From positions 1,383,970 to 1,447,969 of the forward strand of contig NZ_CP087263.1 of the NCBI RefSeq assembly GCF_020923435.1: a DNA stretch of 64,000 nt, read 5' to 3'. Below the pieces are notes generated by a model, which worked only from the letters and a program-made list of their open reading frames with translations, had not been told where the DNA came from and searched no databases. The position numbers were made by a program, and so were the translations under genes. This DNA comes from Brevibacillus humidisoli (GTDB taxonomy: Bacteria; Bacillota; Bacilli; Brevibacillales; Brevibacillaceae). Positions 1-64,000 of this stretch are shown one piece after another (within the stretch, counting starts at the first letter, position 1; every line of letters starts with the position of its first letter).

Positions 1-171
1 GTAGCGTTTGGCTCCGACTTTGATGGGATCAGTGTAACGTTTGGCGATTTGACGGACGCCGGTCAGTACCAGTTGCTGGTAGAAGAACTACTCAAACGAT
101 ATAAGGAAGAAGAAGTGAAAAAATTTGTGTCGAAAAACTGGTTGCGTGTTTTCCGCAACGTGTTACAATAG
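1..171 (+). CDS. membrane dipeptidase (peptidase M19), C-terminal end
   Basis: An open frame runs in from the window edge and ends at TAG 169-171, giving 56 residues. The sequence AFGSDFDGI followed by a tail with an NWLRVF motif resembles the C-terminus of bacterial renal-type (M19) zinc dipeptidases, where the GSDFDG loop lies close to the active site. Only the end is present, so metal ligands and length cannot be checked. In related genomes a dipeptidase of this type sits just upstream of korAB, which agrees with the gene that follows. No clear terminator separates it from korA. Confidence 0.72.
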   Translation, partial: VAFGSDFDGISVTFGDLTDAGQYQLLVEELLKRYKEEEVKKFVSKNWLRVFRNVLQ

Positions 172-240
172 TAGCAAGAAGATATTAATGAACTAGGTAC
201 ATCATTCAAATGGTTCCAAAAGTAATTTTAGTAAAAGCAC

Positions 241-269
241 TTGCATTTTTGTATGGCTCGGACTACAAT
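241..269 (+). promoter_or_regulatory. candidate sigma-A promoter for korAB
   Basis: TTGCAT at 241-246 and TACAAT at 264-269 are separated by exactly 17 bases. This is a good vegetative promoter match (4/6 and 5/6) about 135 bases upstream of the korA start. Identified by eye only. Confidence 0.5.
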
Positions 270-403
270 TGGAAAAGCTCATACACATTTTGTTCACAAC
301 TCATTTCAGCACGGTCCCGTATTGCAGTAGGAAGAAGCGGCAGAGATGAGTGGTGGATGCAGGTGAACATCTTTTTTCACAGTTATTGAAGGGGTGTAAA
401 CAG

Positions 404-2182
404 ATGATTAGTCAACTTTCTTGGAAAGTTGGAGGACAGCAAGGGGAAGGTATCGAGAGTACCGGGGAAATCTTCTCTATGGCGATGAACCGCATGGGTT
501 ACCATCTGTATGGTTATCGTCATTTTTCGTCCCGTATCAAAGGGGGACACACCAACAACAAGATTCGTGTAAGCACGAAGCCAACACGCGCTATCTCCGA
601 CGTGCTGGATATCTTGGTTGCTTTTGACCAGGAGACGATCGATCTCAATGCGCATGAATTGCGCGAAGGCGGCATTATTATCGCAGACGCCAAGTTTAAT
701 CCGACACTCCCTGAGGGACTGAAACCGGTTCGCCTGTTTGCCGTTCCACTTACGCAGATTGCCGATGAACTGGGCACGTCTCTGATGAAAAACATGGTGT
801 CGATCGGCGCGACCAGCGCGATTCTCGGCATCCCGGCAGAATCCTACCGTAACATCGTGGAAGACATGTTCCTTCGCAAGGGAGAAAAAGTAGTCGAAAA
901 GAACATGGAAGCGATCAAGCGTGGTGCGGAGTTCGTCAACGAGTTGACCGGCGGACAACTGCCTGATTTTCAATTGGAAAAAGCAGACGGTCAAAAGCGT
1001 CTGTTCATGATTGGTAATGACGCGATCGGACTTGGCTGTGTTGCAGCCGGGGTTCGTTTCATGCCGGCATATCCGATTACTCCTGCTTCGGAGATCATGG
1101 AATATCTGATTAAGCGTCTGCCCAAGTTTGGCGGCACGGTAATTCAGACAGAAGACGAAATCGCTGCCGTCACGATGGCCATCGGCGCCAACTACGGCGG
1201 TGTGCGCGCGCTGACCGCTTCAGCTGGTCCGGGTCTCTCCCTGATGATGGAAGCGATCGGTCTTGCCGGCATGACGGAAACACCCGTTGTGATCGTAGAT
1301 ACACAGCGCGGCGGTCCGTCTACCGGTTTGCCGACCAAACAGGAGCAATCCGACGTGATGGCGATGATTTACGGCACGCACGGAGAAATTCCAAAGGTTG
1401 TGATGGCGCCGTCCACTGTAGAAGATTGCTTCTACGATGCGGTTGAAGCGTTCAACATTGCCGAGGAGTACCAGATTCCGGTCATCTTGTTGACGGACAT
1501 GGCTCTGTCTCTGGGCAAACAGACCGTTGAACCATTTGATTTCAGCCGTGTACAGATCCGCCGCGGCAAACTGCTGGCTGGCCAAGATCTGCCTGAAGTG
1601 GAGCAAAACGAACTGTTTAAGCGTTACGAGGTTACGGAAGACGGTATCTCACCTCGTCCGGTTCCGGGTCAAAAGTACGGAATTCATCACGTGACCGGGG
1701 TAGAGCACGCGGAAACAGGACGCCCGTCGGAAAGCCCGGAAAACCGCAAGAGCCAGATGGAAAAACGCCTGAAGAAGCTGCAAGGTCTGGTTCAAAAGTT
1801 TCCGAATCCTGTACTGTTTGATGCCCCGCATAGCGAGCCTGACGTACTGATTGTCGGAATCAACTCTACGCATGGCACGATCGCGGAAGCCAAAGGCAGA
1901 CTGGAGCAGGATGGACTGAAAGTCAACCATGCACAGATCCGCCTGCTGCATCCATTCCCGGCTGAGGCCATCAAGCCTTACGTGGAGAAAGCCAAGCACG
2001 TGATCGTTGTGGAAAACAACGCAACTGCACAGATTGCTGGCCTGTTGAAGCTGAATGTTGGATCAGCCGAGAAGATTCAATCCGTATTGAAATACGACGG
2101 AAACCCGTTCCTACCATCTGATATTTATACCGAAGTCAAGGGGTTGATTAAGCATGGCGACGTTCAAAGAGTTCCGCAATAA
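404..2182 (+). CDS. korA: 2-oxoacid:ferredoxin oxidoreductase, subunit alpha (gamma-alpha fusion)
   Basis: 592 residues. It forms a complex with the next gene to oxidise a 2-oxoacid (probably 2-oxoglutarate, possibly pyruvate) to its acyl-CoA using ferredoxin. The N-terminal ~190 residues are the gamma domain (GGQQGEGIESTGEIF start, RIKGGHT motif). The alpha domain follows (GNDAIGLGCVAAG, then YPITPASEIME and the TEDEIAAVTMAIGA helix typical of KorA). ATG 404 is preferred over an upstream in-frame GTG at 350 because GGGGTG lies 7 bases before it. The 3' end overlaps korB by 29 bases, so translation is probably coupled. The exact substrate cannot be told from sequence alone. Confidence 0.92.
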   Translation: MISQLSWKVGGQQGEGIESTGEIFSMAMNRMGYHLYGYRHFSSRIKGGHTNNKIRVSTKPTRAISDVLDILVAFDQETIDLNAHELREGGIIIADAKFNPTLPEGLKPVRLFAVPLTQIADELGTSLMKNMVSIGATSAILGIPAESYRNIVEDMFLRKGEKVVEKNMEAIKRGAEFVNELTGGQLPDFQLEKADGQKRLFMIGNDAIGLGCVAAGVRFMPAYPITPASEIMEYLIKRLPKFGGTVIQTEDEIAAVTMAIGANYGGVRALTASAGPGLSLMMEAIGLAGMTETPVVIVDTQRGGPSTGLPTKQEQSDVMAMIYGTHGEIPKVVMAPSTVEDCFYDAVEAFNIAEEYQIPVILLTDMALSLGKQTVEPFDFSRVQIRRGKLLAGQDLPEVEQNELFKRYEVTEDGISPRPVPGQKYGIHHVTGVEHAETGRPSESPENRKSQMEKRLKKLQGLVQKFPNPVLFDAPHSEPDVLIVGINSTHGTIAEAKGRLEQDGLKVNHAQIRLLHPFPAEAIKPYVEKAKHVIVVENNATAQIAGLLKLNVGSAEKIQSVLKYDGNPFLPSDIYTEVKGLIKHGDVQRVPQ

Positions 2183-3020
2183 CGTTAAGCCGAACTGGTG
2201 TCCAGGGTGTGGCGACTTCTCCGTGCAGGCTGCGATTCAACGGGCAGCTGCCAACGTGGGCCTTGAACCGGAGAGTCTGGCCGTTGTTTCCGGAATTGGC
2301 TGTTCTGGCCGTATTTCCGGTTACATCAACTGTTACGGTTTCCACGGCATTCACGGTCGTGCCCTGCCGATCGCACAAGGTTTGAAAATGGCAAACCGTG
2401 AACTGACGGTAATCGCCTCCGGTGGAGACGGTGATGGATTTGCGATTGGTATGGGGCATACCGTACACGCAATCCGACGCAATCTGGATATCACCTATAT
2501 CGTGATGGATAACCAGATTTACGGCTTGACCAAAGGACAGACATCGCCGCGCTCCGCGACCGGTTTCGTCACCAAATCGACACCGCAAGGCTCAATCGAA
2601 TCAGCCATCTCTCCAGTTGAGTTGGCTCTATCGGCAGGAGCTACCTTTGTCGCTCAATCGTTCTCCAGTGACTTGAAAGGTCTTACCGATCTGATTGAAC
2701 GAGGCATTAATCACAAAGGCTTCTCGCTGATCAACGTATTTAGCCCGTGTGTCACCTACAACAAGGTAAACACCTACGACTGGTTCAAAGAACATGTGGT
2801 GCCTGTTGACTCCATTGAGGGCTATGATCCGCATGACCGGATCAAGGCAATGTCCCATTCCATGGCCAACGACGGATTGTTGGTTGGTTTGATTTACCAA
2901 AACACCGAGCAAAAATCCTATGAGGAACTGGTGCCCGGGTTTAAGGAACAAGGACTGGCCAATCAGGATATCAGCCTCTCTGCGGAAGACTTTGAGAAAC
3001 TGGTGGCAGAGTTCGCGTAA
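2154..3020 (+). CDS. korB: 2-oxoacid:ferredoxin oxidoreductase, subunit beta
   Basis: 288 residues. This is the thiamine-pyrophosphate-binding partner of KorA. Visible motifs are NWCPGCGDFSVQ near the N-terminus (CPGCG is typical of beta subunits), GIGCSGRISGY, the TPP/Mg motif GDGDGFAIGMGH and NQIYGLTKGQTSP. The length fits the compact beta subunits of Bacillales, and no extra ferredoxin domain is present. It starts inside the end of korA with AAGGGG just upstream, and is followed by a strong terminator, so korAB is a two-gene operon. Confidence 0.93.
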   Translation: MATFKEFRNNVKPNWCPGCGDFSVQAAIQRAAANVGLEPESLAVVSGIGCSGRISGYINCYGFHGIHGRALPIAQGLKMANRELTVIASGGDGDGFAIGMGHTVHAIRRNLDITYIVMDNQIYGLTKGQTSPRSATGFVTKSTPQGSIESAISPVELALSAGATFVAQSFSSDLKGLTDLIERGINHKGFSLINVFSPCVTYNKVNTYDWFKEHVVPVDSIEGYDPHDRIKAMSHSMANDGLLVGLIYQNTEQKSYEELVPGFKEQGLANQDISLSAEDFEKLVAEFA

Positions 3021-3038
3021 AGATGCATCTAGTAAATC

Positions 3039-3076
3039 AACCCTCTCCATGCTGCGGAGAGGGTTTTTATTTTTTC
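3039..3076. terminator. bidirectional rho-independent terminator
   Basis: A 10-bp stem (AACCCTCTCC with GGAGAGGGTT, 7-base loop) is followed on the plus strand by a T-rich run. It ends korAB. The convergent YkvI-like gene ends inside its T-run. Confidence 0.88.
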
Positions 3077-4119
3077 CAAACAAACGTCTCGATCTGGCGA
3101 TAGCAAAGCATAAACAAAAACAATACCACAATCTGTCCAAATAGTGGATACAATAGAGAGAGCAGCGGGATGAATCCGATAAAACTGACTAGATAACAAG
3201 CCAATAGGATGACGAGTATGATGAGGGGCGGCGGCAGCGAAACGACCTGTTTTAGTTGTTGAACGATCCCAAAGACATTGGCTACCAATGTTGAGAAGAT
3301 CTCTGCATAAACAAGCAGGGCAAACAAGAGTGCGGCGCCTTGACCAAGACCGGCCAGCATGTAGATCATCGGCATCTCCATACTTACGATCTGCGGCATA
3401 TGGGCCGACATCGAACTGTAAGCAAGCAACAGCAAGAGCCCAATACCTAGCCCCCCTAAGAGACCCCCCAGGATCAGGGGGTGTTCACTTTTGCTTGCAC
3501 GGCCGATCGGTACCAGCACTGCTTGCGTTAATGAAACGTTTAATGCGACGTAGTAAAAGGGAGAAGTGAACCAGATCCAAGGCTTGTTGGTCTCAACAAC
3601 GGCTGTGCTCGTCGACGCGGCATTCCATGGCTCGCTGTAGAGAAAGACGAGTACGGTAAAGCCAATCAGCACGGGAACGAACAGACTGTTTACCGAGTGA
3701 ATGGCCTGCAGACCTTTTGCCGTCACCAGAAAAATCCAGATCATACTAAACCAGATTCCGACCTGAGCCGGCAGGTGAAAACTGCCCGCAAACAACGCAC
3801 CAGTAGCGGCCAGCATCACCGAGGTCGTACCCAACAGGACAGCCAGCAATATCAGATTAAACAAAGAACCGGCCGTTTTTCCAAACAAGTAGTTGTTAAT
3901 CTCTTGATACGAACTGGCCTGCAGGCGATAGGCGAGAATCATCACTCGCACACCGGCCCATATAAACAATAGCGAGGCAAGGAAAATACCGATCAATCCC
4001 TGCGTGCCGTACTGCACAAAGAATTCAATAATTTCCCGACCGGAGGCGAAGCCGGCGCCGACTACCGTGCCGATGTAAGTGAAGGCAATCTGCAGGCTTT
4101 GTTTCCATGACTTTACCAT
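3067..4119 (-). CDS. YkvI-like polytopic membrane protein
   Basis: About 350 residues with roughly ten hydrophobic segments. The N-terminus carries AFTYIGTVVGAGFASGREI, a glycine-rich unwound first helix typical of APC/LeuT-fold transporters and of the YkvI family. No substrate is known for this family. AGGAGG precedes two adjacent ATGs (first bases 4122 and 4119); 4119 has the better spacing. Monocistronic, convergent with korB and divergent from mnmM. It may be a transporter, but the function is not shown by the sequence. Confidence 0.75.
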   Translation of the reverse strand: MVKSWKQSLQIAFTYIGTVVGAGFASGREIIEFFVQYGTQGLIGIFLASLLFIWAGVRVMILAYRLQASSYQEINNYLFGKTAGSLFNLILLAVLLGTTSVMLAATGALFAGSFHLPAQVGIWFSMIWIFLVTAKGLQAIHSVNSLFVPVLIGFTVLVFLYSEPWNAASTSTAVVETNKPWIWFTSPFYYVALNVSLTQAVLVPIGRASKSEHPLILGGLLGGLGIGLLLLLAYSSMSAHMPQIVSMEMPMIYMLAGLGQGAALLFALLVYAEIFSTLVANVFGIVQQLKQVVSLPPPLIILVILLACYLVSFIGFIPLLSLLYPLFGQIVVLFLFMLCYRQIETFVWKK

Positions 4120-4255
4120 CATCGACCTCCTGTCCCATCTTACTCCCATCCTATGAGCGGAAGGTTGGAATCATGCGCTTTGTCCCCCTTTCACTTGTAC
4201 AGCCCCTTCACCAATTGTAGATGGTGATACAACGGAAAAAAGGAGAGGAAGAAAC

Positions 4256-4810
4256 ATGCTGCCTAATGTGTTGGAAGTAGCGAGAAATTTGATCCGTGAA
4301 CGAGTAGAGGAAGGGGATGTTGTCGTCGATGCCACCATGGGAAATGGGAATGACACCCTGTTTCTCGCCCAGTTGGTCGGGGAGCGCGGCAAGGTTATCG
4401 CCTTTGACATTCAGTTACAGGCCCTCGAAAATACCCGATCGCGCCTGCAGAGAGAAAACGTGCTGGATCGAGTAGAACTGCAGTTAGCTAGCCACGAAGA
4501 GATGGGCAAGATCACCGATCCTGTATCTGCGGTTATGTTTAACCTCGGGTATCTCCCCGGTGGCAACAAGGAAATCACTACACAGGCCAATAGTACCCAA
4601 AAGGCGATTACAGCCGGACTTGGCACATTGAGACCGGGTGGAATCATGACAATCGTCGTTTATTGGGGGCACTCAGCGGGCATCATGGAAAAAGAGACCG
4701 TCGAAGCGTTTTGTGAAGAACTGCCGCAAAGCAACTATCTTGTGCTGAAGTACCAATACGTGAACCAGCGGAATCAAGCCCCCTTTTTGATTGCAATTGA
4801 AAAGAGATGA
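4256..4810 (+). CDS. mnmM: tRNA 5-aminomethyl-2-thiouridine methyltransferase (YtqB/MnmM family)
   Basis: 184 residues, a single class I SAM-methyltransferase domain. The SAM-binding loop is VDATMGNGNDTLFLA (residues ~24-38), followed by an acidic strand end (AFDIQ) and the family motif FNLGYLPGGNK. YtqB of B. subtilis was shown to be MnmM, which makes the final methylation of mnm5s2U34 in tRNA. The match in motifs and length suggests the same role here; it was previously annotated as an rRNA methyltransferase. AGGAG lies upstream of the ATG. Confidence 0.82.
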   Translation: MLPNVLEVARNLIRERVEEGDVVVDATMGNGNDTLFLAQLVGERGKVIAFDIQLQALENTRSRLQRENVLDRVELQLASHEEMGKITDPVSAVMFNLGYLPGGNKEITTQANSTQKAITAGLGTLRPGGIMTIVVYWGHSAGIMEKETVEAFCEELPQSNYLVLKYQYVNQRNQAPFLIAIEKR

Positions 4811-4943
4811 TCCTCCTGATATGTACATTTGTTTATATTTTACTGAAAATGTCTTTGTGGTATGGACGGTCAAACCCTTCTTGTGATATGCTTACCGTAA
4901 CAAGTAAACGCTGCCAATCTTAAGGCTGAAAGGGTAGATCGCG

Positions 4944-6029
4944 ATGGGAACGATAGCCAACGAAATGAACAAGCTGCAAGTGGATACAGGGAAGGCCACC
5001 ATGAAGGCGATCATGAAACACAGGGCTGAACCGGGAGCCGAACTGCGGGAGGTGCCTGTACCGCAGATCGCGCCGCATGAGGTGCTGATTGAAGTGAAGG
5101 CTGCTTCCATCTGCGGTACTGACGTCCATATCTATACCTGGGATCCATGGGCAGAGAGCCGGATCAAAACCCCGATGGTTTTCGGACATGAATTCGCAGG
5201 AGTTGTCGTGGAAGTAGGCAGCATGGTGACAGGCGTGCAGGTAGGAGACTACGTCTCAGCGGAGACACATGTCGTCTGTCACCAGTGTCTGCAATGTCTG
5301 ACCGGACAATATCACGTCTGCCAAAACACCAGGATTCTGGGTGTTGATTTTCAGGGCTGCTTTGCCGAGTACGTCAAGATTCCGGCAGAAAACGTATGGA
5401 AGAACCCTGCGGATATGCCGTATGAAGTAGCTTCGGTTCAGGAACCGATGGGCAATGCTGTTCATACGGTGCTGGCCGGCCCAATAGCGGGGAAAACGGT
5501 CGCCATCGTCGGCTGCGGTCCGATCGGTCTATTGGCCGTGGCCGTTGCCAAAGCATCAGGAGCGACGGAGGTGGTTGCCCTTGACGTCAATGCCTATCGA
5601 CTAGATTTGGCTCGTAAAGTTGGAGCGACGGTAACGATCAATTCCCTTGACGAGGACCCTGTAAAAAAGGTGATGCAGGTGACGGGGGGCATGGGAGTGG
5701 AAGTAGTTTGCGAGATGTCGGGCCATCCGGTAGCCATTCGGCAGGCATTGGAGATGTTGACCAACGGCGGGAGAATGTCGATCCTCAGTCTTCCCTCACG
5801 ACCAGTGGAAGTGGATCTGACCAATCAGGTGGTGTTCAAAGGTGTGACGGTGCAGGGGATTACCGGGCGACGCATCTTTGAGACCTGGAGACAAACATCT
5901 GGCTTCCTCCACTCGGGTCAGGTAGATGTCCAACCGTTGATCACCCATACCCTGCCGTTGGAGCGGTTCGCGGAAGGATTTGAGCTGATGACGAGTGGAC
6001 AGTGTGGCAAGGTTGTACTGCTTCCTTAA
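4944..6029 (+). CDS. tdh: L-threonine 3-dehydrogenase
   Basis: 361 residues, zinc-dependent medium-chain dehydrogenase. Oxidises L-threonine to 2-amino-3-oxobutyrate with NAD. Catalytic zinc ligands are seen in [10 protein letters not shown] and FGHEFAG, structural zinc cysteines in [15 protein letters not shown], and the Rossmann glycines in [11 protein letters not shown]. The N-terminus is about 15-20 residues longer than usual, so an internal start (ATG at 5001) is possible; 4944 is kept because GAAAGGG precedes it. It is followed directly by kbl, the next enzyme, so the pair converts threonine to glycine and acetyl-CoA. Confidence 0.93.
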
Positions 6030-6079
6030 AGGAAGCAGTAGATTATGTTACAGAACGAACGATCAGAGGGGGATGGCTC

Positions 6080-7255
6080 ATGAGCGGGTTTGCCCATTTG
6101 GAGGCGGAACTAAATCAGCTGCGGGAAAAGGGGACGTTTCGTCAGCTTTTAGAAGTGGAGAGTGAACAAGGGGCGCGGGTCAAGATCAACGGAAGAGAAG
6201 TGATCCAGCTATCTTCCAACAATTATCTCGGCCTGACGACCCATCCTCGCTTGAAAGAAGCGGCCGAACAAGCGGTCAAACGGTTCGGGGTAGGTACAGG
6301 ATCGGTCCGTACGATCGTTGGTACCTTTACCATGCATGAGGAGCTGGAACGTCGCCTGGCCGATTTTAAACATACGGAAGCAGCCCTTGTGTTTCAGTCA
6401 GGCTTTACTGCCAATGTAGGGGTATTAAGCTCGATTCTCGGCGATCAGGATGTGGTCATTTCCGATGAATTAAACCATGCTTCGATCATTGATGGGATTC
6501 GACTGACCAAGGCAGCCAGACGCATCTACAAGCATTGTGATATGGACGATTTAGAAAAAGCGTTGCAAGAGACGCAAACGTATCGTACCCGCCTGGTTGT
6601 GACGGATGGTGTTTTTTCGATGGACGGAGATGTAGCGCCGCTGCCTGATGTGGTTGCTCTTGCCGAACGATACAACGCGCTTGTGATGGTAGACGATGCA
6701 CATGCCAGTGGGGTGTTCGGCCGCAACGGACGGGGAACGGTAGACCACTTCGACTTGAACGGTCGCGTCCATATACAGGTCGGCACCTTGTCCAAAGCAA
6801 TCGGTGTATTGGGGGGCTATGTCGCCAGTACACAGACCGTACGCGATTATCTGATCCACCGCGGACGTCCGTTCCTGTTCAGTACTTCGCACCCGCCTGC
6901 CGTCACTGCTGCTTGCATCGCAGCAATTGATGTTTTGCTGGAAGAACCGGAGCTGATCGACAAGCTGTGGGAGAATACGCGCTTCTTTAAAGAAGGTCTG
7001 CATCAGCTCGGTTTCAATACGGGGAGAAGTGAATCCCCGGTGACGCCAGTCATTGTAGGAGAAGGATCACTGGCGATGAAGCTGTCCGATCGCCTGTTGG
7101 AAGAGGGCGTGATGGGACAGGGCATTGCTTTTCCGACCGTACCGGAGAATGCTGCCCGCGTACGGACGATTGTGACCGCTCAACATACGCGCGAAGACTT
7201 GGAGACGGCCCTCGCTGCTTTTGAAAAGGTAGGGAAAGAACTGCAGATCATCTAA
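6080..7255 (+). CDS. kbl: glycine C-acetyltransferase (2-amino-3-ketobutyrate CoA ligase)
   Basis: 391 residues, alpha-oxoamine synthase family, PLP-dependent. It cleaves 2-amino-3-oxobutyrate with CoA to glycine and acetyl-CoA. Visible are the SSNNYLGL motif, [11 protein letters not shown] (PLP-contacting Asp and His) and the PLP lysine in [15 protein letters not shown] 6080 is chosen because AGAGGGGG lies 7 bases before it and its length matches Kbl; the open frame itself extends back into tdh. BioF is a paralogous alternative, but the tdh neighbour argues for Kbl. Confidence 0.93.
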
Positions 7256-7260
7256 TAGGA

Positions 7261-7301
7261 AACCCGTCTGTGTGCCGTAAAAGGCGACAGACGGGTTTTG
7301 T
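7261..7301 (+). terminator. terminator of tdh-kbl
   Basis: An 11-bp perfect stem (AACCCGTCTGT with ACAGACGGGTT) is followed by TTTG TTT. The 240 bases after it, up to 7543, hold no convincing gene. Confidence 0.88.
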
Positions 7302-7543
7302 TTACGGATGCAAAGTAATCTGGGGAAGGAACTCAAAGCACATGGGAAGTACAATCGACGTTGCAAGAGTTGCCAAAAGAACCGACAGCGTGTTATTTCC
7401 CCTGGCGTGTTTTACTTTCCTGGGAAAGCGCAACAAGCGACAAAAAGGGACAGCGCACGTGAAACGGGCAGAAAATAGGCAGTCAGCTTAACCGTCCTCC
7501 TCATAGGTTGTATGAGTAAACCTTTCATAAGAGGGGATCACAG

Positions 7544-8722
7544 GTGAAAGAAATCGGTATTCTCCTGGACATGAACATCATCCGACTTGGATGCGAGGGA
7601 TTGAGAACCTACGAACGGTTGAACTACTACGAAAAAATCGGCCGAGAACTGGGATTGCAGCCCGTTTTTTTTCACCCTCTGCACGTAAACTTCCGTAGAG
7701 GAAGCGTCAAGGGATATTTATTAAGGGGGGGGCAAGCTCGTCCCCTACAGGACGAAGATTCCCCCCGTGGTCCACAACAGGATGTTAACCCGAAGAAAAG
7801 AGATTAACCAGATGATCCACCTATTGGGCAGGTACAGCAAGGTATACAATGGCATTATTGAACGAAATAAGCTGAACGTCCATCAGATCCTGTGGAAGAA
7901 CCCGTCGCTCCGTGTCTACCTGCCGGAGACAAAGCCATATACCCGTGAGGCACTGATAACCTTCTTGCAAAAATATCGAGTGATCTACATCAAGCGAGTC
8001 ATCGGTTATGTCGGGTTTGGTGTTATTCGCATCGAGCGTCAGGGAAGTCGTTTTCTGTGGATCTCCTCCAAACAGCGGCGTTTGGTGACCCGAGAAACGC
8101 TGCTGCGAAATGTTGGCAAATGGATTGGGCGTCGCCCATACCTGATTCAAAGGGGGATTCCGCTAAAAACCTACCAAGGAGCCCCTTTTGATATACGGGC
8201 ATCCGTGCAAAAAACGGGCAGGGTGTTTGGAACGTGACAGGCATGGTAGCCAAGATCGCCAATCCGAAAAACAAACTGAGTAATTTGGCCCAAGGAGGGC
8301 GAGCTGTACCGATCGATCAGGTTCTCTCCGAAATTTTTGAACCGGACAAAGTCACACAAGTAAAAGATAAGATTCACAAGGCAAGCATTGCGATAACGAG
8401 CTATTACGAACATCAATTCCCGTCCCTGGCTGATGTTGGGCTGGATATCGGGATTGATCGCAGCGGCAATCCATATCTAATCGAGATCAACGTTCGCGAT
8501 CAGCGCTATTCGTTTCTGGCGGCAGGCGAAGGGGACGTGTTTCAAAACACCTATCGCCTGCCCCTAGAGTACGCCAAGGGCCTAATGGAGGGGATGGTAA
8601 CAAGGGCTTCCACGACCACTTCGACAGCCCAGTCCAGCATGTCCGTCTCTCCTGTGCAGGGTGCAGCGGATACTGGAAACAGACCAGATCGATCTCAGAT
8701 TTCCAGCACTTCCATTAATTGA
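7544..8722 (+). pseudogene. YheC/YheD-family endospore coat-associated protein, two frameshifts
   Basis: The three reading frames 7544-7730, ~7733-8210 and ~8222-8722 join into one YheC/YheD protein of about 390 residues with an ATP-grasp-like C-terminal half (VTGMVAKIANPKNKLSN; DVGLDIGIDRSGNPYLIEIN). The first break is at a run of eight G (7725-7732), where seven would restore the frame into GGKLVPYRTK. The second is at a run of six A (~8208-8213), where seven would restore NGQGVWNVTG. Both breaks are in homopolymers, so sequencing error is a real possibility. GTG 7544 has AGAGGGG 7 bases upstream. In B. subtilis the family is expressed in the mother cell and found in the coat. Confidence 0.8.
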
Positions 8723-8764
8723 TTTCCTTCTCTGAAAGTCTCTGTACGCTGCTGCTTTGTCTTG

Positions 8765-9514
8765 CTACAGAGTGAGCACTTCCCCGTCTCCCGGGATGAC
8801 TACTTGCTTCCGCAGACCAGCCTGATTGAGACTGCGTGACAATTCCTCTCTTGTAAGCAGGCAGTGGTTGATCGCTTCCATGTGAACGGCAATGACCCGT
8901 GTTTCAGGTGCGTGGCGACACACCGCTTCAACGTCCTCGGCTGTCATTGTGATTGGATCGCCTTCCAGGAATCGGGCTCCTCCTGCATTCACCACTGCTA
9001 CTTGCGGTCTGTATCGATCTAGTGCTTCTTTTACTTCTGGGCACCAAATCGTATCTCCGGCGATGTATAGAATGGGTTCTTCTGCTGACTGCAGTACAAA
9101 GCCGGAGACTGGTCCCATCTTCTCGCCGATGACCCCGGTACCATGCTGTCCGCCGGTTCGATCGAAAGTCAGCCCTTTCCACTCCAAGCGGTGGTGGATC
9201 GGAGAGACTTGCTGAAATCCTGACTCCAGCAACTTTGCCTCGTCTTCTGGTTGGCAAAATACAGGTAGCTGTTTGGACAGGATTTCCATTGCTGCCTCGT
9301 CAAAGTGGTCTGGATGGGTGTGGGTAACCAGAATCGCATCTACTCCTGCTACAGATACCGCCTCTGGCAGCGGTACAAGTGGATTAGCTGCAGGATTGGG
9401 ACTGTTGGCAATAGGCGGCAGAGCTCCTTTTGGGCTTAACATGGGATCGACCAGCAACGTTTTGTCTCGTATACTGACTAAGAGTGTGGCATGACGAACC
9501 AGTTGAAGCTTCAT
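8765..9514 (-). CDS. metallo-beta-lactamase-fold hydrolase (UlaG/UPF0173-like)
   Basis: 249 residues. The THTHPDHFD sequence is the HxHxDH metal site, with further candidate ligands in GGQHG and YIAGDTIW. The overall pattern, including LYIAGDT and a late MEAINH histidine, is that of the UlaG/YtkL-like branch of the fold. The substrate is unknown. AGAGGTG precedes the ATG at 9514, which is preferred over an overlapping upstream GTG. It is transcribed alone, divergent from the Lrp-like regulator. Confidence 0.82.
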   Translation of the reverse strand: MKLQLVRHATLLVSIRDKTLLVDPMLSPKGALPPIANSPNPAANPLVPLPEAVSVAGVDAILVTHTHPDHFDEAAMEILSKQLPVFCQPEDEAKLLESGFQQVSPIHHRLEWKGLTFDRTGGQHGTGVIGEKMGPVSGFVLQSAEEPILYIAGDTIWCPEVKEALDRYRPQVAVVNAGGARFLEGDPITMTAEDVEAVCRHAPETRVIAVHMEAINHCLLTREELSRSLNQAGLRKQVVIPGDGEVLTL

Positions 9515-9632
9515 GGAAATCACCTCTCTACTCGGTTATGTTGACTATCGTATCAAGAGCAGCAAAAAAAGGCGATCTCGTGGTGAAACCGTTTGTCTTT
9601 GTTTACTTACGTGATGAAAGGAAAGAACAGAG

Positions 9633-10046
9633 ATGATTGATCGAACCGACCGTGAAATCCTGCACTGGCTGAAGCAGGATGCACGTATGCAGTGGAAAGA
9701 GATTGGGGAGAAAGTACATCTGACCGGACAAGCAGTGGCTGCACGTATCCGCAGATTGGAAGAGATGGGGGTGATCGAAGGTTTTACAGTGAAACTGGAT
9801 CAGGCCAAGTTGGGTCACCCGATCACCGCTTTGGTCACCGTGTTTATGAAGTCTTCCAATCATCGCGCTTTATGGCAGTTTCTTGCCGATCATCCGATGG
9901 TGGAGGAGGCCTATCGCATCAGCGGTGAGGGATGCTTCTGGTTAAAAGTGTCCGCTTCCTCTCAAAAGGAACTGAACCACTTTTTAGACGATGTGCTGCG
10001 GTACGGCAACTACCGGCTCAATCTGTCCATTGAGAAAATTCGCTGA
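9633..10046 (+). CDS. Lrp/AsnC-family transcriptional regulator
   Basis: 137 residues. An N-terminal winged helix-turn-helix (residues ~1-60, DREILHWLKQDARMQWKEI... VAARIRRLEEMGVIEG) is followed by a RAM-type ligand-binding domain (ALVTVFMK ... VEEAYRISGEGCFWLKV). These regulators sense amino acids and act as dimers or octamers. It is divergent from the hydrolase at 8765, which may be its target; that is inference from position only. Confidence 0.9.
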   Translation: MIDRTDREILHWLKQDARMQWKEIGEKVHLTGQAVAARIRRLEEMGVIEGFTVKLDQAKLGHPITALVTVFMKSSNHRALWQFLADHPMVEEAYRISGEGCFWLKVSASSQKELNHFLDDVLRYGNYRLNLSIEKIR

Positions 10047-10068
10047 ACCGCGAAGCTGTATAATAAAA

Positions 10069-10098
10069 CGCTTCTGCTGCGTCAGGCACCAGAAGCGA
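10069..10098 (-). terminator. terminator of cbpB
   Basis: Stem CGCTTCTG with CAGAAGCG. On the minus strand it is followed by TTTTATT. Confidence 0.72.
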
Positions 10099-10131
10099 GG
10101 CCAACGAAACCAACCAGGCGATGGCCGAACG

Positions 10132-10578
10132 TTATGTTGTCTTTTTATTTCGAAAGTATCGATAAACGATGGCGAGAATCGATTTCCGGGTAAGGATGCC
10201 GACAAACCGGCCAGCATCATCTTCGATGCAGACAAATGGATGATTGATCGACAGTTCAAGTGCCCGCAAGAAAGTATCGCTGTCCTTCATGCGAGGGATT
10301 TTGCTGTTCATGACCTCTACCACCTGATGTTCGTGCAGTGTTTCGTATTCGATCCGCTCCATGCCGAGTATGGATTCTAGAATCAGTGTTTTGCTGATTT
10401 GTCCGCAGATTTTGTATTCTTTATCCAAGACGGGGATCGCTGAATACCCCGATTTAATCAACACCAGTAAAGCGTGTTCCAGCGAATTGTTCAATTGTAC
10501 ATGTGCAACCTGTGAAGCGGGGATAATCAGTTCTTTGATTTCATTTTCAAGAAGTTGTCGGGTTTGAGGATCGTTCAC
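10132..10578 (-). CDS. cbpB: CBS-domain protein, c-di-AMP-binding (CbpB/DarB-like, YkuL)
   Basis: 148 residues made of two CBS motifs in tandem. The sequence from IIPASQVAHVQ through LEHALLVLIKSGYSAIPVLD and GMERIEYETL to NHPFVCIEDD follows B. subtilis YkuL (DarB/CbpB) closely. That protein binds c-di-AMP and, when free of it, activates the (p)ppGpp synthetase Rel. GTG 10578 is chosen because AAAGGAG lies 8 bases upstream; an upstream ATG at 10617 has no such site. The role is inferred by family. Confidence 0.85.
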   Translation of the reverse strand: MNDPQTRQLLENEIKELIIPASQVAHVQLNNSLEHALLVLIKSGYSAIPVLDKEYKICGQISKTLILESILGMERIEYETLHEHQVVEVMNSKIPRMKDSDTFLRALELSINHPFVCIEDDAGRFVGILTRKSILAIVYRYFRNKKTT

Positions 10579-10728
10579 GCCTTTCACTCCTTTGCCAGCG
10601 TCTCGTACATCGTTCATGATACGGTTTTCCTTTACGTTTGTAAAGCGATAGACGCTGAAGCCGGCGACCCATTCATGGTCATGTGCAGTGCCATCCCATC
10701 GTTATCAAAACGATATCGGTTGGGGCAT

Positions 10729-10757
10729 AAGAAAACCCGGCCTGACAGACCGGGTAA
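10729..10757 (-). terminator. orphan minus-strand hairpin terminator upstream of cbpB
   Basis: Stem ACCCGG with CCGGGT. On the minus strand it is followed by TTTTCTT. No minus-strand gene ends here, so it may be an attenuator in the cbpB leader or end a short antisense RNA. The rest of the gene-free stretch 10579-10917 shows nothing else recognisable. Confidence 0.5.
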
Positions 10758-10917
10758 AAATGAATCGAGGTGTGGAATCATCGTTCCCTTTTCAGTATTA
10801 TGCAGCAAACCGCTCGGCCTGACACTAGGAAGTTGAAGGAAAATACGGGCGCAACGTTTGGTCTGTATGGTTCGTCTAGGCAGTAGGCATGTGAATAGAG
10901 GCTCAGGAGGAACGAAT

Positions 10918-11628
10918 GTGATTCGAAGAAAATCATTGTTGTTATTCTGTTTTCTCATCATCGCGGCAGCCGTCACGCTCTGGTATGCTGGACAGCCTCA
11001 GTTGTACCCGGTTCAGGCAGAGGACGACATAGAGCCAGAGGCTGCCCAACTTGATCCGGTACCAGACTGGTTATATGAAGACGTGAAGGCGCGTTTGACG
11101 GGGAACGCTCAAGCATTGCTGCAGCCTTCTTCACTTACTGTCGTTCGTACTCATCTTCGCTATGACGAAAAGACTGGACAGCGGCAGGAGCCGGAATTGG
11201 CTGTCTTTGTTACCTTGGATCATCTCAACGGTTTGTTTGTTTTGTACGCCCAACAGGACGGACGCTATCAGCCTGTTTATGTAAAGGAAGAGCCCGTATA
11301 CGGCGTTCAACTCTTCTCTGTCGGAGGCGGAGAGACCTTGGTGTTTACCAGCGGGTTTGGTGGTACCGGCATCCAGGAAAACAAGTTGCATGCCCTTCGA
11401 TACACGCCGGAGGGATACAGGGAAGTGTGGAGCGATATTGGATATGCTCACACCGCTTATCCTGAGGAGATTCAGGTCACTTACGGCAACGTGCAGATGA
11501 GCATGTCCGGTGATCTGGTGTACCTGCGGCTGCAACAAAAAAGGTCGCCAACCGGTGAAGTGCAGACGGAAACCAGCTCGAGCGAGACACTTACATACGA
11601 TGAACAAACGCATCAGTACATACCGTAA
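10918..11628 (+). CDS. exported or membrane-anchored protein of unknown function
   Basis: 236 residues. A basic start (VIRRK) and one hydrophobic segment (residues ~5-24) look like a signal anchor or uncleaved signal, and there is no lipobox cysteine. The rest is a soluble domain rich in beta-strand-like sequence (VFVTLDHLNGLFVLYAQQ, GGGETLVFTSGFGGTG), which I do not recognise. GTG 10918 is chosen because AGGAGG lies 7 bases before it. It is followed by a strong terminator and transcribed alone. Confidence 0.7.
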   Translation: MIRRKSLLLFCFLIIAAAVTLWYAGQPQLYPVQAEDDIEPEAAQLDPVPDWLYEDVKARLTGNAQALLQPSSLTVVRTHLRYDEKTGQRQEPELAVFVTLDHLNGLFVLYAQQDGRYQPVYVKEEPVYGVQLFSVGGGETLVFTSGFGGTGIQENKLHALRYTPEGYREVWSDIGYAHTAYPEEIQVTYGNVQMSMSGDLVYLRLQQKRSPTGEVQTETSSSETLTYDEQTHQYIP

Positions 11629-11647
11629 ATCAGCAAGGAGAACCGCA

Positions 11648-11682
11648 AATCAGTCACATATAGGGATGTGACTGATTTTTCT
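11648..11682. terminator. bidirectional terminator between the exported protein and lipL
   Basis: A 12-bp perfect stem (AATCAGTCACAT with ATGTGACTGATT) followed by T-runs on the plus strand. It can also serve the convergent lipL. Confidence 0.85.
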
Positions 11683-11718
11683 TACGACACGTCATCCTGT
11701 ATCGTTCTCATCCATCGT

Positions 11719-12564
11719 CTATTTCGGCAACTGCCAGTCAGTCCGCAATAACTCATCAGCCGTGTACGAAAATAAGCCAAGCCTGTTTTGCAGGTGATCG
11801 CGTGCTTTTACCACAGCTGCCAGCGGCAAGGAGAACGGGATCCGCTCGCACTGCCAATGGGCGGAAAATGCATCGTAGATCACTTGCTTTACCTCATCTA
11901 CAGATACGAGGCGCCCTGCTGCTTCGCTGAGGCTGCCAATCGTGGAGGCGTAGATCGACGGTACCGGCCGACTCTTTTGCTCCATCTCGGCCAAACCGGC
12001 CTCCTGATAGAAGAATTCCATTCTCTCTCCCCGTTCCCGTCCGCTTCCCTCTACATTGATGCATAATTGCAATATAGCTCCTTGCCTGGTACGGCGCTGG
12101 GCCATCCCACCAATCTTTTTGCCATCGATGGAGAAATCGTAATCACCTACGCAGTAGGAGCCAATCACTGGCCCCACAACAATCCGTCCGTAGTGCTGTA
12201 GCCCGAGCTGCATCGCCTCAGCTGCAAACTGGAAAAACGTATCAAGCGGAACACCTGTATTCGGTAAGTGAAACGCTATATTTAACACACCACTGTCCAG
12301 CGGGACACATGCACCTCCCGAGGAGCGAAGCACGACACCATATCCACTCTGCGCGATATGGCGCAAGGCCTCCGGCAGCCGAGGCAGTTTGGCATCGCGG
12401 CGCCCTAGAAACAACCCGCGGTCATATATCCAGCAGTGAATGATCGGGACGGCCTCTGGCCGATCCATTCCGTTGGCGATAGCCTCGTCAAAGGCAAGCG
12501 GTTCAATCGGCTGCGACGTGTGTGTACCAGAATCAATCCAATGAAAGAGACGGGGTTCTGGCAT
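11719..12564 (-). CDS. lipL: octanoyl-[GcvH]:protein N-octanoyltransferase
   Basis: 281 residues, the usual length of B. subtilis LipL. LipL moves the octanoyl group from the glycine-cleavage H protein to E2 subunits of oxo-acid dehydrogenases by an amidotransfer through a cysteine thioester. The catalytic-cysteine motif GSYCVGDYDFSIDGKKIGG is present (Cys ~138), as is the RSSGGACVPLDSGVLNI lipoyl-ligase-fold motif. ATG 12564 has AAGGAG 8 bases upstream and is preferred over the longer frame. Its product would act on the PdhC encoded at 58906. Confidence 0.88.
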   Translation of the reverse strand: MPEPRLFHWIDSGTHTSQPIEPLAFDEAIANGMDRPEAVPIIHCWIYDRGLFLGRRDAKLPRLPEALRHIAQSGYGVVLRSSGGACVPLDSGVLNIAFHLPNTGVPLDTFFQFAAEAMQLGLQHYGRIVVGPVIGSYCVGDYDFSIDGKKIGGMAQRRTRQGAILQLCINVEGSGRERGERMEFFYQEAGLAEMEQKSRPVPSIYASTIGSLSEAAGRLVSVDEVKQVIYDAFSAHWQCERIPFSLPLAAVVKARDHLQNRLGLFSYTADELLRTDWQLPK

Positions 12565-12900
12565 GGTGACAGCTCCTTCCTGTGCTGCGAAAGTCCGTTT
12601 CCCATTATACACCCCAGTCTTCCGTTTTTCTATCAGGAGTCCTGTCGCCTAGCTCTTGCCTTCTTTTTGATCCGCGGGCGTGATCTTAACCAAATGTATC
12701 AGATGATGCTGGGCTCCTAACGTTGACCAAGTCAGGAATCCTTAGTGTTGAAAGAGGCAGTTGTTGGGAAGACCGCTGTTTCGACATGAGAAAACTCCCT
12801 CTGTTTATTGCGGAGAGGGAGTTCGGAGCAAAACTGCGTAAGAGTTGGAATGTAGGCTGAGACAGCATGGCGGGCAAGCTGCCAGGTGAACATATCCTTA
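12565..12900. other. gene-free stretch upstream of lipL
   Basis: This stretch holds the lipL leader and the terminator at 12791-12823. The small open frames here lack ribosome-binding sites and family resemblance. I see nothing else. Confidence 0.5.
12791..12823 (-). terminator. terminator of the small LysM gene
   Basis: A 10-bp stem (AACTCCCTCT with AGAGGGAGTT, 11-base loop), followed on the minus strand by TTTTCTC. Confidence 0.8.
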
Positions 12901-13095
12901 CTAATACGGTCTGTAAGGTGGAATCGGCCCGTAGGGAGGTATGAAAATGGGTATAAAGACGACGCGTGGCCTGCGAAATCTGCGGTAGGGTCTGCGAACT
13001 TGAGGATTGCTTGCGATCAATAACGACAGTGGCACACGCAGCCTGCGTGAAATGGTGAACAGGCTCTCACCCGGTCGGGCATAATAAGGATACAT
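12901..13095 (-). CDS. 64-residue LysM-like protein with Arg/Pro/Tyr-rich tail
   Basis: Residues ~3-33 (YARPGESLFTISRRLRVPL ... ASNPQV) fit the LysM core: GESLFTIS start, a middle helix and an ASNPQ-type turn. The rest, about 30 residues, is dense in arginine, proline and tyrosine (RRPYRRFRRPR, then PPYGPIPPYRPY). There is no signal peptide. GAGGGGTG precedes the ATG. Cytoplasmic LysM proteins with tyrosine- or arginine-rich tails in spore formers are often coat or cortex-interface proteins (SafA is the model). A CATAGACTA element on the minus strand upstream (~13130) resembles a sigma-K -10, but lacks a good -35. A spore role is inference. Confidence 0.68.
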   Translation of the reverse strand: MYPYYARPGESLFTISRRLRVPLSLLIASNPQVRRPYRRFRRPRVVFIPIFIPPYGPIPPYRPY

Positions 13096-13203
13096 GCTGT
13101 TATCACCCCTCGTATGCCATTTTGATCATAGTCTATGTATGGGGTGAACGACAGGGAAAGACGCTTGCCCACCTTGAGGAAAAATAGACGGCAGAGTCCG
13201 AAA

Positions 13204-13233
13204 CGAAAAAAGTCCAGACGATCACAGTCTGGA
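13204..13233 (-). terminator. terminator after the HPr-like gene
   Basis: Stem TCCAGAC with GTCTGGA, followed on the minus strand by a TTTTTT run. It separates the lrgAB/HPr-like unit from the LysM gene. Confidence 0.8.
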
Positions 13234-13258
13234 TTTCGCTTTCGTCCAGCAACTTTCC

Positions 13259-13528
13259 TCAAACACCATCCTGCTGCTCTTCACGGAAATAGGGGCACAA
13301 GCATCCAAGCGCCTGATCCGCATCGGAGCCTGTCGCCCGAACCACAATGGTCAGCCCCTTGATGGAGGGAAAAAAGCTCATGGCGCTAAGCGGATTTTTC
13401 ACATTGATCTGCCGGTTATTGGCCTCAATCAAGATATAACTGTCAAATCGGTTTGCATCCCGTACCAACTGCGTGATTTGTGCAGGCAGCAGTCTGCGGG
13501 TCATCGTAATACTGATCTCTTTTTTCAT
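13259..13528 (-). CDS. HPr-like protein lacking both phosphorylation sites
   Basis: 89 residues, the length of HPr. The second half of the fold is recognisable: LVRDANRFDSYILIEANNRQ, INVKNPLSAMSF, IVVRATGSDADQAL (compare FDSDVTLE, VNLKSIMGVMS and SASGADENDAL of HPr). The catalytic stretch GxHARPA is replaced by RRLLPAQIT, so the position of His15 is leucine. The position of regulatory Ser46 is asparagine. It therefore cannot carry phosphate as HPr does; Crh (Gln15) is a known partial precedent. AGGAGGG lies 7 bases before the ATG. It sits 33 bases after lrgB on the same strand, so it is probably co-transcribed. Confidence 0.75.
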   Translation of the reverse strand: MKKEISITMTRRLLPAQITQLVRDANRFDSYILIEANNRQINVKNPLSAMSFFPSIKGLTIVVRATGSDADQALGCLCPYFREEQQDGV

Positions 13529-13560
13529 GATTTTACCCTCCTACGCGGTTAGCAGGTGCA

Positions 13561-14247
13561 TCAAAACCAGAAGGTGTACAGTTCTGGTGAGACCACGGCA
13601 ACCAGTGCAGCAGCGATCGTCATCCCTAAACTGCCCATTACTCCTTCCTTTTCCCCCCATTGGGCGGCACGAGAGACGCCGACAAGAGAGGCTGCCGTGC
13701 CAAGTGCCAATCCTTTGACCATGTTGCTGTTTACCCCGGCCAACTGCAGAAGAGCGGGGCCGATCAAGATCCCGGTGAGACCGGTCAGAACGGCGAACAA
13801 CGCGGTCAATTCCGGGAGTCCACCTAGCAATTGAGAGACGGAGACCGCCATTGGGGTGGTGACGGATTTGGGTACCAGAGAAGCAATCGTGGTGTGAGCA
13901 AATCCAAGAAGATAAGCAAGCCATATCGCACAAGCGATTCCAGCTCCTGATCCAAGCGTCACCCCTGCGACAATAGAACGGAAATATCGCTGCAGGAGAT
14001 GTCTGTATTTGTACAGCGGAATGACCAAAGCCATCTGAGCTGGCCCGAGAAAGAAGGTGATGGAGCGGGTGGCCGATTGGTAGGTGGCATAATCAATATG
14101 CGTGATCCACAGGACGGCAATGATCAATAGTGGACTGATCAATACCGGACTGGTCCAAATCCCGCCGATCTTCTGAAACAGGACACACCCAACGACATAA
14201 GCGCCCAATGTCAAAATCACTAACCAAGTCATGAGGTCATTGTTCAT
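13561..14247 (-). CDS. LrgB/CidB-family membrane protein
   Basis: 228 residues, with about six or seven hydrophobic segments. The motifs KSVTTPMAVSVSQLLGG and GIACAIWLAYLLG are the signature of the LrgB family. Paired with an LrgA-like protein, it is thought to form holin/antiholin-like or pyruvate-transport complexes. It overlaps the upstream lrgA-like gene by 11 bases. GGGAGAG precedes the ATG. Confidence 0.88.
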   Translation of the reverse strand: MNNDLMTWLVILTLGAYVVGCVLFQKIGGIWTSPVLISPLLIIAVLWITHIDYATYQSATRSITFFLGPAQMALVIPLYKYRHLLQRYFRSIVAGVTLGSGAGIACAIWLAYLLGFAHTTIASLVPKSVTTPMAVSVSQLLGGLPELTALFAVLTGLTGILIGPALLQLAGVNSNMVKGLALGTAASLVGVSRAAQWGEKEGVMGSLGMTIAAALVAVVSPELYTFWF

Positions 14248-14599
14248 CGTTTCGTCTCTCCCCTCTTTTCAACATCATGGCCGCCCACGCCGTGCAGATC
14301 AGAACGATGGCTGTGCTCAATACGATAATGACCAAGAGACGCCAACCGCCCTGTGAAAGTTCCGGCCAGTAGTTCATCATCCCGACGACTAGTGGAACAA
14401 GAAACAGCATCATATGACGGGTGAAAAACCGGCTGGAGAGCTCCCAGCGCTCCGGTTTTACAGCTCCAGTCCACAGCAGAAACAGCATGAGAACCATACC
14501 GGTCAGCACGGGTGGAAAAGGGAGCGTGATCACCTTGTGGAGCAGGACGGCGGCCCCATAAAGCACACTGAGCAAGAGGATTTCTACGAGCAGTTTCAT
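14237..14599 (-). CDS. LrgA/CidA-family holin-like protein
   Basis: 120 residues, four hydrophobic segments and a basic tail. The stretch LPFPPVLTGMVLMLFLLW and MLFLVPLVVGMMNYW match the CidA/LrgA family (LPIPGSIIGMLLLFLLL and LLFIPAGVGVM in typical members). The RBS AGGGGGA is upstream. It is the first gene of a minus-strand unit with the LrgB-like and HPr-like genes. In Bacillales such pairs often respond to pyruvate/acetate or membrane state; no regulator gene is adjacent here. Confidence 0.86.
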   Translation of the reverse strand: MKLLVEILLLSVLYGAAVLLHKVITLPFPPVLTGMVLMLFLLWTGAVKPERWELSSRFFTRHMMLFLVPLVVGMMNYWPELSQGGWRLLVIIVLSTAIVLICTAWAAMMLKRGERRNDEQ

Positions 14600-14947
14600 T
14601 TCTCATTCCCCCTGGTTGCGGCAGCAGTCCAATCGTTTTTCACCTCGATCTTCATCTTACTTGTAACTATAAAAGAGGAAAGAAAAAACGGCAAGTTAAA
14701 TGTAAGATAAAATAACATAAATAAAACGGTTACATCAATAAATAGCACGCTGAATCGCATGATTAGGAAAAAATGCACGCATTATGTAATTTTATATTAC
14801 ATATTAGTGACACATGAGGCCTGCGAGTTCCACTCTATCCACAAACTTTTGGGAAAACGCTGCTTATTTTTTATCATCGATGGCTTTCTTGTGTTATAAT
14901 GACTTGATGTAGCAAAAGAAAATACAACAAATGTTGAGGTGATAGAA
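14600..14947. other. AT-rich divergent promoter region (lrgA-like / miaB)
   Basis: This gene-free stretch is noticeably AT-rich compared with its surroundings. A TATAAT at ~14897-14902 lies about 45 bases upstream of miaB, with a weak TTATCA -35 18 bases before it. It must also hold the promoter for the minus-strand lrgA-like operon, but I cannot place it securely. Confidence 0.45.
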
Positions 14948-16456
14948 ATGACAGTGAAAACGGAGGGAGCGGACTTAAAATCCGTCAGCCCGAAAAAGAC
15001 GACGAAAGACTACAGCCAGTATTTCCAGCCGCCTTCCCTGAAGGATGCCAAAAAACGGGGCAAGGAAGAAGTGAAGGTTCATTATAATTTTTCCATTCCG
15101 GAAGAGATGGCCGGGATTGGTCATGGAAAACATTTCCTGATCAATACCTATGGCTGCCAGATGAATGAACACGATAGTGAGACGATGGCCGGCATTTTGC
15201 GTCAAATGGGCTTTACGCAAACGAACGATGAGTTGGAAGCCGACATCATCTTGTTTAATACCTGTGCTATTCGCGAAAATGCCGAGGATAAAGTGTTTGG
15301 CGAACTGGGACACATGAAGTCGATCAAACGAAACAATCCCAACCTGATTCTTGGGGTTTGCGGCTGCATGTCCCAAGAAGAAGCGGTTGTCAACAAAATC
15401 CTTTCCAAGTACCAGCACGTCGATCTCATCTTCGGAACGCACAACATTCACCGCCTGCCGGTGCTGCTGCGGGATGCCATGTTTGGCAAGGAGATGGTGG
15501 TAGAGGTTTGGTCCAAGGAAGGCGACATCATCGAGAACATGCCCAAGCTGCGGGAAGGCAACATCAAAGCCTGGGTAAACATTATGTACGGGTGCGACAA
15601 GTTCTGCACGTACTGCATCGTACCGTACACCCGTGGAAAAGAGCGCAGCCGACGCCCGGAAGATGTCATTGCCGAAGTGCGTGAATTGGCCCGTCAAGGC
15701 TACAAGGAGATTACGCTGCTGGGTCAAAACGTAAACGCCTACGGGAAAGACATTGAGGGCCTCTCCTACGGATTAGGCGACTTGATGGATGATATTCACA
15801 AGATCGATATTCCACGGGTGCGCTTTACGACCAGCCATCCGCGCGACTTTGACGATCGGTTGATTGAAGTACTGGCGAAGGGGGGCAATCTGGTTGAACA
15901 CATCCACCTGCCGGTACAGTCGGGTAGTTCAGAGGTACTGAAAAAGATGGCTCGCAAGTACACGCGCGAGCATTACCTTGAACTCGTTCGCAAGATCAAA
16001 GAGGCGATTCCCAACGTAGTGCTCTCTACCGATATTATCGTCGGCTTCCCCGGCGAAACGGAGGAACAGTTCCAAGAGACGCTGTCCCTGGTAGAGGAAG
16101 TAGGGTACGATTCCGCTTATACTTTCATCTATTCGCCGCGTGAAGGGACGCCTGCTGCCGGTATGGAAGACAACGTTCCGATGGAAGTGAAAAAGGAACG
16201 GCTGCAGCGCCTGATGGATCTGCAAAACCGCATCAGTTTGGAGAAAAATCTCGCTCTTGAAGGACAGGTGCTGGAGGTGCTGGTCGAAGGGGAAAGCAAG
16301 AACAATCCTGATGTGCTCTCTGGACGGACACGGGCGAATAAACTGGTCCATTTTGCCGGCGACAAATCGCTGATCGGTCAATTCGTCAATGTTCGCGTCA
16401 CAGAAGCGAAAACGTGGACCCTGCGCGGGGAAATCGTCACCAAGGTAGAGGTGTAG
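14948..16456 (+). CDS. miaB: tRNA-2-methylthio-N6-dimethylallyladenosine synthase
   Basis: 502 residues. Radical-SAM methylthiotransferase that converts i6A37 to ms2i6A37 in tRNA. Domains in order: a basic N-terminal extension (~65 residues, usual in Bacillales), the UPF0004 cluster-binding domain ([35 protein letters not shown]), the radical-SAM core ([16 protein letters not shown], CxxxCxxC), and a TRAM domain at the C-terminus. ATG 14948 has GAGGTGAT upstream. It acts on the product of MiaA, encoded at 24729. Confidence 0.96.
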
Positions 16457-16459
16457 AGG

Positions 16460-16894
16460 ATGAGCCAAACAATGATTACGCACAAGGAAATCTTGGAGAA
16501 GGCACGAGAATTGGCCGGCATGATCGCAAGGACCAAGGAAGTCGATTTTTACAAACGGGCCGAACAGCAGATCAAGCACAATGAACGGGTTCAAGAGATG
16601 ATTGACGAATTAAAACAAAAGCAAAAGCAGATGGTCATGTTTGAATCGATGAACAAAATGGATCTGGCCCAAAAAATAGAGCAGGAATACAATCAACTGC
16701 ATGACGAGCTGGACAGCATTCCGATCGTTGCCGAGTTTAAACAGTCACAAGTAGATGTCAACGACCTGCTGCAGATGGTGACCAATGTGATCACCAACAC
16801 GGTTTCGGAAAGGATCATTCTCGACACAGGCGGCAATCCGCTGACCGGTGAAACAGGGGGCGGACCAGAGAAGAAAACGGGTGGCTGCTGCTAG
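16460..16894 (+). CDS. ricA: RicA (YmcA), YlbF/YmcA-family regulator of RNA processing and development
   Basis: 144 residues. It is mostly helical (MITHKEILEKARELAGMIA ... DELKQKQKQMVMFE), as in the YlbF/YmcA family. The tail after ~residue 125 is glycine-rich and ends in a cysteine pair (TGGCC), matching RicA, where C-terminal cysteines help hold Fe-S clusters in the RicA-RicF-RicT complex that influences RNase Y, competence, biofilm and sporulation. It starts 3 bases after miaB, the order seen in B. subtilis. Confidence 0.9.
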   Translation: MSQTMITHKEILEKARELAGMIARTKEVDFYKRAEQQIKHNERVQEMIDELKQKQKQMVMFESMNKMDLAQKIEQEYNQLHDELDSIPIVAEFKQSQVDVNDLLQMVTNVITNTVSERIILDTGGNPLTGETGGGPEKKTGGCC

Positions 16895-17078
16895 GCAGCC
16901 CCTTCTTCTTACCCTCTCTCGGCACAGGCACAGCACCGGGGTGTTTCTTCGTATATATAACTTTGGAAGCTGCTCAGGGTCGTCAAGTTTTTCCCAAAAC
17001 GGTACCTGCTTTTCTTGCACCCTAGACGAATGACCTGCATACAAATGTACAGAAACGTTGTATGGAGGAGGGAACGAA

Positions 17079-17636
17079 ATGTCGGGTACAGACAAAGACC
17101 TGCAGTGCCGGGAACTCATCGCAAAAGCCGTATGTGGCAAAGGACATAAATTTTCCCAAACGACACATACCATTTTGCCATCACATACACCTTCGACCAT
17201 CCTTGGATGCTGGGTTGCCAATAACAGTTTTCAGGCGGAAAAAGTCGGAGATGCGATCGAAATTACTGGTACGTATGACGTCAACCTGTGGTATTCATTC
17301 AAAGACAACACGCAAACAGAAGTAAAGAAGGAAACGGTCTCCTATTCCGAACTGGTACCCCTGTCCTTCTTTGACAGCCACTGCCGGGGTGACTTGGAAA
17401 TCATCGCACACGCCGTCGAGCAGCCCAAGTGCGTCAAAGCAGAGATTTCCGGAGGCGGTACGGTAACCGTTCGCGTAGAGAAGGAGTTTGCGGTTGAAGT
17501 GATTGGTGAAACCAAAGTATGTGTCGTCGTATGCGCGGGTGGTTGCGATGACAAGGATTATGACGGCGGCTTTGATGAAACAAGCGACGAGTTTGACGAA
17601 TTCGAATCAACCGATTTGTTTGATGAATTGGACTGA
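17079..17636 (+). CDS. cotE: outer spore coat morphogenetic protein CotE
   Basis: 185 residues (B. subtilis CotE is 181). CotE is the mother-cell protein that directs assembly of the outer spore coat. The N-terminal region (ELIAKAVCGKGHKFSQ, then HTILPSHTPSTILGCWVANN) and the ITGTYDVNLWYSF motif are those of the family. The C-terminus is strongly acidic (DETSDEFDEFESTD), as expected. ATG 17079 has GGAGG upstream, and the longer frame from 17058 has no site. The gene follows miaB-ricA as in B. subtilis. Confidence 0.95.
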   Translation: MSGTDKDLQCRELIAKAVCGKGHKFSQTTHTILPSHTPSTILGCWVANNSFQAEKVGDAIEITGTYDVNLWYSFKDNTQTEVKKETVSYSELVPLSFFDSHCRGDLEIIAHAVEQPKCVKAEISGGGTVTVRVEKEFAVEVIGETKVCVVVCAGGCDDKDYDGGFDETSDEFDEFESTDLFDELD

Positions 17637-17637
17637 T

Positions 17638-17671
17638 AGAGAGGGGACGAAAGACTCCTCTCTTTTTTTCT
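17638..17671 (+). terminator. terminator of cotE
   Basis: A G-rich/C-rich stem (GAGAGGGG with CTCCTCTC) followed by TTTTTTT. Confidence 0.85.
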
Positions 17672-17731
17672 TGACGTCGTCCGGCAACAACAGCGGCAGC
17701 ATACTTCCGTCATACTGTCGTGTACCGCATC

Positions 17732-17770
17732 ACGTCTCTTATTTCCCTGGCATAGGCTAACGCATAGCCT
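17732..17770 (+). promoter_or_regulatory. candidate sigma-K promoter of the amidoligase-like gene, with palindrome
   Basis: CATAGGCTA at 17751-17759 fits the sigma-K -10 consensus CATANNNTA exactly. An AC dinucleotide at 17732-17733 lies 17 bases upstream, as the -35 requires. The -10 overlaps a perfect inverted repeat, AGGCTA (17754-17759) and TAGCCT (17765-17770), that could bind a regulator. The distance to the ATG at 17800 suits a short leader. Short motifs arise by chance, so this is a prediction. Confidence 0.45.
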
Positions 17771-17799
17771 GTGATCACTGGCGGAGAGGGGCGGACGGT

Positions 17800-19167
17800 A
17801 TGGTCGAAACCACGGTGCGTCCGAATTCCGACAATGTGTCTGATGCGTCCGGCATTGTCTTGGATGACACGACTCTGAATCGACGTCATGCAGTCGATCT
17901 TTGTAAACAGTATATGCCGTTGCTTTCTGTTTTACGTATGAATGGTATCCCTGTTCTTCCGATTTCTCGACAGCGACCAGGAGAATCGAGGAAACCCGGA
18001 CCAGCAAGACGATATTATGTACACCTGTTTCAGCAGCATCTGCTTTGCCTATTAAGGGCTGAGACACCAAGTGTCTGGCTGCATCGTCAGGCAGAGAGTC
18101 GGGAGAGCCTGCGTTTTTCCCAGACAATCCACCTCCCGGACGATCCTGAGCAAAAGCAGGTGCAGCAGTTGGCTGTCCGCAGTTTGTATGCGGCGGGACT
18201 TGACTATGGCGCCGTTTACCTCGGCGCGTACAGCCCCAATCGCATACGTGTGCTGGATGTTCATCCAACGCCACTGGGAGACAGGAATCTGCTTCTTCCA
18301 CTTTACCGTGAGGCATGTGAACGGTATCGACAGCAGCAAATAGAGGAAGAGCATACCCGGCCCGAAGTGGTATTAGGGGCTGATCCCGAATACGCGTTGC
18401 GCGATCCTTCAGGACAGATCGGGATTGCGTCGCGCTTTTTGCCAAAGCGCGGCATGGTCGGTTGCGACGCCGCCAGGCTGCGAGATGCCCCGTTGTCCCG
18501 CGAACACCCGCTGGTGGAGTTGCGACCTGACCCATCCGATGATCCTGACGTGCTGTTTGCTCATATCCGTCATGCGCTTCACAAGGCGGCCAACATGATT
18601 ACCGACCGTTCATTGGAGTGGATCGCAGGAGGTATGCCGTTTCCGGAGTACCCGATTGGCGGTCACATCCATTTCAGTGGCGTTTCTTTCAGTTTTCAGC
18701 TGGTTCGTGCGTTAGATACCTATTTAACGCTGCCGCTTGCGTTGGTCGAGGATCCTGGCTGCCGCGAGCGGCGGCCCCGATACGGGTTTCTCGGTGACTT
18801 TCGTCTGCAGCCGTATGGTGGGTTTGAATACCGCACCCCGCCTAGTTGGCTGGTTACGCCGATTGTCACACGGGGAGTGCTCTCGCTGGCAAAGCTGATC
18901 GCTGCCAACTACCGACAGTTGCGACAGCAGCCGCTAGGCGATCCGCGAGTACAGCGAGCATACTACACGGGAGATGCAGCACGTTTGCGGCCGATCGTTG
19001 AACAGCTATGGGGAGAACTCGTCTGGCTGCCGCAATACGATCGCTTTCGTCAGGCACTCGATCCGCTGTTTGACTACTTATGGTCCGAGACAGTCTGGCC
19101 AGCGGACAAAGATTTTCGTTCTGCGTGGGATTTGCCTTCAGCTCTCAACAAGCGTCGCAAGGCATGA
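17800..19167 (+). CDS. putative amidoligase (COOH-NH2 ligase type 2, phiEco32-like)
   Basis: 455 residues. The C-terminal half has the pattern of the ATP-dependent carboxylate-amine ligase family related to glutamine synthetase: GADPEYAL (~residue 192), GCDAARLR, VELRPDPS, GGHIHFSG, ALVEDPG and YGGFEYRTPPSWL. The acidic residues of GADPEY and VELRPDP and the histidines of GGHIHFSG are plausible metal/ATP ligands. The N-terminal ~180 residues are not recognised. No peptide substrate is known. GAGAGGGG precedes the ATG. It lies alone between cotE and mutS, with a sigma-K-like promoter, so a role in modifying the spore coat is a reasonable inference. Confidence 0.72.
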   Translation: MVETTVRPNSDNVSDASGIVLDDTTLNRRHAVDLCKQYMPLLSVLRMNGIPVLPISRQRPGESRKPGPARRYYVHLFQQHLLCLLRAETPSVWLHRQAESRESLRFSQTIHLPDDPEQKQVQQLAVRSLYAAGLDYGAVYLGAYSPNRIRVLDVHPTPLGDRNLLLPLYREACERYRQQQIEEEHTRPEVVLGADPEYALRDPSGQIGIASRFLPKRGMVGCDAARLRDAPLSREHPLVELRPDPSDDPDVLFAHIRHALHKAANMITDRSLEWIAGGMPFPEYPIGGHIHFSGVSFSFQLVRALDTYLTLPLALVEDPGCRERRPRYGFLGDFRLQPYGGFEYRTPPSWLVTPIVTRGVLSLAKLIAANYRQLRQQPLGDPRVQRAYYTGDAARLRPIVEQLWGELVWLPQYDRFRQALDPLFDYLWSETVWPADKDFRSAWDLPSALNKRRKA

Positions 19168-19209
19168 TATAATAAAGGACGAGATTTGATCCAGTAGGAG
19201 CCAATAATC

Positions 19210-21845
19210 ATGGAACAATACACGCCGATGATTCAACAGTATCTGGCGATTAAAAAAGAGTACCCGGACAGCTTCTTGTTTTTTCGCCTCGGTGATTTTT
19301 ACGAGATGTTCTTTGACGATGCGATCACAGCTTCCCGTGAGCTGGAGATTACCTTGACCGGACGTGACGGGGGTGGAACCGAACGGATACCGATGTGCGG
19401 CGTCCCTCATCATTCGGCCGAGAACTACATCGCCGAGTTGGTAAGAAAAGGCTACAAAGTGGCGATCTGCGAACAGGTGGAAGATCCGAAAACGGCTAAA
19501 GGCGTTGTCCGCCGGGAAGTCACCCGTGTGATCACTCCCGGCACGATGATGGAAGACAAGTACTTGTCGGCCAAGGAAAACAATTATCTGGTGGCGATTG
19601 CCGCAGTTGGCGGCAGGGAAGGAGTAGCAGCCGCAGATGTAAGTACGGGTGAGATTCTCGTCACCTCCGTGTCGGCTTCGGGTGAAGGTGGTCTAGAGGA
19701 GGCACTCCAATACCGACCGAGCGAGTTGATCCTCTGTGGGGATCTTCCTGCCTCATATGCAAACGGGCGAACCGTTACGCTGATCACAAGGGATGAGGTG
19801 GACCCCACGTCTGCCAAACAGCAGTTTTCTACCGAGGCAGGGAGCCTCGATGAGGCGATGCTGCTTGCCGTCAATGCCCTGCTTTTATACATAATCAGGA
19901 CGCAGAAGCGCAGCCTCAGTCATCTTCGCCGCCTGCTCCCATACGAAGCCAGACAGTTTTTGCAGATGGATCCCTTTTCCCGTCGCAATCTGGAGTTAAC
20001 AGAGACCATACGGGACAAGCAGAAAAAAGGTTCGCTGCTCTGGCTGTTAGACAAGACAGAGACAGCGATGGGCGGACGGATGCTGCGCCGCTGGATCGAA
20101 CGTCCGCTCTTGGATGAAGCGCAGATTAATGAGCGGTTGCAAGTGGTGGAGCAGATCAAGCAAGATCTGCTGCTTAGAACCGACATCCGGGAAGCGCTGC
20201 ATCAGGTGTATGATCTGGAGCGATTGGCGGGGCGCATCGCATACGGCAGCGCTAACGGGCGGGATTTGGTGCAGCTTCGCCATTCGCTGGAAGCGATCCC
20301 CGCGCTGAAAGAACGGCTGCTGGCTAGTGGGATGCCGGAGCTTTCCCGGTTAACGGAAGGGATGGACGAATGCAGCGATCTGGTTGAATTGCTGGGACGG
20401 TCACTGGTCGATGATCCCCCGGTCTCCGTACGCGAAGGGGGGCTCATCCGCAGCGGCTATGACGCCTACCTGGACAAACTTCGTGAGGCAAGCCGGGAAG
20501 GGAAGAACTGGATCGCCCAGTTGGAACAAGCGGAACGGGAGGCAACCGGGATTCGCTCGTTGAAAGTAGGCTTCAACAAAGTATTTGGCTATTATCTGGA
20601 AGTATCCCGTGCCAACCTGTCCGCTATACCGGAGGGACGCTACGAGCGAAAACAGACGTTGGCTAACGCTGAACGATTTATCACTCCAGAGTTGAAAGAA
20701 AAAGAAGCGCTGATTCTGGAAGCGGAAGAGAAAATGGTAGAACTGGAATACCAGTTGTTCGTGCAGATTCGCAGCGAGGTTGCTGCCCATATTCCGCGCA
20801 TCCAGACCCTAGCCGAGCAGGTGGCTGCTGTGGATGTGCTGCAATCGTTTGCAACGGTAAGTGATGAACGGCGATTTGTGCGCCCCGAGCTGGCCGCCGA
20901 TGGCGAATTCGTGATCCGCGATGGCCGTCATGCTGTGGTCGAGGCGGTGCTGGACAAGGAGACCTACGTCTCCAACGATGTGGAATTAAATCATCAGGAC
21001 CGACAGATTCTCTTGATCACCGGTCCGAATATGGCCGGGAAAAGCACGTACATGCGGCAAATCGCGCTCATGGCTGTGATGGCTCAGATTGGTGTTTTGT
21101 GCCAGCCAGCTATGCCCGTCTGTCCCTTGTGGACCAGATCTTTACACGAATCGGTGCTGCCGATGACTTGGTTGGCGGCCATAGTACCTTCATGGTGGAG
21201 ATGCTGGAGACGAAAAACGCACTCTCGAAAGCAACTTCCCGCAGTTTAATCCTCTTGGACGAGATCGGCCGCGGTACGTCTACCTACGACGGGATGGCGC
21301 TTGCCCAGGCGGTGATCGAGTACATCCATGAGAGAATTGGCGCCAAGACACTGTTTTCCACCCATTATCACGAATTGACTTCATTGGAAGAGAGCCTGCC
21401 GCGGCTTGTCAATGTGAACGCCCGCTGCGAAGAGCGGGATGGGCAGCTGCTGTTTCTACACAAGATTGAACCGGGACGTGCCGACAAAAGTTATGGGATT
21501 CACGTTGCGCAACTAGCGGAGCTGCCCGCAGAGGTGATTTCACGTGCTCGTCAGATCCTACATCAGTTGGAGACAAAACGTGATCAGACCCAAGTGGAGC
21601 AGATCAGTTTGGATTTATTTGGCGAGACGGCGGCTGCCGAGACAGGGACGATGACGACCGGGTCGAAGCGGAAAGCATCTACCAGTCATCACCTCCCGTC
21701 TGAGGTTCCTGATTCGGTAGTGCCTCCGATTGCCGACGCTGATCAGGAGGTCCTGCGGGAACTGCTGGAGACGGACCTTGACCGACTCCCGCCGATTGAG
21801 GCTCTGGTGAAACTTTCCGACTGGAAGCAACGTTTAAAGAAATAA
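19210..21845 (+). pseudogene. mutS: DNA mismatch repair protein MutS, one frameshift in the ATPase domain
   Basis: The first frame (19210 to stop ~21249) carries the mismatch-reading motif GDFYEMF (Phe30, Glu32), the connector, lever and clamp domains and Walker [10 protein letters not shown] (from residue ~605). The frame is lost near 21093 (residue ~628), where one missing base, probably T, would restore the family sequence [13 protein letters not shown]. The second frame (21099-21845) then continues with [14 protein letters not shown], the Walker [28 protein letters not shown] and a C-terminal tail. Repaired length would be ~878, normal for MutS. As written, the product lacks Walker B. Whether this is real or a read error cannot be told here. 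Confidence 0.88.
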
Positions 21846-21879
21846 CCGGTCACCGGCCGGAGACAAAGGAGCGGGTTCG

Positions 21880-23940
21880 ATGGGACGCATCCGCGTGATG
21901 GACAGTCAGTTAAGCAACATGATTGCCGCCGGTGAAGTAGTGGAGCGGCCGGCTTCGGTTGTGAAAGAACTGGTGGAAAACGCGATTGATGCCGGAGCCC
22001 GCAGGGTTGACGTAGAAATCGAGGAAGGCGGCATTCAATCGATCCGGATCAGTGATGATGGCTGCGGGATGGATCGGGACGACTGTGTCTGTGCTTTTGA
22101 ACGGCATGCGACTAGCAAAATCAGCTCTACCCGCGACTTATTTCACATACGCACACTTGGCTTTCGCGGAGAGGCACTGCCCAGCATCGCCTCAGTAGCC
22201 AAGGTAGAGCTGCGCAGCAGCGAATCCAGTGGTCAGATCGGGACAAAAGTGGTCGTGGAAGGCGGCCAAGTAACCGACGTTTCCGATGTTGCTGGCGTAA
22301 AAGGGACGGAAATACTGGTGCGGGACTTGTTTTACAATACACCTGCACGGTTAAAATACTTGAAATCCATCTCTACTGAAGTTGGGCACATCACTGATTT
22401 TATGAATCGCCTGGCCCTGACAAAGGCAGATATCGCCTTTTCGCTTGTCCACAATGGAAAGACGATCCTGCAGACAAACGGTGACGGTAAACTGCTGCAC
22501 TCAATTGCTTCCATTTACGGTGTGCAGGTAGCCAAGCGGATGTTACCTGTAAGCGGCGAGTCACTTGATTTCCGTTGGAACGGCTTTGTGTCCGGAACAG
22601 AGGTGACGCGGGCTAGCCGCTCCTATCTTTCCCTGTTGATCAATGGACGCTACATCCGAAGCCACTATCTCAACAATGCCGTCATGCGCGGCTATCACAC
22701 CCTGCTTCCGACCGGTCGCTACCCGATCGTCATCCTGCAGATAGAGATGGATCCGGCTTTGGTCGACGTCAACGTGCATCCCGCCAAGCTGGAGGTGCGC
22801 TTCAGCAAGGAACAGGAACTGTGTGAGCAAATCGAACAGTCGATCCGCACCACGTTGCGAGAAAATCTCTCGATCGTCCAGCCGCTGCAGGCAGAAAACA
22901 AATGGAATCGTCCGAGGGAACGGGTGGTGCAATCCCAGTTTTCGTTTGCCCCTGCTTATTCGCTTGATCGCTCTGCGCCCACTTCCGCGGCAAGGATTCG
23001 TGAAACAAGCTACCAACCGCCGGCAGTGAACTGGGGCCCATCATCCACCGAACCGATGCTGCCAATCTCGAAGGAGGACATCCATCATACGGTATCTTCC
23101 GCGGAGCAGTCCTCGTCACCCATGAGAACAACAGGTGAAGTTGGTCAATCGACTGATTCCGGTGCGGAAGCGGATGTGCAGGGGCTAGTCGCCAGTCGTC
23201 AGATGGTGGTTGAACAGGCGGAACAAATGTCTGAAACGATCATCACAGATAGAGAGACGAGCAATGGGAAAAAATACCCTGCTGCAGAAGAGAAGAGATC
23301 GTTCAGGGAAACTTTCGCTGACGAACAGCCAATAGACAGGGAACGGTCAGTAGTGCCGGAGTTATATCCGGTCGGCCAGGTTCACGGTACGTACATTGTG
23401 GCACAAAATGAAACGGGCATGTACCTGATCGATCAGCACGCTGCTCAGGAGCGCATCTATTACGAACTTTTCATGGAAAAACTGCTACACGAGAGTAAGG
23501 CCAGCCAATTGCTGCTGTTTCCTCACACGGTAGAATGCACGGCCGGCGAGGAGGCACTGCTTAAGCAGCGATTGCCGCTGCTCCACTCATGCGGCCTTGA
23601 GATCGAATGGTTTGGCAGCCGCACCTTTCTCGTCAGGGCACATCCGCAATGGTTTCCCGCGGGAAGTGAACTGGACGTGATTGATGAATTGATCCAACTT
23701 GTCCTAGAGGCGGGGGATAAGGAAGCGATTGACATTCGTGATATTAGGGAAAAAGCGGCGATCATGATGTCGTGCAAGGCTGCGATCAAGGCAAATCGCT
23801 ATCTGACCCAGGCGGAGATGGAGGCACTGTTGCAACGGCTGCGGGAGACGACCAGCCCTTTTACCTGTCCGCATGGGAGACCCATTGTGGTCCACTTTAC
23901 CAGTTATGATCTGGAGAAAATGTTTAAGCGAGTGATGTGA
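21880..23940 (+). CDS. mutL: DNA mismatch repair endonuclease MutL
   Basis: 686 residues, intact. The N-terminal GHKL ATPase is plain: LVENAIDAGA, DDGCGM, TLGFRGEALPSIASVA. A linker of ~150 residues rich in Ser/Gln/Glu follows. The C-terminal domain has the metal-binding endonuclease motif DQHAAQERIYYE together with SCKAAIKANRYL and CPHGRPIVVHF, showing it belongs to the nicking MutL type found in bacteria without MutH. It lies 34 bases after mutS on the same strand, so mutSL form an operon. Confidence 0.96.
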   Translation: MGRIRVMDSQLSNMIAAGEVVERPASVVKELVENAIDAGARRVDVEIEEGGIQSIRISDDGCGMDRDDCVCAFERHATSKISSTRDLFHIRTLGFRGEALPSIASVAKVELRSSESSGQIGTKVVVEGGQVTDVSDVAGVKGTEILVRDLFYNTPARLKYLKSISTEVGHITDFMNRLALTKADIAFSLVHNGKTILQTNGDGKLLHSIASIYGVQVAKRMLPVSGESLDFRWNGFVSGTEVTRASRSYLSLLINGRYIRSHYLNNAVMRGYHTLLPTGRYPIVILQIEMDPALVDVNVHPAKLEVRFSKEQELCEQIEQSIRTTLRENLSIVQPLQAENKWNRPRERVVQSQFSFAPAYSLDRSAPTSAARIRETSYQPPAVNWGPSSTEPMLPISKEDIHHTVSSAEQSSSPMRTTGEVGQSTDSGAEADVQGLVASRQMVVEQAEQMSETIITDRETSNGKKYPAAEEKRSFRETFADEQPIDRERSVVPELYPVGQVHGTYIVAQNETGMYLIDQHAAQERIYYELFMEKLLHESKASQLLLFPHTVECTAGEEALLKQRLPLLHSCGLEIEWFGSRTFLVRAHPQWFPAGSELDVIDELIQLVLEAGDKEAIDIRDIREKAAIMMSCKAAIKANRYLTQAEMEALLQRLRETTSPFTCPHGRPIVVHFTSYDLEKMFKRVM

Positions 23941-23941
23941 G

Positions 23942-24727
23942 TTGATCGTAACCACCGGACTTGGGCCTAGTTCGTCCACACGAATACACGCTGAGCAGCT
24001 GGCCGCGTCCTTTGGTCTGCCGTTGGTTGAGCGCGGCGAACGTTCGCTTGACGAACTGCGCTCTCTCCACCAGACAGACCGCATCCTGGTGGTCACAGCC
24101 AAAGGGGCTCGGATTGAATCAGCAGGGGAAAAACCGTTCTTTTTTCATCCAAATACTGCCTCTTTTCGTATAAAGCGCCTGGAGCGAGGCGATACTGATA
24201 CCATGCTTGCAGTCTGCCAAATTCAGCCAGGCGATCACGTACTGGACGCTACGATGGGGCTCGGGGCCGATGCGCTTGTCTTTGCGCATGGGGTGACAGC
24301 ATCCGGCCGGGTAGTTGGCGTTGAAGCCCGAATGGAAGTGGCTCTCATCGTCAAGGATGGGCTCCGCCACTACCGTGCGGAGGAAGAAGCACTACGGCAG
24401 GCAATGGATAGAGTAGAGGTTGTGTGCTCCCATCACCTTCCCTTTTTGCAAAAACAACCGGATCGCTCGTTTGATGTCGTCTACTTTGACCCGATGTTTC
24501 AGCAGGAGGTTTCCGCATCTTCCGGGATCCAACCGTTGCGATTGTATGCAGAGGCGGGATTGCCTGACGAAGTGACGATCTGTGAAGCGCTGCGTGTGGC
24601 CAGACGGCGGGTGGTGCTTAAAGAGGGAAAAGCAGGCAGGCTGTTTGAGCGATTTGGATTTACACCTTTTCGCAATCGTCGCGATCAGGTTACATATAGT
24701 TATAAAGAGACAGACGGAGGGGAGTGA
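23942..24727 (+). CDS. class I SAM-dependent methyltransferase (RsmJ-like)
   Basis: 261 residues. The N-terminal ~90 residues resemble the RsmJ family start (RIHAEQLAASFGLPLVERG, FFFHPNTASFRIKRL). The SAM domain has DATMGLGADALVFA and a catalytic-like loop VYFDPMF. In E. coli, RsmJ methylates G1516 of 16S rRNA; the function here is inferred by similarity in motifs only. The start is TTG 23942, one base after the mutL stop, so translation is probably coupled to mutL. Confidence 0.8.
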   Translation: MIVTTGLGPSSSTRIHAEQLAASFGLPLVERGERSLDELRSLHQTDRILVVTAKGARIESAGEKPFFFHPNTASFRIKRLERGDTDTMLAVCQIQPGDHVLDATMGLGADALVFAHGVTASGRVVGVEARMEVALIVKDGLRHYRAEEEALRQAMDRVEVVCSHHLPFLQKQPDRSFDVVYFDPMFQQEVSASSGIQPLRLYAEAGLPDEVTICEALRVARRRVVLKEGKAGRLFERFGFTPFRNRRDQVTYSYKETDGGE

Positions 24728-24728
24728 C

Positions 24729-25682
24729 GTGCAGCCGAAAGAAAGACTGGTGGTAATTGTAGGTCCGACTGCCGTAGGCAAGACTGCTCTCAGCCTATCG
24801 CTGGCAGAACGTCTGGACGGTGAAATCATCTCGGGTGACTCCATGCAGGTATATCGATATATGGACATCGGTACGGCCAAAGCATCTCCCGCTGAGATGG
24901 CTGTCGTGCCGCACCACTTGATTGACATTGTGGACCCTGATGAAGAGTACTCTGTTGCCCACTTTCAGCAAATGGCGACACGTCTGATCAGAGAGATTAA
25001 TCTGCGCAACCGTCTGCCGTTTATCGTAGGAGGTACCGGCCTGTACATCGAATCGGTGACGCATCGCTTTCAATTTTCCGAAGCGGAGCAAGACCCGGAA
25101 CTGCGGGAGAGACTGAGACGAATGGCAGAGGTTGAAGGGCTTCAGTCTCTCCACCGCAGACTGGCGGACATAGACCCGATTACCGCGGAGCGGCTTCATC
25201 CCAATGATGTGAAGCGTGTGATTAGGGCAATCGAGATTTACCAGTTGACAGGGAAGAGAATGGCCGACTATCAGCACCGTACCGAGCATTCGCCATATGA
25301 TTTGTACATGATTGGTCTGACCATGGATCGGGAATTGCTGTATGAGCGGATTAATGAGCGGGTAGATCACATGATCGCTGCCGGGCTGGTGGAAGAGGTG
25401 CGGCAGCTCTTGGATCGGGGATATGATCCCAAGCTTGTTTCCCTACAGGGCCTTGGCTACAAGGAACTGGTTCCTTATCTCTATGGGGAGTGTTCACTGG
25501 AGCAGGCGATTGCCGAGATAAAAAAGCGAACACGTCGTTTCGCCAAGCGGCAGCTCTCGTGGTTTCGCAGGATGCCGGAGATCAATTGGTTTGATTTGAG
25601 CAGTCCTGCCAATTATCCGACGATTGTCAATACAATTCATCGTACATTGGCAGGAAAGTTTCACCATACACCGAATATATAA
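24729..25682 (+). CDS. miaA: tRNA dimethylallyltransferase
   Basis: 317 residues (B. subtilis 314). Adds dimethylallyl to A37 of tRNAs reading UNN codons. The P-loop GPTAVGKTALS, the ISGDSMQVYRYMDIGTAK motif, FIVGGTGLYIESV and the LQGLGYKELVPYL region are family hallmarks. GTG 24729 is chosen, with GGAGGGG 6 bases upstream; it starts one base after the methyltransferase stop. A longer in-frame start at 24582 would overlap that gene by ~145 bases and has no site. Works ahead of MiaB. Confidence 0.95.
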   Translation: MQPKERLVVIVGPTAVGKTALSLSLAERLDGEIISGDSMQVYRYMDIGTAKASPAEMAVVPHHLIDIVDPDEEYSVAHFQQMATRLIREINLRNRLPFIVGGTGLYIESVTHRFQFSEAEQDPELRERLRRMAEVEGLQSLHRRLADIDPITAERLHPNDVKRVIRAIEIYQLTGKRMADYQHRTEHSPYDLYMIGLTMDRELLYERINERVDHMIAAGLVEEVRQLLDRGYDPKLVSLQGLGYKELVPYLYGECSLEQAIAEIKKRTRRFAKRQLSWFRRMPEINWFDLSSPANYPTIVNTIHRTLAGKFHHTPNI

Positions 25683-25711
25683 CTTACAAGTCCTGTTAGG
25701 GGGTAATGAAC

Positions 25712-25954
25712 ATGAAGCAGTCGATCAACATCCAAGATACGTTCTTAAACCATCTGCGCAAAGAAAATGTAGCCGTCACCATCTACCTGGTAAATGGATT
25801 TCAGTTGCGGGGATATATTAAAGCATTTGACAACTTTACGATTGTGATTGACAGCGAAGGAAAACAGCAGTTGGTATACAAGCATGCCATCTCTACCTTT
25901 ACGCCGCAACGCCCCGTTTCGCTGGTACCACCTGAGAACAACAACCAGCAGTAG
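25712..25954 (+). CDS. hfq: RNA chaperone Hfq
   Basis: 80 residues. Sm1 ([22 protein letters not shown] followed by [19 protein letters not shown]) and Sm2 (YKHAISTF) motifs are complete, so the hexamer should form and bind A-rich and U-rich RNA. The short polar C-terminal tail (PPENNNQQ) is like other Bacillales. ATG 25712 is preferred over the ATG at 25706 because the GGGGG site is then 9 bases away. The order miaA-hfq is conserved in many bacteria. Confidence 0.96.
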
Positions 25955-25962
25955 GAAGCGAT

Positions 25963-25992
25963 AAAAGCCGGACCTATTTCCCGGCTTTTCTG
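25963..25992 (+). terminator. terminator of the miaA-hfq unit
   Basis: A 9-bp perfect stem (AAAAGCCGG with CCGGCTTTT) ending in Ts. Confidence 0.85.
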
Positions 25993-26074
25993 CTACTTGA
26001 CTGATCTGGCCGTGAGCCGCAATACTGATGATCCGCCCCTTTGAGGACTTTCAACGCGAGGCGAATCAAACGAC

Positions 26075-26107
26075 AAGTGCCCTCCACTCTGTGAAGGGCA
26101 CTTTTTG
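26075..26107 (+). terminator. orphan terminator between hfq and the ectoine island
   Basis: A 9-bp stem (AAGTGCCCT with AGGGCACTT) followed by TTTTT. No plus-strand gene ends here; it could mark a deleted gene or a small RNA. The rest of the gene-free stretch 25955-26307 holds no convincing gene on either strand. Confidence 0.65.
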
Positions 26108-26307
26108 CTGTGCTTCTGCCTACTATTGAATGACCCGCCCTTACTGTACTGTAGTTCATCGGCGATTCCGGACCCGCGCCGATTGACTGACGCTGCCGTG
26201 CGATACGGGGATCATGGTAACTGGCGTGATAGGAGTCTTGTCCGCGCTATGTGCTTCTCCGATACCCCACGATATGACAAGGCCTGGCGGCGGCGAATTC
26301 GATCCCA

Positions 26308-27303
26308 TTATCCTGTTGCGTATTTTTGGGCGATGGCTGTAACCACTGACAAATCAACATTGCAACCGCTCATGATGCACACCACATTTTCGCCAGGGCG
26401 TACTATATGGTGCTGGCGAATCGCGGCTATGCAGGTTGCTGCTGCTCCCTCCACGATCATGCGGTGATGCTCCAACACATAGGCCACTCCTCTGGCAATT
26501 TCCTCCTCCGAAACGAGATAGACATCATCCATCCAATCTTTTGTCATTTGAAACGTGTACTGATTTTCCAGGCCAATCCCACCAAGCAGGCTGTCGGCCA
26601 ATGTCTGTTCTTCTGGCAGTACAAGTGGTTTTCCCGTTTTCAGGCTTTCATACATAACGGCTGATTTTTCCATCGAGACACCAATCACCTGAATCCTCGG
26701 GTCAATCGATTTCACAGCGAGTGCAATGCCGCTCAGCAGTCCACCGCCGGATAGCGGGACGATCACCTTATCCAGTCGTGGCAGATCTTCGACCAGCTCC
26801 AATCCAATCGTACCTTGTCCGGCAATCACATAAGGATCATCAAACGGGGCGATAATCGTCAATCCTTGTTCCTGCTGCAGCTTTTCACAATGTTCACCAG
26901 CTTCATCCTGGCTTTGTCCAATCATCACCACTTGGGCGTGGTAACGACGAATCCGGTCCACTTTTGCTTTTGGCACCCTGTTGGAAATGCAGATCACGGC
27001 GGGAATCCCCATTTTGTTGGCCACGAATGCTACGGCAAGTCCGTGATTTCCTGTAGAAAACGTCGTTACTCCTTGCTGCTGTTGCAAAGCAGGTAGTCGC
27101 AACAATTTGTTTGCTGCGCCACGAACTTTAAATGCGCCGATATCTTGAAGTTGTTCAAGCTTCAGGTGTATGGACGCACCTGTAGCCTCTGACAGCGCAT
27201 GAGAAAGGACCAGAGGAGTTCTCCTTACAACACCGCTGATCATGGCTCGTGCCTCGTAAATGTCCCGGATTGAGAGTGTTTTGGGCAATGCGCGTTCCGG
27301 CAT
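26308..27303 (-). CDS. eutB: threonine-dehydratase-like PLP enzyme, probable hydroxyectoine utilisation dehydratase EutB
   Basis: 331 residues, fold type II PLP enzyme. The PLP lysine is in GAFKVRGAANK (Lys59), the phosphate loop is SGGGLLSG, and ISNRVPKAKVDRIRRY and GLELVEDLP fit serine/threonine dehydratases. It lacks the C-terminal ACT domain of biosynthetic IlvA. The EutB assignment rests on context: an EutC-like and a DoeA/EutD-like gene lie nearby, and EutB with EutC is proposed to take part in hydroxyectoine-to-ectoine conversion. A plain catabolic threonine dehydratase is the alternative. ATG 27303 has AGGAGG 8 bases upstream. Only a truncated permease relic lies upstream, so its original promoter may be gone. 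Confidence 0.75.
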   Translation of the reverse strand: MPERALPKTLSIRDIYEARAMISGVVRRTPLVLSHALSEATGASIHLKLEQLQDIGAFKVRGAANKLLRLPALQQQQGVTTFSTGNHGLAVAFVANKMGIPAVICISNRVPKAKVDRIRRYHAQVVMIGQSQDEAGEHCEKLQQEQGLTIIAPFDDPYVIAGQGTIGLELVEDLPRLDKVIVPLSGGGLLSGIALAVKSIDPRIQVIGVSMEKSAVMYESLKTGKPLVLPEEQTLADSLLGGIGLENQYTFQMTKDWMDDVYLVSEEEIARGVAYVLEHHRMIVEGAAATCIAAIRQHHIVRPGENVVCIMSGCNVDLSVVTAIAQKYATG

Positions 27304-27318
27304 CCAATCCATCCTCCT

Positions 27319-27549
27319 AACATTATTCTCAGTGCCTTCATCAGTTTGATTACGGCATTGGCTTTGCTTGTCGTCACCTACTATTGCTATCAATACGTGC
27401 TGTTTTTGTTTGAAAACGGTCGTGTCAGCAACTCGCTGCGGGTGCCGATGTATTTGCTCATGTTGTGCGCACCGATCGGGCTGCTGTTGATGAGTGTACA
27501 ATTCTTCGCTACCGCCCTCGTCAACCTGACAAGGAAGGATGGGGCTTAA
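27319..27549 (+). pseudogene. TRAP transporter small permease (DctQ/UehB-like), 5'-truncated relic
   Basis: From AAC 27319 the frame reads LSAFISLITALALLVVTYY and then SLRVPMYLLMLCAPIGLLLMS, the last part of a DctQ-type four-helix subunit, ending at TAA 27547-27549. The first half is absent: the frame begins within 16 bases of the start of the oppositely oriented eutB, so a deletion or rearrangement joined the two. There is no start codon with a ribosome-binding site. Confidence 0.72.
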
Positions 27550-27911
27550 CGGTTGCCGCAATTGGCAAACCGATGCGCGGCCGAATGCTGAGGGCAGGCT
27601 ACCGTGACAACGACATTATGGCGCTCATTGTCAACGGGGCGGATACGGCAATCCTAATCCATTGTATTGTTCTTCTCTATTTGCTGCTATTTCGAAGCGA
27701 AGCGGAAAAACGTTCCGGTGACAGAAAAAGCAACATGGGCGGAACGCGGGAAAGCGACGAAAGAGGTGCTTCTTCCCTTCGGATTTCCGGTTCTGATTCT
27801 CGGCGGCATCTATTCAGGCGTTTTAAGTCCGGTGGAGGCTTCCGCAGCCACTGTCTTGTACGCCTTGATTCTAGAACTCTCCATCTTTCGCTCGATCAAA
27901 GTGGCAGATGA
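27549..27911 (+). pseudogene. TRAP transporter large permease (DctM/UehC-like), relic with internal deletions
   Basis: Two pieces of a DctM protein lie in different frames. The first, TVAAIGKPMRGRMLRAGY ... IMALIV, is an internal part of the family. The second, FEAKRKNVPVTEKATWAERG, then KEVLLPFGFPVLILGGI and YSGVLSPVEASAATVLYAL, is a later part. The N-terminal third, the segment between the pieces and the C-terminus are missing. The relic begins directly at the dctQ stop, as in intact operons, so the original order dctQ-dctM can still be seen. Confidence 0.7.
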
Positions 27912-27941
27912 ATCAGCATCACCCATCGGCCATAAAGACTG

Positions 27942-28066
27942 GCTCTGCAAGGAAGCAGAGGCAGCGATCCCGAGGAATGAGTATCCACAGGTCGCAAAAT
28001 CTCGCTCTGCAAGGAAGTCATTCGACGTAGCCATCGCGAGGAAGGAGGCGGATCGAAAAGGGGCAA
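27942..28066. repeat. two degenerate ~62-66-base direct repeats
   Basis: GCTCTGCAAGGAAG occurs perfectly at 27942-27955 and 28004-28017. A second pair, GATCCCGAGGAA (27966-27977) and CATCGCGAGGAA (28032-28043), follows each at a similar distance. The two units therefore look like copies of one short interspersed repeat lying between the dctM and dctP relics, possibly where a deletion occurred. Confidence 0.5.
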
Positions 28067-28122
28067 GAAATCGGGGAAACAAATCATCTGCAATCATGAA
28101 CACAAGTAGGGGGGAAACGAAT

Positions 28123-28672
28123 ATGTCAAAATTGAGGAAACTTTTTGTCATCATTCTGGTCCTAAACACTTAGCTATCGTTGGAGCGGTAGGTTCCTCAG
28201 GATCTGAGACCGCAGGCAGCACGACAGCCAGTGCAAACGCTGGTGGCAGTGAGGAAAAATCGAAATCAAGTTCGCTCACGAAGAAGCAGAAACAGACTTG
28301 CAGGGTGTTTATGCAAACAAGTTTAAAGAGCTGCTCGAAGCAAAAACGGACGGCAAAGCATTCACGGAAATCATCGCTTGCGAATACGAAGTACACAGCA
28401 CAACATGAAAGTGATGCACTCCTGGTCTGAAGATTTTGACAGAATCATGGCCAACAAGCCGATTAAGACACCCGATGACCTACAAGGATTCAAGATGAGG
28501 ACACAAACGTCCCCGCTGATGGTGAAGTCCTATAAAGTATTCGGTGCAAACCCGACTCCTCTCGACTTCTCTGAAGTTTACACTGGATTGCAGTTGGGCA
28601 CCATTGACGGTCAGGAAAATCCCAACTTTTTTATTGAGAGTTCCAAGTTGTTCGAAGTACAGAAGTACATGA
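28123..28672 (+). pseudogene. TRAP transporter solute-binding protein (DctP/UehA-like), relic
   Basis: A good ribosome site (AGGGGGG) precedes ATG 28123 and a signal-peptide start (MSKLRKLFVIILVL), but the frame stops after 16 codons. The protein continues in other frames: GSSGSETAGSTTASANAGG, IEIKFAHEEAETDLQGVYAN, then after a gap MHSWSEDFDRIMANKP, KTPDDLQGFKMRTQ and LGTIDGQENPNF, all typical of DctP proteins. At least two frameshifts, one internal deletion (~28375-28400) and a lost C-terminus make it non-functional. Confidence 0.75.
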
Positions 28673-28674
28673 TC

Positions 28675-28800
28675 GATGCGCGAAAAGGTTTGCCCAACAG
28701 CAGATTGGTCGATGCCACATTACTCGTCAACTCGGTACGTGTGATCAAATCAGACCAAGAGGCACATATGCATTTTTTTATGATTCCAATAGGCAGTTGA
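28675..28800 (+). pseudogene. fragment of a second doeA-like gene fused to the dctP relic
   Basis: The dctP frame runs on into ARKGLPNSRLVDATLL and VNSVRVIKSDQEAHM. This matches the intact DoeA downstream (QKGLPNSSFVDATSL, VNWVRIIKSDREIEYM) but has clear differences, so it is a diverged copy, not a recent duplication. A deletion probably removed the end of dctP and most of this extra doeA copy. Confidence 0.7.
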
Positions 28801-28838
28801 ACCATTTGATTGTAGTTGTTGCTAGAGGAGGAAATCTA

Positions 28839-30023
28839 GTGGGAGATGCTCTGTTGAATTTTGATATTTCAGAGTATAAAGAAAGGTTGCAAAAGACGAA
28901 ACAGCGTATGGAACAAGCTGGAGTTGAAGTGCTGATCGTGAGCGACCCGGCCAACATGAACTATCTATCCGGTTATGATGGGTGGTCTTTCTACGTGCAC
29001 CAATGTCTCATCGTGTTTGACGATGAGGAGCAGCCGCTTTGGATCGGTCGTGGTCAAGATGCAAAAGCTGCCGAATATACTACATGGCTGAGCAAAGAAA
29101 ACATCCTCTCTTATGCCGATGACTATGTCCAATCTACCGTAAAACATCCGATGGATTTTGTGAGTGACGTGATCAAGAGCAAAGGGAAAGCAGGCAAGTC
29201 GATTGGCGTAGAAATGGATAACTACTATTTTACGGCAAAGTGTACGGCAAGCTTGCAAAAAGGTTTGCCAAACAGCTCATTCGTTGATGCCACATCCCTG
29301 GTGAACTGGGTGCGGATCATCAAATCTGACCGGGAAATCGAGTATATGAAGCGAGCCGGCAAGATTATTGAAAAAGCGATGAAAGTGGGTCTGGAGTCGA
29401 TCAAGCCAGGTATTCGTGAATGCGAGGTTGTCTCCAGGATCTATGAGGCGCAAATCAGCGGTACGGATGAATTCGGCGGAGATTATCCCGCTATTGTGCC
29501 ACTTTTGCCAGCCGGTGAAAAAACAAGTACGCCACACATCACCTGGTCGGACAGTCGTTACAAGGACGGCGACCTCGTTATTTTGGAGCTGGCAGGATGC
29601 CACAAGCGCTATCATGCTCCGATGGCGCGCACGCTCTCCCTCGGCACACCTTCGCAAGAGGTGCTCGATCTGGCGGAGGCGGTGACGGAAGGGATTGCCG
29701 AAGCACTAGCAGTGGTAAAACCAGGTACGACAGCGGAGGAAGTGGAAGCAGCGTGGAAAAAATCGATCAGCAAGCGCGGCTTTGTGAAGGATTCAAGGAT
29801 CGGGTACTCTACGGGCTTAAACTACCCTCCCGATTGGGGTGAGCACACCGTTAGCTTGCGTGAGGGAGACAAAACAGTGCTGCAACCGAACATGACGATT
29901 CACCTGATCCCGGGGATCTGGAAAGACAACTACGGCGTCGAGATCAGTGAAGCGTTCCGCGTCACCGAAAACGGATGTGAGGCACTGTATAACTTTCCGC
30001 GCCAGCTTTTCATAAAAGAATAG
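28839..30023 (+). CDS. doeA: ectoine hydrolase (DoeA/EutD-like, M24 peptidase fold)
   Basis: 394 residues. It is likely to open the ring of ectoine to N-alpha-acetyl-L-2,4-diaminobutyrate. The N-terminal creatinase-like domain carries NMNYLSGYDGWSFYVHQ, and the pita-bread domain starts near residue 165 (RIIKSDREIEYMKRAG). The usual first metal motif of aminopeptidase P is altered (LELAGCHKRYHAPMART), as in creatinase and DoeA relatives. Intact, with AGGAGG 8 bases before GTG 28839. A general Xaa-Pro peptidase is the alternative; the eutB/eutC neighbours favour DoeA. Confidence 0.82.
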   Translation: MGDALLNFDISEYKERLQKTKQRMEQAGVEVLIVSDPANMNYLSGYDGWSFYVHQCLIVFDDEEQPLWIGRGQDAKAAEYTTWLSKENILSYADDYVQSTVKHPMDFVSDVIKSKGKAGKSIGVEMDNYYFTAKCTASLQKGLPNSSFVDATSLVNWVRIIKSDREIEYMKRAGKIIEKAMKVGLESIKPGIRECEVVSRIYEAQISGTDEFGGDYPAIVPLLPAGEKTSTPHITWSDSRYKDGDLVILELAGCHKRYHAPMARTLSLGTPSQEVLDLAEAVTEGIAEALAVVKPGTTAEEVEAAWKKSISKRGFVKDSRIGYSTGLNYPPDWGEHTVSLREGDKTVLQPNMTIHLIPGIWKDNYGVEISEAFRVTENGCEALYNFPRQLFIKE

Positions 30024-30068
30024 CGTTGCATAGTTTGGTAGCAACTGTTGCGAAAAGGAGGGTGTTGG

Positions 30069-31049
30069 ATGCTTATTTTCCGTGAACAAGAGATCCGCCA
30101 ACACATCGATGTCGATCCGCAAGCAATCGCAGTTGTTGAGCAGGGCTTCACGAGCTTGTCGAACAAGGAGGCGACCATGCCGCCGATTATGCGCGTAGAC
30201 GTATACGAACACAATGGTGAAGTCGATGTGAAAACAGCGTATATCAAGGGACTTGAGATGTTTTGCATCAAAATCTCGTCAGGGTTTTTTGATAATCACA
30301 AACGGGGATTGCCGAGCGGAAATGGCATGATGCTGCTAGTCGATAGTCAGACGGGTATACCGAAAGCGGTTCTCTTGGACAACGGGTATTTAACAGATGT
30401 CCGCACGGCAGCCGCCGGAGCGATTGCTGCAAAATATATGGCACCGCAAAAGATCGAAACAGCAGGGGTGATTGGCGCCGGTTCGCAAGCGAAGTGGCAA
30501 ATGAGGGCTCTTAGCAATGTTCGAAGGTTTCACAATATTATCGTCTATGCCCGCAGCGAGCAGCGGATCGCGGACTTCGTCCAATCGATGAAGCGAGAGC
30601 TCGGTGTCAACGTAATCGTCGCCAAGAGCGCCGAAGAAGTAGTTAGAGAAAGCAATGTAGTCGTGACTACAACCCCGGCTAGTTCACCCGTGATTCGAGC
30701 AGAATGGCTGCATCGGAGATTGCATATTACCGCAATGGGTTCTGATGCGGAACACAAACAAGAGCTTGAGCCAGCCGTGCTTGCACAGGCGGACCAGTAT
30801 GTATGTGATTCTGTCCCGCAGGTCGCTCGTCTTGGTGAACTGCATCACGCGATTGATGCAGGTGTTATGCAGTTGACAGATGCCAAGATTGAGCTGGGTG
30901 ACATAACGTCCGGAAAACGAACCGGTCGGGAAAACGAGCAGCAGATCACGGTTTGCGATCTGACTGGTACGGGGGTACAAGATACCGTAATCGCCCTTCA
31001 TGCCTACAAAACGCTGACCAAGAACGGTTTGGGATTGGAAATCTCATAG
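30069..31049 (+). CDS. eutC: ornithine cyclodeaminase/mu-crystallin family, probable EutC
   Basis: 326 residues, NAD(P)-binding enzyme of the ornithine cyclodeaminase family. The family motifs are KISSGFFDNHKRGLPSG, LLDNGYLTDVRTAAAGAIA and the Rossmann loop GVIGAGSQAKWQ, with TAMGSDAEHKQEL later. EutC of hydroxyectoine catabolism belongs here. Alanine dehydrogenase and ornithine cyclodeaminase cannot be excluded by sequence, but position next to doeA supports EutC. ATG 30069 has AGGAGGG upstream. Confidence 0.78.
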   Translation: MLIFREQEIRQHIDVDPQAIAVVEQGFTSLSNKEATMPPIMRVDVYEHNGEVDVKTAYIKGLEMFCIKISSGFFDNHKRGLPSGNGMMLLVDSQTGIPKAVLLDNGYLTDVRTAAAGAIAAKYMAPQKIETAGVIGAGSQAKWQMRALSNVRRFHNIIVYARSEQRIADFVQSMKRELGVNVIVAKSAEEVVRESNVVVTTTPASSPVIRAEWLHRRLHITAMGSDAEHKQELEPAVLAQADQYVCDSVPQVARLGELHHAIDAGVMQLTDAKIELGDITSGKRTGRENEQQITVCDLTGTGVQDTVIALHAYKTLTKNGLGLEIS

Positions 31050-31203
31050 AACGAGGTGCCCCACCTCTGTTCTTCTTACCAGCCAATAACCATATAGTAA
31101 CAAATTATGAAAACAAATCCATCTGTGCCGTGCGGTAAGATTTCCGCAGCGAGAGCGTACGGGAGAAAGATAAAAAACATGATGTAGTGAAGGAGTGTTG
31201 GAC

Positions 31204-32451
31204 GTGAGGGTAAACCCACAGAACAATGTAAACAAGATTTTTGACCGCAACGAAACGATCGGTACGCGTGCGGTATGGGCAGGTGAGGGTGAATATTTGG
31301 TCGAAGGTGCGACACAAGTCCCTGTGGTGCACAGCGTATCGTTCGGTTATGACGACATCGATTACTGGTTGGAAGTGGCGCTGGAAAAGAAACCGGGCCA
31401 CATCTACAGCCGCAACACCAACCCGACTGTCCGTGCATTTGAGGAAAAAGTTCGCATTCTCGAGGGAGGGGAAGCCGCAACCAGTTTCTCTACCGGTATG
31501 GCCGCCATCAGCGGAACATTGTTTACGCTCTTGTCCCCAGGAGATCGGGTCGTCACCATCAAAGACACCTATGGCGGAACAAACAAGATCTTTACCGAGT
31601 TTTTGCCGCGCTTCAACATAGAGGTTCAACTTTGCGATACGACAGACCATGAACAAATCGAAGCAGAGATTGCCAAAGGGGCGAAAGTGGTCTACCTGGA
31701 GAGCCCTACAAACCCGACCGTAAAAGTTACGGATCTGGAGCGCTTGATCCGAGCAGGTCACGCGGTTGGCGCTGTCTGTGTCGTAGACAATACGTTCGCC
31801 ACCCCTATCAACCAGAATCCGATCTCACTGGGTGCGGACATCGTGATCCATAGTGCAACCAAGTTCCTGGGTGGTCATGCCGATGCGCTAGGCGGCGTAG
31901 CAGTTGGCCGCGCAGATCTGATCAAGAAAATCTATCACTACCGCGAAATCAACGGTGCGACGCTTGACCCGATGGCAGCCTACCTGCTCCTGCGCGGGAT
32001 GAAGACCCTGCATCTGCGCATCAAGCAGCAAAGTGAAAGCGCCATGAAGATCGCCCGTTTCCTGCAAACGCAACCACTCGTTGACAAGGTGTTTTACCCA
32101 GGTTTGGAGACGCATGAACACCACGATATCGCCAAGAAACAAATGAACATGTTTGGCGGGATGCTAAGCTTCAGCCTCAGAGGGGATATCGACGCCGTTC
32201 GTCACTTTTTGCCGAAGCTAAAGTATGCTCACCTCGCCGCCAACCTGGGTGCAGTGGAAACCGTCGTCGGTCCTGCACGCACAACAAGCCACGTTGAATG
32301 TACACCTGAAGAGCGCGCCGCGATGGGGATTCCGGAAAGCTTAATCCGTTACTCTGTCGGGATTGAGGACACTGATGATTTGATCAACGACTTGCAGCAA
32401 GCCTTCGATTATCTTGCCGCCCAGATGCCGGAGCTGCTTCAAACGAGGTAA
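31204..32451 (+). CDS. cystathionine gamma-synthase family PLP enzyme
   Basis: 415 residues, Cys/Met-metabolism PLP family. Visible are YSRNTNPTVRAFEEKV, SFSTGMAAISG, the DNTFATPINQNP loop and the PLP lysine in HSATKFLGGHADALGG. The middle of an ectoine catabolic cluster is an odd place for a methionine enzyme. It may act on a C4 amino acid formed from diaminobutyrate or aspartate semialdehyde, but this is speculation. GTG 31204 has AAGGAG 8 bases upstream. A weak hairpin lies between it and eutC (31047-31072). Confidence 0.82.
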   Translation: MRVNPQNNVNKIFDRNETIGTRAVWAGEGEYLVEGATQVPVVHSVSFGYDDIDYWLEVALEKKPGHIYSRNTNPTVRAFEEKVRILEGGEAATSFSTGMAAISGTLFTLLSPGDRVVTIKDTYGGTNKIFTEFLPRFNIEVQLCDTTDHEQIEAEIAKGAKVVYLESPTNPTVKVTDLERLIRAGHAVGAVCVVDNTFATPINQNPISLGADIVIHSATKFLGGHADALGGVAVGRADLIKKIYHYREINGATLDPMAAYLLLRGMKTLHLRIKQQSESAMKIARFLQTQPLVDKVFYPGLETHEHHDIAKKQMNMFGGMLSFSLRGDIDAVRHFLPKLKYAHLAANLGAVETVVGPARTTSHVECTPEERAAMGIPESLIRYSVGIEDTDDLINDLQQAFDYLAAQMPELLQTR

Positions 32452-32535
32452 TACGTGCCCGAGAGATGCTGCCAGAGATCTTTACGGACTGGATCACATG
32501 AAAAACGAATATAGCAAGAATCAGAGGTGGGGCAG

Positions 32536-33744
32536 ATGAAGGTCAAGAATGACTCCATGGTTGCTGAAGCGGAAGCGATGTTTCCTCTGCTGCAGCAATG
32601 GCGCAGACATCTTCATCAATATCCTGAGTTAAGTTTTCAGGAAGTGGAGACTTCCCGATTTGTAGTGGATCAATTAAGCAAAATGCCAGGCGTGCATATC
32701 CAAACAGGTATCGCCAAAACGGGTGTCATCGGCAGACTCTCTTGTGGCAGTGGTCCGACAATCGCGATTCGCGCCGATATGGACGCGTTGCCCATTGTGG
32801 AAAAAGCGAACCAGCCCTATTGCTCCAAACATGATGGCGTGATGCACGCTTGCGGCCACGATGCGCATACGACGATTCTGCTCGGTGCGGCAAAACTATT
32901 AAGTGAACGAATGGCAGAAGGCTCGCTGCAAGGGACAGTAAAGTTCCTGTTCCAACCGGCGGAAGAAAACGCCGACGACTTGGGATTGACCGGTGCTCCT
33001 TACATGATCCGCGAAGGTGCGCTGGACGGTGTCGATGCCGTCATCGCCTTGCACATGAATCCGGGAAATCCGTACGGAGAGATGCTCGTGCATGACGGTT
33101 ACAGCATGGCCAATGTTGATACGTTTCAGGCAACGGTGATGGGGACGGGCGGTCACTGTGCTTATCCACATCTCGGAACAGATCCGATCTGGGTGCTTGG
33201 CCCGGTGTTTCAAGCGCTGCACGGCATCGTGACTCGGCGTGTCACGCCGCTGGAGCCGGCTGTGATCAGCATCGGATGCGTAGAAGCTGGCTCTACCTTT
33301 AACGTGATCCCCACTGAGGCAACAGTAAAAGGGACCCTCCGCAGCTATGATCCGGCGATTCGCGAGCTGCTGATTGCGGAACTGGAAAAAGCGTTCAGTA
33401 TCGTCAAAAACCTGGGCGGCAACTATACGCTCCACGTCGTACGCGGCGAACCGGCCCTAAAAAATGACCCTCGCGTCAACAGATGGATTCGGCAAACGAT
33501 CACAGAGCTGTATCCGGAAAGCAGGATGATCGCCAAGCCGTTCGGACTTGGCGGAGAAGATTTTGGTTGGATGACGCAAGCCGTCCCGGGAGCGATGATT
33601 TTCCTCGGTGCGGCCACTCCCGATGGAGTCGTCCGCGACTTGCATACTCCGATTTTTGATATTGATGAACGCGTTTTGTCAATGGGCGCAGCTATATTCG
33701 CACATACAGCGAGCAAGTTCTTGGAAGGCGTCTATCAAATGTAA
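32536..33744 (+). CDS. M20-family amidohydrolase, probable N-acetyl-diaminobutyrate deacetylase (DoeB2-like)
   Basis: 402 residues. M20D amidohydrolase with metal ligands in ACGHDAHT, the QPAEEN glutamates and LHMNPG. The dimerisation domain (GTGGHCAYPHLGTDP) and the late GGEDFGWM motif are intact. These enzymes remove N-acyl groups from amino acids. Next to doeA it most likely deacetylates N-acetyl-2,4-diaminobutyrate, the DoeA product, the step done in Halomonas by the unrelated DoeB. ATG 32536 is preferred over GTG 32527, with AGGTGGGG upstream. Confidence 0.8.
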   Translation: MKVKNDSMVAEAEAMFPLLQQWRRHLHQYPELSFQEVETSRFVVDQLSKMPGVHIQTGIAKTGVIGRLSCGSGPTIAIRADMDALPIVEKANQPYCSKHDGVMHACGHDAHTTILLGAAKLLSERMAEGSLQGTVKFLFQPAEENADDLGLTGAPYMIREGALDGVDAVIALHMNPGNPYGEMLVHDGYSMANVDTFQATVMGTGGHCAYPHLGTDPIWVLGPVFQALHGIVTRRVTPLEPAVISIGCVEAGSTFNVIPTEATVKGTLRSYDPAIRELLIAELEKAFSIVKNLGGNYTLHVVRGEPALKNDPRVNRWIRQTITELYPESRMIAKPFGLGGEDFGWMTQAVPGAMIFLGAATPDGVVRDLHTPIFDIDERVLSMGAAIFAHTASKFLEGVYQM

Positions 33745-33755
33745 AGGTGATTCAC

Positions 33756-33917
33756 ATGTCGCATAAATTGGCGTTGATCGGGTTTGGTGTGGTCGTCACG
33801 AAGTCAATACATGGATGTCGCAGCAGACATGAAGAGTGTTCGATTCACCAACCAAACGGAAAAGTTTCCCCGCCCACCGCGTATACTGGTGATATGATGC
33901 TGAAAGCGGGTGAGTAA
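33756..33917 (+). pseudogene. N-terminal stub of a homoserine-dehydrogenase-like gene
   Basis: AAAGGTGA lies 6 bases before ATG 33756, and the frame begins MSHKLALIGFGVV, a Rossmann start as in homoserine dehydrogenase. After these 13 residues the resemblance ends, and the frame stops at 33917, just before spoVK. It looks like the first few codons of a gene whose remainder was deleted when the island joined the backbone. Confidence 0.5.
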
Positions 33918-33920
33918 AAC

Positions 33921-34874
33921 GTGACGCAACCGGCGAACTCATCGATGAGGAGCAAAGAGGCGGAGCCTTCCCACCGCATACAGGTCATCATCAACCATCC
34001 TGCAGCCCCCAAGCAGCCCCAGACGCTGGCCGAAAAGGTGCGGACCACAGCGGGGGCCGAGCTCGTACAGGTATTTGACGAGTTAGAGCGGATGATCGGT
34101 CTTTCCGAAGCAAAACGAGTCATGTACGAGATCTATGCCCTGCTGCGAGTCAACCTGGAACGGGAAAAGCAGAAGCTGAAGCAGGAAAAACAGGTATATC
34201 ACATGGTGTTTACCGGCAATCCGGGTACGGGAAAAACGACCGTAGCCCGTATCGTCGGCAAGATTTTCAAGGAAATGGGAATTCTGCCGAAAGGGCATAT
34301 GATTGAAGTGGAGCGGGCCGACCTGGTGGGAGAGTTTATCGGTCACACAGCGCAAAAGACGAGAGATTTGATCAAGAAAGCGCTGGGTGGCATTCTTTTT
34401 ATTGACGAGGCGTACTCGCTGGCCAGAGGCGGGGAAAAAGATTTTGGCAAAGAAGCGATCGACTGCCTGACAAAAGCAATGGAGGATCAAAGGGATGAGT
34501 TTGTCTGCATCCTCGCAGGCTACACAGAAGAGATGAACGACTTCTTGTCGCTTAATCCCGGTATGCCTTCCCGCTTTCCGATCCAGATTCACTTCCAGGA
34601 TTACAGCGTGGAGGAGCTGTTGCAAATCGCCGACTTGCTTGCTGCCGACAAAGAGTATGTGCTATCGTCACAGGCTAAGGAGAAGATGAGGCATCAGTTG
34701 ATCAAGCTTCGCAACGACCCGTATCAGGTGAACTTCAGCAATGCCCGGTATGTACGCAATCAGATTGAACAGGCGATTCGTGCTCAGGCTGTCCGCTTGC
34801 TCAATTTGACAGAACCGTCTCGCGAAGAACTGCTGCTCTTGCGGGCGGAGGATTTTACTTTTATCCAAAGTTGA
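33921..34874 (+). CDS. spoVK: stage V sporulation protein K (CbbX-like AAA+ ATPase)
   Basis: 317 residues. AAA+ ATPase with Walker A GNPGTGKTTVARIVG, Walker B GGILFIDEAYSL, the ERADLVGEFIGHTAQKT pore region, and the sensor stretch NPGMPSRFPI. In B. subtilis SpoVK is needed for late spore maturation. The frame begins at GTG 33921, with only a weak GGGTGAG upstream. Its stop overlaps the open frame of hflX, the same neighbour as in B. subtilis. Confidence 0.92.
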   Translation: MTQPANSSMRSKEAEPSHRIQVIINHPAAPKQPQTLAEKVRTTAGAELVQVFDELERMIGLSEAKRVMYEIYALLRVNLEREKQKLKQEKQVYHMVFTGNPGTGKTTVARIVGKIFKEMGILPKGHMIEVERADLVGEFIGHTAQKTRDLIKKALGGILFIDEAYSLARGGEKDFGKEAIDCLTKAMEDQRDEFVCILAGYTEEMNDFLSLNPGMPSRFPIQIHFQDYSVEELLQIADLLAADKEYVLSSQAKEKMRHQLIKLRNDPYQVNFSNARYVRNQIEQAIRAQAVRLLNLTEPSREELLLLRAEDFTFIQS

Positions 34875-35023
34875 ACGAGCAAGTGTTTTCAGCGTTGCAG
34901 GGACTGGCTGAGAGCTGGAATCGCATCCCCTGCTTGTTGTCCACAAACAGGGAGTACGGTATGATTACATCAGAGCGGGAGGAGTTCCCGATCTTTGTGA
35001 AGCGGAAAGGACGTATTGCCTAT

Positions 35024-36310
35024 ATGATGGAACCCTTGAATCAGAGACAAGAGCGGGCCTTGCTCGTTGGCTGCCTGCTGGATGGGCGTGACGAGCAGCA
35101 GATGCGGCTGTCTCTGGAGGAACTGGCTGAATTGGCCAAGACGGCTGGCGTAGAGGTAGCAGGCGTCTTCACCCAAAACCGCGACAGAATTGACCCAGCC
35201 TGGTACCTCGGTAGCGGCAAAATCACGGAGATTGCCCATTACGCCCATGATGTAGATGCGGACCTGGTCATTTTTAACGATGAACTGTCACCGACCCAGA
35301 ACCGCAATCTGGATACGGTCTTTGACTGCAAAGTAATCGATCGGACACAGTTGATTCTCGACATTTTTGCTGGCCGCGCCCATTCCCGGGAAGGAAAGCT
35401 GCAGGTGGAGCTGGCCCAGTACAATTACCTGCTTCCCCGTCTGGCCGGGCAGGGGAAACAGCTCTCCCGGCTGGGCGGTGGGATTGGCACGCGAGGTCCG
35501 GGGGAAACCAAGCTGGAAAGCGATCGACGTCATATCAGGCGTCGGATTCGTGAATTGAAGCAGCAGCTTGAGGATGTCGTCAGGACGAGACAGCTGCACC
35601 GAGAGCGGCGGAAGAAGAACAGCGTCTACCAGATCGCACTGGTCGGTTACACCAATGCCGGCAAGTCCACACTGTTAAATCGCTTGACAGCCGCCGGAAC
35701 GCTGGAAGAAGACAAGCTGTTTGCCACCTTGGATCCGACGACGCGGCAGCTGAAGCTGCCGAACGGCACGGATGTACTGCTGACCGATACGGTAGGATTC
35801 ATACAGGATCTGCCGACGGCACTAGTGGCCGCTTTTCGCTCCACGCTGGAAGGGGTACGGGAGGCAGATCTGATCTTGCATGTGGTAGATGGTCATCACC
35901 CCGACTGCGAGATCCATATGGAAGTAGTGGAAAAGGTGCTGCGCGATTTGCAGGCTGACGGGATCTCCCGATTGGTCGTCTACAACAAGGCAGATCTGAT
36001 CCAGGAAGGAACGTACCTGCCGCAGGCAGAACACGCCATTTTGATCTCTGCACTGCGTGACGAAGATCTGCATCGACTGCTTTGTACTATCGAAGAGATG
36101 GTCTGCGGCTCGTACAGGGAACTGATTCTGCACATCCCTGCCGAGAGGGGGGACCTGCTGTCGCTGTTGTACCGGGAAGGGATCGAGGTTCGACAGCAGT
36201 TCGTGGAAGAGGACGACGTCTACCAGGTACAGGTTCGCTTGAACCAGCAGAGTCCAGTGTACGGGCGGCTGTGCCCGTTTTTGGAAACGGATCAACAACA
36301 GCTTACATGA
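35024..36310 (+). CDS. hflX: ribosome-associated GTPase HflX
   Basis: 428 residues from ATG 35024. HflX rescues or splits stalled and hibernating ribosomes. The N-terminal domain (ERALLVGCLLDG ... TQNRDRIDPAWYLGSGK) and glycine-rich loop (GGIGTRGPGETKLE) precede the G domain: VGYTNAGKSTLLNRL (G1), DTVGFIQDLP (G3), NKADL (G4). The frame is open back to TTG 34871, overlapping spoVK. I prefer 35024 by comparison with YnbA of B. subtilis. A TTGTCC/TATGAT pair with 17-base spacing just before 34961 may be its own promoter. The start is uncertain. Confidence 0.9.
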   Translation: MMEPLNQRQERALLVGCLLDGRDEQQMRLSLEELAELAKTAGVEVAGVFTQNRDRIDPAWYLGSGKITEIAHYAHDVDADLVIFNDELSPTQNRNLDTVFDCKVIDRTQLILDIFAGRAHSREGKLQVELAQYNYLLPRLAGQGKQLSRLGGGIGTRGPGETKLESDRRHIRRRIRELKQQLEDVVRTRQLHRERRKKNSVYQIALVGYTNAGKSTLLNRLTAAGTLEEDKLFATLDPTTRQLKLPNGTDVLLTDTVGFIQDLPTALVAAFRSTLEGVREADLILHVVDGHHPDCEIHMEVVEKVLRDLQADGISRLVVYNKADLIQEGTYLPQAEHAILISALRDEDLHRLLCTIEEMVCGSYRELILHIPAERGDLLSLLYREGIEVRQQFVEEDDVYQVQVRLNQQSPVYGRLCPFLETDQQQLT

Positions 36311-36343
36311 TACATGACAATGGAAGAGTGTGAAGCATGCAGT

Positions 36344-36389
36344 CCCCGGCAACAGTGGGACAGTGACTGTTCGACTGTTGCCGAAGGGG
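36344..36389. repeat. long near-perfect palindrome between hflX and ynbB
   Basis: GGCAACAGT (36348-36356) and ACTGTTGCC (36374-36382) pair perfectly. Inside them ACAGT and ACTGT form a second inverted pair around a single G, and CCCC/GGGG extend the outside. There is no T-run, so it is not a standard terminator. It could be an operator or an RNA processing site for ynbB, which starts 82 bases later. Confidence 0.65.
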
Positions 36390-36470
36390 CAGCCTCCCTC
36401 ACCATCAGTTGCAGGAAGCATCCTTATAGAAGGTACTGATGAGGTTTTGGCAGAAAGGTGAGTCTGGTTC

Positions 36471-37745
36471 ATGTTTGACTTGTTTACGTATGGACAGCAA
36501 TTGGAACCAATAGTAAAAGAAGTAGAGGAACAAATCGCCGACCGTCATCGCGAGATTGCGGCAGTGGTCGATTACAATCAATTGAAAGTGCTGCGCTCGT
36601 TCCAGAAGCATGAAGTGAACGAGTTTCACTTCGCTCCTTCTACTGGATATGGATACGACGATGTCGGTCGGGCCACACTGGAATCGATCTACGCTGATGT
36701 ATTTGGCGGTGAGGCAGCGTTGGTCCGCCCGCAGATCGTGTCGGGAACGCACGCGATCGCAATCTGCCTGTTTGGTATTTTGCGGCCGGGGGATGAGCTG
36801 TTGTACATCACCGGCAAACCGTATGATACGTTGGAGGAAGTGATCGGTGTACGCGGCGAAGGGCAAGGCTCGCTCAAAGAGTACGGGATTTCCTACCAGG
36901 CGGTAGCATTGAGGGAAGACGGTGAGGTGGACCTGCGGGGTGTTGCGGAGGCGATCACTCCGGCGACCAAGGTGATCGGCATTCAGCGCTCCAGAGGATA
37001 CGCTGACCGCCCGTCCTTTTCCATCGCCAAGCTGGCTGAGATGATCCGGTTCGTCAAGGAGATCAACCCTGAACTGGTCGTGTTTGTCGACAACTGCTAC
37101 GGCGAGTTTACGGAGCAGCAAGAACCGCTGCAGGTGGGAGCTGACATCATGGCCGGGTCACTGATCAAAAATCCCGGCGGGGGGATTGTCAAGACAGGCG
37201 GCTACGTGGTGGGCCGAGCCGATCTTGTGCGGTTGGCATCGTATCGCATGGCTGCTCCCGGGATCGGAGCCGAGGGTGGAGCCTCGCTCTATTCGCTGCA
37301 TGAGATGTACCAAGGCTTTTTTCTCGCTCCCCATGTCGTCGGTGAAGCGTTGAAGGGAGCTGTCTTTTCTTCCGCTCTACTGGAGCGGCTCGGTTTTCGC
37401 ACCAACCCGCTCTGGCACGAACCACGAACCGATTTGATTCAGTCAGTTGAGTTCGGTTCGGCCGATCGCCTGATCGCTTTTTGCCAAGGGATTCAGAAAG
37501 CAGCCCCGGTCGATGCCCACGTCACTCCCTATCCGAGCGAGATGCCGGGCTATGCCGATCCGGTGATCATGGCGGCGGGAACCTTTATCCAGGGGTCCAG
37601 CATCGAGTTTTCCGCTGACGGACCAATCCGACCGCCCTATCTCGGGTTTGTGCAGGGAGGATTGACTTACTCGCACGTTAAAGTGGGGATTCTGACCGCG
37701 CTGGACGAGATGTTGAAAAAAAATCTGCTCAACCTACAGCAGTAA
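36471..37745 (+). CDS. ynbB: methionine gamma-lyase-like PLP protein (YnbB, aluminium-resistance family)
   Basis: 424 residues. Family of PLP enzymes once named aluminium-resistance proteins. Seen here: EFHFAPSTGYGYDDVGR at the start, VSGTHAIAICLFGIL, VDNCYGEFTE and the lysine in GSLIKNPGGGI. The substrate is not established. AAAGGTGA precedes the ATG. It follows hflX as in B. subtilis. Confidence 0.88.
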   Translation: MFDLFTYGQQLEPIVKEVEEQIADRHREIAAVVDYNQLKVLRSFQKHEVNEFHFAPSTGYGYDDVGRATLESIYADVFGGEAALVRPQIVSGTHAIAICLFGILRPGDELLYITGKPYDTLEEVIGVRGEGQGSLKEYGISYQAVALREDGEVDLRGVAEAITPATKVIGIQRSRGYADRPSFSIAKLAEMIRFVKEINPELVVFVDNCYGEFTEQQEPLQVGADIMAGSLIKNPGGGIVKTGGYVVGRADLVRLASYRMAAPGIGAEGGASLYSLHEMYQGFFLAPHVVGEALKGAVFSSALLERLGFRTNPLWHEPRTDLIQSVEFGSADRLIAFCQGIQKAAPVDAHVTPYPSEMPGYADPVIMAAGTFIQGSSIEFSADGPIRPPYLGFVQGGLTYSHVKVGILTALDEMLKKNLLNLQQ

Positions 37746-37784
37746 AACGAGATTGAGATGAAGATATGGGAAGGAGCGATTCGG

Positions 37785-38579
37785 ATGAAGCAATACCTGG
37801 ACCTTTGCCGTAGAATTCTGGAGGAAGGAACGAAAAAAGAGGACCGGACAGGTACGGGAACGATCAGTGTCTTCGGCCATCAGATGCGGTTTGACTTAAG
37901 TGAGGGGTTTCCGCTGTTGACGACCAAAAAACTGCACACCAAGTCAATTGTCCATGAACTGCTCTGGTTTTTGATGGGCAGCACCAATATCCGCTACCTG
38001 CAGGAGCATAATGTCCGCATCTGGAATGAGTGGGCAGACGAAAACGGTGATTTAGGACCAGTCTATGGCAAACAGTGGCGTTCGTTTAGCGGGCCTAATG
38101 GCCAGACAGTGGACCAGATTCAGTGGGTGGTGGAGGAAATCAAACGAAATCCCGACTCCCGCCGTCTCGTGGTGAGTGCGTGGAATCCGACTGAACTGGA
38201 TCAGATGGCTTTGCCTCCCTGTCACTGCCTGTTTCAATTCTACGTCGCGGAAGGGCGGTTGTCGTGTCAGCTCTATCAGCGAAGCGGCGATACGTTTTTG
38301 GGCATTCCCTTTAACATCGCCAGCTATGCTTTGCTGACCTGCATGGTTGCTCATGTGACCGAGCTCAAACCGGGCGAGTTTGTCCATACGATCGGGGATG
38401 CTCATCTCTATCTCAACCATCTGGAGCAGGTAAAAGAACAGCTCGCCCGGGAACCGCTGCCGCTGCCGACGTTAAAGCTCAATCCCGAGGTTCGCTCGAT
38501 TACGGACTTTACGTATGACGACATCCAGTTTGTCAACTACCAGGCCCATCCGCACATCAAAGGGAGCGTTTCCGTATGA
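37785..38579 (+). CDS. thyA: thymidylate synthase (ThyA type)
   Basis: 264 residues, the E. coli-type length. Methylates dUMP to dTMP using methylene-tetrahydrofolate. [18 protein letters not shown], the catalytic cysteine in [11 protein letters not shown] and [18 protein letters not shown] are all present. ATG 37785 has AAGGAG 8 bases upstream. The stop overlaps the start of dfrA (ATGA), so the two are translationally coupled. The pair lies between ynbB and glnR, an insertion compared with B. subtilis. Confidence 0.96.
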
Positions 38580-39049
38580 TCAGCATGATTGTGGCTTACG
38601 CCAATGGACAGGTGATCGCCAAGGATGGGCAAATGCCTTGGCATCTGCCAGCCGATCTCCGACATGTAAAAGAGCTAACCACTGGACAGACGATCGTGAT
38701 GGGACGCAGAACATTTGAGTCGATCGGTCGTCCCCTGCCCAATCGGCGCAACGTCGTCCTTACCCGCAGCCGTGACTTCTCTGCCCCGGGAGTGGATGTG
38801 GTACATAGCAAAGAAGAGGTGCTCGCCTTGGGCCATGTCTTTATCTTTGGCGGTGCTGAGTTGTACGCGCAGTTTTTGGATGTTGTCGACAGGCTGTATA
38901 TCACTGAGATTGATCTGGATACGGAGGGCGATACGTTTTTTCCGGAGTGGGACCGCAATGCGTTTGAGCTTGTGGAGAAGCGGGAAGGCATAGTGGATGA
39001 GAAGAACCGTTATCCGCATACGTTTTATCTCTACGAGCGTAGACGCTAG
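38576..39049 (+). CDS. dfrA: dihydrofolate reductase
   Basis: 157 residues. Reduces the dihydrofolate made by ThyA. The [25 protein letters not shown] start (given here by its first 20: [20 protein letters not shown]), [16 protein letters not shown] and [12 protein letters not shown] are the folate- and NADPH-binding segments. It overlaps thyA by 4 bases and is followed by a strong terminator. Confidence 0.95.
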
Positions 39050-39123
39050 CTCAAACACGTTTGTCCCCAGTGTGGTTTCTGGATCTGATATCAAATCATT
39101 GTCGCGGTTACAGCTGCTTGATT

Positions 39124-39172
39124 GCCTTAAATGGCATGCCTGCCAGAGGAATGTCGTTTAAGGCTTTTTTTG
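39124..39172 (+). terminator. terminator of thyA-dfrA
   Basis: Stem GCCTTAAA with TTTAAGGC, with a 25-base loop that can itself fold, followed by TTTTTTT. The rest of the gene-free stretch 39050-39389 holds the glnRA promoter listed separately. Confidence 0.8.
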
Positions 39173-39289
39173 TGGGTAAGATGGATCAAAAAAGGGTAAA
39201 GTCAGAGAAAAGCGGATGAGAAAGGAGTCTGCTTCGGTTCTCTCTGGTAGGGTTAGGTATCGAGTGACGGGAATATGTTAAGATTTCTG

Positions 39290-39339
39290 TGTAAGTTTTT
39301 ATTACGTGTATTGACAGCTTTTCTTCCTGTGGTTATAAT
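39290..39339 (+). promoter_or_regulatory. glnRA promoter with GlnR/TnrA box
   Basis: TTGACA at 39311-39316 and TATAAT at 39334-39339 with a 17-base spacer form a perfect sigma-A promoter. Just upstream, 39290-39306 reads TGTAA-N7-TTACG, one base from the GlnR/TnrA consensus TGTNA-N7-TNACA. A box next to the -35 is the arrangement by which GlnR represses glnRA in B. subtilis. Confidence 0.85.
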
Positions 39340-39389
39340 GAAGACAGTTTCAAGGAGAGCTGAGTGTGACAGGAGGGAGGATTACAGGG

Positions 39390-39800
39390 ATGAGCGATAA
39401 TATTCGCCGAAACATGGCCCTCTTTCCCATGGGCATTGTGATGAAACTGACGGATCTGACAGCACGCCAGATTCGCTATTACGAGCAGCATGAATTGATT
39501 CATCCGGCCCGAACGGAAGGAAAGCAGCGTCTATTTTCTTTTAACGATGTGGACCGGCTGCTGGAAATCAAGGCACTCATCGAGCAAGGGTTGAACATAG
39601 CGGGGATCAAGCAGGTGATCAGCATGAAGGGTGAGCCTGCCGAGAGGACAGAAATCACCAATAAGTCGGAGCAGGCGAGAAAAGAACTGACCGACAAGCA
39701 GCTGCATCAACTGCTGAAGCAGCAACTGCTCCATCCCGGTTCTTCGCGGATGGGTGACACAGCCCTGATCCGTGGGGAATTGTCCCGCTTTTTTCACTAA
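39390..39800 (+). CDS. glnR: glutamine synthetase repressor GlnR (MerR family)
   Basis: 136 residues. An N-terminal MerR-type winged helix (VMKLTDLTARQIRYYEQHEL, then FSFNDVDRLLEIKALIEQG) and a C-terminal tail that in GlnR senses feedback-inhibited glutamine synthetase. It represses its own operon when nitrogen is plentiful. ATG 39390 is chosen, with AGGAGGGAGG upstream. Followed 30 bases later by glnA. Confidence 0.94.
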   Translation: MSDNIRRNMALFPMGIVMKLTDLTARQIRYYEQHELIHPARTEGKQRLFSFNDVDRLLEIKALIEQGLNIAGIKQVISMKGEPAERTEITNKSEQARKELTDKQLHQLLKQQLLHPGSSRMGDTALIRGELSRFFH

Positions 39801-39830
39801 TTCATCAGCAAACGGTAGGAGGAGAAAACG

Positions 39831-41165
39831 ATGAGCAAGTACACCAGAGAAGACATTCTGCGCTTGGCCAAGGAAGAAAACGTCAAGTACATCCGCTTGC
39901 AGTTCACTGACCTGATGGGCGTAATCAAGAACGTGGAGATCCCGCTTTCTCAGCTGCCCAAAGCACTGGACAACAAGATGATGTTTGACGGTTCTTCTAT
40001 CGAAGGGTTTGTTCGCATCGAGGAGTCGGATATGTACCTGTATCCGGATCTGGACACTTGGGTAGTCTTTCCGTGGGGAACCGAAGAAGGCAAAGTAGCC
40101 CGCCTCATCTGTGATATCTACATGCCGGACGGCACTCCGTTTGAAGGGGATCCACGCTACATCCTGAAGCGCACCCTGAAAGAAGCGGAAGAGTTGGGCT
40201 TCACTGCTTTCAACGTTGGACCGGAACCTGAGTTCTTCCTGTTCAGACTGGACGAAAAAGGGGATCCGACGCTTACGCTGAACGACCAAGGCGGTTACTT
40301 CGACTTTGCGCCGCTAGATCTGGGTGAGAACTGCCGTCGTGACATCGTGCTTACGCTGGAAAAAATGGGCTTTGAAGTGGAAGCTTCTCACCACGAAGTG
40401 GCTCCCGGTCAGCACGAAATCGACTTTAAATACGCCAATGCCGTGCAATCGGCCGACGAGATTGCAACCTTTAAACTGGTAGTTAAAACGATTGCTCGTC
40501 AGCATGGGCTGCACGCCACCTTTATGCCGAAGCCGTTGTTCGGGGTAAACGGATCCGGCATGCACTGCCACCAATCGCTGTTCCGTGGCAACGAAAATGC
40601 TTTTTACGATGAATCCGATCCGCTCGGCCTGAGTGAGACAGCCAAGCACTATCTGGCAGGTATTCTGGCACACGCTCGCGGGTTTGCTGCCATCACCAAT
40701 CCGCTGGTTAACTCCTATAAGCGCCTGGTGCCTGGCTATGAAGCGCCATGCTATGTCGCTTGGTCGGCGAAAAACCGTTCGCCTCTGGTGCGGATTCCGG
40801 CGTCCCGCGGTCTGAGTACGCGGATTGAGGTGCGCAACCCTGACCCGGCTTCCAACCCGTACCTGGCACTTGCTGTCATGCTGAAAGCGGGACTGGACGG
40901 AATCAAGAACAAGCTGGCACTGCCTGCGGCGATTGACCGCAACATCTACGTGATGACCGAAGATGAGCGGGAAGCTAGCGGTATCGAGAGCCTGCCTTCT
41001 ACGCTGAAGGAAGCAATTGAAAGCCTGAAAGCTGATCCGGTGATTTGTGAAGCTCTTGGTGAACACGCGCTGGTTCATTTCGTAGAAGCAAAAGAAATCG
41101 AATGGGACATGTTCCGCACACGCGTCCACGATTGGGAGCGCGAACAGTACATGAGTACCTATTAA
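39831..41165 (+). CDS. glnA: glutamine synthetase type I (alpha)
   Basis: 444 residues. Makes glutamine from glutamate, ammonia and ATP. Motifs: [71 protein letters not shown]. The length and lack of the adenylylation-site insert match the GSI-alpha type that is controlled by feedback inhibition and by GlnR binding. It is the second gene of the glnRA operon. Confidence 0.97.
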
Positions 41166-41178
41166 TCGCATAATTGCC

Positions 41179-41214
41179 GCACCCCTTGCGCCTGCTGGCG
41201 CGGGGGTGTTTTGC
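41179..41214 (+). terminator. terminator of glnRA
   Basis: CACCCC...GCGCC pairs with GGCGC...GGGGTG and is followed by TTTT. Confidence 0.85.
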
Positions 41215-41467
41215 TTTTCGCTCTCCATTTTCCAAGAAAAGAGAGGCGGAAAGCCTGAAAAGAGAGAGTTCACCGTCTGACTTCAGCAACAGTTAGCTGG
41301 GTGGAGTCAGGGCGACGGTGTATTTGCGCGCTCAAACAGACTGAAGAATCACAAGACCGGCCGCCCCATACGCACGTCGCAAATCCTCTGAACATGGGCA
41401 TTGTCAACTCACGTTTACCACCGAATCCTACACGTTGCCTCATCTGGTATGCAGCATCTCAGGAAGG

Positions 41468-42430
41468 TTACTGTATTTGCAGAACAGCTAGAGATGGAGA
41501 TTGATATTCCGTAGGTTGATTCAACTCCGTTTGTACAACGCGAAGACTGATGATATCGCCAGCAGCAAGGGTTTGTTGAATCGTAATGGAAACGGTCTGT
41601 GGGGGAATTGTTGAGAAAATCGGACCGATTCCAGTGTCCCCAACAAATATCTGAAAATCTGCAGCAACGGAAACATGGTTTAGGTTTGCAGAGATTTGGT
41701 ATACTCCAGTATCGAGCACGGTTATGGTATTGGTTGCGACATCGGGAATCGTGTTCAGTGCAGGACCGCTCGTAACAAAATCAATAAGATCGTCAGCTAG
41801 AGCAGTACCTGAACCAGAATAAAGCGATCCGAAGCCCAAAAGGGGCCCTGGGTCGCCCTGAGGTCCCGGAGGTCCAGCGGGCCCTGGTTCACCTTGAGGT
41901 CCGGGGGGTCCTGCAGGTCCTGGCTCACCCTGAGGTCCCGGAGGTCCGGCAGGTCCTGGCTCACCCTGAGGTCCCGGAGGTCCGGCAGGTCCTGGCTCAC
42001 CCTGAGGTCCCGGAGGTCCAGCGGGTCCTGGCTCACCCTGAGGTCCCGGAGGTCCAGCGGGTCCTGGCTCACCTTGAGGTCCCGGAGGTCCAGCAGGTCC
42101 TGGCTCACCCTCATATCCTGGAGGTCCAGGCGGCCCTGGAGGTCCCGGCATTCCCGGAGGTCCAGCAGGCCCTGGAGGCCCTTGCATCCCTGGAGGTCCA
42201 GCAGGTCCTTGCATTCCCTGAGGTCCTGGGGGGCCTTGTTCTCCCCAAGGCCCTCGAGGTCCCCTAGGTCCCCGTATTCCTCGAGGCCCTCGAGGCCCCC
42301 GTGGCCCTGGCTTTCCATATCGGTGTCTTCCACCCTTCCGAACTTTAAAAACAAACGACTTCGTTTTTGGTGCGCCACAACTTATTCTGAAAATTTTATC
42401 CTTGCCTCTTCTTCGTTTAGGACATCTCAG
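41468..42430 (-). CDS. collagen-like repeat protein, probable exosporium/spore-surface protein
   Basis: About 320 residues from the proposed CTG start. The order is: a short N-terminal region with two cysteines (RCPKRRRG ... RISCGAPK), ~55 Gly-X-Y triplets including seven copies of [12 protein letters not shown], and a C-terminal beta-rich domain (~125 residues, from [10 protein letters not shown] to SLAVLQIQ) like the trimerising domain of BclA-type proteins. No signal peptide. The first ATG in frame (42538) has no ribosome site, whereas AGGAGGTGAT (SD core 42439-42444) is followed 8 bases on by CTG (42430), with no ATG, GTG or TTG at usable spacing in frame. A CATAATGTA lies just upstream. 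Presumed mother-cell expressed. Confidence 0.78.
41838..42115. repeat. 36-base tandem repeats encoding [12 protein letters not shown]
   Basis: Seven nearly identical 36-base units inside the collagen-like gene, differing by a few synonymous changes. Such arrays change length by slippage, and between strains. It is coding sequence, not CRISPR. Confidence 0.85.
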
Positions 42431-42463
42431 AATAATCACCTCCTGTGATATAGTTACATTATG
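42428..42463 (-). promoter_or_regulatory. sigma-K-like -10, strong Shine-Dalgarno and CTG start of the collagen-like gene
   Basis: On the minus strand, CATAATGTA (42455-42463) fits the sigma-K -10 CATANNNTA; no AC is found at the right -35 distance. Ten bases on comes the AGGAGG core, and 8 bases after that CTG at 42430-42428. The only nearby ATG is out of frame and stops after two codons. Confidence 0.42.
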
Positions 42464-42668
42464 GAAGGGCTCTTGAGTTGGAATGGAGTTGTACCTAGTT
42501 GGCTCGGTAATTTTTGAAATAGCGCAAATGTCATCCATTTAAGCAACAATGAACCATCTTTTCCTCTTTACTTCCAATTATTCTGCTCCCGTTTCCGCAG
42601 CGGAGCAGGGACTTTTATCGATCCAAGGGATTGACAGATAAAGAAGAATCGGGTAATGTTGCTTTTGA

Positions 42669-42680
42669 TTAGTCGACTAA
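42669..42680. promoter_or_regulatory. candidate MarR operator palindrome
   Basis: TTAGTCGACTAA is a perfect 12-base palindrome 19 bases before the TTG start of the MarR-family gene, in the position expected for autorepression. Confidence 0.5.
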
Positions 42681-42698
42681 CTAACGGGAGGCAGACAG

Positions 42699-43148
42699 TT
42701 GGAATTTCACTATTCGGATGCCTTGACGCACTTGATGGGGCACGTGTTAAAGCTCCATCGGGAGAATGTGGATTTTCTGATTCAAGCGTATGATGTATAT
42801 CCTGGCCAGCCACCGCTGCTGATGCGGCTAGTAGAGAAGGACGGTCAGGTTCAGAAAGAGCTGGCCAGTCGATTGAGCATCAAGCCAGCTACACTGACGG
42901 TGATGGTGAACCGAATGGAAAAAAACGGGCTGGTCTTACGAAAACCGGACCCTGTCGATCAAAGGGTATCTCGTGTTTTTCTCACTGACAAAGGCCGCCG
43001 TGCCGCAGAAGCAGTCACCCAAGCCTTGTCCGTGATTGAATCTGCTTGTCTTCAACATGTAGATGAGGAGGAGAAGCGACTGTTGCGGCGGTTGCTGCAG
43101 CAGATGTACCGAAACCTGGAAGAATTCAAGCGAGAGCAGCAGCGTTAA
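42699..43148 (+). CDS. MarR-family transcriptional regulator
   Basis: 149 residues. The winged helix (KELASRLSIKPATLTVMVNRM, given by its core LSIKPATLTVMVNRMEKNG) and the wing LRKPDPVDQRVSRVFLTDKG are typical of MarR. The start is TTG 42699 with GGGAGG 7 bases upstream. It probably controls itself and the efflux gene 75 bases downstream. Confidence 0.9.
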   Translation: MEFHYSDALTHLMGHVLKLHRENVDFLIQAYDVYPGQPPLLMRLVEKDGQVQKELASRLSIKPATLTVMVNRMEKNGLVLRKPDPVDQRVSRVFLTDKGRRAAEAVTQALSVIESACLQHVDEEEKRLLRRLLQQMYRNLEEFKREQQR

Positions 43149-43223
43149 CGTGAATACAGACAGAAGCGCACGAACTGCAAGGACTAGGAGAAACCATCTT
43201 GTAAAGGAAGGGTATGAAGAGAC

Positions 43224-44453
43224 ATGAGCAACCTCGCGGGGATCGATACGGCTGTCCAGTCGTCGACGCGTTCGCGTCGCTTGTGGATGGCGGTGATCTT
43301 GGGGTCATTAGCGGCATTTGGCCCTTTGTCGATCGATATGTATTTGCCGTCTTTACCAACTATTGCGAAAGATTTGCATACAAGCACATCGCTGACACAG
43401 CTCAGCCTGACGTTTTTCCTACTGGGCCTCTCGCTGGGTCAACTGCTTGTCGGACCGATCAGCGATGTGCGGGGACGACGTACCCCGCTGCTGATTGGAC
43501 TAGCGGTTTACGCTGCCGTCTCGCTGCTTTGCGCATTTAGTCCTTCTATCTGGGGATTGATTGCGCTACGGTTTGTTCAGGGGCTTGCCGGGGCGGCAGG
43601 AATTGTGATTTCTAGGGCCATCGTGCGAGATTTGTATTCCGGATCCGAGTTGACGAAGTTTTTTTCATTACTGATGCTGGTCAATGGAGCTGCACCCATT
43701 CTTGCTCCTATTGCAGGCGGGCAATTGATGCAGATAACGTCTTGGCCGGGCGTGTTCGTGATTCTCAGCGTCTGGGGGATGGTGATGCTGCTGGCTGTAC
43801 TGTTCGGTCTGCCGGAGACTCTGCCAGTCGAACGACGCTCAAAAGGGGGAATCAAGAACACGCTGAACACCTTCCGCAGCCTGCTGCGAGACCGGGTGTT
43901 CATGGGGTATGCGTGCTCACAGGGACTGGTCATCGCGGCGATGTTTGCCTATATATCCGGTTCGCCATTCGTCATTCAAAATCTCTTCGGAGCATCGCCC
44001 CAACTGTATAGTTTGTTCTTTGCGATCAATGGACTTGGCATCATTATCGCCAGCCAGTTGACGGGTAGGTTGGCGGGTCGAGTGGATGAGACCAAACTGC
44101 TCATCAGCGGTCTTGTCATTGCGGCGCTGGGTGCTACCGGGCTGCTGATCATGATTTTGTCGGGAGGTGGGCTGTATACGATTCTGCCGCCGCTGTTTTT
44201 GGTCGTATCCAGTGTAGGGATTGTCAGCACCACTACGTTTTCGCTGGCGATGCAGAATCAGGGGCAGTCGGCAGGCAGTGCATCGGCGCTGCTGGGGCTG
44301 ATGTCGTTCATTGCTGGTGGACTCGCGGCTCCACTAGTGGGCCTAGGGGGAAGCGATACGGCCATCCCGATGGGGGTCGTGATTGCTGTCGCAGATCTTG
44401 GTGCCGTCTTGTGCTTTATCACGATGGTTCGCCGCAGAAAAACGACAAGATGA
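43224..44453 (+). CDS. Bcr/CflA-family MFS drug efflux transporter
   Basis: 409 residues, twelve hydrophobic segments. The start LGSLAAFGPLSIDMYLPSLP and GQLLVGPISDVRGRRTPLLI (MFS motif A) are the hallmarks of the Bcr/CflA group of 12-TM proton-coupled exporters (bicyclomycin, chloramphenicol, sulfonamide in known members). The substrate here is unknown. The start is 43224; an out-of-frame ATG lies 10 bases before it. Paired with the MarR-like regulator. Confidence 0.9.
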   Translation: MSNLAGIDTAVQSSTRSRRLWMAVILGSLAAFGPLSIDMYLPSLPTIAKDLHTSTSLTQLSLTFFLLGLSLGQLLVGPISDVRGRRTPLLIGLAVYAAVSLLCAFSPSIWGLIALRFVQGLAGAAGIVISRAIVRDLYSGSELTKFFSLLMLVNGAAPILAPIAGGQLMQITSWPGVFVILSVWGMVMLLAVLFGLPETLPVERRSKGGIKNTLNTFRSLLRDRVFMGYACSQGLVIAAMFAYISGSPFVIQNLFGASPQLYSLFFAINGLGIIIASQLTGRLAGRVDETKLLISGLVIAALGATGLLIMILSGGGLYTILPPLFLVVSSVGIVSTTTFSLAMQNQGQSAGSASALLGLMSFIAGGLAAPLVGLGGSDTAIPMGVVIAVADLGAVLCFITMVRRRKTTR

Positions 44454-44574
44454 TCCCGTGCGACAGGGGGAAGAATCTTCGTAGGATGAAACTTTCCCCA
44501 CTTGGTTTACGTAAGATAAGAGAGTACCACACTTACACGTAACGGATCGAATGTTTTTCCGAGGAGGAAGCCAG

Positions 44575-45060
44575 ATGGAGATTTTTTTGTGGATCGTAAT
44601 CGTCGCTCTCTTCGTTCTTAGCATTGCCGGTATCTTTCTGCCAGTTCTGCCGGACACCGTGTTTTTGTGGGCCGGGTTTTTGCTTTATCACTTTTTCGTC
44701 GCCGACCCAGGCATGGGCCTGCCTGCTTCCTTTTGGTGGGGGATGGTCGTGCTAAGTATCATGCTGTTTGGCGCAGATCTGCTGACCAACCTGTATTTTG
44801 TAAAGAAGTACGGTGGTTCGAAGTGGTCTTCATTCGCCGCCGTTGTGGGTCTGCTGCTTGGTCTGCTCGTTTTTCCGCCGTTCGGGATGCTGATTCTGCC
44901 GTTTTTGCTCGTTCTGGCAGTCGAGATCGGACTGGAGAAAAAGAAACTGGACAGCGCGCTGAAAGTGGCGGTGGGGACACTGATTGCTTTTCTCGGCAGT
45001 ACCGTAGTCAAAATCGCGATTCAGCTTGCGATGATCGCTTGGTTTTTCCTGGCATTGTAG
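44575..45060 (+). CDS. DUF456 membrane protein
   Basis: 161 residues, four to five hydrophobic segments. The sequence LFVLSIAGIFLPVLPDTVFL and FGADLLTNLYFVKKYGGSKWS match the DUF456 family, which has no known function. AGGAGG lies 7 bases before ATG 44575. Apparently transcribed alone. Confidence 0.8.
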   Translation: MEIFLWIVIVALFVLSIAGIFLPVLPDTVFLWAGFLLYHFFVADPGMGLPASFWWGMVVLSIMLFGADLLTNLYFVKKYGGSKWSSFAAVVGLLLGLLVFPPFGMLILPFLLVLAVEIGLEKKKLDSALKVAVGTLIAFLGSTVVKIAIQLAMIAWFFLAL

Positions 45061-45309
45061 TGTTTTGGCCGATGATGACCGACGATCAAGATCAATTCTG
45101 TCTCTGACGCCACAGACGAACAAGTTGAGATAGCAGGGTGCCCGTTGTCACCCGCTTCTTCACATCGCAGAAGAGGGACGATGTGACTGGATCAGTTCAG
45201 GCTTGAAACCTGGTGGATAGTCGGAGAAAATGACAATAGGTGGAGCCAAGCGGCGTGTCTCGACACCGTCATGGTGTAAACTGATCATCGCAAAAAGGAA
45301 GGAAGCTCG

Positions 45310-46308
45310 TTGAAGATAGGATACAGAACGATCAAGACGGCAGTCGGGACGGCATTGTCCATTTTTATTGCTCAGCAAGCAGGATTGACGTTTTACGCAG
45401 CCGCAGGAATTATCACCATATTGTGTGTGCAGGTGACAAGGAAAAAGTCGATCGTCACGGCGATTCACCGTCTGTTTGCCTGTTTGTTGGGATTGGTGAT
45501 CGGGGTTCTCTTTTTTGAGGGGCTGGGCTATCACCCTTATACGTTCGGACTTTTGCTGCTTGTCTTCATCCCGCTGATCGTTCGTCTGAAAGTGAACGAA
45601 GGTTTTGTCACCAGTGCCGTCGTGCTGCTGCACATCTATTCGTTGGAACGGGTCGACCTAGCGATTATCGCCAACGAATTGGCACTGCTTTCAATCGGGA
45701 TCGGCGTAGCGCTGCTGATGAACCTGCACATGCCTAGTGCAGAAAAGGAATTGCAGCGACTGCAGCAACAGGTGGAGCGCAATTTTGCCACCGTGCTGCG
45801 GGAATTCTGCTATTATCTGCGCAACGGCAGCAGCGACTGGGATGGTCGAGAGATGCTGGAAACGGTACAGCTGCTGGAACAGGCGATCCGTTTGTCGGTA
45901 CAGGACGTGGAGAATCGTCTGATCAAGCCGGAGGATGAATACTACCAGTATTTCACGATGCGGGCAAAACAGTTTGAGTTGCTGGAGCGGATGCTGCCCA
46001 TCGTCTCTTCACTCGATCAGCAGGTGCCTCAGGGAGGGCAGATTGCTGACTTTCTGGATCACTTGAGCCAGTCGATCCACCCTGGAAACACCGCTTATCT
46101 CTTTTTGGACAAGCTGAACGAGATGCGCAAGGAACTGCAGCAATCCCCGCTTCCCAAGACGAGAGAAGAGTTTGAAACTCGAGCTTCTCTGTTTTATCTG
46201 CTGCGGGAGATCGAACAGTATCTGCACATCAAGCATGAACTTGGCAGGGAAGAGAGAGCGGGCAACCACCATCGTGCTGGAGGGAATCTGGAAAAAGAAA
46301 CAAGCTGA
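45310..46308 (+). CDS. aromatic acid exporter family membrane protein (YqjA-like)
   Basis: 332 residues. The N-terminal half has about five hydrophobic segments (GYRTIKTAVGTALSIFIAQQ is the typical start of this family) and the C-terminal half is a helical cytoplasmic domain. Related to FUSC/ArAE proteins. The start is TTG 45310 with AAGGAAGG upstream. The 249 bases before it hold two possible hairpins (stems GGGTG/CACCC and CACATCG/CGATGTG) of unknown meaning. Confidence 0.78.
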   Translation: MKIGYRTIKTAVGTALSIFIAQQAGLTFYAAAGIITILCVQVTRKKSIVTAIHRLFACLLGLVIGVLFFEGLGYHPYTFGLLLLVFIPLIVRLKVNEGFVTSAVVLLHIYSLERVDLAIIANELALLSIGIGVALLMNLHMPSAEKELQRLQQQVERNFATVLREFCYYLRNGSSDWDGREMLETVQLLEQAIRLSVQDVENRLIKPEDEYYQYFTMRAKQFELLERMLPIVSSLDQQVPQGGQIADFLDHLSQSIHPGNTAYLFLDKLNEMRKELQQSPLPKTREEFETRASLFYLLREIEQYLHIKHELGREERAGNHHRAGGNLEKETS

Positions 46309-46342
46309 CACTGCAGGATGCAGATGTGTCAGCTTGTTTTTT
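46301..46342 (+). terminator. terminator of the YqjA-like gene
   Basis: A 10-bp perfect stem (AAGCTGACAC with GTGTCAGCTT) followed by GTTTTTTC. Confidence 0.85.
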
Positions 46343-46423
46343 CATTCATACAATTAAAGGTAGAACATATGTCACGCGTCCAACTTTTTCAATGCGGAAG
46401 GGAAGCTTGTCCGATGGGCTTCT

Positions 46424-47047
46424 CTAGTGAACCAGACGATAGACGCCAATCACTTTTCCCAAGATGGTGACAGATTGCAGGATAATCGGTTCCAAAGCAG
46501 CATTCTCCGGCTGAAGGCGAACGTGCGTTTTTTCTTTGAAAAACCGCTTCACGGTCGCTTCATCTTCCTCTGTCATCGCTACGACAATGTCCCCGTTGTT
46601 AGCCACATTTTGCTGGCGAACGATCACATAATCGCCGTCCAGGATGCCGGCTTCGATCATACTGTCCCCTGATACCCGCAACATAAAGACATTATCTGTC
46701 GAGACGAGATTCTCTGGAAGTGGAAAATAATCTTCCACATGTTCGACGGCCGTAATCGGCTGTCCTGCGGTAACTTTTCCTACTACCGGAATGCGAACGA
46801 CCGACATTTCAAAATCGGGCTGATAGCGGTTATCCTCGGAAAGTAGTTCGATTGCCCGCGGCTTGGTGGGATCTCGACGAATCAAGCCCTTTTTCTCCAA
46901 TCTGGCCAGATGGCCGTGAACCGTGGAGCTGGATGCTAATCCGACGGCTTCACCGATCTCTCGTACAGACGGAGGGTAGCCCTTGTCCTTTACCTCTTTC
47001 CGAATAAAATCCATGATTGCCTGTTGCCGGCTGGAAAGCTTGGTCAT
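46424..47047 (-). CDS. lexA: SOS repressor LexA
   Basis: 207 residues (B. subtilis 205). The N-terminal winged helix ([20 protein letters not shown]) binds CGAAC-N4-GTTCG boxes. The self-cleavage site is the Ala-Gly in [11 protein letters not shown]. The catalytic Ser and Lys are in [11 protein letters not shown] and DEATVKRF. RecA-stimulated cleavage relieves repression. ATG 47047 has AGAGGTG upstream. Divergent from yneA over shared LexA boxes, so it is autoregulated. Confidence 0.96.
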
Positions 47048-47109
47048 GCTTACACCTCTACTCTCGATCCAATATTTTTCTACATTATACCATGGGATCT
47101 TGCGTTCGA

Positions 47110-47201
47110 CAAACATAAGTTCGATTTTTTTGTTGACATGAACATATGTTCGCATGTACAATAACACCAACAGGAACAAACGTTTGGAAAACGAATGTTC
47201 G
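47110..47201. promoter_or_regulatory. four LexA-box-like sites in the lexA-yneA intergenic region
   Basis: CAAACATAAGTTCG (47110-47123), TGAACATATGTTCG (47139-47152), GGAACAAACGTTTG (47173-47186) and AAAACGAATGTTCG (47188-47201). Each fits GAAC-N4-GTTY with one or two changes from the Bacillus consensus. Together they should repress both divergent genes until the SOS response. Confidence 0.85.
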
Positions 47202-47226
47202 TCCATTTTAGGAGAAGTTGAGGTGT

Positions 47227-47571
47227 ATGATACGTATGAATCACGTTCACTCCAGATATAGAAGCGGCCGACATAAGGGGAGAATCGGCATTACGCGCGG
47301 TCAGGCTCTGTTGATTTTGCTAGCATGTTCTCTTTTCTTTTCTTTGCTCACAGGGTTCGTCTTTGCAGCCGCTGAGGAAGAACAAGGCTATTCTTCGCAC
47401 AAGCTGGTAACCGTTCAGCCGGGTGACAGCGTGTGGGAGTTGGCCGTAAAATATCAGGAAGAGGCGGGTATCGATCTGTATGAGTTGATTGACGCAATCA
47501 AGACGAGCAACGATTTGCCTGGGTTTGTTATCTATCCCGGTCAGAATCTGATCATTCCGCTTGATAGGTAA
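47227..47571 (+). CDS. yneA: SOS cell-division suppressor YneA
   Basis: 114 residues. A basic N-terminus, one hydrophobic segment ([20 protein letters not shown], residues ~30-50) and a C-terminal LysM domain ([19 protein letters not shown] ... [10 protein letters not shown]). YneA delays septation during DNA damage, acting outside the membrane. ATG 47227 has GAGGTG just before it. LexA boxes lie upstream. Confidence 0.9.
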
Positions 47572-47672
47572 CGGTGTTGCTAGCCTGCTAGCCTTCTCCC
47601 ATCTACAGGTCGATGCGATTCTGTTTCTGTGATATAATGACGGGACAATGCTTGGGGATGGGAGGGGAGACA

Positions 47673-47876
47673 ATGGTTACAGACGCAGAAATCCGGCGAA
47701 TTAACGAACTGGCTAAAAAATCAAAGCAGCAGGGATTGACGGATGAGGAGAAGCAGGAACAGCAAACATTGCGCCGGAAGTACATCGATTCTGTTCGCAC
47801 ATCGTTAAAGGCCAGTCTGGACTCCATCCGGTTTGTCGAAGATGTGGAAGAGGGCGACCAGCGGCGCAAACACTAA
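47673..47876 (+). CDS. ynzC: YnzC, DUF896 protein of the SOS operon
   Basis: 67 residues. DAEIRRINELAKKSKQQGLT and DEEKQEQQTLRRKYIDSVR are the DUF896 pattern, a small helical bundle of unknown function. In B. subtilis it follows yneA and yneB; yneB (a resolvase-like gene) is absent here. GGAGGGG precedes ATG 47673, and a TATAAT ~40 bases upstream may give it its own promoter. Confidence 0.9.
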   Translation: MVTDAEIRRINELAKKSKQQGLTDEEKQEQQTLRRKYIDSVRTSLKASLDSIRFVEDVEEGDQRRKH

Positions 47877-47902
47877 GCAGCAGAAAGAGAATAGCAATCA
47901 TC

Positions 47903-47930
47903 AAGCCCGCAGTGATTTGCGGGTTTTTTC
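47903..47930 (+). terminator. terminator of yneA-ynzC
   Basis: CCCGC pairs with GCGGG, followed by TTTTTT. Confidence 0.75.
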
Positions 47931-48036
47931 GCTGTGCTTGGCAACGGAGACCTGGCTGCGGTAGACTGGAAAAGACAGTAAGCGCGGCAGGAGCTAACCG
48001 GCCGGGTGCACCGATGATACGAGAGGGGTGGAGAAA

Positions 48037-48402
48037 ATGGCTCTGTTGGCGGTGGCAGTAGGGGGAGCGATTGGTTCTGTGCTGCGCTACCTGATCGGAC
48101 TGTGGGCCAATCAGCCAGGTTGGCCGCTGGGAACATGGCTGGCCAATCTGATCGGTTCGTTTCTGATTGGGTTGGTTTACGTATGGGGAAAGGAAAAAGG
48201 ATGGCTCTCGCCAGAACTGTATCTGCTGCTTGCGACCGGTGTGATGGGCGGGTTCACGACCTTTTCTACCTTTTCACTGGAGACGGTATCGTACTTTTTG
48301 CAGGGGATGCCCTGGCGAGCGGGCCTCTACATACTGACTAGCGTAGGTTCTGGTTTATTGGCAGTCTCGTGTGGTTGGTGGCTGGGACGTCAATTGTTAT
48401 AA
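48037..48402 (+). CDS. crcB: fluoride channel Fluc/CrcB
   Basis: 121 residues, four hydrophobic segments. Exports fluoride as a dual-topology dimer. GGAIGSVLRYLIG, NLIGSFLIG and GGFTTFSTFSLE (the fluoride-lining Phe, Thr and Ser) are present. ATG 48037 has AGGGGTGGAG upstream. Only one crcB is seen, so it should form a homodimer unless a partner lies elsewhere. I see no fluoride riboswitch in the 100 bases upstream. Confidence 0.92.
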   Translation: MALLAVAVGGAIGSVLRYLIGLWANQPGWPLGTWLANLIGSFLIGLVYVWGKEKGWLSPELYLLLATGVMGGFTTFSTFSLETVSYFLQGMPWRAGLYILTSVGSGLLAVSCGWWLGRQLL

Positions 48403-48451
48403 AAGTAGGAAGTACGCCAGCAAGATCGTTCGGGAAAGGAGTCAGGGCCAT

Positions 48452-50701
48452 ATGACCATTCGTCATCCCGCGTACCCGGAGGAACAGAAGCGATTGGAGC
48501 GGACGGTTCAGGTGGTTGATCAGGAGATCAAGCTCCTGCGGGAAGATGTCCGGGAAGCCACAGACGACGATGTCAAGCAGATCATCAACCAAAAGAAAGC
48601 AAAAGAACTGGTCTATTTGGAGACCGCTCGGGAAAAGCCGTACTTTGGGCGGGTCGACTTCAGTCGGGCGGAGACAGGAGAGCACGACACGGTTTACATC
48701 GGTAAACGGGGAATTGTAGATAGCACCAGCCTGGATGCCGTTGTGATCGATTGGCGGGCTCCGATTGCCAGCTTGTTCTATAGCGGTGAGAGTACAGATG
48801 CTTGTTACCGTACACCGAAGGAGCTTGTTCGTGGAGAGGTGACCTTAAAGCGTAATTTTGCGATCGAACAGGGTGTGATTACCGGCATATACGATGGTGC
48901 GCTGAAGGAGACGATCCAAAAAGAGATCGGCAGCCCTGACGACTTCCTGGGAGAGGGGTTTATTGATGAGTTTCTCGCATCCAGTCTGAATCAGACCAAC
49001 GATAGCCGTCTGAAGGACATCGTTGCAACGATTCAGTCAGAGCAAAACGAGATCATCCGTGCAGAAAAAGATCGTCCGGTTATCGTTCAGGGTGTGGCCG
49101 GCAGCGGGAAGACGACAATCGCGCTGCACCGCTTATCCTATCTGATTTACAACTATCAGGACACGCTCTCTTCCAAAAAGTTTATGGTGTTCGCTCCCAA
49201 CCGCTTGTTCCTCAATTACATTTCCGAAGTGTTGCCGGAACTGGGAGTAGAGGATGTCCAGCAGTCCACATTTCTGGAGTGGGCCAGTCGGGAGATCAAG
49301 ACAGAAGTGCCGAAAGGGTGGCGCATGATCGATCCTGGGCGGACACTGCGGCTATTTTTTGAGCACAGCGCAGAGCAGGAACGAGAGAGGGACATCACCC
49401 GCAACCGTCTCCGTTTCAAAGGCTCCTTGGCGATGCGTGACACGCTTGATTGTTATGTGGGGTACTTGATTGACGAAGTAATTCCTTTTCGCCCCGTACG
49501 ATTTTTGTATAAAAAAACAGAACGGGTGTTTTCCGTCTCCGGCGCGGATATTCGTGAATTGTTCACAGAGCAATACGGTTCACTGCCGCTGGCCGAGCGG
49601 GTTGTGATGCTCCGGAAACATTTGAAGCAGCAGTTGACCAAACAGTTTTACGCCCATATCCGTGAACTGAAAATGGATCTGGACAAGCAGGCGTTGCTCC
49701 GGTTTGAAGCAAAGTTGGAACAGATGATCGATGCCTATTTTAAGGATTGGCCGTCTTTTGAGGTGTTCGCAGCCTACCGCGAACTGCTTACGGACCCGCG
49801 GAAGCTTCGAAAACTGGTGCCAGATTATATTCAAGATGAGGTGATCGGTGATGTGAGTCAATCTTGCCGTCTGTTGTTTGAACAGGAACGGCTCGAGGCG
49901 GAAGATGTGGCTCCGCTGCTTTACCTCAAGCATTTGCTGCATGGCTCAAAAAAGCAGCTTACGTTTGATCATGCGGTGATTGATGAGGCACAGGACTTGA
50001 GTGCGCTTGAAATCCTGCTGATCGCTCAGATGACCAAACGACAATCGGTTACGGTCGTCGGCGACCTGGCTCAGGCCATTCATTCGTATAGAGGATTGGA
50101 AGACTGGCGGGAACTGCTTGAAGGCGTGTTCACCGATGACCGTGCGGCCTTCTACACGCTCCAACAAAGTTATCGTTCAACGGTGGAGATCATGCGTCTG
50201 GCCAGTCGGGTATTGAGCGCTGTTGAACTGCCGGGGATTACTCCGGTACAGCCGGTCCTGCGGCACGGGAAAGAACCATTGATCGTACCCGTCGGCAAAC
50301 CATCCGAGATGTATCAGGACTTGGCCAATCGGGTCCGAGAGTATCTCGAAGCAGGCTACTCCTCGATAGCCATCGTGGGCCAAACGGTGGATGCAAGCCG
50401 CCGTGCCGCGAAAGCGGTTCGTCCCCTGCTGCCTCAGGTGGTGCTGCTCACGGCCAAAGATACCGCATACCCAGGCGGTGTGACGATTCTCCCGGCGTAT
50501 CTAACCAAAGGACTGCAGTTCGATGTGGTCTTGCTGCTCGATGTCGATGAGGACCAGTATCCGTTGGACCGGGAAGCGGCAAAACTGCTGTACGTGGCGA
50601 TGACACGTCCGGTTCACCATTTGGTGATCTACCATATGCAGGGGAAGCTCTCCTCTTTGCTGGCAACAGATAGGGCAGAGAAGAAAGAGATGACAGGTTG
50701 A
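48452..50701 (+). CDS. helD: RNA polymerase recycling motor HelD (UvrD/Rep-like ATPase)
   Basis: 749 residues. Superfamily 1 helicase-like ATPase that removes and recycles stalled RNA polymerase in Gram-positives. An N-terminal coiled-coil arm (residues ~8-60) precedes the conserved IDWRAPIASLFY. Walker A is QGVAGSGKTTIALHR and motif II is VIDEAQDLS, with QSYRSTVEIM and LLYVAMTRPVHHL later. ATG 48452 with AAAGGAG 10 bases upstream is preferred over a start inside crcB. Confidence 0.9.
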   Translation: MTIRHPAYPEEQKRLERTVQVVDQEIKLLREDVREATDDDVKQIINQKKAKELVYLETAREKPYFGRVDFSRAETGEHDTVYIGKRGIVDSTSLDAVVIDWRAPIASLFYSGESTDACYRTPKELVRGEVTLKRNFAIEQGVITGIYDGALKETIQKEIGSPDDFLGEGFIDEFLASSLNQTNDSRLKDIVATIQSEQNEIIRAEKDRPVIVQGVAGSGKTTIALHRLSYLIYNYQDTLSSKKFMVFAPNRLFLNYISEVLPELGVEDVQQSTFLEWASREIKTEVPKGWRMIDPGRTLRLFFEHSAEQERERDITRNRLRFKGSLAMRDTLDCYVGYLIDEVIPFRPVRFLYKKTERVFSVSGADIRELFTEQYGSLPLAERVVMLRKHLKQQLTKQFYAHIRELKMDLDKQALLRFEAKLEQMIDAYFKDWPSFEVFAAYRELLTDPRKLRKLVPDYIQDEVIGDVSQSCRLLFEQERLEAEDVAPLLYLKHLLHGSKKQLTFDHAVIDEAQDLSALEILLIAQMTKRQSVTVVGDLAQAIHSYRGLEDWRELLEGVFTDDRAAFYTLQQSYRSTVEIMRLASRVLSAVELPGITPVQPVLRHGKEPLIVPVGKPSEMYQDLANRVREYLEAGYSSIAIVGQTVDASRRAAKAVRPLLPQVVLLTAKDTAYPGGVTILPAYLTKGLQFDVVLLLDVDEDQYPLDREAAKLLYVAMTRPVHHLVIYHMQGKLSSLLATDRAEKKEMTG

Positions 50702-50725
50702 GAGAATGCTAGGACCTAGGACAGT

Positions 50726-50769
50726 AAAAATGCAGCGTGAGACAAACGATCTGTCGCACGCTGCATTTC
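50726..50769. terminator. bidirectional terminator between helD and the HesB-like gene
   Basis: A 12-bp stem (AAATGCAGCGTG with CACGCTGCATTT) with a 17-base loop; the two convergent genes end on either side. Confidence 0.8.
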
Positions 50770-51072
50770 TTAGTGATCGCCCGTGTTTCCTTTGCTGGGA
50801 TTGGTAATCACGTATCCTTCCTGGGGAAGATAAAGATAATCAATCACCACTCCATCGAGAAGCGGCTCCCCTTCTTCCAGAACCACGTCAATCTCTTTGT
50901 CTGTCGAGATGACCACATCACCATCTGTTGGCTTGTCCAGCGTCAAACCATAGTGGGCGTGGTTGCCGTGTCGATGCGTCACGTAGACGCGCAGCTTCAT
51001 TTCCTTGTCTTCTTCTTTTGCCAGCACTTCAGCCAACTTCTTGGCGGCGTTGCGGGTAATCTTGCATTTCAT
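50770..51072 (-). CDS. HesB/IscA-like (YneR-type) protein
   Basis: 100 residues. MKCKITRNAAKKLAEVLAKE and LRVYVTHRHGNHAHYGLTLD follow the HesB/IscA-like fold of small Bacillus proteins. The three conserved cysteines of A-type Fe-S carriers are absent (only Cys3 is seen), so it probably does not carry a cluster in the usual way. AGGAG lies 8 bases before the ATG. Confidence 0.78.
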   Translation of the reverse strand: MKCKITRNAAKKLAEVLAKEEDKEMKLRVYVTHRHGNHAHYGLTLDKPTDGDVVISTDKEIDVVLEEGEPLLDGVVIDYLYLPQEGYVITNPSKGNTGDH

Positions 51073-51214
51073 CTGGCATTCTCCTAACTATTTGCTAACG
51101 ATGTGAAAACGCTTTGCTCCCATCATACCAGAGAAAGATTTTGGGACGCAAATCACTTCTTGCATCTCGCAAAACAACATGTGCTTCTGGCTAAGGGATA
51201 CCAATAATAGAACG

Positions 51215-51244
51215 TTGACTTTTTAGGCCGGTTCGTAGTACACT
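51215..51244 (+). promoter_or_regulatory. promoter of tRNA-Ser
   Basis: TTGACT (51215-51220) and TACACT (51239-51244) with an 18-base spacer, 34 bases before the tRNA. Confidence 0.6.
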
Positions 51245-51278
51245 ATCTTCTGTTGTTTTGGCAATCTATTAGATAGAT

Positions 51279-51371
51279 GGATGGGTGTCCGAGAGGCCGA
51301 AGGAGCACGATTGGAAATCGTGTAGACGGGGATAACTCGTCTCGTGGGTTCAAATCCCACCCCATCCGCCA
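51279..51371 (+). tRNA. tRNA-Ser (anticodon GGA)
   Basis: Acceptor stem GGATGGG (51279-51285) pairs with CCCATCC (51361-51367), followed by G and an encoded CCA (51369-51371). The anticodon arm CACGA-TTGGAAA-TCGTG gives anticodon GGA. A long variable arm and the T-arm GTGGG-TTCAAAT-CCCAC are as expected for serine. Reads UCC and UCU codons. Confidence 0.96.
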
Positions 51372-51381
51372 TCATTCAGAC

Positions 51382-51410
51382 AAAACACCTCTGTACAGAG
51401 GTGTTTTTTG
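51382..51410 (+). terminator. terminator of tRNA-Ser
   Basis: A 12-bp perfect stem (AAAACACCTCTG with CAGAGGTGTTTT) with a 2-base centre, followed by TTTT. Confidence 0.88.
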
Positions 51411-51719
51411 CATCGTTTGGTTTTGCCGTTCAGATTGTTGACGATCCATGTGCGATTCGCAGCTCCTACCATCAATCCGCCAAAGCAGACTGTTTTTTTT
51501 ATCTCACCTCTCCATCCTGATGATTCCCTACCAGAGAAAACTGCTCTTCCTGTCTCAGAGAATCAACATGTCGCAGCTGATTGCAGCAAGCGTTTGCCGA
51601 TCTGCGACATACGGACCGTTTGCAGGCCTATAAAACGGTGCAAAAGGTTTGGTCCAGAAATTGCAAGAGACACGGAATGTAGGTTCTTGATCCATTTGCA
51701 GGAAGGGAGATGGTAATGG
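51411..51719. other. gene-free stretch before the secreted esterase
   Basis: Short open frames here have neither ribosome-binding sites nor family resemblance. I see no promoter good enough to name and no repeats. Confidence 0.45.
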
Positions 51720-53489
51720 ATGAAAATCTGGAAAAAGGGGATCGCGCTCTTCTCGCTCTTCGCTTTCCTCGCTATGATGATGCCCGATGCTTCTGCTGCA
51801 GGCAGTTTTGTCACCAAGACGTATAACGGACGAAACTACAAGCTGTATGTACCGGGTGGTTATTCTGCCGACACCCCTGTTCCCTTGGTTGTGATGCTGC
51901 ATGGCTGTACGCAAGACCCTGATCAGTTTGCCGCAGGGACGCAAATGAATGTGTTGGCTGAATCGCATAATTTTCTCGTTCTCTACCCTGAACAGCCTTT
52001 ATCGGCCAATATCAACAAGTGTTGGAATTGGTTTGAGCCTGCGCATCAATCCAGAGGCAGTGGGGAGCCAGCGCTGATTGCCGGGATGGTGAACCAGACC
52101 AAGTCGCAATACACTATCGACGACAACCGGGTCTACATAGGCGGACTATCGGCAGGAGCAGCGATGAGTGTGATCATGGGAGCGGCGTATCCTGACGTGT
52201 TTGCGGCCATTTCGGTCGGGGCAGGTCTGGAATACAAAGCGGCAACGAGCGTAACATCTGCCTATACAGCGATGCGTAGTGGCGGGCCTGATCCCGTTCA
52301 GCAAGGCAACAAAGCGTATACCGCGATGGGCAATAGAGGCAGAGTCGTCCCGGTTATCGTGTTTCACGGAACATCTGATTACACAGTATATCCCGTCAAT
52401 GCCGATCAAGTGATCTCGCAGTGGGCCCAAACAAACGACCTGGCGGCTGATGGCGTCGACAACAACCAGATCGATGACACAGCGGACCAAACGATACACA
52501 GTGCCGTGCCTGGAGGCCGATCTTATACCAAGTATGTTTACGAGGATCAAAACGGCTTCATTGTCATGGAAAAATACCTGGTGGACGGAATGGGGCATGC
52601 CTGGTCCGGAGGGAGCAGCACAGGTTCCTATACAGATCCGCAAGGGCCGAATGCTACGCAGCTCAGTTGGGACTTTTTCCTAGATCACCCGATGGACGGA
52701 GCGGACGAAATCGATACGACGCCGCCGATCACAACGGCAAATCCGTCCAGCGGTACATTCGCCCATCCTGTGTCTGTCACATTGCAGACGAATGAACCAG
52801 CGGCTACCTACTACACGCTTGACGGAAGCACGCCTACCACGAACTCTGCCAGGTATACCGATCCGATCCTCATCCAGACAACGTCCACGCTGAAGTTCTT
52901 TAGCCAAGATGAGAGCGGGAACAGTGAGTCTGTAAAAACGGAGACGTATACCATACAAGGGGACGGCACTCCTTTTACATTTGCATCCATTGCTGCGGAA
53001 GACGGCTATGTCGGCCAATATCCAGCCGATGGAGCAAGCGCGACTGTCCATAAAGTCGGCGATAAGGGGATGTACAACACGGATACCTATCGTACGATTT
53101 TATCTTTCGACACCAGTTCCCTGCCCGATACAGCCAACATAACAGGGGCGAAGCTCAGGGTCTACCGAAAATCCTTGACCGGAACTGTCGGCGGTGTTGC
53201 CGTCGCGATCAAAAGCGGGACGTTTGGCGCGAATGGCAGTTTAGAGCAGGCCGATTACGCCGCAGCGTCTTCCGCAGCGCATATCGCTACCCTGTCGGTT
53301 CCCACGGCTAATAACGACTACGCGGAAGTGGATCTGCCGCCTAGCTCCTTCGCCTATCTCAATAGGAGCGGAAAAACTCAACTTCGCCTAACAGCCACTA
53401 CAAACAGCGACTTTGCCTCCGATGTGTTGGAAATATACGGCGGCGAGTCCCATGCATACAAACCGGTTCTGATCATAATGATGGAGTAA
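51720..53489 (+). CDS. secreted PHB-depolymerase-family esterase with accessory domains
   Basis: 589 residues. A signal peptide (~27 residues, cleaved near DASAA) is followed by the esterase domain: oxyanion region VMLHGCTQD, nucleophile GGLSAGAAM (Ser144), Asp in HGTSDYTVYP and His in GMGHAWSGG, the extracellular PHB depolymerase pattern. Next is a CHB_HEX-like Ig domain (~335-410, TVTLQT-like strands with YYTLDGSTPTTNSARY). The C-terminal ~170 residues (DTYRTILSFDTSSLPDTANI) resemble the DNRLRE/CBM96-type jelly roll found on secreted wall or polymer enzymes. It could act on extracellular poly-3-hydroxybutyrate or, as in relatives, on acetylxylan or feruloyl esters. Confidence 0.85.
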   Translation: MKIWKKGIALFSLFAFLAMMMPDASAAGSFVTKTYNGRNYKLYVPGGYSADTPVPLVVMLHGCTQDPDQFAAGTQMNVLAESHNFLVLYPEQPLSANINKCWNWFEPAHQSRGSGEPALIAGMVNQTKSQYTIDDNRVYIGGLSAGAAMSVIMGAAYPDVFAAISVGAGLEYKAATSVTSAYTAMRSGGPDPVQQGNKAYTAMGNRGRVVPVIVFHGTSDYTVYPVNADQVISQWAQTNDLAADGVDNNQIDDTADQTIHSAVPGGRSYTKYVYEDQNGFIVMEKYLVDGMGHAWSGGSSTGSYTDPQGPNATQLSWDFFLDHPMDGADEIDTTPPITTANPSSGTFAHPVSVTLQTNEPAATYYTLDGSTPTTNSARYTDPILIQTTSTLKFFSQDESGNSESVKTETYTIQGDGTPFTFASIAAEDGYVGQYPADGASATVHKVGDKGMYNTDTYRTILSFDTSSLPDTANITGAKLRVYRKSLTGTVGGVAVAIKSGTFGANGSLEQADYAAASSAAHIATLSVPTANNDYAEVDLPPSSFAYLNRSGKTQLRLTATTNSDFASDVLEIYGGESHAYKPVLIIMME

Positions 53490-53624
53490 TCCGACCTTTG
53501 CTGATTTGCTGCAGGATCGTAAGCCCGGTTTTTCTTCCTGGAGCAGGGGAAGCGGGCGGGGCTATCGAAGAGAATAGGTGCAAGCAACCACCAAAAAATT
53601 CAGAAGGAAGGTGAACAGGATCTT

Positions 53625-54179
53625 ATGCCAAAGAAGGTGCTCATCGTAACAGGTGATGCAGTTGAAGCGCTGGAGATCTTTTATCCCTACTATCGCTGTC
53701 TGGAAGAAGGGCTAGAGGCAGTGATCGCATCCCCAACCAAAAAAACGCTGAATACCGTGTGTCACGACTTTGAACCGCACAGCGAAACCTACACCGAAAA
53801 ACCTGCGTATCGGTTGGATTCCCACGTGTCGTTTGCAGAAGTGAAACCGGAAGAGTTTGACGGTCTGATCATTCCGGGCGGCCGGGCTCCCGAGTACATC
53901 AGGCTCAACCCGCTGCTGAAGCCTATCCTTGCTCACTTCTTTGAAGCGGATAAGCCGGTGGCAGTGATTTGCCACGGAGTGCAGGCGCTCACAGTGATCA
54001 AGGAACATCTGCAGGACAAAGAAATGACGGCTTATCAAGCCTGCAGACCGGATGTGGAGACTTGTGGTGGAATCTACAAGGAAGACACCTTGCACGTCCA
54101 CGGCAAGCTGGTATCCGGCCATGCCTGGCCCGATCTTCCCGGCTTTATGCGGGAGTTCATCCGCCTGCTCAACCAGTAG
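53625..54179 (+). CDS. DJ-1/PfpI-family protein
   Basis: 184 residues. The class I glutamine amidotransferase-like fold with the nucleophile-elbow cysteine in VICHGVQALT and LIIPGGRAPEYIR before it. Family members are glyoxalases, chaperones or proteases of debated function, and the substrate is unknown. Transcribed alone, with a strong terminator after. Confidence 0.88.
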   Translation: MPKKVLIVTGDAVEALEIFYPYYRCLEEGLEAVIASPTKKTLNTVCHDFEPHSETYTEKPAYRLDSHVSFAEVKPEEFDGLIIPGGRAPEYIRLNPLLKPILAHFFEADKPVAVICHGVQALTVIKEHLQDKEMTAYQACRPDVETCGGIYKEDTLHVHGKLVSGHAWPDLPGFMREFIRLLNQ

Positions 54180-54216
54180 AGCAACGTTTGACATGGTTTC
54201 AGGATTGTAGTTGACG

Positions 54217-54249
54217 GAAGCATGCCGACAAAACGGCATGCTTCTTTTT
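54217..54249 (+). terminator. terminator of the DJ-1/PfpI gene
   Basis: An 11-bp perfect stem (GAAGCATGCCG with CGGCATGCTTC) followed by TTTTTG. Confidence 0.9.
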
Positions 54250-54437
54250 GTCCTCCGACAAGCTTATGTTTGCCCTGTATTTGCTAACTCCTGGGCACCT
54301 CTGTGTTTACAACCCGTCGCCTTTCTTAAAACGCGCTTTACGGTGCGTTAACGATAGCCTCACCTTGCTGGTTTACGATAAAACAGAAGCGTACTTGAGC
54401 TTGCACGCTAAACTTGCTGCCAGCAGGAGGGATATCA

Positions 54438-55400
54438 TTGGATACTGGAAGCCACGTGTTGTTTGGATTAACCTTGGCGGGATTGGCTCATGTAGATCCG
54501 TTGGTTGCGGAGCATCCGGCCGTAGCCGAGGCGGTGCTGATCGGCACGTTGATCGGATCGAACGCTCCCGATTTCGATGCGGTTGTTCGCCTGAGAGGGT
54601 ATCCGGCTTATCTGCGCTACCACCGCGGCATGACCCATTCCCTTCCCGCACTGGTGATTTGGCCTGTGCTGATTACGCTGCCGCTGATCTTCGGCAGTGA
54701 GCTGTACCAGTACGGGCATGTACTCTTCCTCTGGACATTGGCGGCTGTCGTGCTGCACGTACTGCTCGACATGCTAAACAGCTACGGCGTACAGTCTCTT
54801 CTTCCCTTATCCAAAAAATGGGTCCATCTCGATATTCTTGCCATCTTTGAACCGTTCTTATTTCTGCTTCATATCACAGGACTCCTGCTCTGGTTGGGCA
54901 CGACATGGGAGCCCAGTCTCATCTTCGTTGGCGTGTATGGAGCGACAGCTCTCTATGTAGCCGTACGCGCCTGGCAGCACAGTCGGCTGGTGCAGCAGCT
55001 AAAACGTTCCTTCTCCCAACTGAAGGCATGTCATGTCTTGCCCAGTTTTCATTGGTTCCACTGGAGCTTTGTCGTGGAGACGGAAACCTGTTTTATCACC
55101 GGCAAAATCGTGTACGGCCAAATCAAGAGAGAAGAAATTTATCCAAAAGAAGAGCGAACAGAGGTGATCAAAGCTACCATGGGTACCGACGGTGTCCGGG
55201 CATTCCTCGGGTTCGCGCAGCGCATTCACGTCACCTGCAAAGAGATTCAGGACGGCTACGAAGTGTACTGGAGCGACGTACGTTTTTGTTACGACCGCAA
55301 ACTGCCGTTTGGCGCAGACATTGTCCTCGACCGGAATCTCAATGTGGTTCGTGACAGACTAGGCTGGCGGAAAAAAGCCTGGGACCCCCCGTTCGTATGA
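54438..55400 (+). CDS. YfhP-like membrane-bound putative metal-dependent hydrolase (DUF457)
   Basis: 320 residues. The first ~200 residues have about five hydrophobic segments and the conserved polar motifs GSHVLFGL, NAPDFDAVVR, YHRGMTHSLPAL and LDMLNSYGVQSL, whose His and Asp residues suggest a metal site within the membrane. The C-terminal ~120 residues are soluble. The family is often labelled LexA-binding membrane hydrolase; the reaction is unknown. TTG 54438 is chosen, with AGGAGGG 6 bases upstream. Confidence 0.8.
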   Translation: MDTGSHVLFGLTLAGLAHVDPLVAEHPAVAEAVLIGTLIGSNAPDFDAVVRLRGYPAYLRYHRGMTHSLPALVIWPVLITLPLIFGSELYQYGHVLFLWTLAAVVLHVLLDMLNSYGVQSLLPLSKKWVHLDILAIFEPFLFLLHITGLLLWLGTTWEPSLIFVGVYGATALYVAVRAWQHSRLVQQLKRSFSQLKACHVLPSFHWFHWSFVVETETCFITGKIVYGQIKREEIYPKEERTEVIKATMGTDGVRAFLGFAQRIHVTCKEIQDGYEVYWSDVRFCYDRKLPFGADIVLDRNLNVVRDRLGWRKKAWDPPFV

Positions 55401-55410
55401 GCGACTGATG

Positions 55411-55440
55411 AGCACCTGCAACGGCAGGTGCTTTTTCTTT
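55411..55440 (+). terminator. terminator of the YfhP-like gene
   Basis: A 9-bp perfect stem (AGCACCTGC with GCAGGTGCT) followed by TTTTTC. Confidence 0.88.
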
Positions 55441-55542
55441 GACTCATGCAGGAGAAAGGGTAAAACGGGCGGGACTAAATCTGTAGTGGAAAAGAAATAC
55501 TAGACCATAGCCAGTCCATTCCAAAGTGACAGGAGGGGTCTG

Positions 55543-55737
55543 ATGATCTCGGCCAAGCAAAGAGAGATGCTGCTAAAACAGCTGCGCAGCGACGAGAGCA
55601 AACTGGTCAACATCGTTTTAATCGATGAAGAACAGGTGGCAGGTGAGATTGAACAGGCGACCAGCGACGGTATTCAACTTGTCGACGGTCGTCGGTACAG
55701 CTATGACCAAATCCGTGAGATCAATGGACTATATTAG
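55543..55737 (+). CDS. 64-residue protein, possibly Sm/YolD-like
   Basis: AGGAGGGG lies 4 bases before ATG 55543, so it is very likely translated. After a helical start (ISAKQREMLLKQLRSDES) it has a run of short strands (VNIVLIDEEQVAGEIEQATS, GIQLVDGRRYSYDQIREI) with the spacing of small Sm- or YolD-like barrels. I do not recognise a named family. It overlaps the convergent esterase gene by 4 bases. Confidence 0.65.
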   Translation: MISAKQREMLLKQLRSDESKLVNIVLIDEEQVAGEIEQATSDGIQLVDGRRYSYDQIREINGLY

Positions 55738-56474
55738 GAACCGTAATCGTTGACAGCAAAAAAGTGGCGGAGTCCGTCCGGCAGCATTCGTTGCCAAAAG
55801 CCCCACAGATGATCGCCTGCATCCTCTACATATGCCAGATCGGCACGCTTCTCGACAAGCACCTGTTTGATGCGGCGGTTCCAGTCAACGAAATCAAAGG
55901 TACCGATATGGGTCTCTACTGCTGTTTCATCCAGTCCCACAACCATCCACAATTGCAGCCAAGAGAGGTCTGTTTCTTGCTGAATCCGTTCCAGAGTAGG
56001 TTGGAAGAACGCACCAGACAAGGAAAGGACACGGCTAAACACGGTAGGATAGTCGAGAGCCAAGTGCAGCGATACGGTACCCCCTAAGGAGTCGCCGGCC
56101 AACAATCTCGCTGCGGGGTCTTGTCGAACCGGATAGCGCTGCTCAATATAGGGCAGCAGCTCCTCGACAAAAAAGCACTTGTAGGCTTCATTCCGTTCTC
56201 CGATCGCGGAATATTCGCTGGTTCGCTTGCTTCGTTCGACAGAGACGCCGACGATGATGATCGGCTCCATCCCTTCGTTTAGGATCAGTTGGTTGGTCAG
56301 GGTGGCGATCCGCCCCATCGTGAAAAAATCATTTCCGTCCTGGCAGTAGACCACAGGGTAGGACAACAATTCGTTGTACCCGGGGGGAAGGTACACCTTC
56401 ACCGGACGAAATGCGTTGAGCAAGCGGCTGGGCACCTCTTCTTTGACGATCGTGCGTTTCAGATATTCAGACAT
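55734..56474 (-). CDS. esterase D-family alpha/beta hydrolase
   Basis: 246 residues. The nucleophile motif GDSLGGTVSLHLAL, PVVYCQDGNDFF near the N-terminus and a late GDHLWGFW histidine give a Ser-Asp-His triad like that of Bacillus BesA-type siderophore esterases and related enzymes. Cytoplasmic (no signal). The ATG 56474 has AGAGGTG upstream. The substrate is unknown: trilactone siderophores or S-formylglutathione-like esters are possible. Confidence 0.82.
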   Translation of the reverse strand: MSEYLKRTIVKEEVPSRLLNAFRPVKVYLPPGYNELLSYPVVYCQDGNDFFTMGRIATLTNQLILNEGMEPIIIVGVSVERSKRTSEYSAIGERNEAYKCFFVEELLPYIEQRYPVRQDPAARLLAGDSLGGTVSLHLALDYPTVFSRVLSLSGAFFQPTLERIQQETDLSWLQLWMVVGLDETAVETHIGTFDFVDWNRRIKQVLVEKRADLAYVEDAGDHLWGFWQRMLPDGLRHFFAVNDYGS

Positions 56475-56715
56475 GGCGAACACCTCTTTTCCGGGATTTT
56501 TGGGACCCTTTGCAGGTTGAGAAGCAGTTTTTGCTAAAAGTTATCCTTGAAAAATACTAATACAGATTTTATGATAAATGATAACAGCATGCAAATAAAC
56601 CCTGTAATAGCGAGGTTATAACAACTAAAACAGTTTATTGAACTGAGCTATAACAGGTGTCTGTCCAGCAGAAGAAAGCGTTTGCGTAAAAGCATTCCCT
56701 TTCTGCCTGGCATGA

Positions 56716-57831
<1,116 letters not shown>

Positions 57832-57834
57832 ACC

Positions 57835-58815
57835 ATGGCGCAAATGACGATGGTTCAAGCCATTACCGATGCGATGCGTGTGGAATTGGCACGCGACGAA
57901 AAGGTACTCGTGTTTGGGGAAGACGTAGGCGTAAACGGTGGTGTATTCCGGGCCACAGATGGATTGCAGAAGGAATTCGGCGAACACCGCGTATTTGACA
58001 CGCCGCTTGCCGAATCAGGGATCGGCGGACTGGCCGTCGGTCTTGGTGTAAACGGTTTTCGACCGGTTGCGGAAATCCAGTTCTTCGGCTTTGTGTTTGA
58101 GACGTTTGACGCGATCGCCTCTCAGGCGGCTCGGATGCGCTATCGTTCCGGCGGCCGCTTCCACAGCCCGATCACATTCCGTTCGCCTTTTGGCGGCGGG
58201 GTAAAAACGCCGGAACTGCACGCTGACTCGCTGGAAGGTCTGTTCTTGCAAACCCCCGGAGTCAAAGTGGTCATCCCGTCCACTCCGTATGACGCGAAAG
58301 GACTTTTGATCTCTGCGATCCGCGACAACGATCCGGTTATTTTCCTGGAGCACATGAAACTGTACCGTTCGTTCCGTGCAGAGGTGCCGGAGGGTGAATA
58401 TACCATTCCGCTGGGCAAAGCCAATGTGGTACGGGAAGGCAGCGATGTGACAATCATCACGTATGGCGCGATGGTTCATACCAGCCTGAAGGCAGCGGAA
58501 GAGATCGAAAAGATGCGGGGAACCAAAGTAGAAGTGATCGATATGCGCACGATCAATCCGCTTGACATGGATACCGTGATCCAGTCTGTGAAAAAGACCA
58601 ATCGAGCGATTGTCGTCCAGGAAGCACAAAAATCAGCCGGGGCAGCGGCGGAAATCATCGCTCAGATCAACGAGAGAGCGATTCTCCATCTGGAGGCGCC
58701 AGTGCTGCGGGTAACGTCACCTGATACCGTCTATCCGTTTGCCCAGGCGGAAGATATCTGGCTGCCGGATGTAAAACGCGTCGTTGACGCTCTTGTTCAG
58801 GTGCTCGATTTCTGA
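57835..58815 (+). CDS. pdhB: pyruvate dehydrogenase E1 component, beta subunit
   Basis: 326 residues. Partner of Pdh[36 protein letters not shown] and [13 protein letters not shown] are family motifs. It starts 3 bases after the pdhA stop. A hairpin terminator follows before pdhC. Confidence 0.95.
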
Positions 58816-58828
58816 GATCTGTAGGTGA

Positions 58829-58862
58829 ACGGCGGAAAGGACAGCTTTCCGCCGTCTTTTCC
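58829..58862 (+). terminator. hairpin with U-run between pdhB and pdhC
   Basis: An 11-bp perfect stem (ACGGCGGAAAG with CTTTCCGCCGT, 5-base loop) followed by CTTTT. It has the form of a rho-independent terminator but lies inside the pdh operon, so it could let E1 be made in excess over E2/E3 or mark an RNA processing site. Confidence 0.75.
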
Positions 58863-58905
58863 GGCACACGAAGCGATTATGGAATGATAGAGGAGGGAAT
58901 TATGC

Positions 58906-60294
58906 GTGAGTCGTTTTGAATTCAAACTCCCTGACATCGGGGAGGGTATTCACGAAGGCGAAATCGTCAAATGGCACGTAAAGCCAGGCGATACGGTAGA
59001 GGAAGATCAAGTTATCCTTGAGGTGCAAAACGACAAGGCTGTCGTAGAGATACCGTCTCCTGTCAAAGGGAAAGTGGCGGAACTGAAGGTAGACGAAGGA
59101 ACCGTTTCCGTTGTTGGCGACACGCTGGTTGTCTTTGAAGTAGAGGGAGAGGTTCCCGACCAGCCTGAGCATCATGCTCCGGAGGCGGACAAACCTCAGT
59201 CGGAACCTGCGCAAGCGCAGCAGACCGATGGGGTGGAGCCAGGCTGTGATATTGGGGCACAGGTAAATGCTAACGCCAGTCAGCCGCTCGATACACCAGC
59301 GGCGGCAGCACCGAACGGGCAGGCACAGGGGGCGCCAGTTGAGCGAAAGTACATCCTGGCTACGCCATCTGTCCGCAAATACGCCCGGGAAAAAGGAGTC
59401 GACCTCTCATACGTACCGGGTACAGGCAAACAAGGACGGATCACTCGCCAAGACGTGGATGGTTATCTCGCAGGCGGAGCGGCTGCTCCACAACCGGCAG
59501 CTGGTCAGCCAGTACAGGAGGCGGCGGCAGAGCCGACCGGGGTGCAGGCAGCACAAGCAGCGCCGACGACTCACTACGCTGCTCAAGCCGGCGAAGTAGA
59601 AGAGCGGGTACCGTTGAAAGGCATCCGCAAAGCAATCAGCAAGGCGATGGTGAAGTCTGCCTATACGGCACCGCACGTAACCATTCTCGATGAAGTAGAC
59701 GTTACCGAGTTGATTGCCCTGCGCAAAGAGGGAAAACCGCTCGCCGAGGAAAAGGGAATCAAGCTCACCTACTTGCCGTTTATCGTAAAGGCGGTCGTGG
59801 CAGCCTTGAAGAAGTTCCCTGAACTGAACGCATCCCTCGATGATGAGAAACAAGAGATTATCTATAAAAAGTATTACAACATCGGTATCGCCACATCTAC
59901 CGAAGAAGGCCTGCTGGTGCCGGTCGTAAAAGCGGCTGACCGCAAGTCGATTTTCGAGATTGCGGCCGAGATCAGCGAACTGGCCGGTAAGGCTCGTGAA
60001 CGAAAAGCTGCACCTGACGAACTGAGGGGATCTACCTTTAGCATTACCAATATTGGTTCGGCTGGCGGCATGTTCTTCACCCCGATCATCAACCATCCGG
60101 AAGTAGCGATTCTCGGGGTCGGTCGGATCACGGAAAAACCGGTTGTCAAAAATGGAGAGATCGTAGTTGGTTCCGTACTGGCGCTTTCACTCAGCTTTGA
60201 CCACCGCCTGGTAGACGGGGAACCGGCGCAGCGCTTTGTGAACTACGTGAAACAGCTGTTGGAAAACCCGACACTGTTGGTCATGGAGGGATAA
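58906..60294 (+). CDS. pdhC: pyruvate dehydrogenase E2, dihydrolipoamide acetyltransferase
   Basis: 462 residues. One lipoyl domain (residues ~1-78, lysine in [13 protein letters not shown]), an Ala/Pro/Gln-rich linker, the subunit-binding domain ([17 protein letters not shown] ... [12 protein letters not shown]), a second linker and the acetyltransferase core with the catalytic [12 protein letters not shown]. The lipoyl lysine is a target of LipL. The start is GTG 58906 with GAGGAGGG 8 bases upstream. Confidence 0.95.
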
Positions 60295-60295
60295 T

Positions 60296-61708
60296 ATGGT
60301 AGTCGGAGAATTCACCACGGAAGTAGATGTTTTGGTCATCGGTGCAGGTCCCGGCGGGTACGTGGCGGCGATCCGAGCGGCCCAACTGGGCAAAAGCGTC
60401 ACGGTCGTCGAGCGAGGTGAGCTAGGCGGAGTCTGCCTGAATGTAGGCTGCATTCCATCCAAGGCATTGATCCATGCCTCCCATACCTACGATCATATGA
60501 AAGCTGCCGATCAGATGGGGATTTCCGTTGAGAACGTATCCGTCGATTTCGGCAAAGTGCAGGAATGGAAAAGCAAAGTCGTCAAGCAGTTGACGGGTGG
60601 TGTCGGTTCGCTGTTCAAAGGGAACAAGATCCAGACCGTGCCTGGCGAAGCGCTGTTTGTCAGCGAGAACGAAGTCCGCGTGTTCAACGGATACGAAGTG
60701 AATCGATACAAATTTAACCACTGCATTATTGCGACCGGATCACGACCGATTGAACTGCCGGCATTTCCGTATGGCGAGCGGGTGCTATCCTCTACAGAGG
60801 CCCTCAACCTGACGGAAATTCCCAAAAACTTGGTCGTGATCGGCGGTGGTTATATCGGCATCGAACTGGGCAGTGTATATGCCCGCTTCGGCAGCAAGGT
60901 AACCATCCTGGAAGGATCCGACCAGATTCTGCCCGGATTTGAAGCGGAGATGACCCGCCTGGTAGAGCGTAAGTTGAAGAAAAATAAGGTGGACGTCTTC
61001 ACCAAAGCGATGGCCAAAGGTATGGAAGAGACCGAAAACGGCGTCGTGGTAACGGCAGAAGTGAAGGGTGAAGAGAAGAAGTTTGAGGCGGATTATGTCC
61101 TGGTTACGGTAGGGCGGCGTCCCAACACCGACGAACTGGGCCTGAGCGACATCGGCATGAAGCTGACGGAAAAAGGGTATGTGATTGTCGATAAGCAGGG
61201 ACAGACCAGCATTCCCAACGTGTATGCAATCGGTGACATCGTAGAGGGACCTGCGCTGGCCCATAAGGCCTCCTACGAAGGAAAAGTGGCTGCGGAAGCG
61301 ATTGCCGGTCAACCCTCAGCCGTCGACTATAAAGTGATTCCGGCCGTTGTTTTCTCCGATCCGGAAATCTCCAGTGTCGGCATCAGTGAGCGGGAAGCAA
61401 AAGAGCAAGGACTGGATTACGTTGTCGGACGGTTCCCGTTTGCGGCCAATGGCCGGGCGCTTTCCGTCAACGCCGGGGAAGGATTCGTCAAACTGGTGGC
61501 TGACAAGGAGACGGGTGTTGTACTGGGAGCGCAAATCGTCGGTCCGGAAGCATCCAACCTGATTGCTGAGATCGGCCTGGCCATTGAGATGGGTGCTACA
61601 CTGGAAGATATCGAGTTGACCATCCATGCGCATCCTACCTTGGGAGAAATGATGATGGAAGCAGCCGAGTTGGCGCTGGGTCACCCGATTCATGTGCTGA
61701 ACAAATAA
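60296..61708 (+). CDS. pdhD: dihydrolipoyl dehydrogenase (E3)
   Basis: 470 residues. FAD flavoprotein that re-oxidises the lipoyl group with NAD. FAD loop [17 protein letters not shown], redox disulfide [17 protein letters not shown] loop [20 protein letters not shown] site [11 protein letters not shown] and the C-terminal catalytic HAHPTLGEM. It starts one base after the pdhC stop, with GGAGGG upstream. Confidence 0.96.
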
Positions 61709-61721
61709 CCATGATGATACG

Positions 61722-61760
61722 AGAAGCCTTGCTCTACCGCAATAGAGCAAGGCTTCTTTG
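61722..61760. terminator. terminator of pdhABCD (also faces the desaturase gene)
   Basis: A 13-bp perfect stem (GAAGCCTTGCTCT with AGAGCAAGGCTTC) followed by TTTG TTTC. Symmetric, so it may also serve the convergent gene. Confidence 0.9.
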
Positions 61761-61802
61761 TTTCGTGTGCTCGTCCTATCGTCATCGCGGATTGGACGAG
61801 TA

Positions 61803-62711
61803 TCAGCTTAATCCACGTGCAGCAAGGCGCTCGGTGACTCGCTTCATCTTTTCGTAATGCTTCAGTAGGCGAACCTTTGACTCAACCGCTTCCGTCCTGC
61901 TCGGCTGCAGGCTGTCGATTCCCCAATAGTGAATCAGGTATTCGTATACTTGGTTAAAGTAGGCGATCGGACCATAATTGGCATGGGTAGCGATGGTATT
62001 CATCCGTTGATCAAAATCAGGCATACTGCTGCCCGGCATCTTGAAATCCGTCATGACCCTTTCGATGTAGTAGACGTAATTGTGATCAATCGCCAGATAC
62101 GCTTTTACGGCATCGCGGTAAAAGGCAAAATGCAGCGTCTCGTCTTTGGCCAATCGTCTCAACAGGCGGGAAAGATCCGGATCGTACGGGGTAGCGGCCT
62201 TCGCTACATTATTGTAAAAGACCATGGTCGCCAATTCCTGGACCGTGGTGTAAACCATCGTTTCCAAGGCCGAGTCAAAGTCGGGCTCGAACCCCTGCTC
62301 GACGACCAGCTTTCGCAAGCGGTGCAGGGTGTCAGGGTCGGCGTTGCGCGTGAGCAGCAGGTAGGTCTCCAATAAAGAAGAGTGCTGATCTTCCTCAGCG
62401 GTCCAGGTGTGAACGAACTGCGTCAGCACCTCCAGCGACCCCTTAAAGGTAACGGCGAGATAGGTGGTGAACCATGGTAAATTAACCTCTGTTAGCAAAG
62501 CCGTCTCGATTGCCGTGTACACCTCATCTGACAAGGTGCGTTGACTGATGTCCCAAGGTTCGCGCTTAAAGCATCTGCCTTTGTCCCAGGGAAGGAATTC
62601 GTGGTAGCTCCAATCAATCTGTGCGGCTCGTTTTCGGTGGGTTTCGTACAGCTCTTTTAGCGTTGGTTCCAAACGATGGTCAAGCAACTTGACCGCATAA
62701 TGCTCTGCCAT
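61803..62711 (-). CDS. acyl-ACP desaturase-like soluble diiron protein
   Basis: 302 residues. Helical ferritin-like fold with diiron ligands in TWTAEEDQHSSLL (E-x-x-H type) and AKDETLHFAFY, and an early TALLTEVNLPWF glutamate. This is the pattern of the plant-type acyl-ACP desaturases (FA_desaturase_2). In Bacillales the better-known enzyme is the membrane Des, so this soluble type is less usual. It would introduce a double bond into acyl-ACP for membrane fluidity. GGAGCG precedes the ATG. Confidence 0.83.
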   Translation of the reverse strand: MAEHYAVKLLDHRLEPTLKELYETHRKRAAQIDWSYHEFLPWDKGRCFKREPWDISQRTLSDEVYTAIETALLTEVNLPWFTTYLAVTFKGSLEVLTQFVHTWTAEEDQHSSLLETYLLLTRNADPDTLHRLRKLVVEQGFEPDFDSALETMVYTTVQELATMVFYNNVAKAATPYDPDLSRLLRRLAKDETLHFAFYRDAVKAYLAIDHNYVYYIERVMTDFKMPGSSMPDFDQRMNTIATHANYGPIAYFNQVYEYLIHYWGIDSLQPSRTEAVESKVRLLKHYEKMKRVTERLAARGLS

Positions 62712-62895
62712 TCATTCGCTCCATTCTTGATCTGTTTTCTTTTCGTAATTGTACCCATCATACCATATTCTCAACGGCAGAACGCTAAAAAAAAAGCTGG
62801 CATCTCTTAAAAAAATGTGAAAAATGTTAGAGAAACCTTTTCATTTGTTCCATTTTTATGTAAAATATCCCTTTTCAGCTTGCGGGAGGATCTGG

Positions 62896-63048
62896 ATGGA
62901 TACGAGAAAGGCCATTGAAGAATTGCGGGCATATCTGGAAAAAGCTGTTCAACGACTTGATTACGATTTGCTGAATCCTGAGATTCTCAAGATTAGTCAG
63001 GAGTTGGATCAGCTGATTGTTGCGCAGATGGTGCATGGCAATCGATAA
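62896..63048 (+). CDS. Spo0E-like aspartyl-phosphate phosphatase
   Basis: 50 residues. Two short helices with the Spo0E signature SQELDQLIVAQM near the C-terminus, preceded by AIEELRAYLEKAVQ. Such proteins dephosphorylate Spo0A~P and delay sporulation. GGGAGG lies 6 bases before ATG 62896. The longer frame back to 62824 has no ribosome site. Followed by its own terminator. Confidence 0.88.
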   Translation: MDTRKAIEELRAYLEKAVQRLDYDLLNPEILKISQELDQLIVAQMVHGNR

Positions 63049-63090
63049 AAGCACCTGCGATTAGACAAACAGACATTCATGGAAACTGGA

Positions 63091-63122
63091 ACGACCACAA
63101 GATTCACGGGGGTCGTTTTTTG
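63091..63122 (+). terminator. terminator of the Spo0E-like gene
   Basis: Stem AACGACC with GGTCGTT followed by TTTTTTG. Confidence 0.8.
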
Positions 63123-63159
63123 TTTGCAGAGAACGCTGAACTGCTTGGACCTCTTCCTC

Positions 63160-63912
63160 TTAGGAAATCGGCTGGCTGATCAGACTATAGGCGATATGCA
63201 GCGTATCCCCAAACTGCGTGTATCGTGGCGGATGCGACAAAAACCAGCTTGGGTGCAGGGCAATCCGCACAACCTCTTGCGTGTCCTGGTGGTTTGTCGT
63301 CAGCGGCAAGCAAATCAATCTCTCAGACGAGTCATGCTGAATCGGAAGTGGGACGATCTCCTGCAAGTAATCACAAATCGCTTTTGTGCTACGCAGGTTT
63401 TCAAACCGGGTTCGCTCACGCACAACAGTCGGTTGCAACTCGTCCCACTTTTCTCGAAAAATGTAATGGGTGTATGCGGCAAAAAACAAGTTGAAGCGGC
63501 CTCTAATCAGTTCAGGTTCACCTTGTAGATCGTTTGGTAGGGAAGACAGATGCGGCTGACTCCGGCCCATACTGCTGCAGAGTGTTTCATTGAGCGAATG
63601 GATGAACTGATCCAGGGGCAGTTCGGCCAAGTAGGTGAATTGCTCCTCCTCTGTCGTAAGTAATTCGGTCCGATGCACAGCGAATAACGAAGGGACAGAG
63701 TAGGCAAACAGGGGGGAAAAGTAGACCCATTCGGAATAAAGCCCCTCACCTTTTAGGATCTCCACGCTTTTTTTTACCCACTGGTGGTGCTGCAGCGTAG
63801 GCAGCACCTGGGTAAGCGTGTGCAAACTGGCCGCCATCTCAAATAGTGGGGAGACGCTAAAACGGATAGGCGGGTTGGGATTGTAAAGCTTGGACAAATC
63901 TATTTTTATCAT
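63160..63912 (-). CDS. DUF5937-like protein without a visible DNA-binding domain
   Basis: 250 residues. The start IRFSVSPLFEMAASLHTL fits DUF5937, a domain usually joined to an ArsR-type helix-turn-helix at the C-terminus. Here the protein ends at SLISQPIS with no such domain, and no frameshifted continuation is seen downstream. It may be a stand-alone ligand-binding or structural relative. AGGAGG lies 8 bases before the ATG. The assignment is tentative. Confidence 0.6.
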   Translation of the reverse strand: MIKIDLSKLYNPNPPIRFSVSPLFEMAASLHTLTQVLPTLQHHQWVKKSVEILKGEGLYSEWVYFSPLFAYSVPSLFAVHRTELLTTEEEQFTYLAELPLDQFIHSLNETLCSSMGRSQPHLSSLPNDLQGEPELIRGRFNLFFAAYTHYIFREKWDELQPTVVRERTRFENLRSTKAICDYLQEIVPLPIQHDSSERLICLPLTTNHQDTQEVVRIALHPSWFLSHPPRYTQFGDTLHIAYSLISQPIS

Positions 63913-64000
63913 CGTTACGGCCTCCTAACCCTTGCTTCTTTCATCATACGCAGGTTTTTAGGACAATTCAATCACCAACCAGTTCATCCGGAGAGGGGTA

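Follow-up and report, generated by a model that had tools for sequence, protein, structure and literature searches.

A Predicted Amide Ligase Gene Linked to cotE and Preceded by a Sigma-K-type Promoter Box in Brevibacillus

Results

The Ligase Gene Lies between cotE and mutS

The window, meaning the whole 64,000-nucleotide stretch of Brevibacillus humidisoli DNA that was analyzed, contains a gene for a predicted amide ligase directly downstream of cotE. The features of this region, in window coordinates, are as follows.

17079–17636, + strand: cotE, outer spore coat morphogenetic protein (PF10628, E 8.5e-74), with an alternative TTG start at 17058
17638–17669, + strand: probable intrinsic terminator of cotE, a hairpin with a T-run, read by eye
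17732–17733, + strand: −35 element AC of a sigma-K-type promoter; an AC at 16 or 17 nt is kept in orthologous gaps
17751–17759, + strand: −10 element CATAGGCTA of the sigma-K-type promoter
17754–17770, no strand: inverted repeat AGGCTA-5-TAGCCT, probably incidental
17800–19167, + strand: amide-ligase gene, 455 amino acids, assigned from the open frame, Pfam, and the distribution of homologues
17800–18363, + strand: N-terminal domain (residues 1–188), ATP-grasp-like fold without the catalytic acid, from AlphaFold, Foldseek, VIA, and alignment
18373–19134, + strand: catalytic COOH-NH2 ligase domain (residues 192–445), glutamine-synthetase-like, from PF14395, the YbdK fold match, and conserved residues

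The initial annotation had described a 455-residue gene with amidoligase motifs standing alone between cotE and mutS. Both parts of that description are borne out, as GADPEY, VELRPDP, GGHIHFSG, and YGGFEYRTPPSW are all located in the protein, and mutS starts on the same strand 42 nt past the end of the gene. The order upstream is miaB, a ricA/ymcA-type gene, and cotE, names with which the Pfam results fit; the downstream genes mutS, mutL, miaA, and hfq were named by eye from their sequences and served as tblastn queries. The COOH-NH2 ligase type 2 profile that had been proposed for the protein, PF14395 (COOH-NH2_lig), matches it with an E value of 7.3e-96 and 320.7 bits, well over the gathering threshold (cut-off 25), and residues 192–445 account for positions 1–254 of the 254 in the profile. 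An NCBIfam search with the protein returned no family, a phmmer search for PDB relatives by sequence (E 1) returned none, and a PDB search with the ligase profile gave two unconvincing matches (E 0.18 and 0.53). The mutS gene of the window (19210–21845) is itself split over two frames, which correspond to residues 1–631 and 629–878 of an 878-residue relative (L021) and join near 21093–21102, by a real frameshift or a sequencing error.

Every Sampled Carrier of the Ligase Family Has CotE and SpoIVA

Homologues were found in 32 of 39 close genomes, and a profile search identified the PF14395 family in 161 of 299 genomes sampled from one class, Bacilli judging by the named relatives, with the gene present in all 26 listed genomes of the window's family, the Brevibacillaceae. 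CotE and SpoIVA were each found in 210 of the 299 genomes and the two sets are identical. All 161 ligase carriers possess CotE and SpoIVA, whereas there is no carrier among the other 89 genomes (Fisher p about 1e-40, with kinship ignored), and 49 of the 210 CotE genomes do not have the ligase gene. The family is restricted, then, to genomes with coat morphogenetic genes, and, as judged by this distribution, the ligase gene is a sporulation gene. Among 14 control genomes CotE was found only in Bacillus subtilis and PF14395 in none, B. subtilis included.

The initial annotation had regarded the family as known mainly from phage, which is wrong given its presence in over half the genomes sampled and a tblastn search of the ligase against 50,697 phage records in which nothing was found at E 1e-3. 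The related proposal of a phage origin, under which the gene would sit in the cotE-mutS gap as a passenger with no role or a vegetative one, draws on the naming of PF14395 after phage phiEco32 by Pfam and on 13 viral contigs with distant relatives. These relatives share 23–34% identity over stretches that start at residue 168 or later. Together with the empty phage-record search, the wide distribution tied to CotE and SpoIVA and a promoter box kept in two families (see below) make a passenger highly improbable, and it was rejected.

The spore coat transglutaminase family Tgl (PF20085) was followed over the same 210 CotE genomes and occurs in 57 of the 161 with the ligase and 21 of the 49 without it (p 0.40). 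Replacement of Tgl by the ligase was rejected, since presence and absence are not anticorrelated; the window's genome encodes both.

The Gene Is Linked to cotE Rather than to mutS

The location beside cotE proposed as a point of comparison with relatives holds at both levels surveyed. Both coordinates are listed for 107 of the 161 carriers, and 106 of these have cotE no more than 6 kb upstream in the same orientation. The ligase profile begins at most 2.2 kb downstream of the cotE profile in 95 and at 2.2–6 kb in 11; in the remaining genome (G155) the two are far apart. Among the named loci, which are the best 80 of 463, all but that of Tumebacillus lacus (L161) have cotE at most 3.2 kb upstream in the same orientation (79 loci, 77 of which have it at 1.35 kb or less). 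In L210 only 2 nt separate the open frames of cotE and the ligase gene. The position of mutS is more variable. It lies kilobases away in L044 and L048 and is displaced by a further 1 to 2.7 kb in five loci of the Thermoactinomycetaceae (L128, L142, L143, L148, and L168), in all of which cotE is still near the ligase gene, and it was not found in L053, L161, L177, and L181. Since mutS is displaced while cotE stays close, the partner of the ligase gene is cotE rather than mutS. Reverse-transcriptase/maturase-like open frames, recognized by eye, lie between the ligase gene and mutS in L128 (5921–7843) and L142 (6084–7505). The locus titled Anoxybacillus sediminis (L113) falls in the Brevibacillaceae, and its name looks misapplied.

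A Sigma-K-type Box Is Conserved in Two Families

In 23 of the 24 Brevibacillaceae gaps and 22 of the 24 from Thermoactinomycetaceae, the first 80 nt after the cotE stop include a run of at least five T residues. As a terminator-like hairpin follows cotE, the ligase gene should need a promoter of its own. We take the letters of the sigma-K consensus to be AC-N16/17-CATANNNTA, hereafter the strict box. A −35 AC and a −10 CATANNNTA at this distance span 17732–17759, where the initial annotation had placed a consensus match, with a spacer of 17 nt between AC and CATAGGCTA and a further 40 nt to the ATG. In an excerpt of PMC517825 the sigma-K elements are given as a 5-nt −35 and a 10-nt −10 with a gap of 14–16.

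The strict box occurs at 111 sites on both strands of the 4.9-Mb genome, and its chance expectation on one strand of the 163-nt cotE-ligase gap is about 0.002. There is no genome-wide enrichment, the reversed control having 241 sites, so that single sites mean little and the argument is one of conservation. On the sense strand the strict box is present in 13 of 24 Brevibacillaceae cotE-ligase gaps and on the antisense strand in none, with a mean of 0.07 and a maximum of 1 over 300 shuffles. In the named loci, whose Brevibacillaceae members overlap in part with the genomes of that 24-gap set, 15 of the 24 Brevibacillaceae gaps have it, with none on the antisense strand and 0.05 in shuffles. For the Thermoactinomycetaceae, whose genera were checked, the count is 18 of 24, with 2 on the antisense strand and 0.075 in shuffles. 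Dropping the last A gives a relaxed box, found in 21 of 24 gaps in the Brevibacillaceae (antisense 0, shuffles 0.225) and likewise 21 of 24 in the Thermoactinomycetaceae (antisense 3, shuffles 0.6). The relaxed form was framed after reading the Brevibacillaceae gaps, and consequently the strict Thermoactinomycetaceae count is the only independent test. The strict box was seen in 1 of the 31 remaining named gaps (Paenibacillus 0/14, Aneurinibacillus 0/3) and in none of 8 loci outside the Brevibacillaceae in the first gap survey; the aligned Paenibacillus gaps have a hairpin after cotE in most rows without the strict box. As support for sigma-K control, the box therefore stands in two families and is missing outside them.

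Within 250 nt upstream of neighboring genes the strict box was absent from cotE, mutS, and mutL (0/23 each) and from ricA and miaB (0/22 each). An excerpt of PMC517825 assigns a sigma-K promoter to B. subtilis cotE, which means that the pattern overlooks real sites or that cotE is different in these genomes. Elsewhere in the window's genome the strict box precedes a 73-residue gerE-type gene (PF00196), cotJA, cotJB, and spoVIF, and the sites upstream of cotJA and cotJB have the same CATAGGCTA 9-mer with AC-N17. Four of 18 regions around strict-box sites led to spore genes, where the 18 were picked by eye among the listed part of the 111 sites and seven downstream proteins were put to Pfam; no candidate gene emerged from regions L084, L087, L091, and L096. 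At 395166–395567 of the same genome one and the same sigma-K-type match of 27 nt is present in four copies spaced 125 nt apart, a pattern suggestive of a tandem repeat.

Sigma-E in place of sigma-K was tried with one crude pattern and rejected, the counts in the two box-bearing families (0/24 and 1/24) being at or near shuffle level. The palindrome that had been reported to overlap the −10 element does exist. With arms of 6 bp and no counterpart seen in the related gaps listed, it was rejected as an operator.

The close spacing of the ligase gene and mutS in the window would also allow the conserved box to serve as a late mother-cell promoter for mutS, with the ligase gene as a bystander. In the five Thermoactinomycetaceae loci with displaced mutS, however, the ligase gene has kept both cotE and the relaxed box, and in the two that were inspected (L128 and L142) an open frame has been inserted before mutS; mutS is also remote in L044 and L048. 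A mutS promoter is accordingly the least probable of the explanations considered.

The C-terminal Domain Is a Predicted Active Ligase of the Glutamine Synthetase Fold

The AlphaFold model of the full ligase has a pLDDT of 89.9 and a pTM of 0.90. Many of the glutamine synthetase rows in a Foldseek search with the whole protein had r.m.s. deviations near 20, for which reason domain-wise VIA alignment was preferred. Residues 186–450 aligned with YbdK (1r8g) with Z 17.1 and an r.m.s. deviation of 3.2 over 242 residues, followed by Dop (Z 15.8), PafA (15.1), plant glutamate-cysteine ligase (15.1), and glutamine synthetase (about 12). On the predicted model, the C-terminal domain has the fold of glutamine synthetase and the glutamate-cysteine ligases. 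Against a viral fold library, three matches reached E 0.001 or better; one is an amidoligase, one an ATP-grasp protein, and one a protein without a name.

Three ligase alignments were used, comprising 25 of 34 sequences (A1), 58 of 81 (A2), and 56 of those 58 (A3). Thirteen hand-chosen polar positions of the C-terminal domain, namely Asp195, Glu197, Asp223, Glu240, Arg242, His289, His291, Glu317, Arg324, Arg325, Arg335, Glu343, and Arg345, are identical in 58 of 58 sequences with identity to the window protein down to 34%; their roles we presume from glutamine synthetase. That residues of catalytic type are unchanged throughout argues for selection on catalysis, and the domain is predicted from this conservation to be an active ligase.

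The N-terminal Domain Is Probably a Degenerate ATP-grasp Module

Residues 15–178 of the full model aligned by VIA with RimK (Z 14.5, r.m.s. deviation 2.9, 141 residues), and the N-terminal domain modeled alone (pLDDT 84.6) gave a similar match (Z 13.7, r.m.s. deviation 3.3, 148 residues). Foldseek with this domain returned ATP-grasp-fold proteins in all 50 rows among the matches listed, and on these models the domain has an ATP-grasp fold. Pfam gave no match for the N-terminal domain of the window protein and, for the other 55 members, weak matches only and no ATP-grasp family. By hhalign, the domain matched YheC/YheD with a probability of 72 and an E value of 3.4e-5 over 27 columns, in which the last conserved motif of both is aligned. 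The correspondence of positions with ATP-grasp enzymes rests on this 27-column match and on the motifs of RimK, whose positions we take to locate the catalytic acid.

At the catalytic-acid position (139), valine is found in 55 and isoleucine in 3 of the 58 sequences; position 153 is glutamate in 3 and aspartate in 25, and position 155 is asparagine in 13. The corresponding Glu, Asp, Glu, and Asn are retained in all nine rows of the YheC/YheD alignment, which represent nine neighbor genes. The ATP-grasp metal-binding acid and E-x-N motif were sought in the N-terminal domain of the 58 sequences and not recovered as such, and with Val or Ile in place of the catalytic acid in every sequence the domain was not classed as an active ATP-grasp enzyme. 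It is seen best as a degenerate ATP-grasp module, possibly with a task in substrate binding or docking. Taken together, the replaced acid in one domain and the invariant residues in the other indicate a degenerate N-terminal and a predicted active C-terminal domain.

This arrangement bears on whether the protein might be a structural coat component with little or no ligase activity. Degeneration has evidently occurred within this protein, as the N-terminal domain is already without its catalytic acid; the catalytic domain, by contrast, keeps all 13 residues over the same wide range of sequence identity, and a purely structural role is considered improbable.

YheC/YheD-like Genes Accompany the Ligase Gene in Some Families

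Eleven loci in which other genes separate cotE from the ligase gene were inspected, and in 10 of these the intervening genes are YheC/YheD-like ATP-grasp genes of PF14398, a family that we understand Pfam to describe as predicted to modify spore-wall proteins. They were recognized by Pfam in L044, L048, L053, L177, and L181 and by a profile built from those in L205–L209. L044, L048, L177, and L181 each have two such genes in this position, L053 has one, and L205–L209 have two or three each (in L205, one plus a second from a separate search). The eleventh locus, L027 from Brevibacillus dissolubilis, has a YetF-like gene instead. Two YheC/YheD-like genes lie upstream of the ligase gene in L161, where cotE is out of reach, and some loci have extra copies downstream. 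Six added regions had been chosen for a long cotE-ligase distance (five) or a divergent match (one). Paralogues in L051 and L052, away from cotE, are single proteins in which PF14395 is followed by PF14398; cotE was sought in both loci and not found. These fusions, at 5623–8280 of L051 and 5461–8070 of L052, are second copies, putatively of B. dissolubilis and Brevibacillus sp. SYP-B805.

Only 4 of the 80 named loci have YheC/YheD genes within flanks of up to 4 kb, and the cassette is thus a feature of some families. In a survey of 61 of the 299 genomes, cross-read by hand with the ligase and CotE lists, YheC/YheD matches at E 1e-20 or better were found in 48, comprising all 41 ligase carriers, 46 of the 51 CotE genomes, and 2 of the 10 others. 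One genome (G066) has four YheC/YheD matches and is without CotE, SpoIVA, and the ligase; its gene content indicates that the ligase goes with coat genes more strictly than YheC/YheD does.

In the window, a YheC/YheD-like gene at 7767–8722 is broken across two frames (PF14398 positions 11–135 and 131–254). A YheC/YheD cluster lies on the minus strand at 607455–612120 of the same genome (L069), with a sigma-K-type site, noticed later and outside the 18 chosen regions, 34 nt before the first open frame. The first gene of the cluster is broken across two frames, the broken copy being at 611340–612120, and a further match is found at 2649507 within an 817-residue open frame.

B. subtilis YheD, in excerpts of PMC7911427 and PMC7769602, self-interacts and is seen on the forespore first as two rings and later as a shell; its function is given in the former as not determined. 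Excerpts of PMC517825 list yheC and yheD of B. subtilis as sigma-E and SpoIIID genes, and an excerpt of PMC4431377 states that linked ATP-grasp and COOH-NH2 ligases often perform successive peptide ligations.

The ligase could be a sporulation enzyme that makes a soluble mother-cell compound, such as a gamma-glutamyl or other small peptide, or a compound for storage or redox purposes, in which case adjacency to cotE would reflect shared timing only. Its structural neighbors include YbdK, the glutamate-cysteine ligases, and GshF, all of which act on small molecules. Yet PafA and Dop, which act on protein, score nearly as high, and the linkage to cotE is persistent, with linkage in some families also to YheC/YheD genes, whose B. 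subtilis member YheD is depicted in the excerpts above as encasing the spore. A soluble product is unlikely, though it carries appreciable weight.

Discussion

The reading that we prefer, with a probability of roughly 0.6, is that the gene encodes a late mother-cell carboxylate-amine ligase with its own sigma-K-type promoter, which acts with YheC/YheD-type ligases on the CotE-organized coat. Computed support for it comprises the protein family, the predicted fold, the invariant residues, the restriction to CotE and SpoIVA genomes, the linkage to cotE and in some families to YheC/YheD, and the box in two families. The initial annotation had pointed to late mother-cell work in the coat, a suggestion that gains from the CotE/SpoIVA restriction, the two-family box, and the presence of YheC/YheD in the cassette. 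Expression in the mother cell, ligase activity, and coat proteins as its target are what we infer from the genomic and structural comparisons.

In the proposed mechanism, the ligase gene would be switched on by sigma-K in the mother cell at a late stage of sporulation. The C-terminal domain would use ATP to phosphorylate a carboxylate, and attack by an amine would then form an amide or isopeptide bond in the coat. YheC/YheD-type ligases might perform an adjoining step, with CotE supplying the surface. Coat proteins may in this way be tagged with an amino acid or short peptide, or else a small peptide of the coat may be the product.

A wider reading, offered tentatively and by analogy, is that CotE, the YheC/YheD-type ligases, and the glutamine-synthetase-like ligase might form a dedicated coat peptide-tagging system, overlooked because B. 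subtilis lost or never had the ligase. Such a system could provide covalent modification or cross-linking of coat proteins in much of the Bacilli, by a chemistry likened to pupylation and RimK-type glutamylation.

The insolubility and covalent joining of coat proteins are only partly explained from B. subtilis. A predicted amide ligase restricted to CotE/SpoIVA genomes, present in more than half of those sampled from the class and absent from B. subtilis, provides a concrete gene and enzyme in this context. It may reveal a coat-modifying chemistry that the B. subtilis model could not show, and it offers a partner reaction for YheC/YheD. The placing of a degenerate ATP-grasp domain, which could hold substrate, ahead of an apparently active ligase is an architecture without Pfam annotation. 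A literature search found no description of a cotE-adjacent amidoligase in sporulation in titles or abstract openings; Iyer et al. 2009, who reportedly classified the amidoligases, may mention related neighborhoods.

Compared with known systems, the window ligase matches the whole profile of the phage phiEco32-like ligases of PF14395 (E 7e-96) and differs from them in being chromosomal, tied to CotE and SpoIVA, and equipped with an extra N-terminal domain. The alignments of the viral relatives start at residue 168 or later and show 23–34% identity. With YbdK, glutamate-cysteine ligase, and glutamine synthetase it shares the fold of residues 186–450, but identity is 8–17% and the genomic setting is another. 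The Pup ligase PafA and the depupylase Dop also share this fold, at 9–13% identity, and are a precedent for its action on protein side chains. YheC/YheD-like ATP-grasp proteins (PF14398) are neighbors or fused partners of the ligase in some families and share the fold of its N-terminal domain, which there lacks the catalytic acid, whereas the active domain of the ligase is of another fold. Like the window ligase, GshF joins a glutamine-synthetase-like and an ATP-grasp domain, and its structure (3ln7) is in the VIA lists for both; in the window ligase, however, the domain order is reversed and the ATP-grasp part is degenerate. Tgl, which makes isopeptide bonds in the coat as the ligase might, belongs to a different family.
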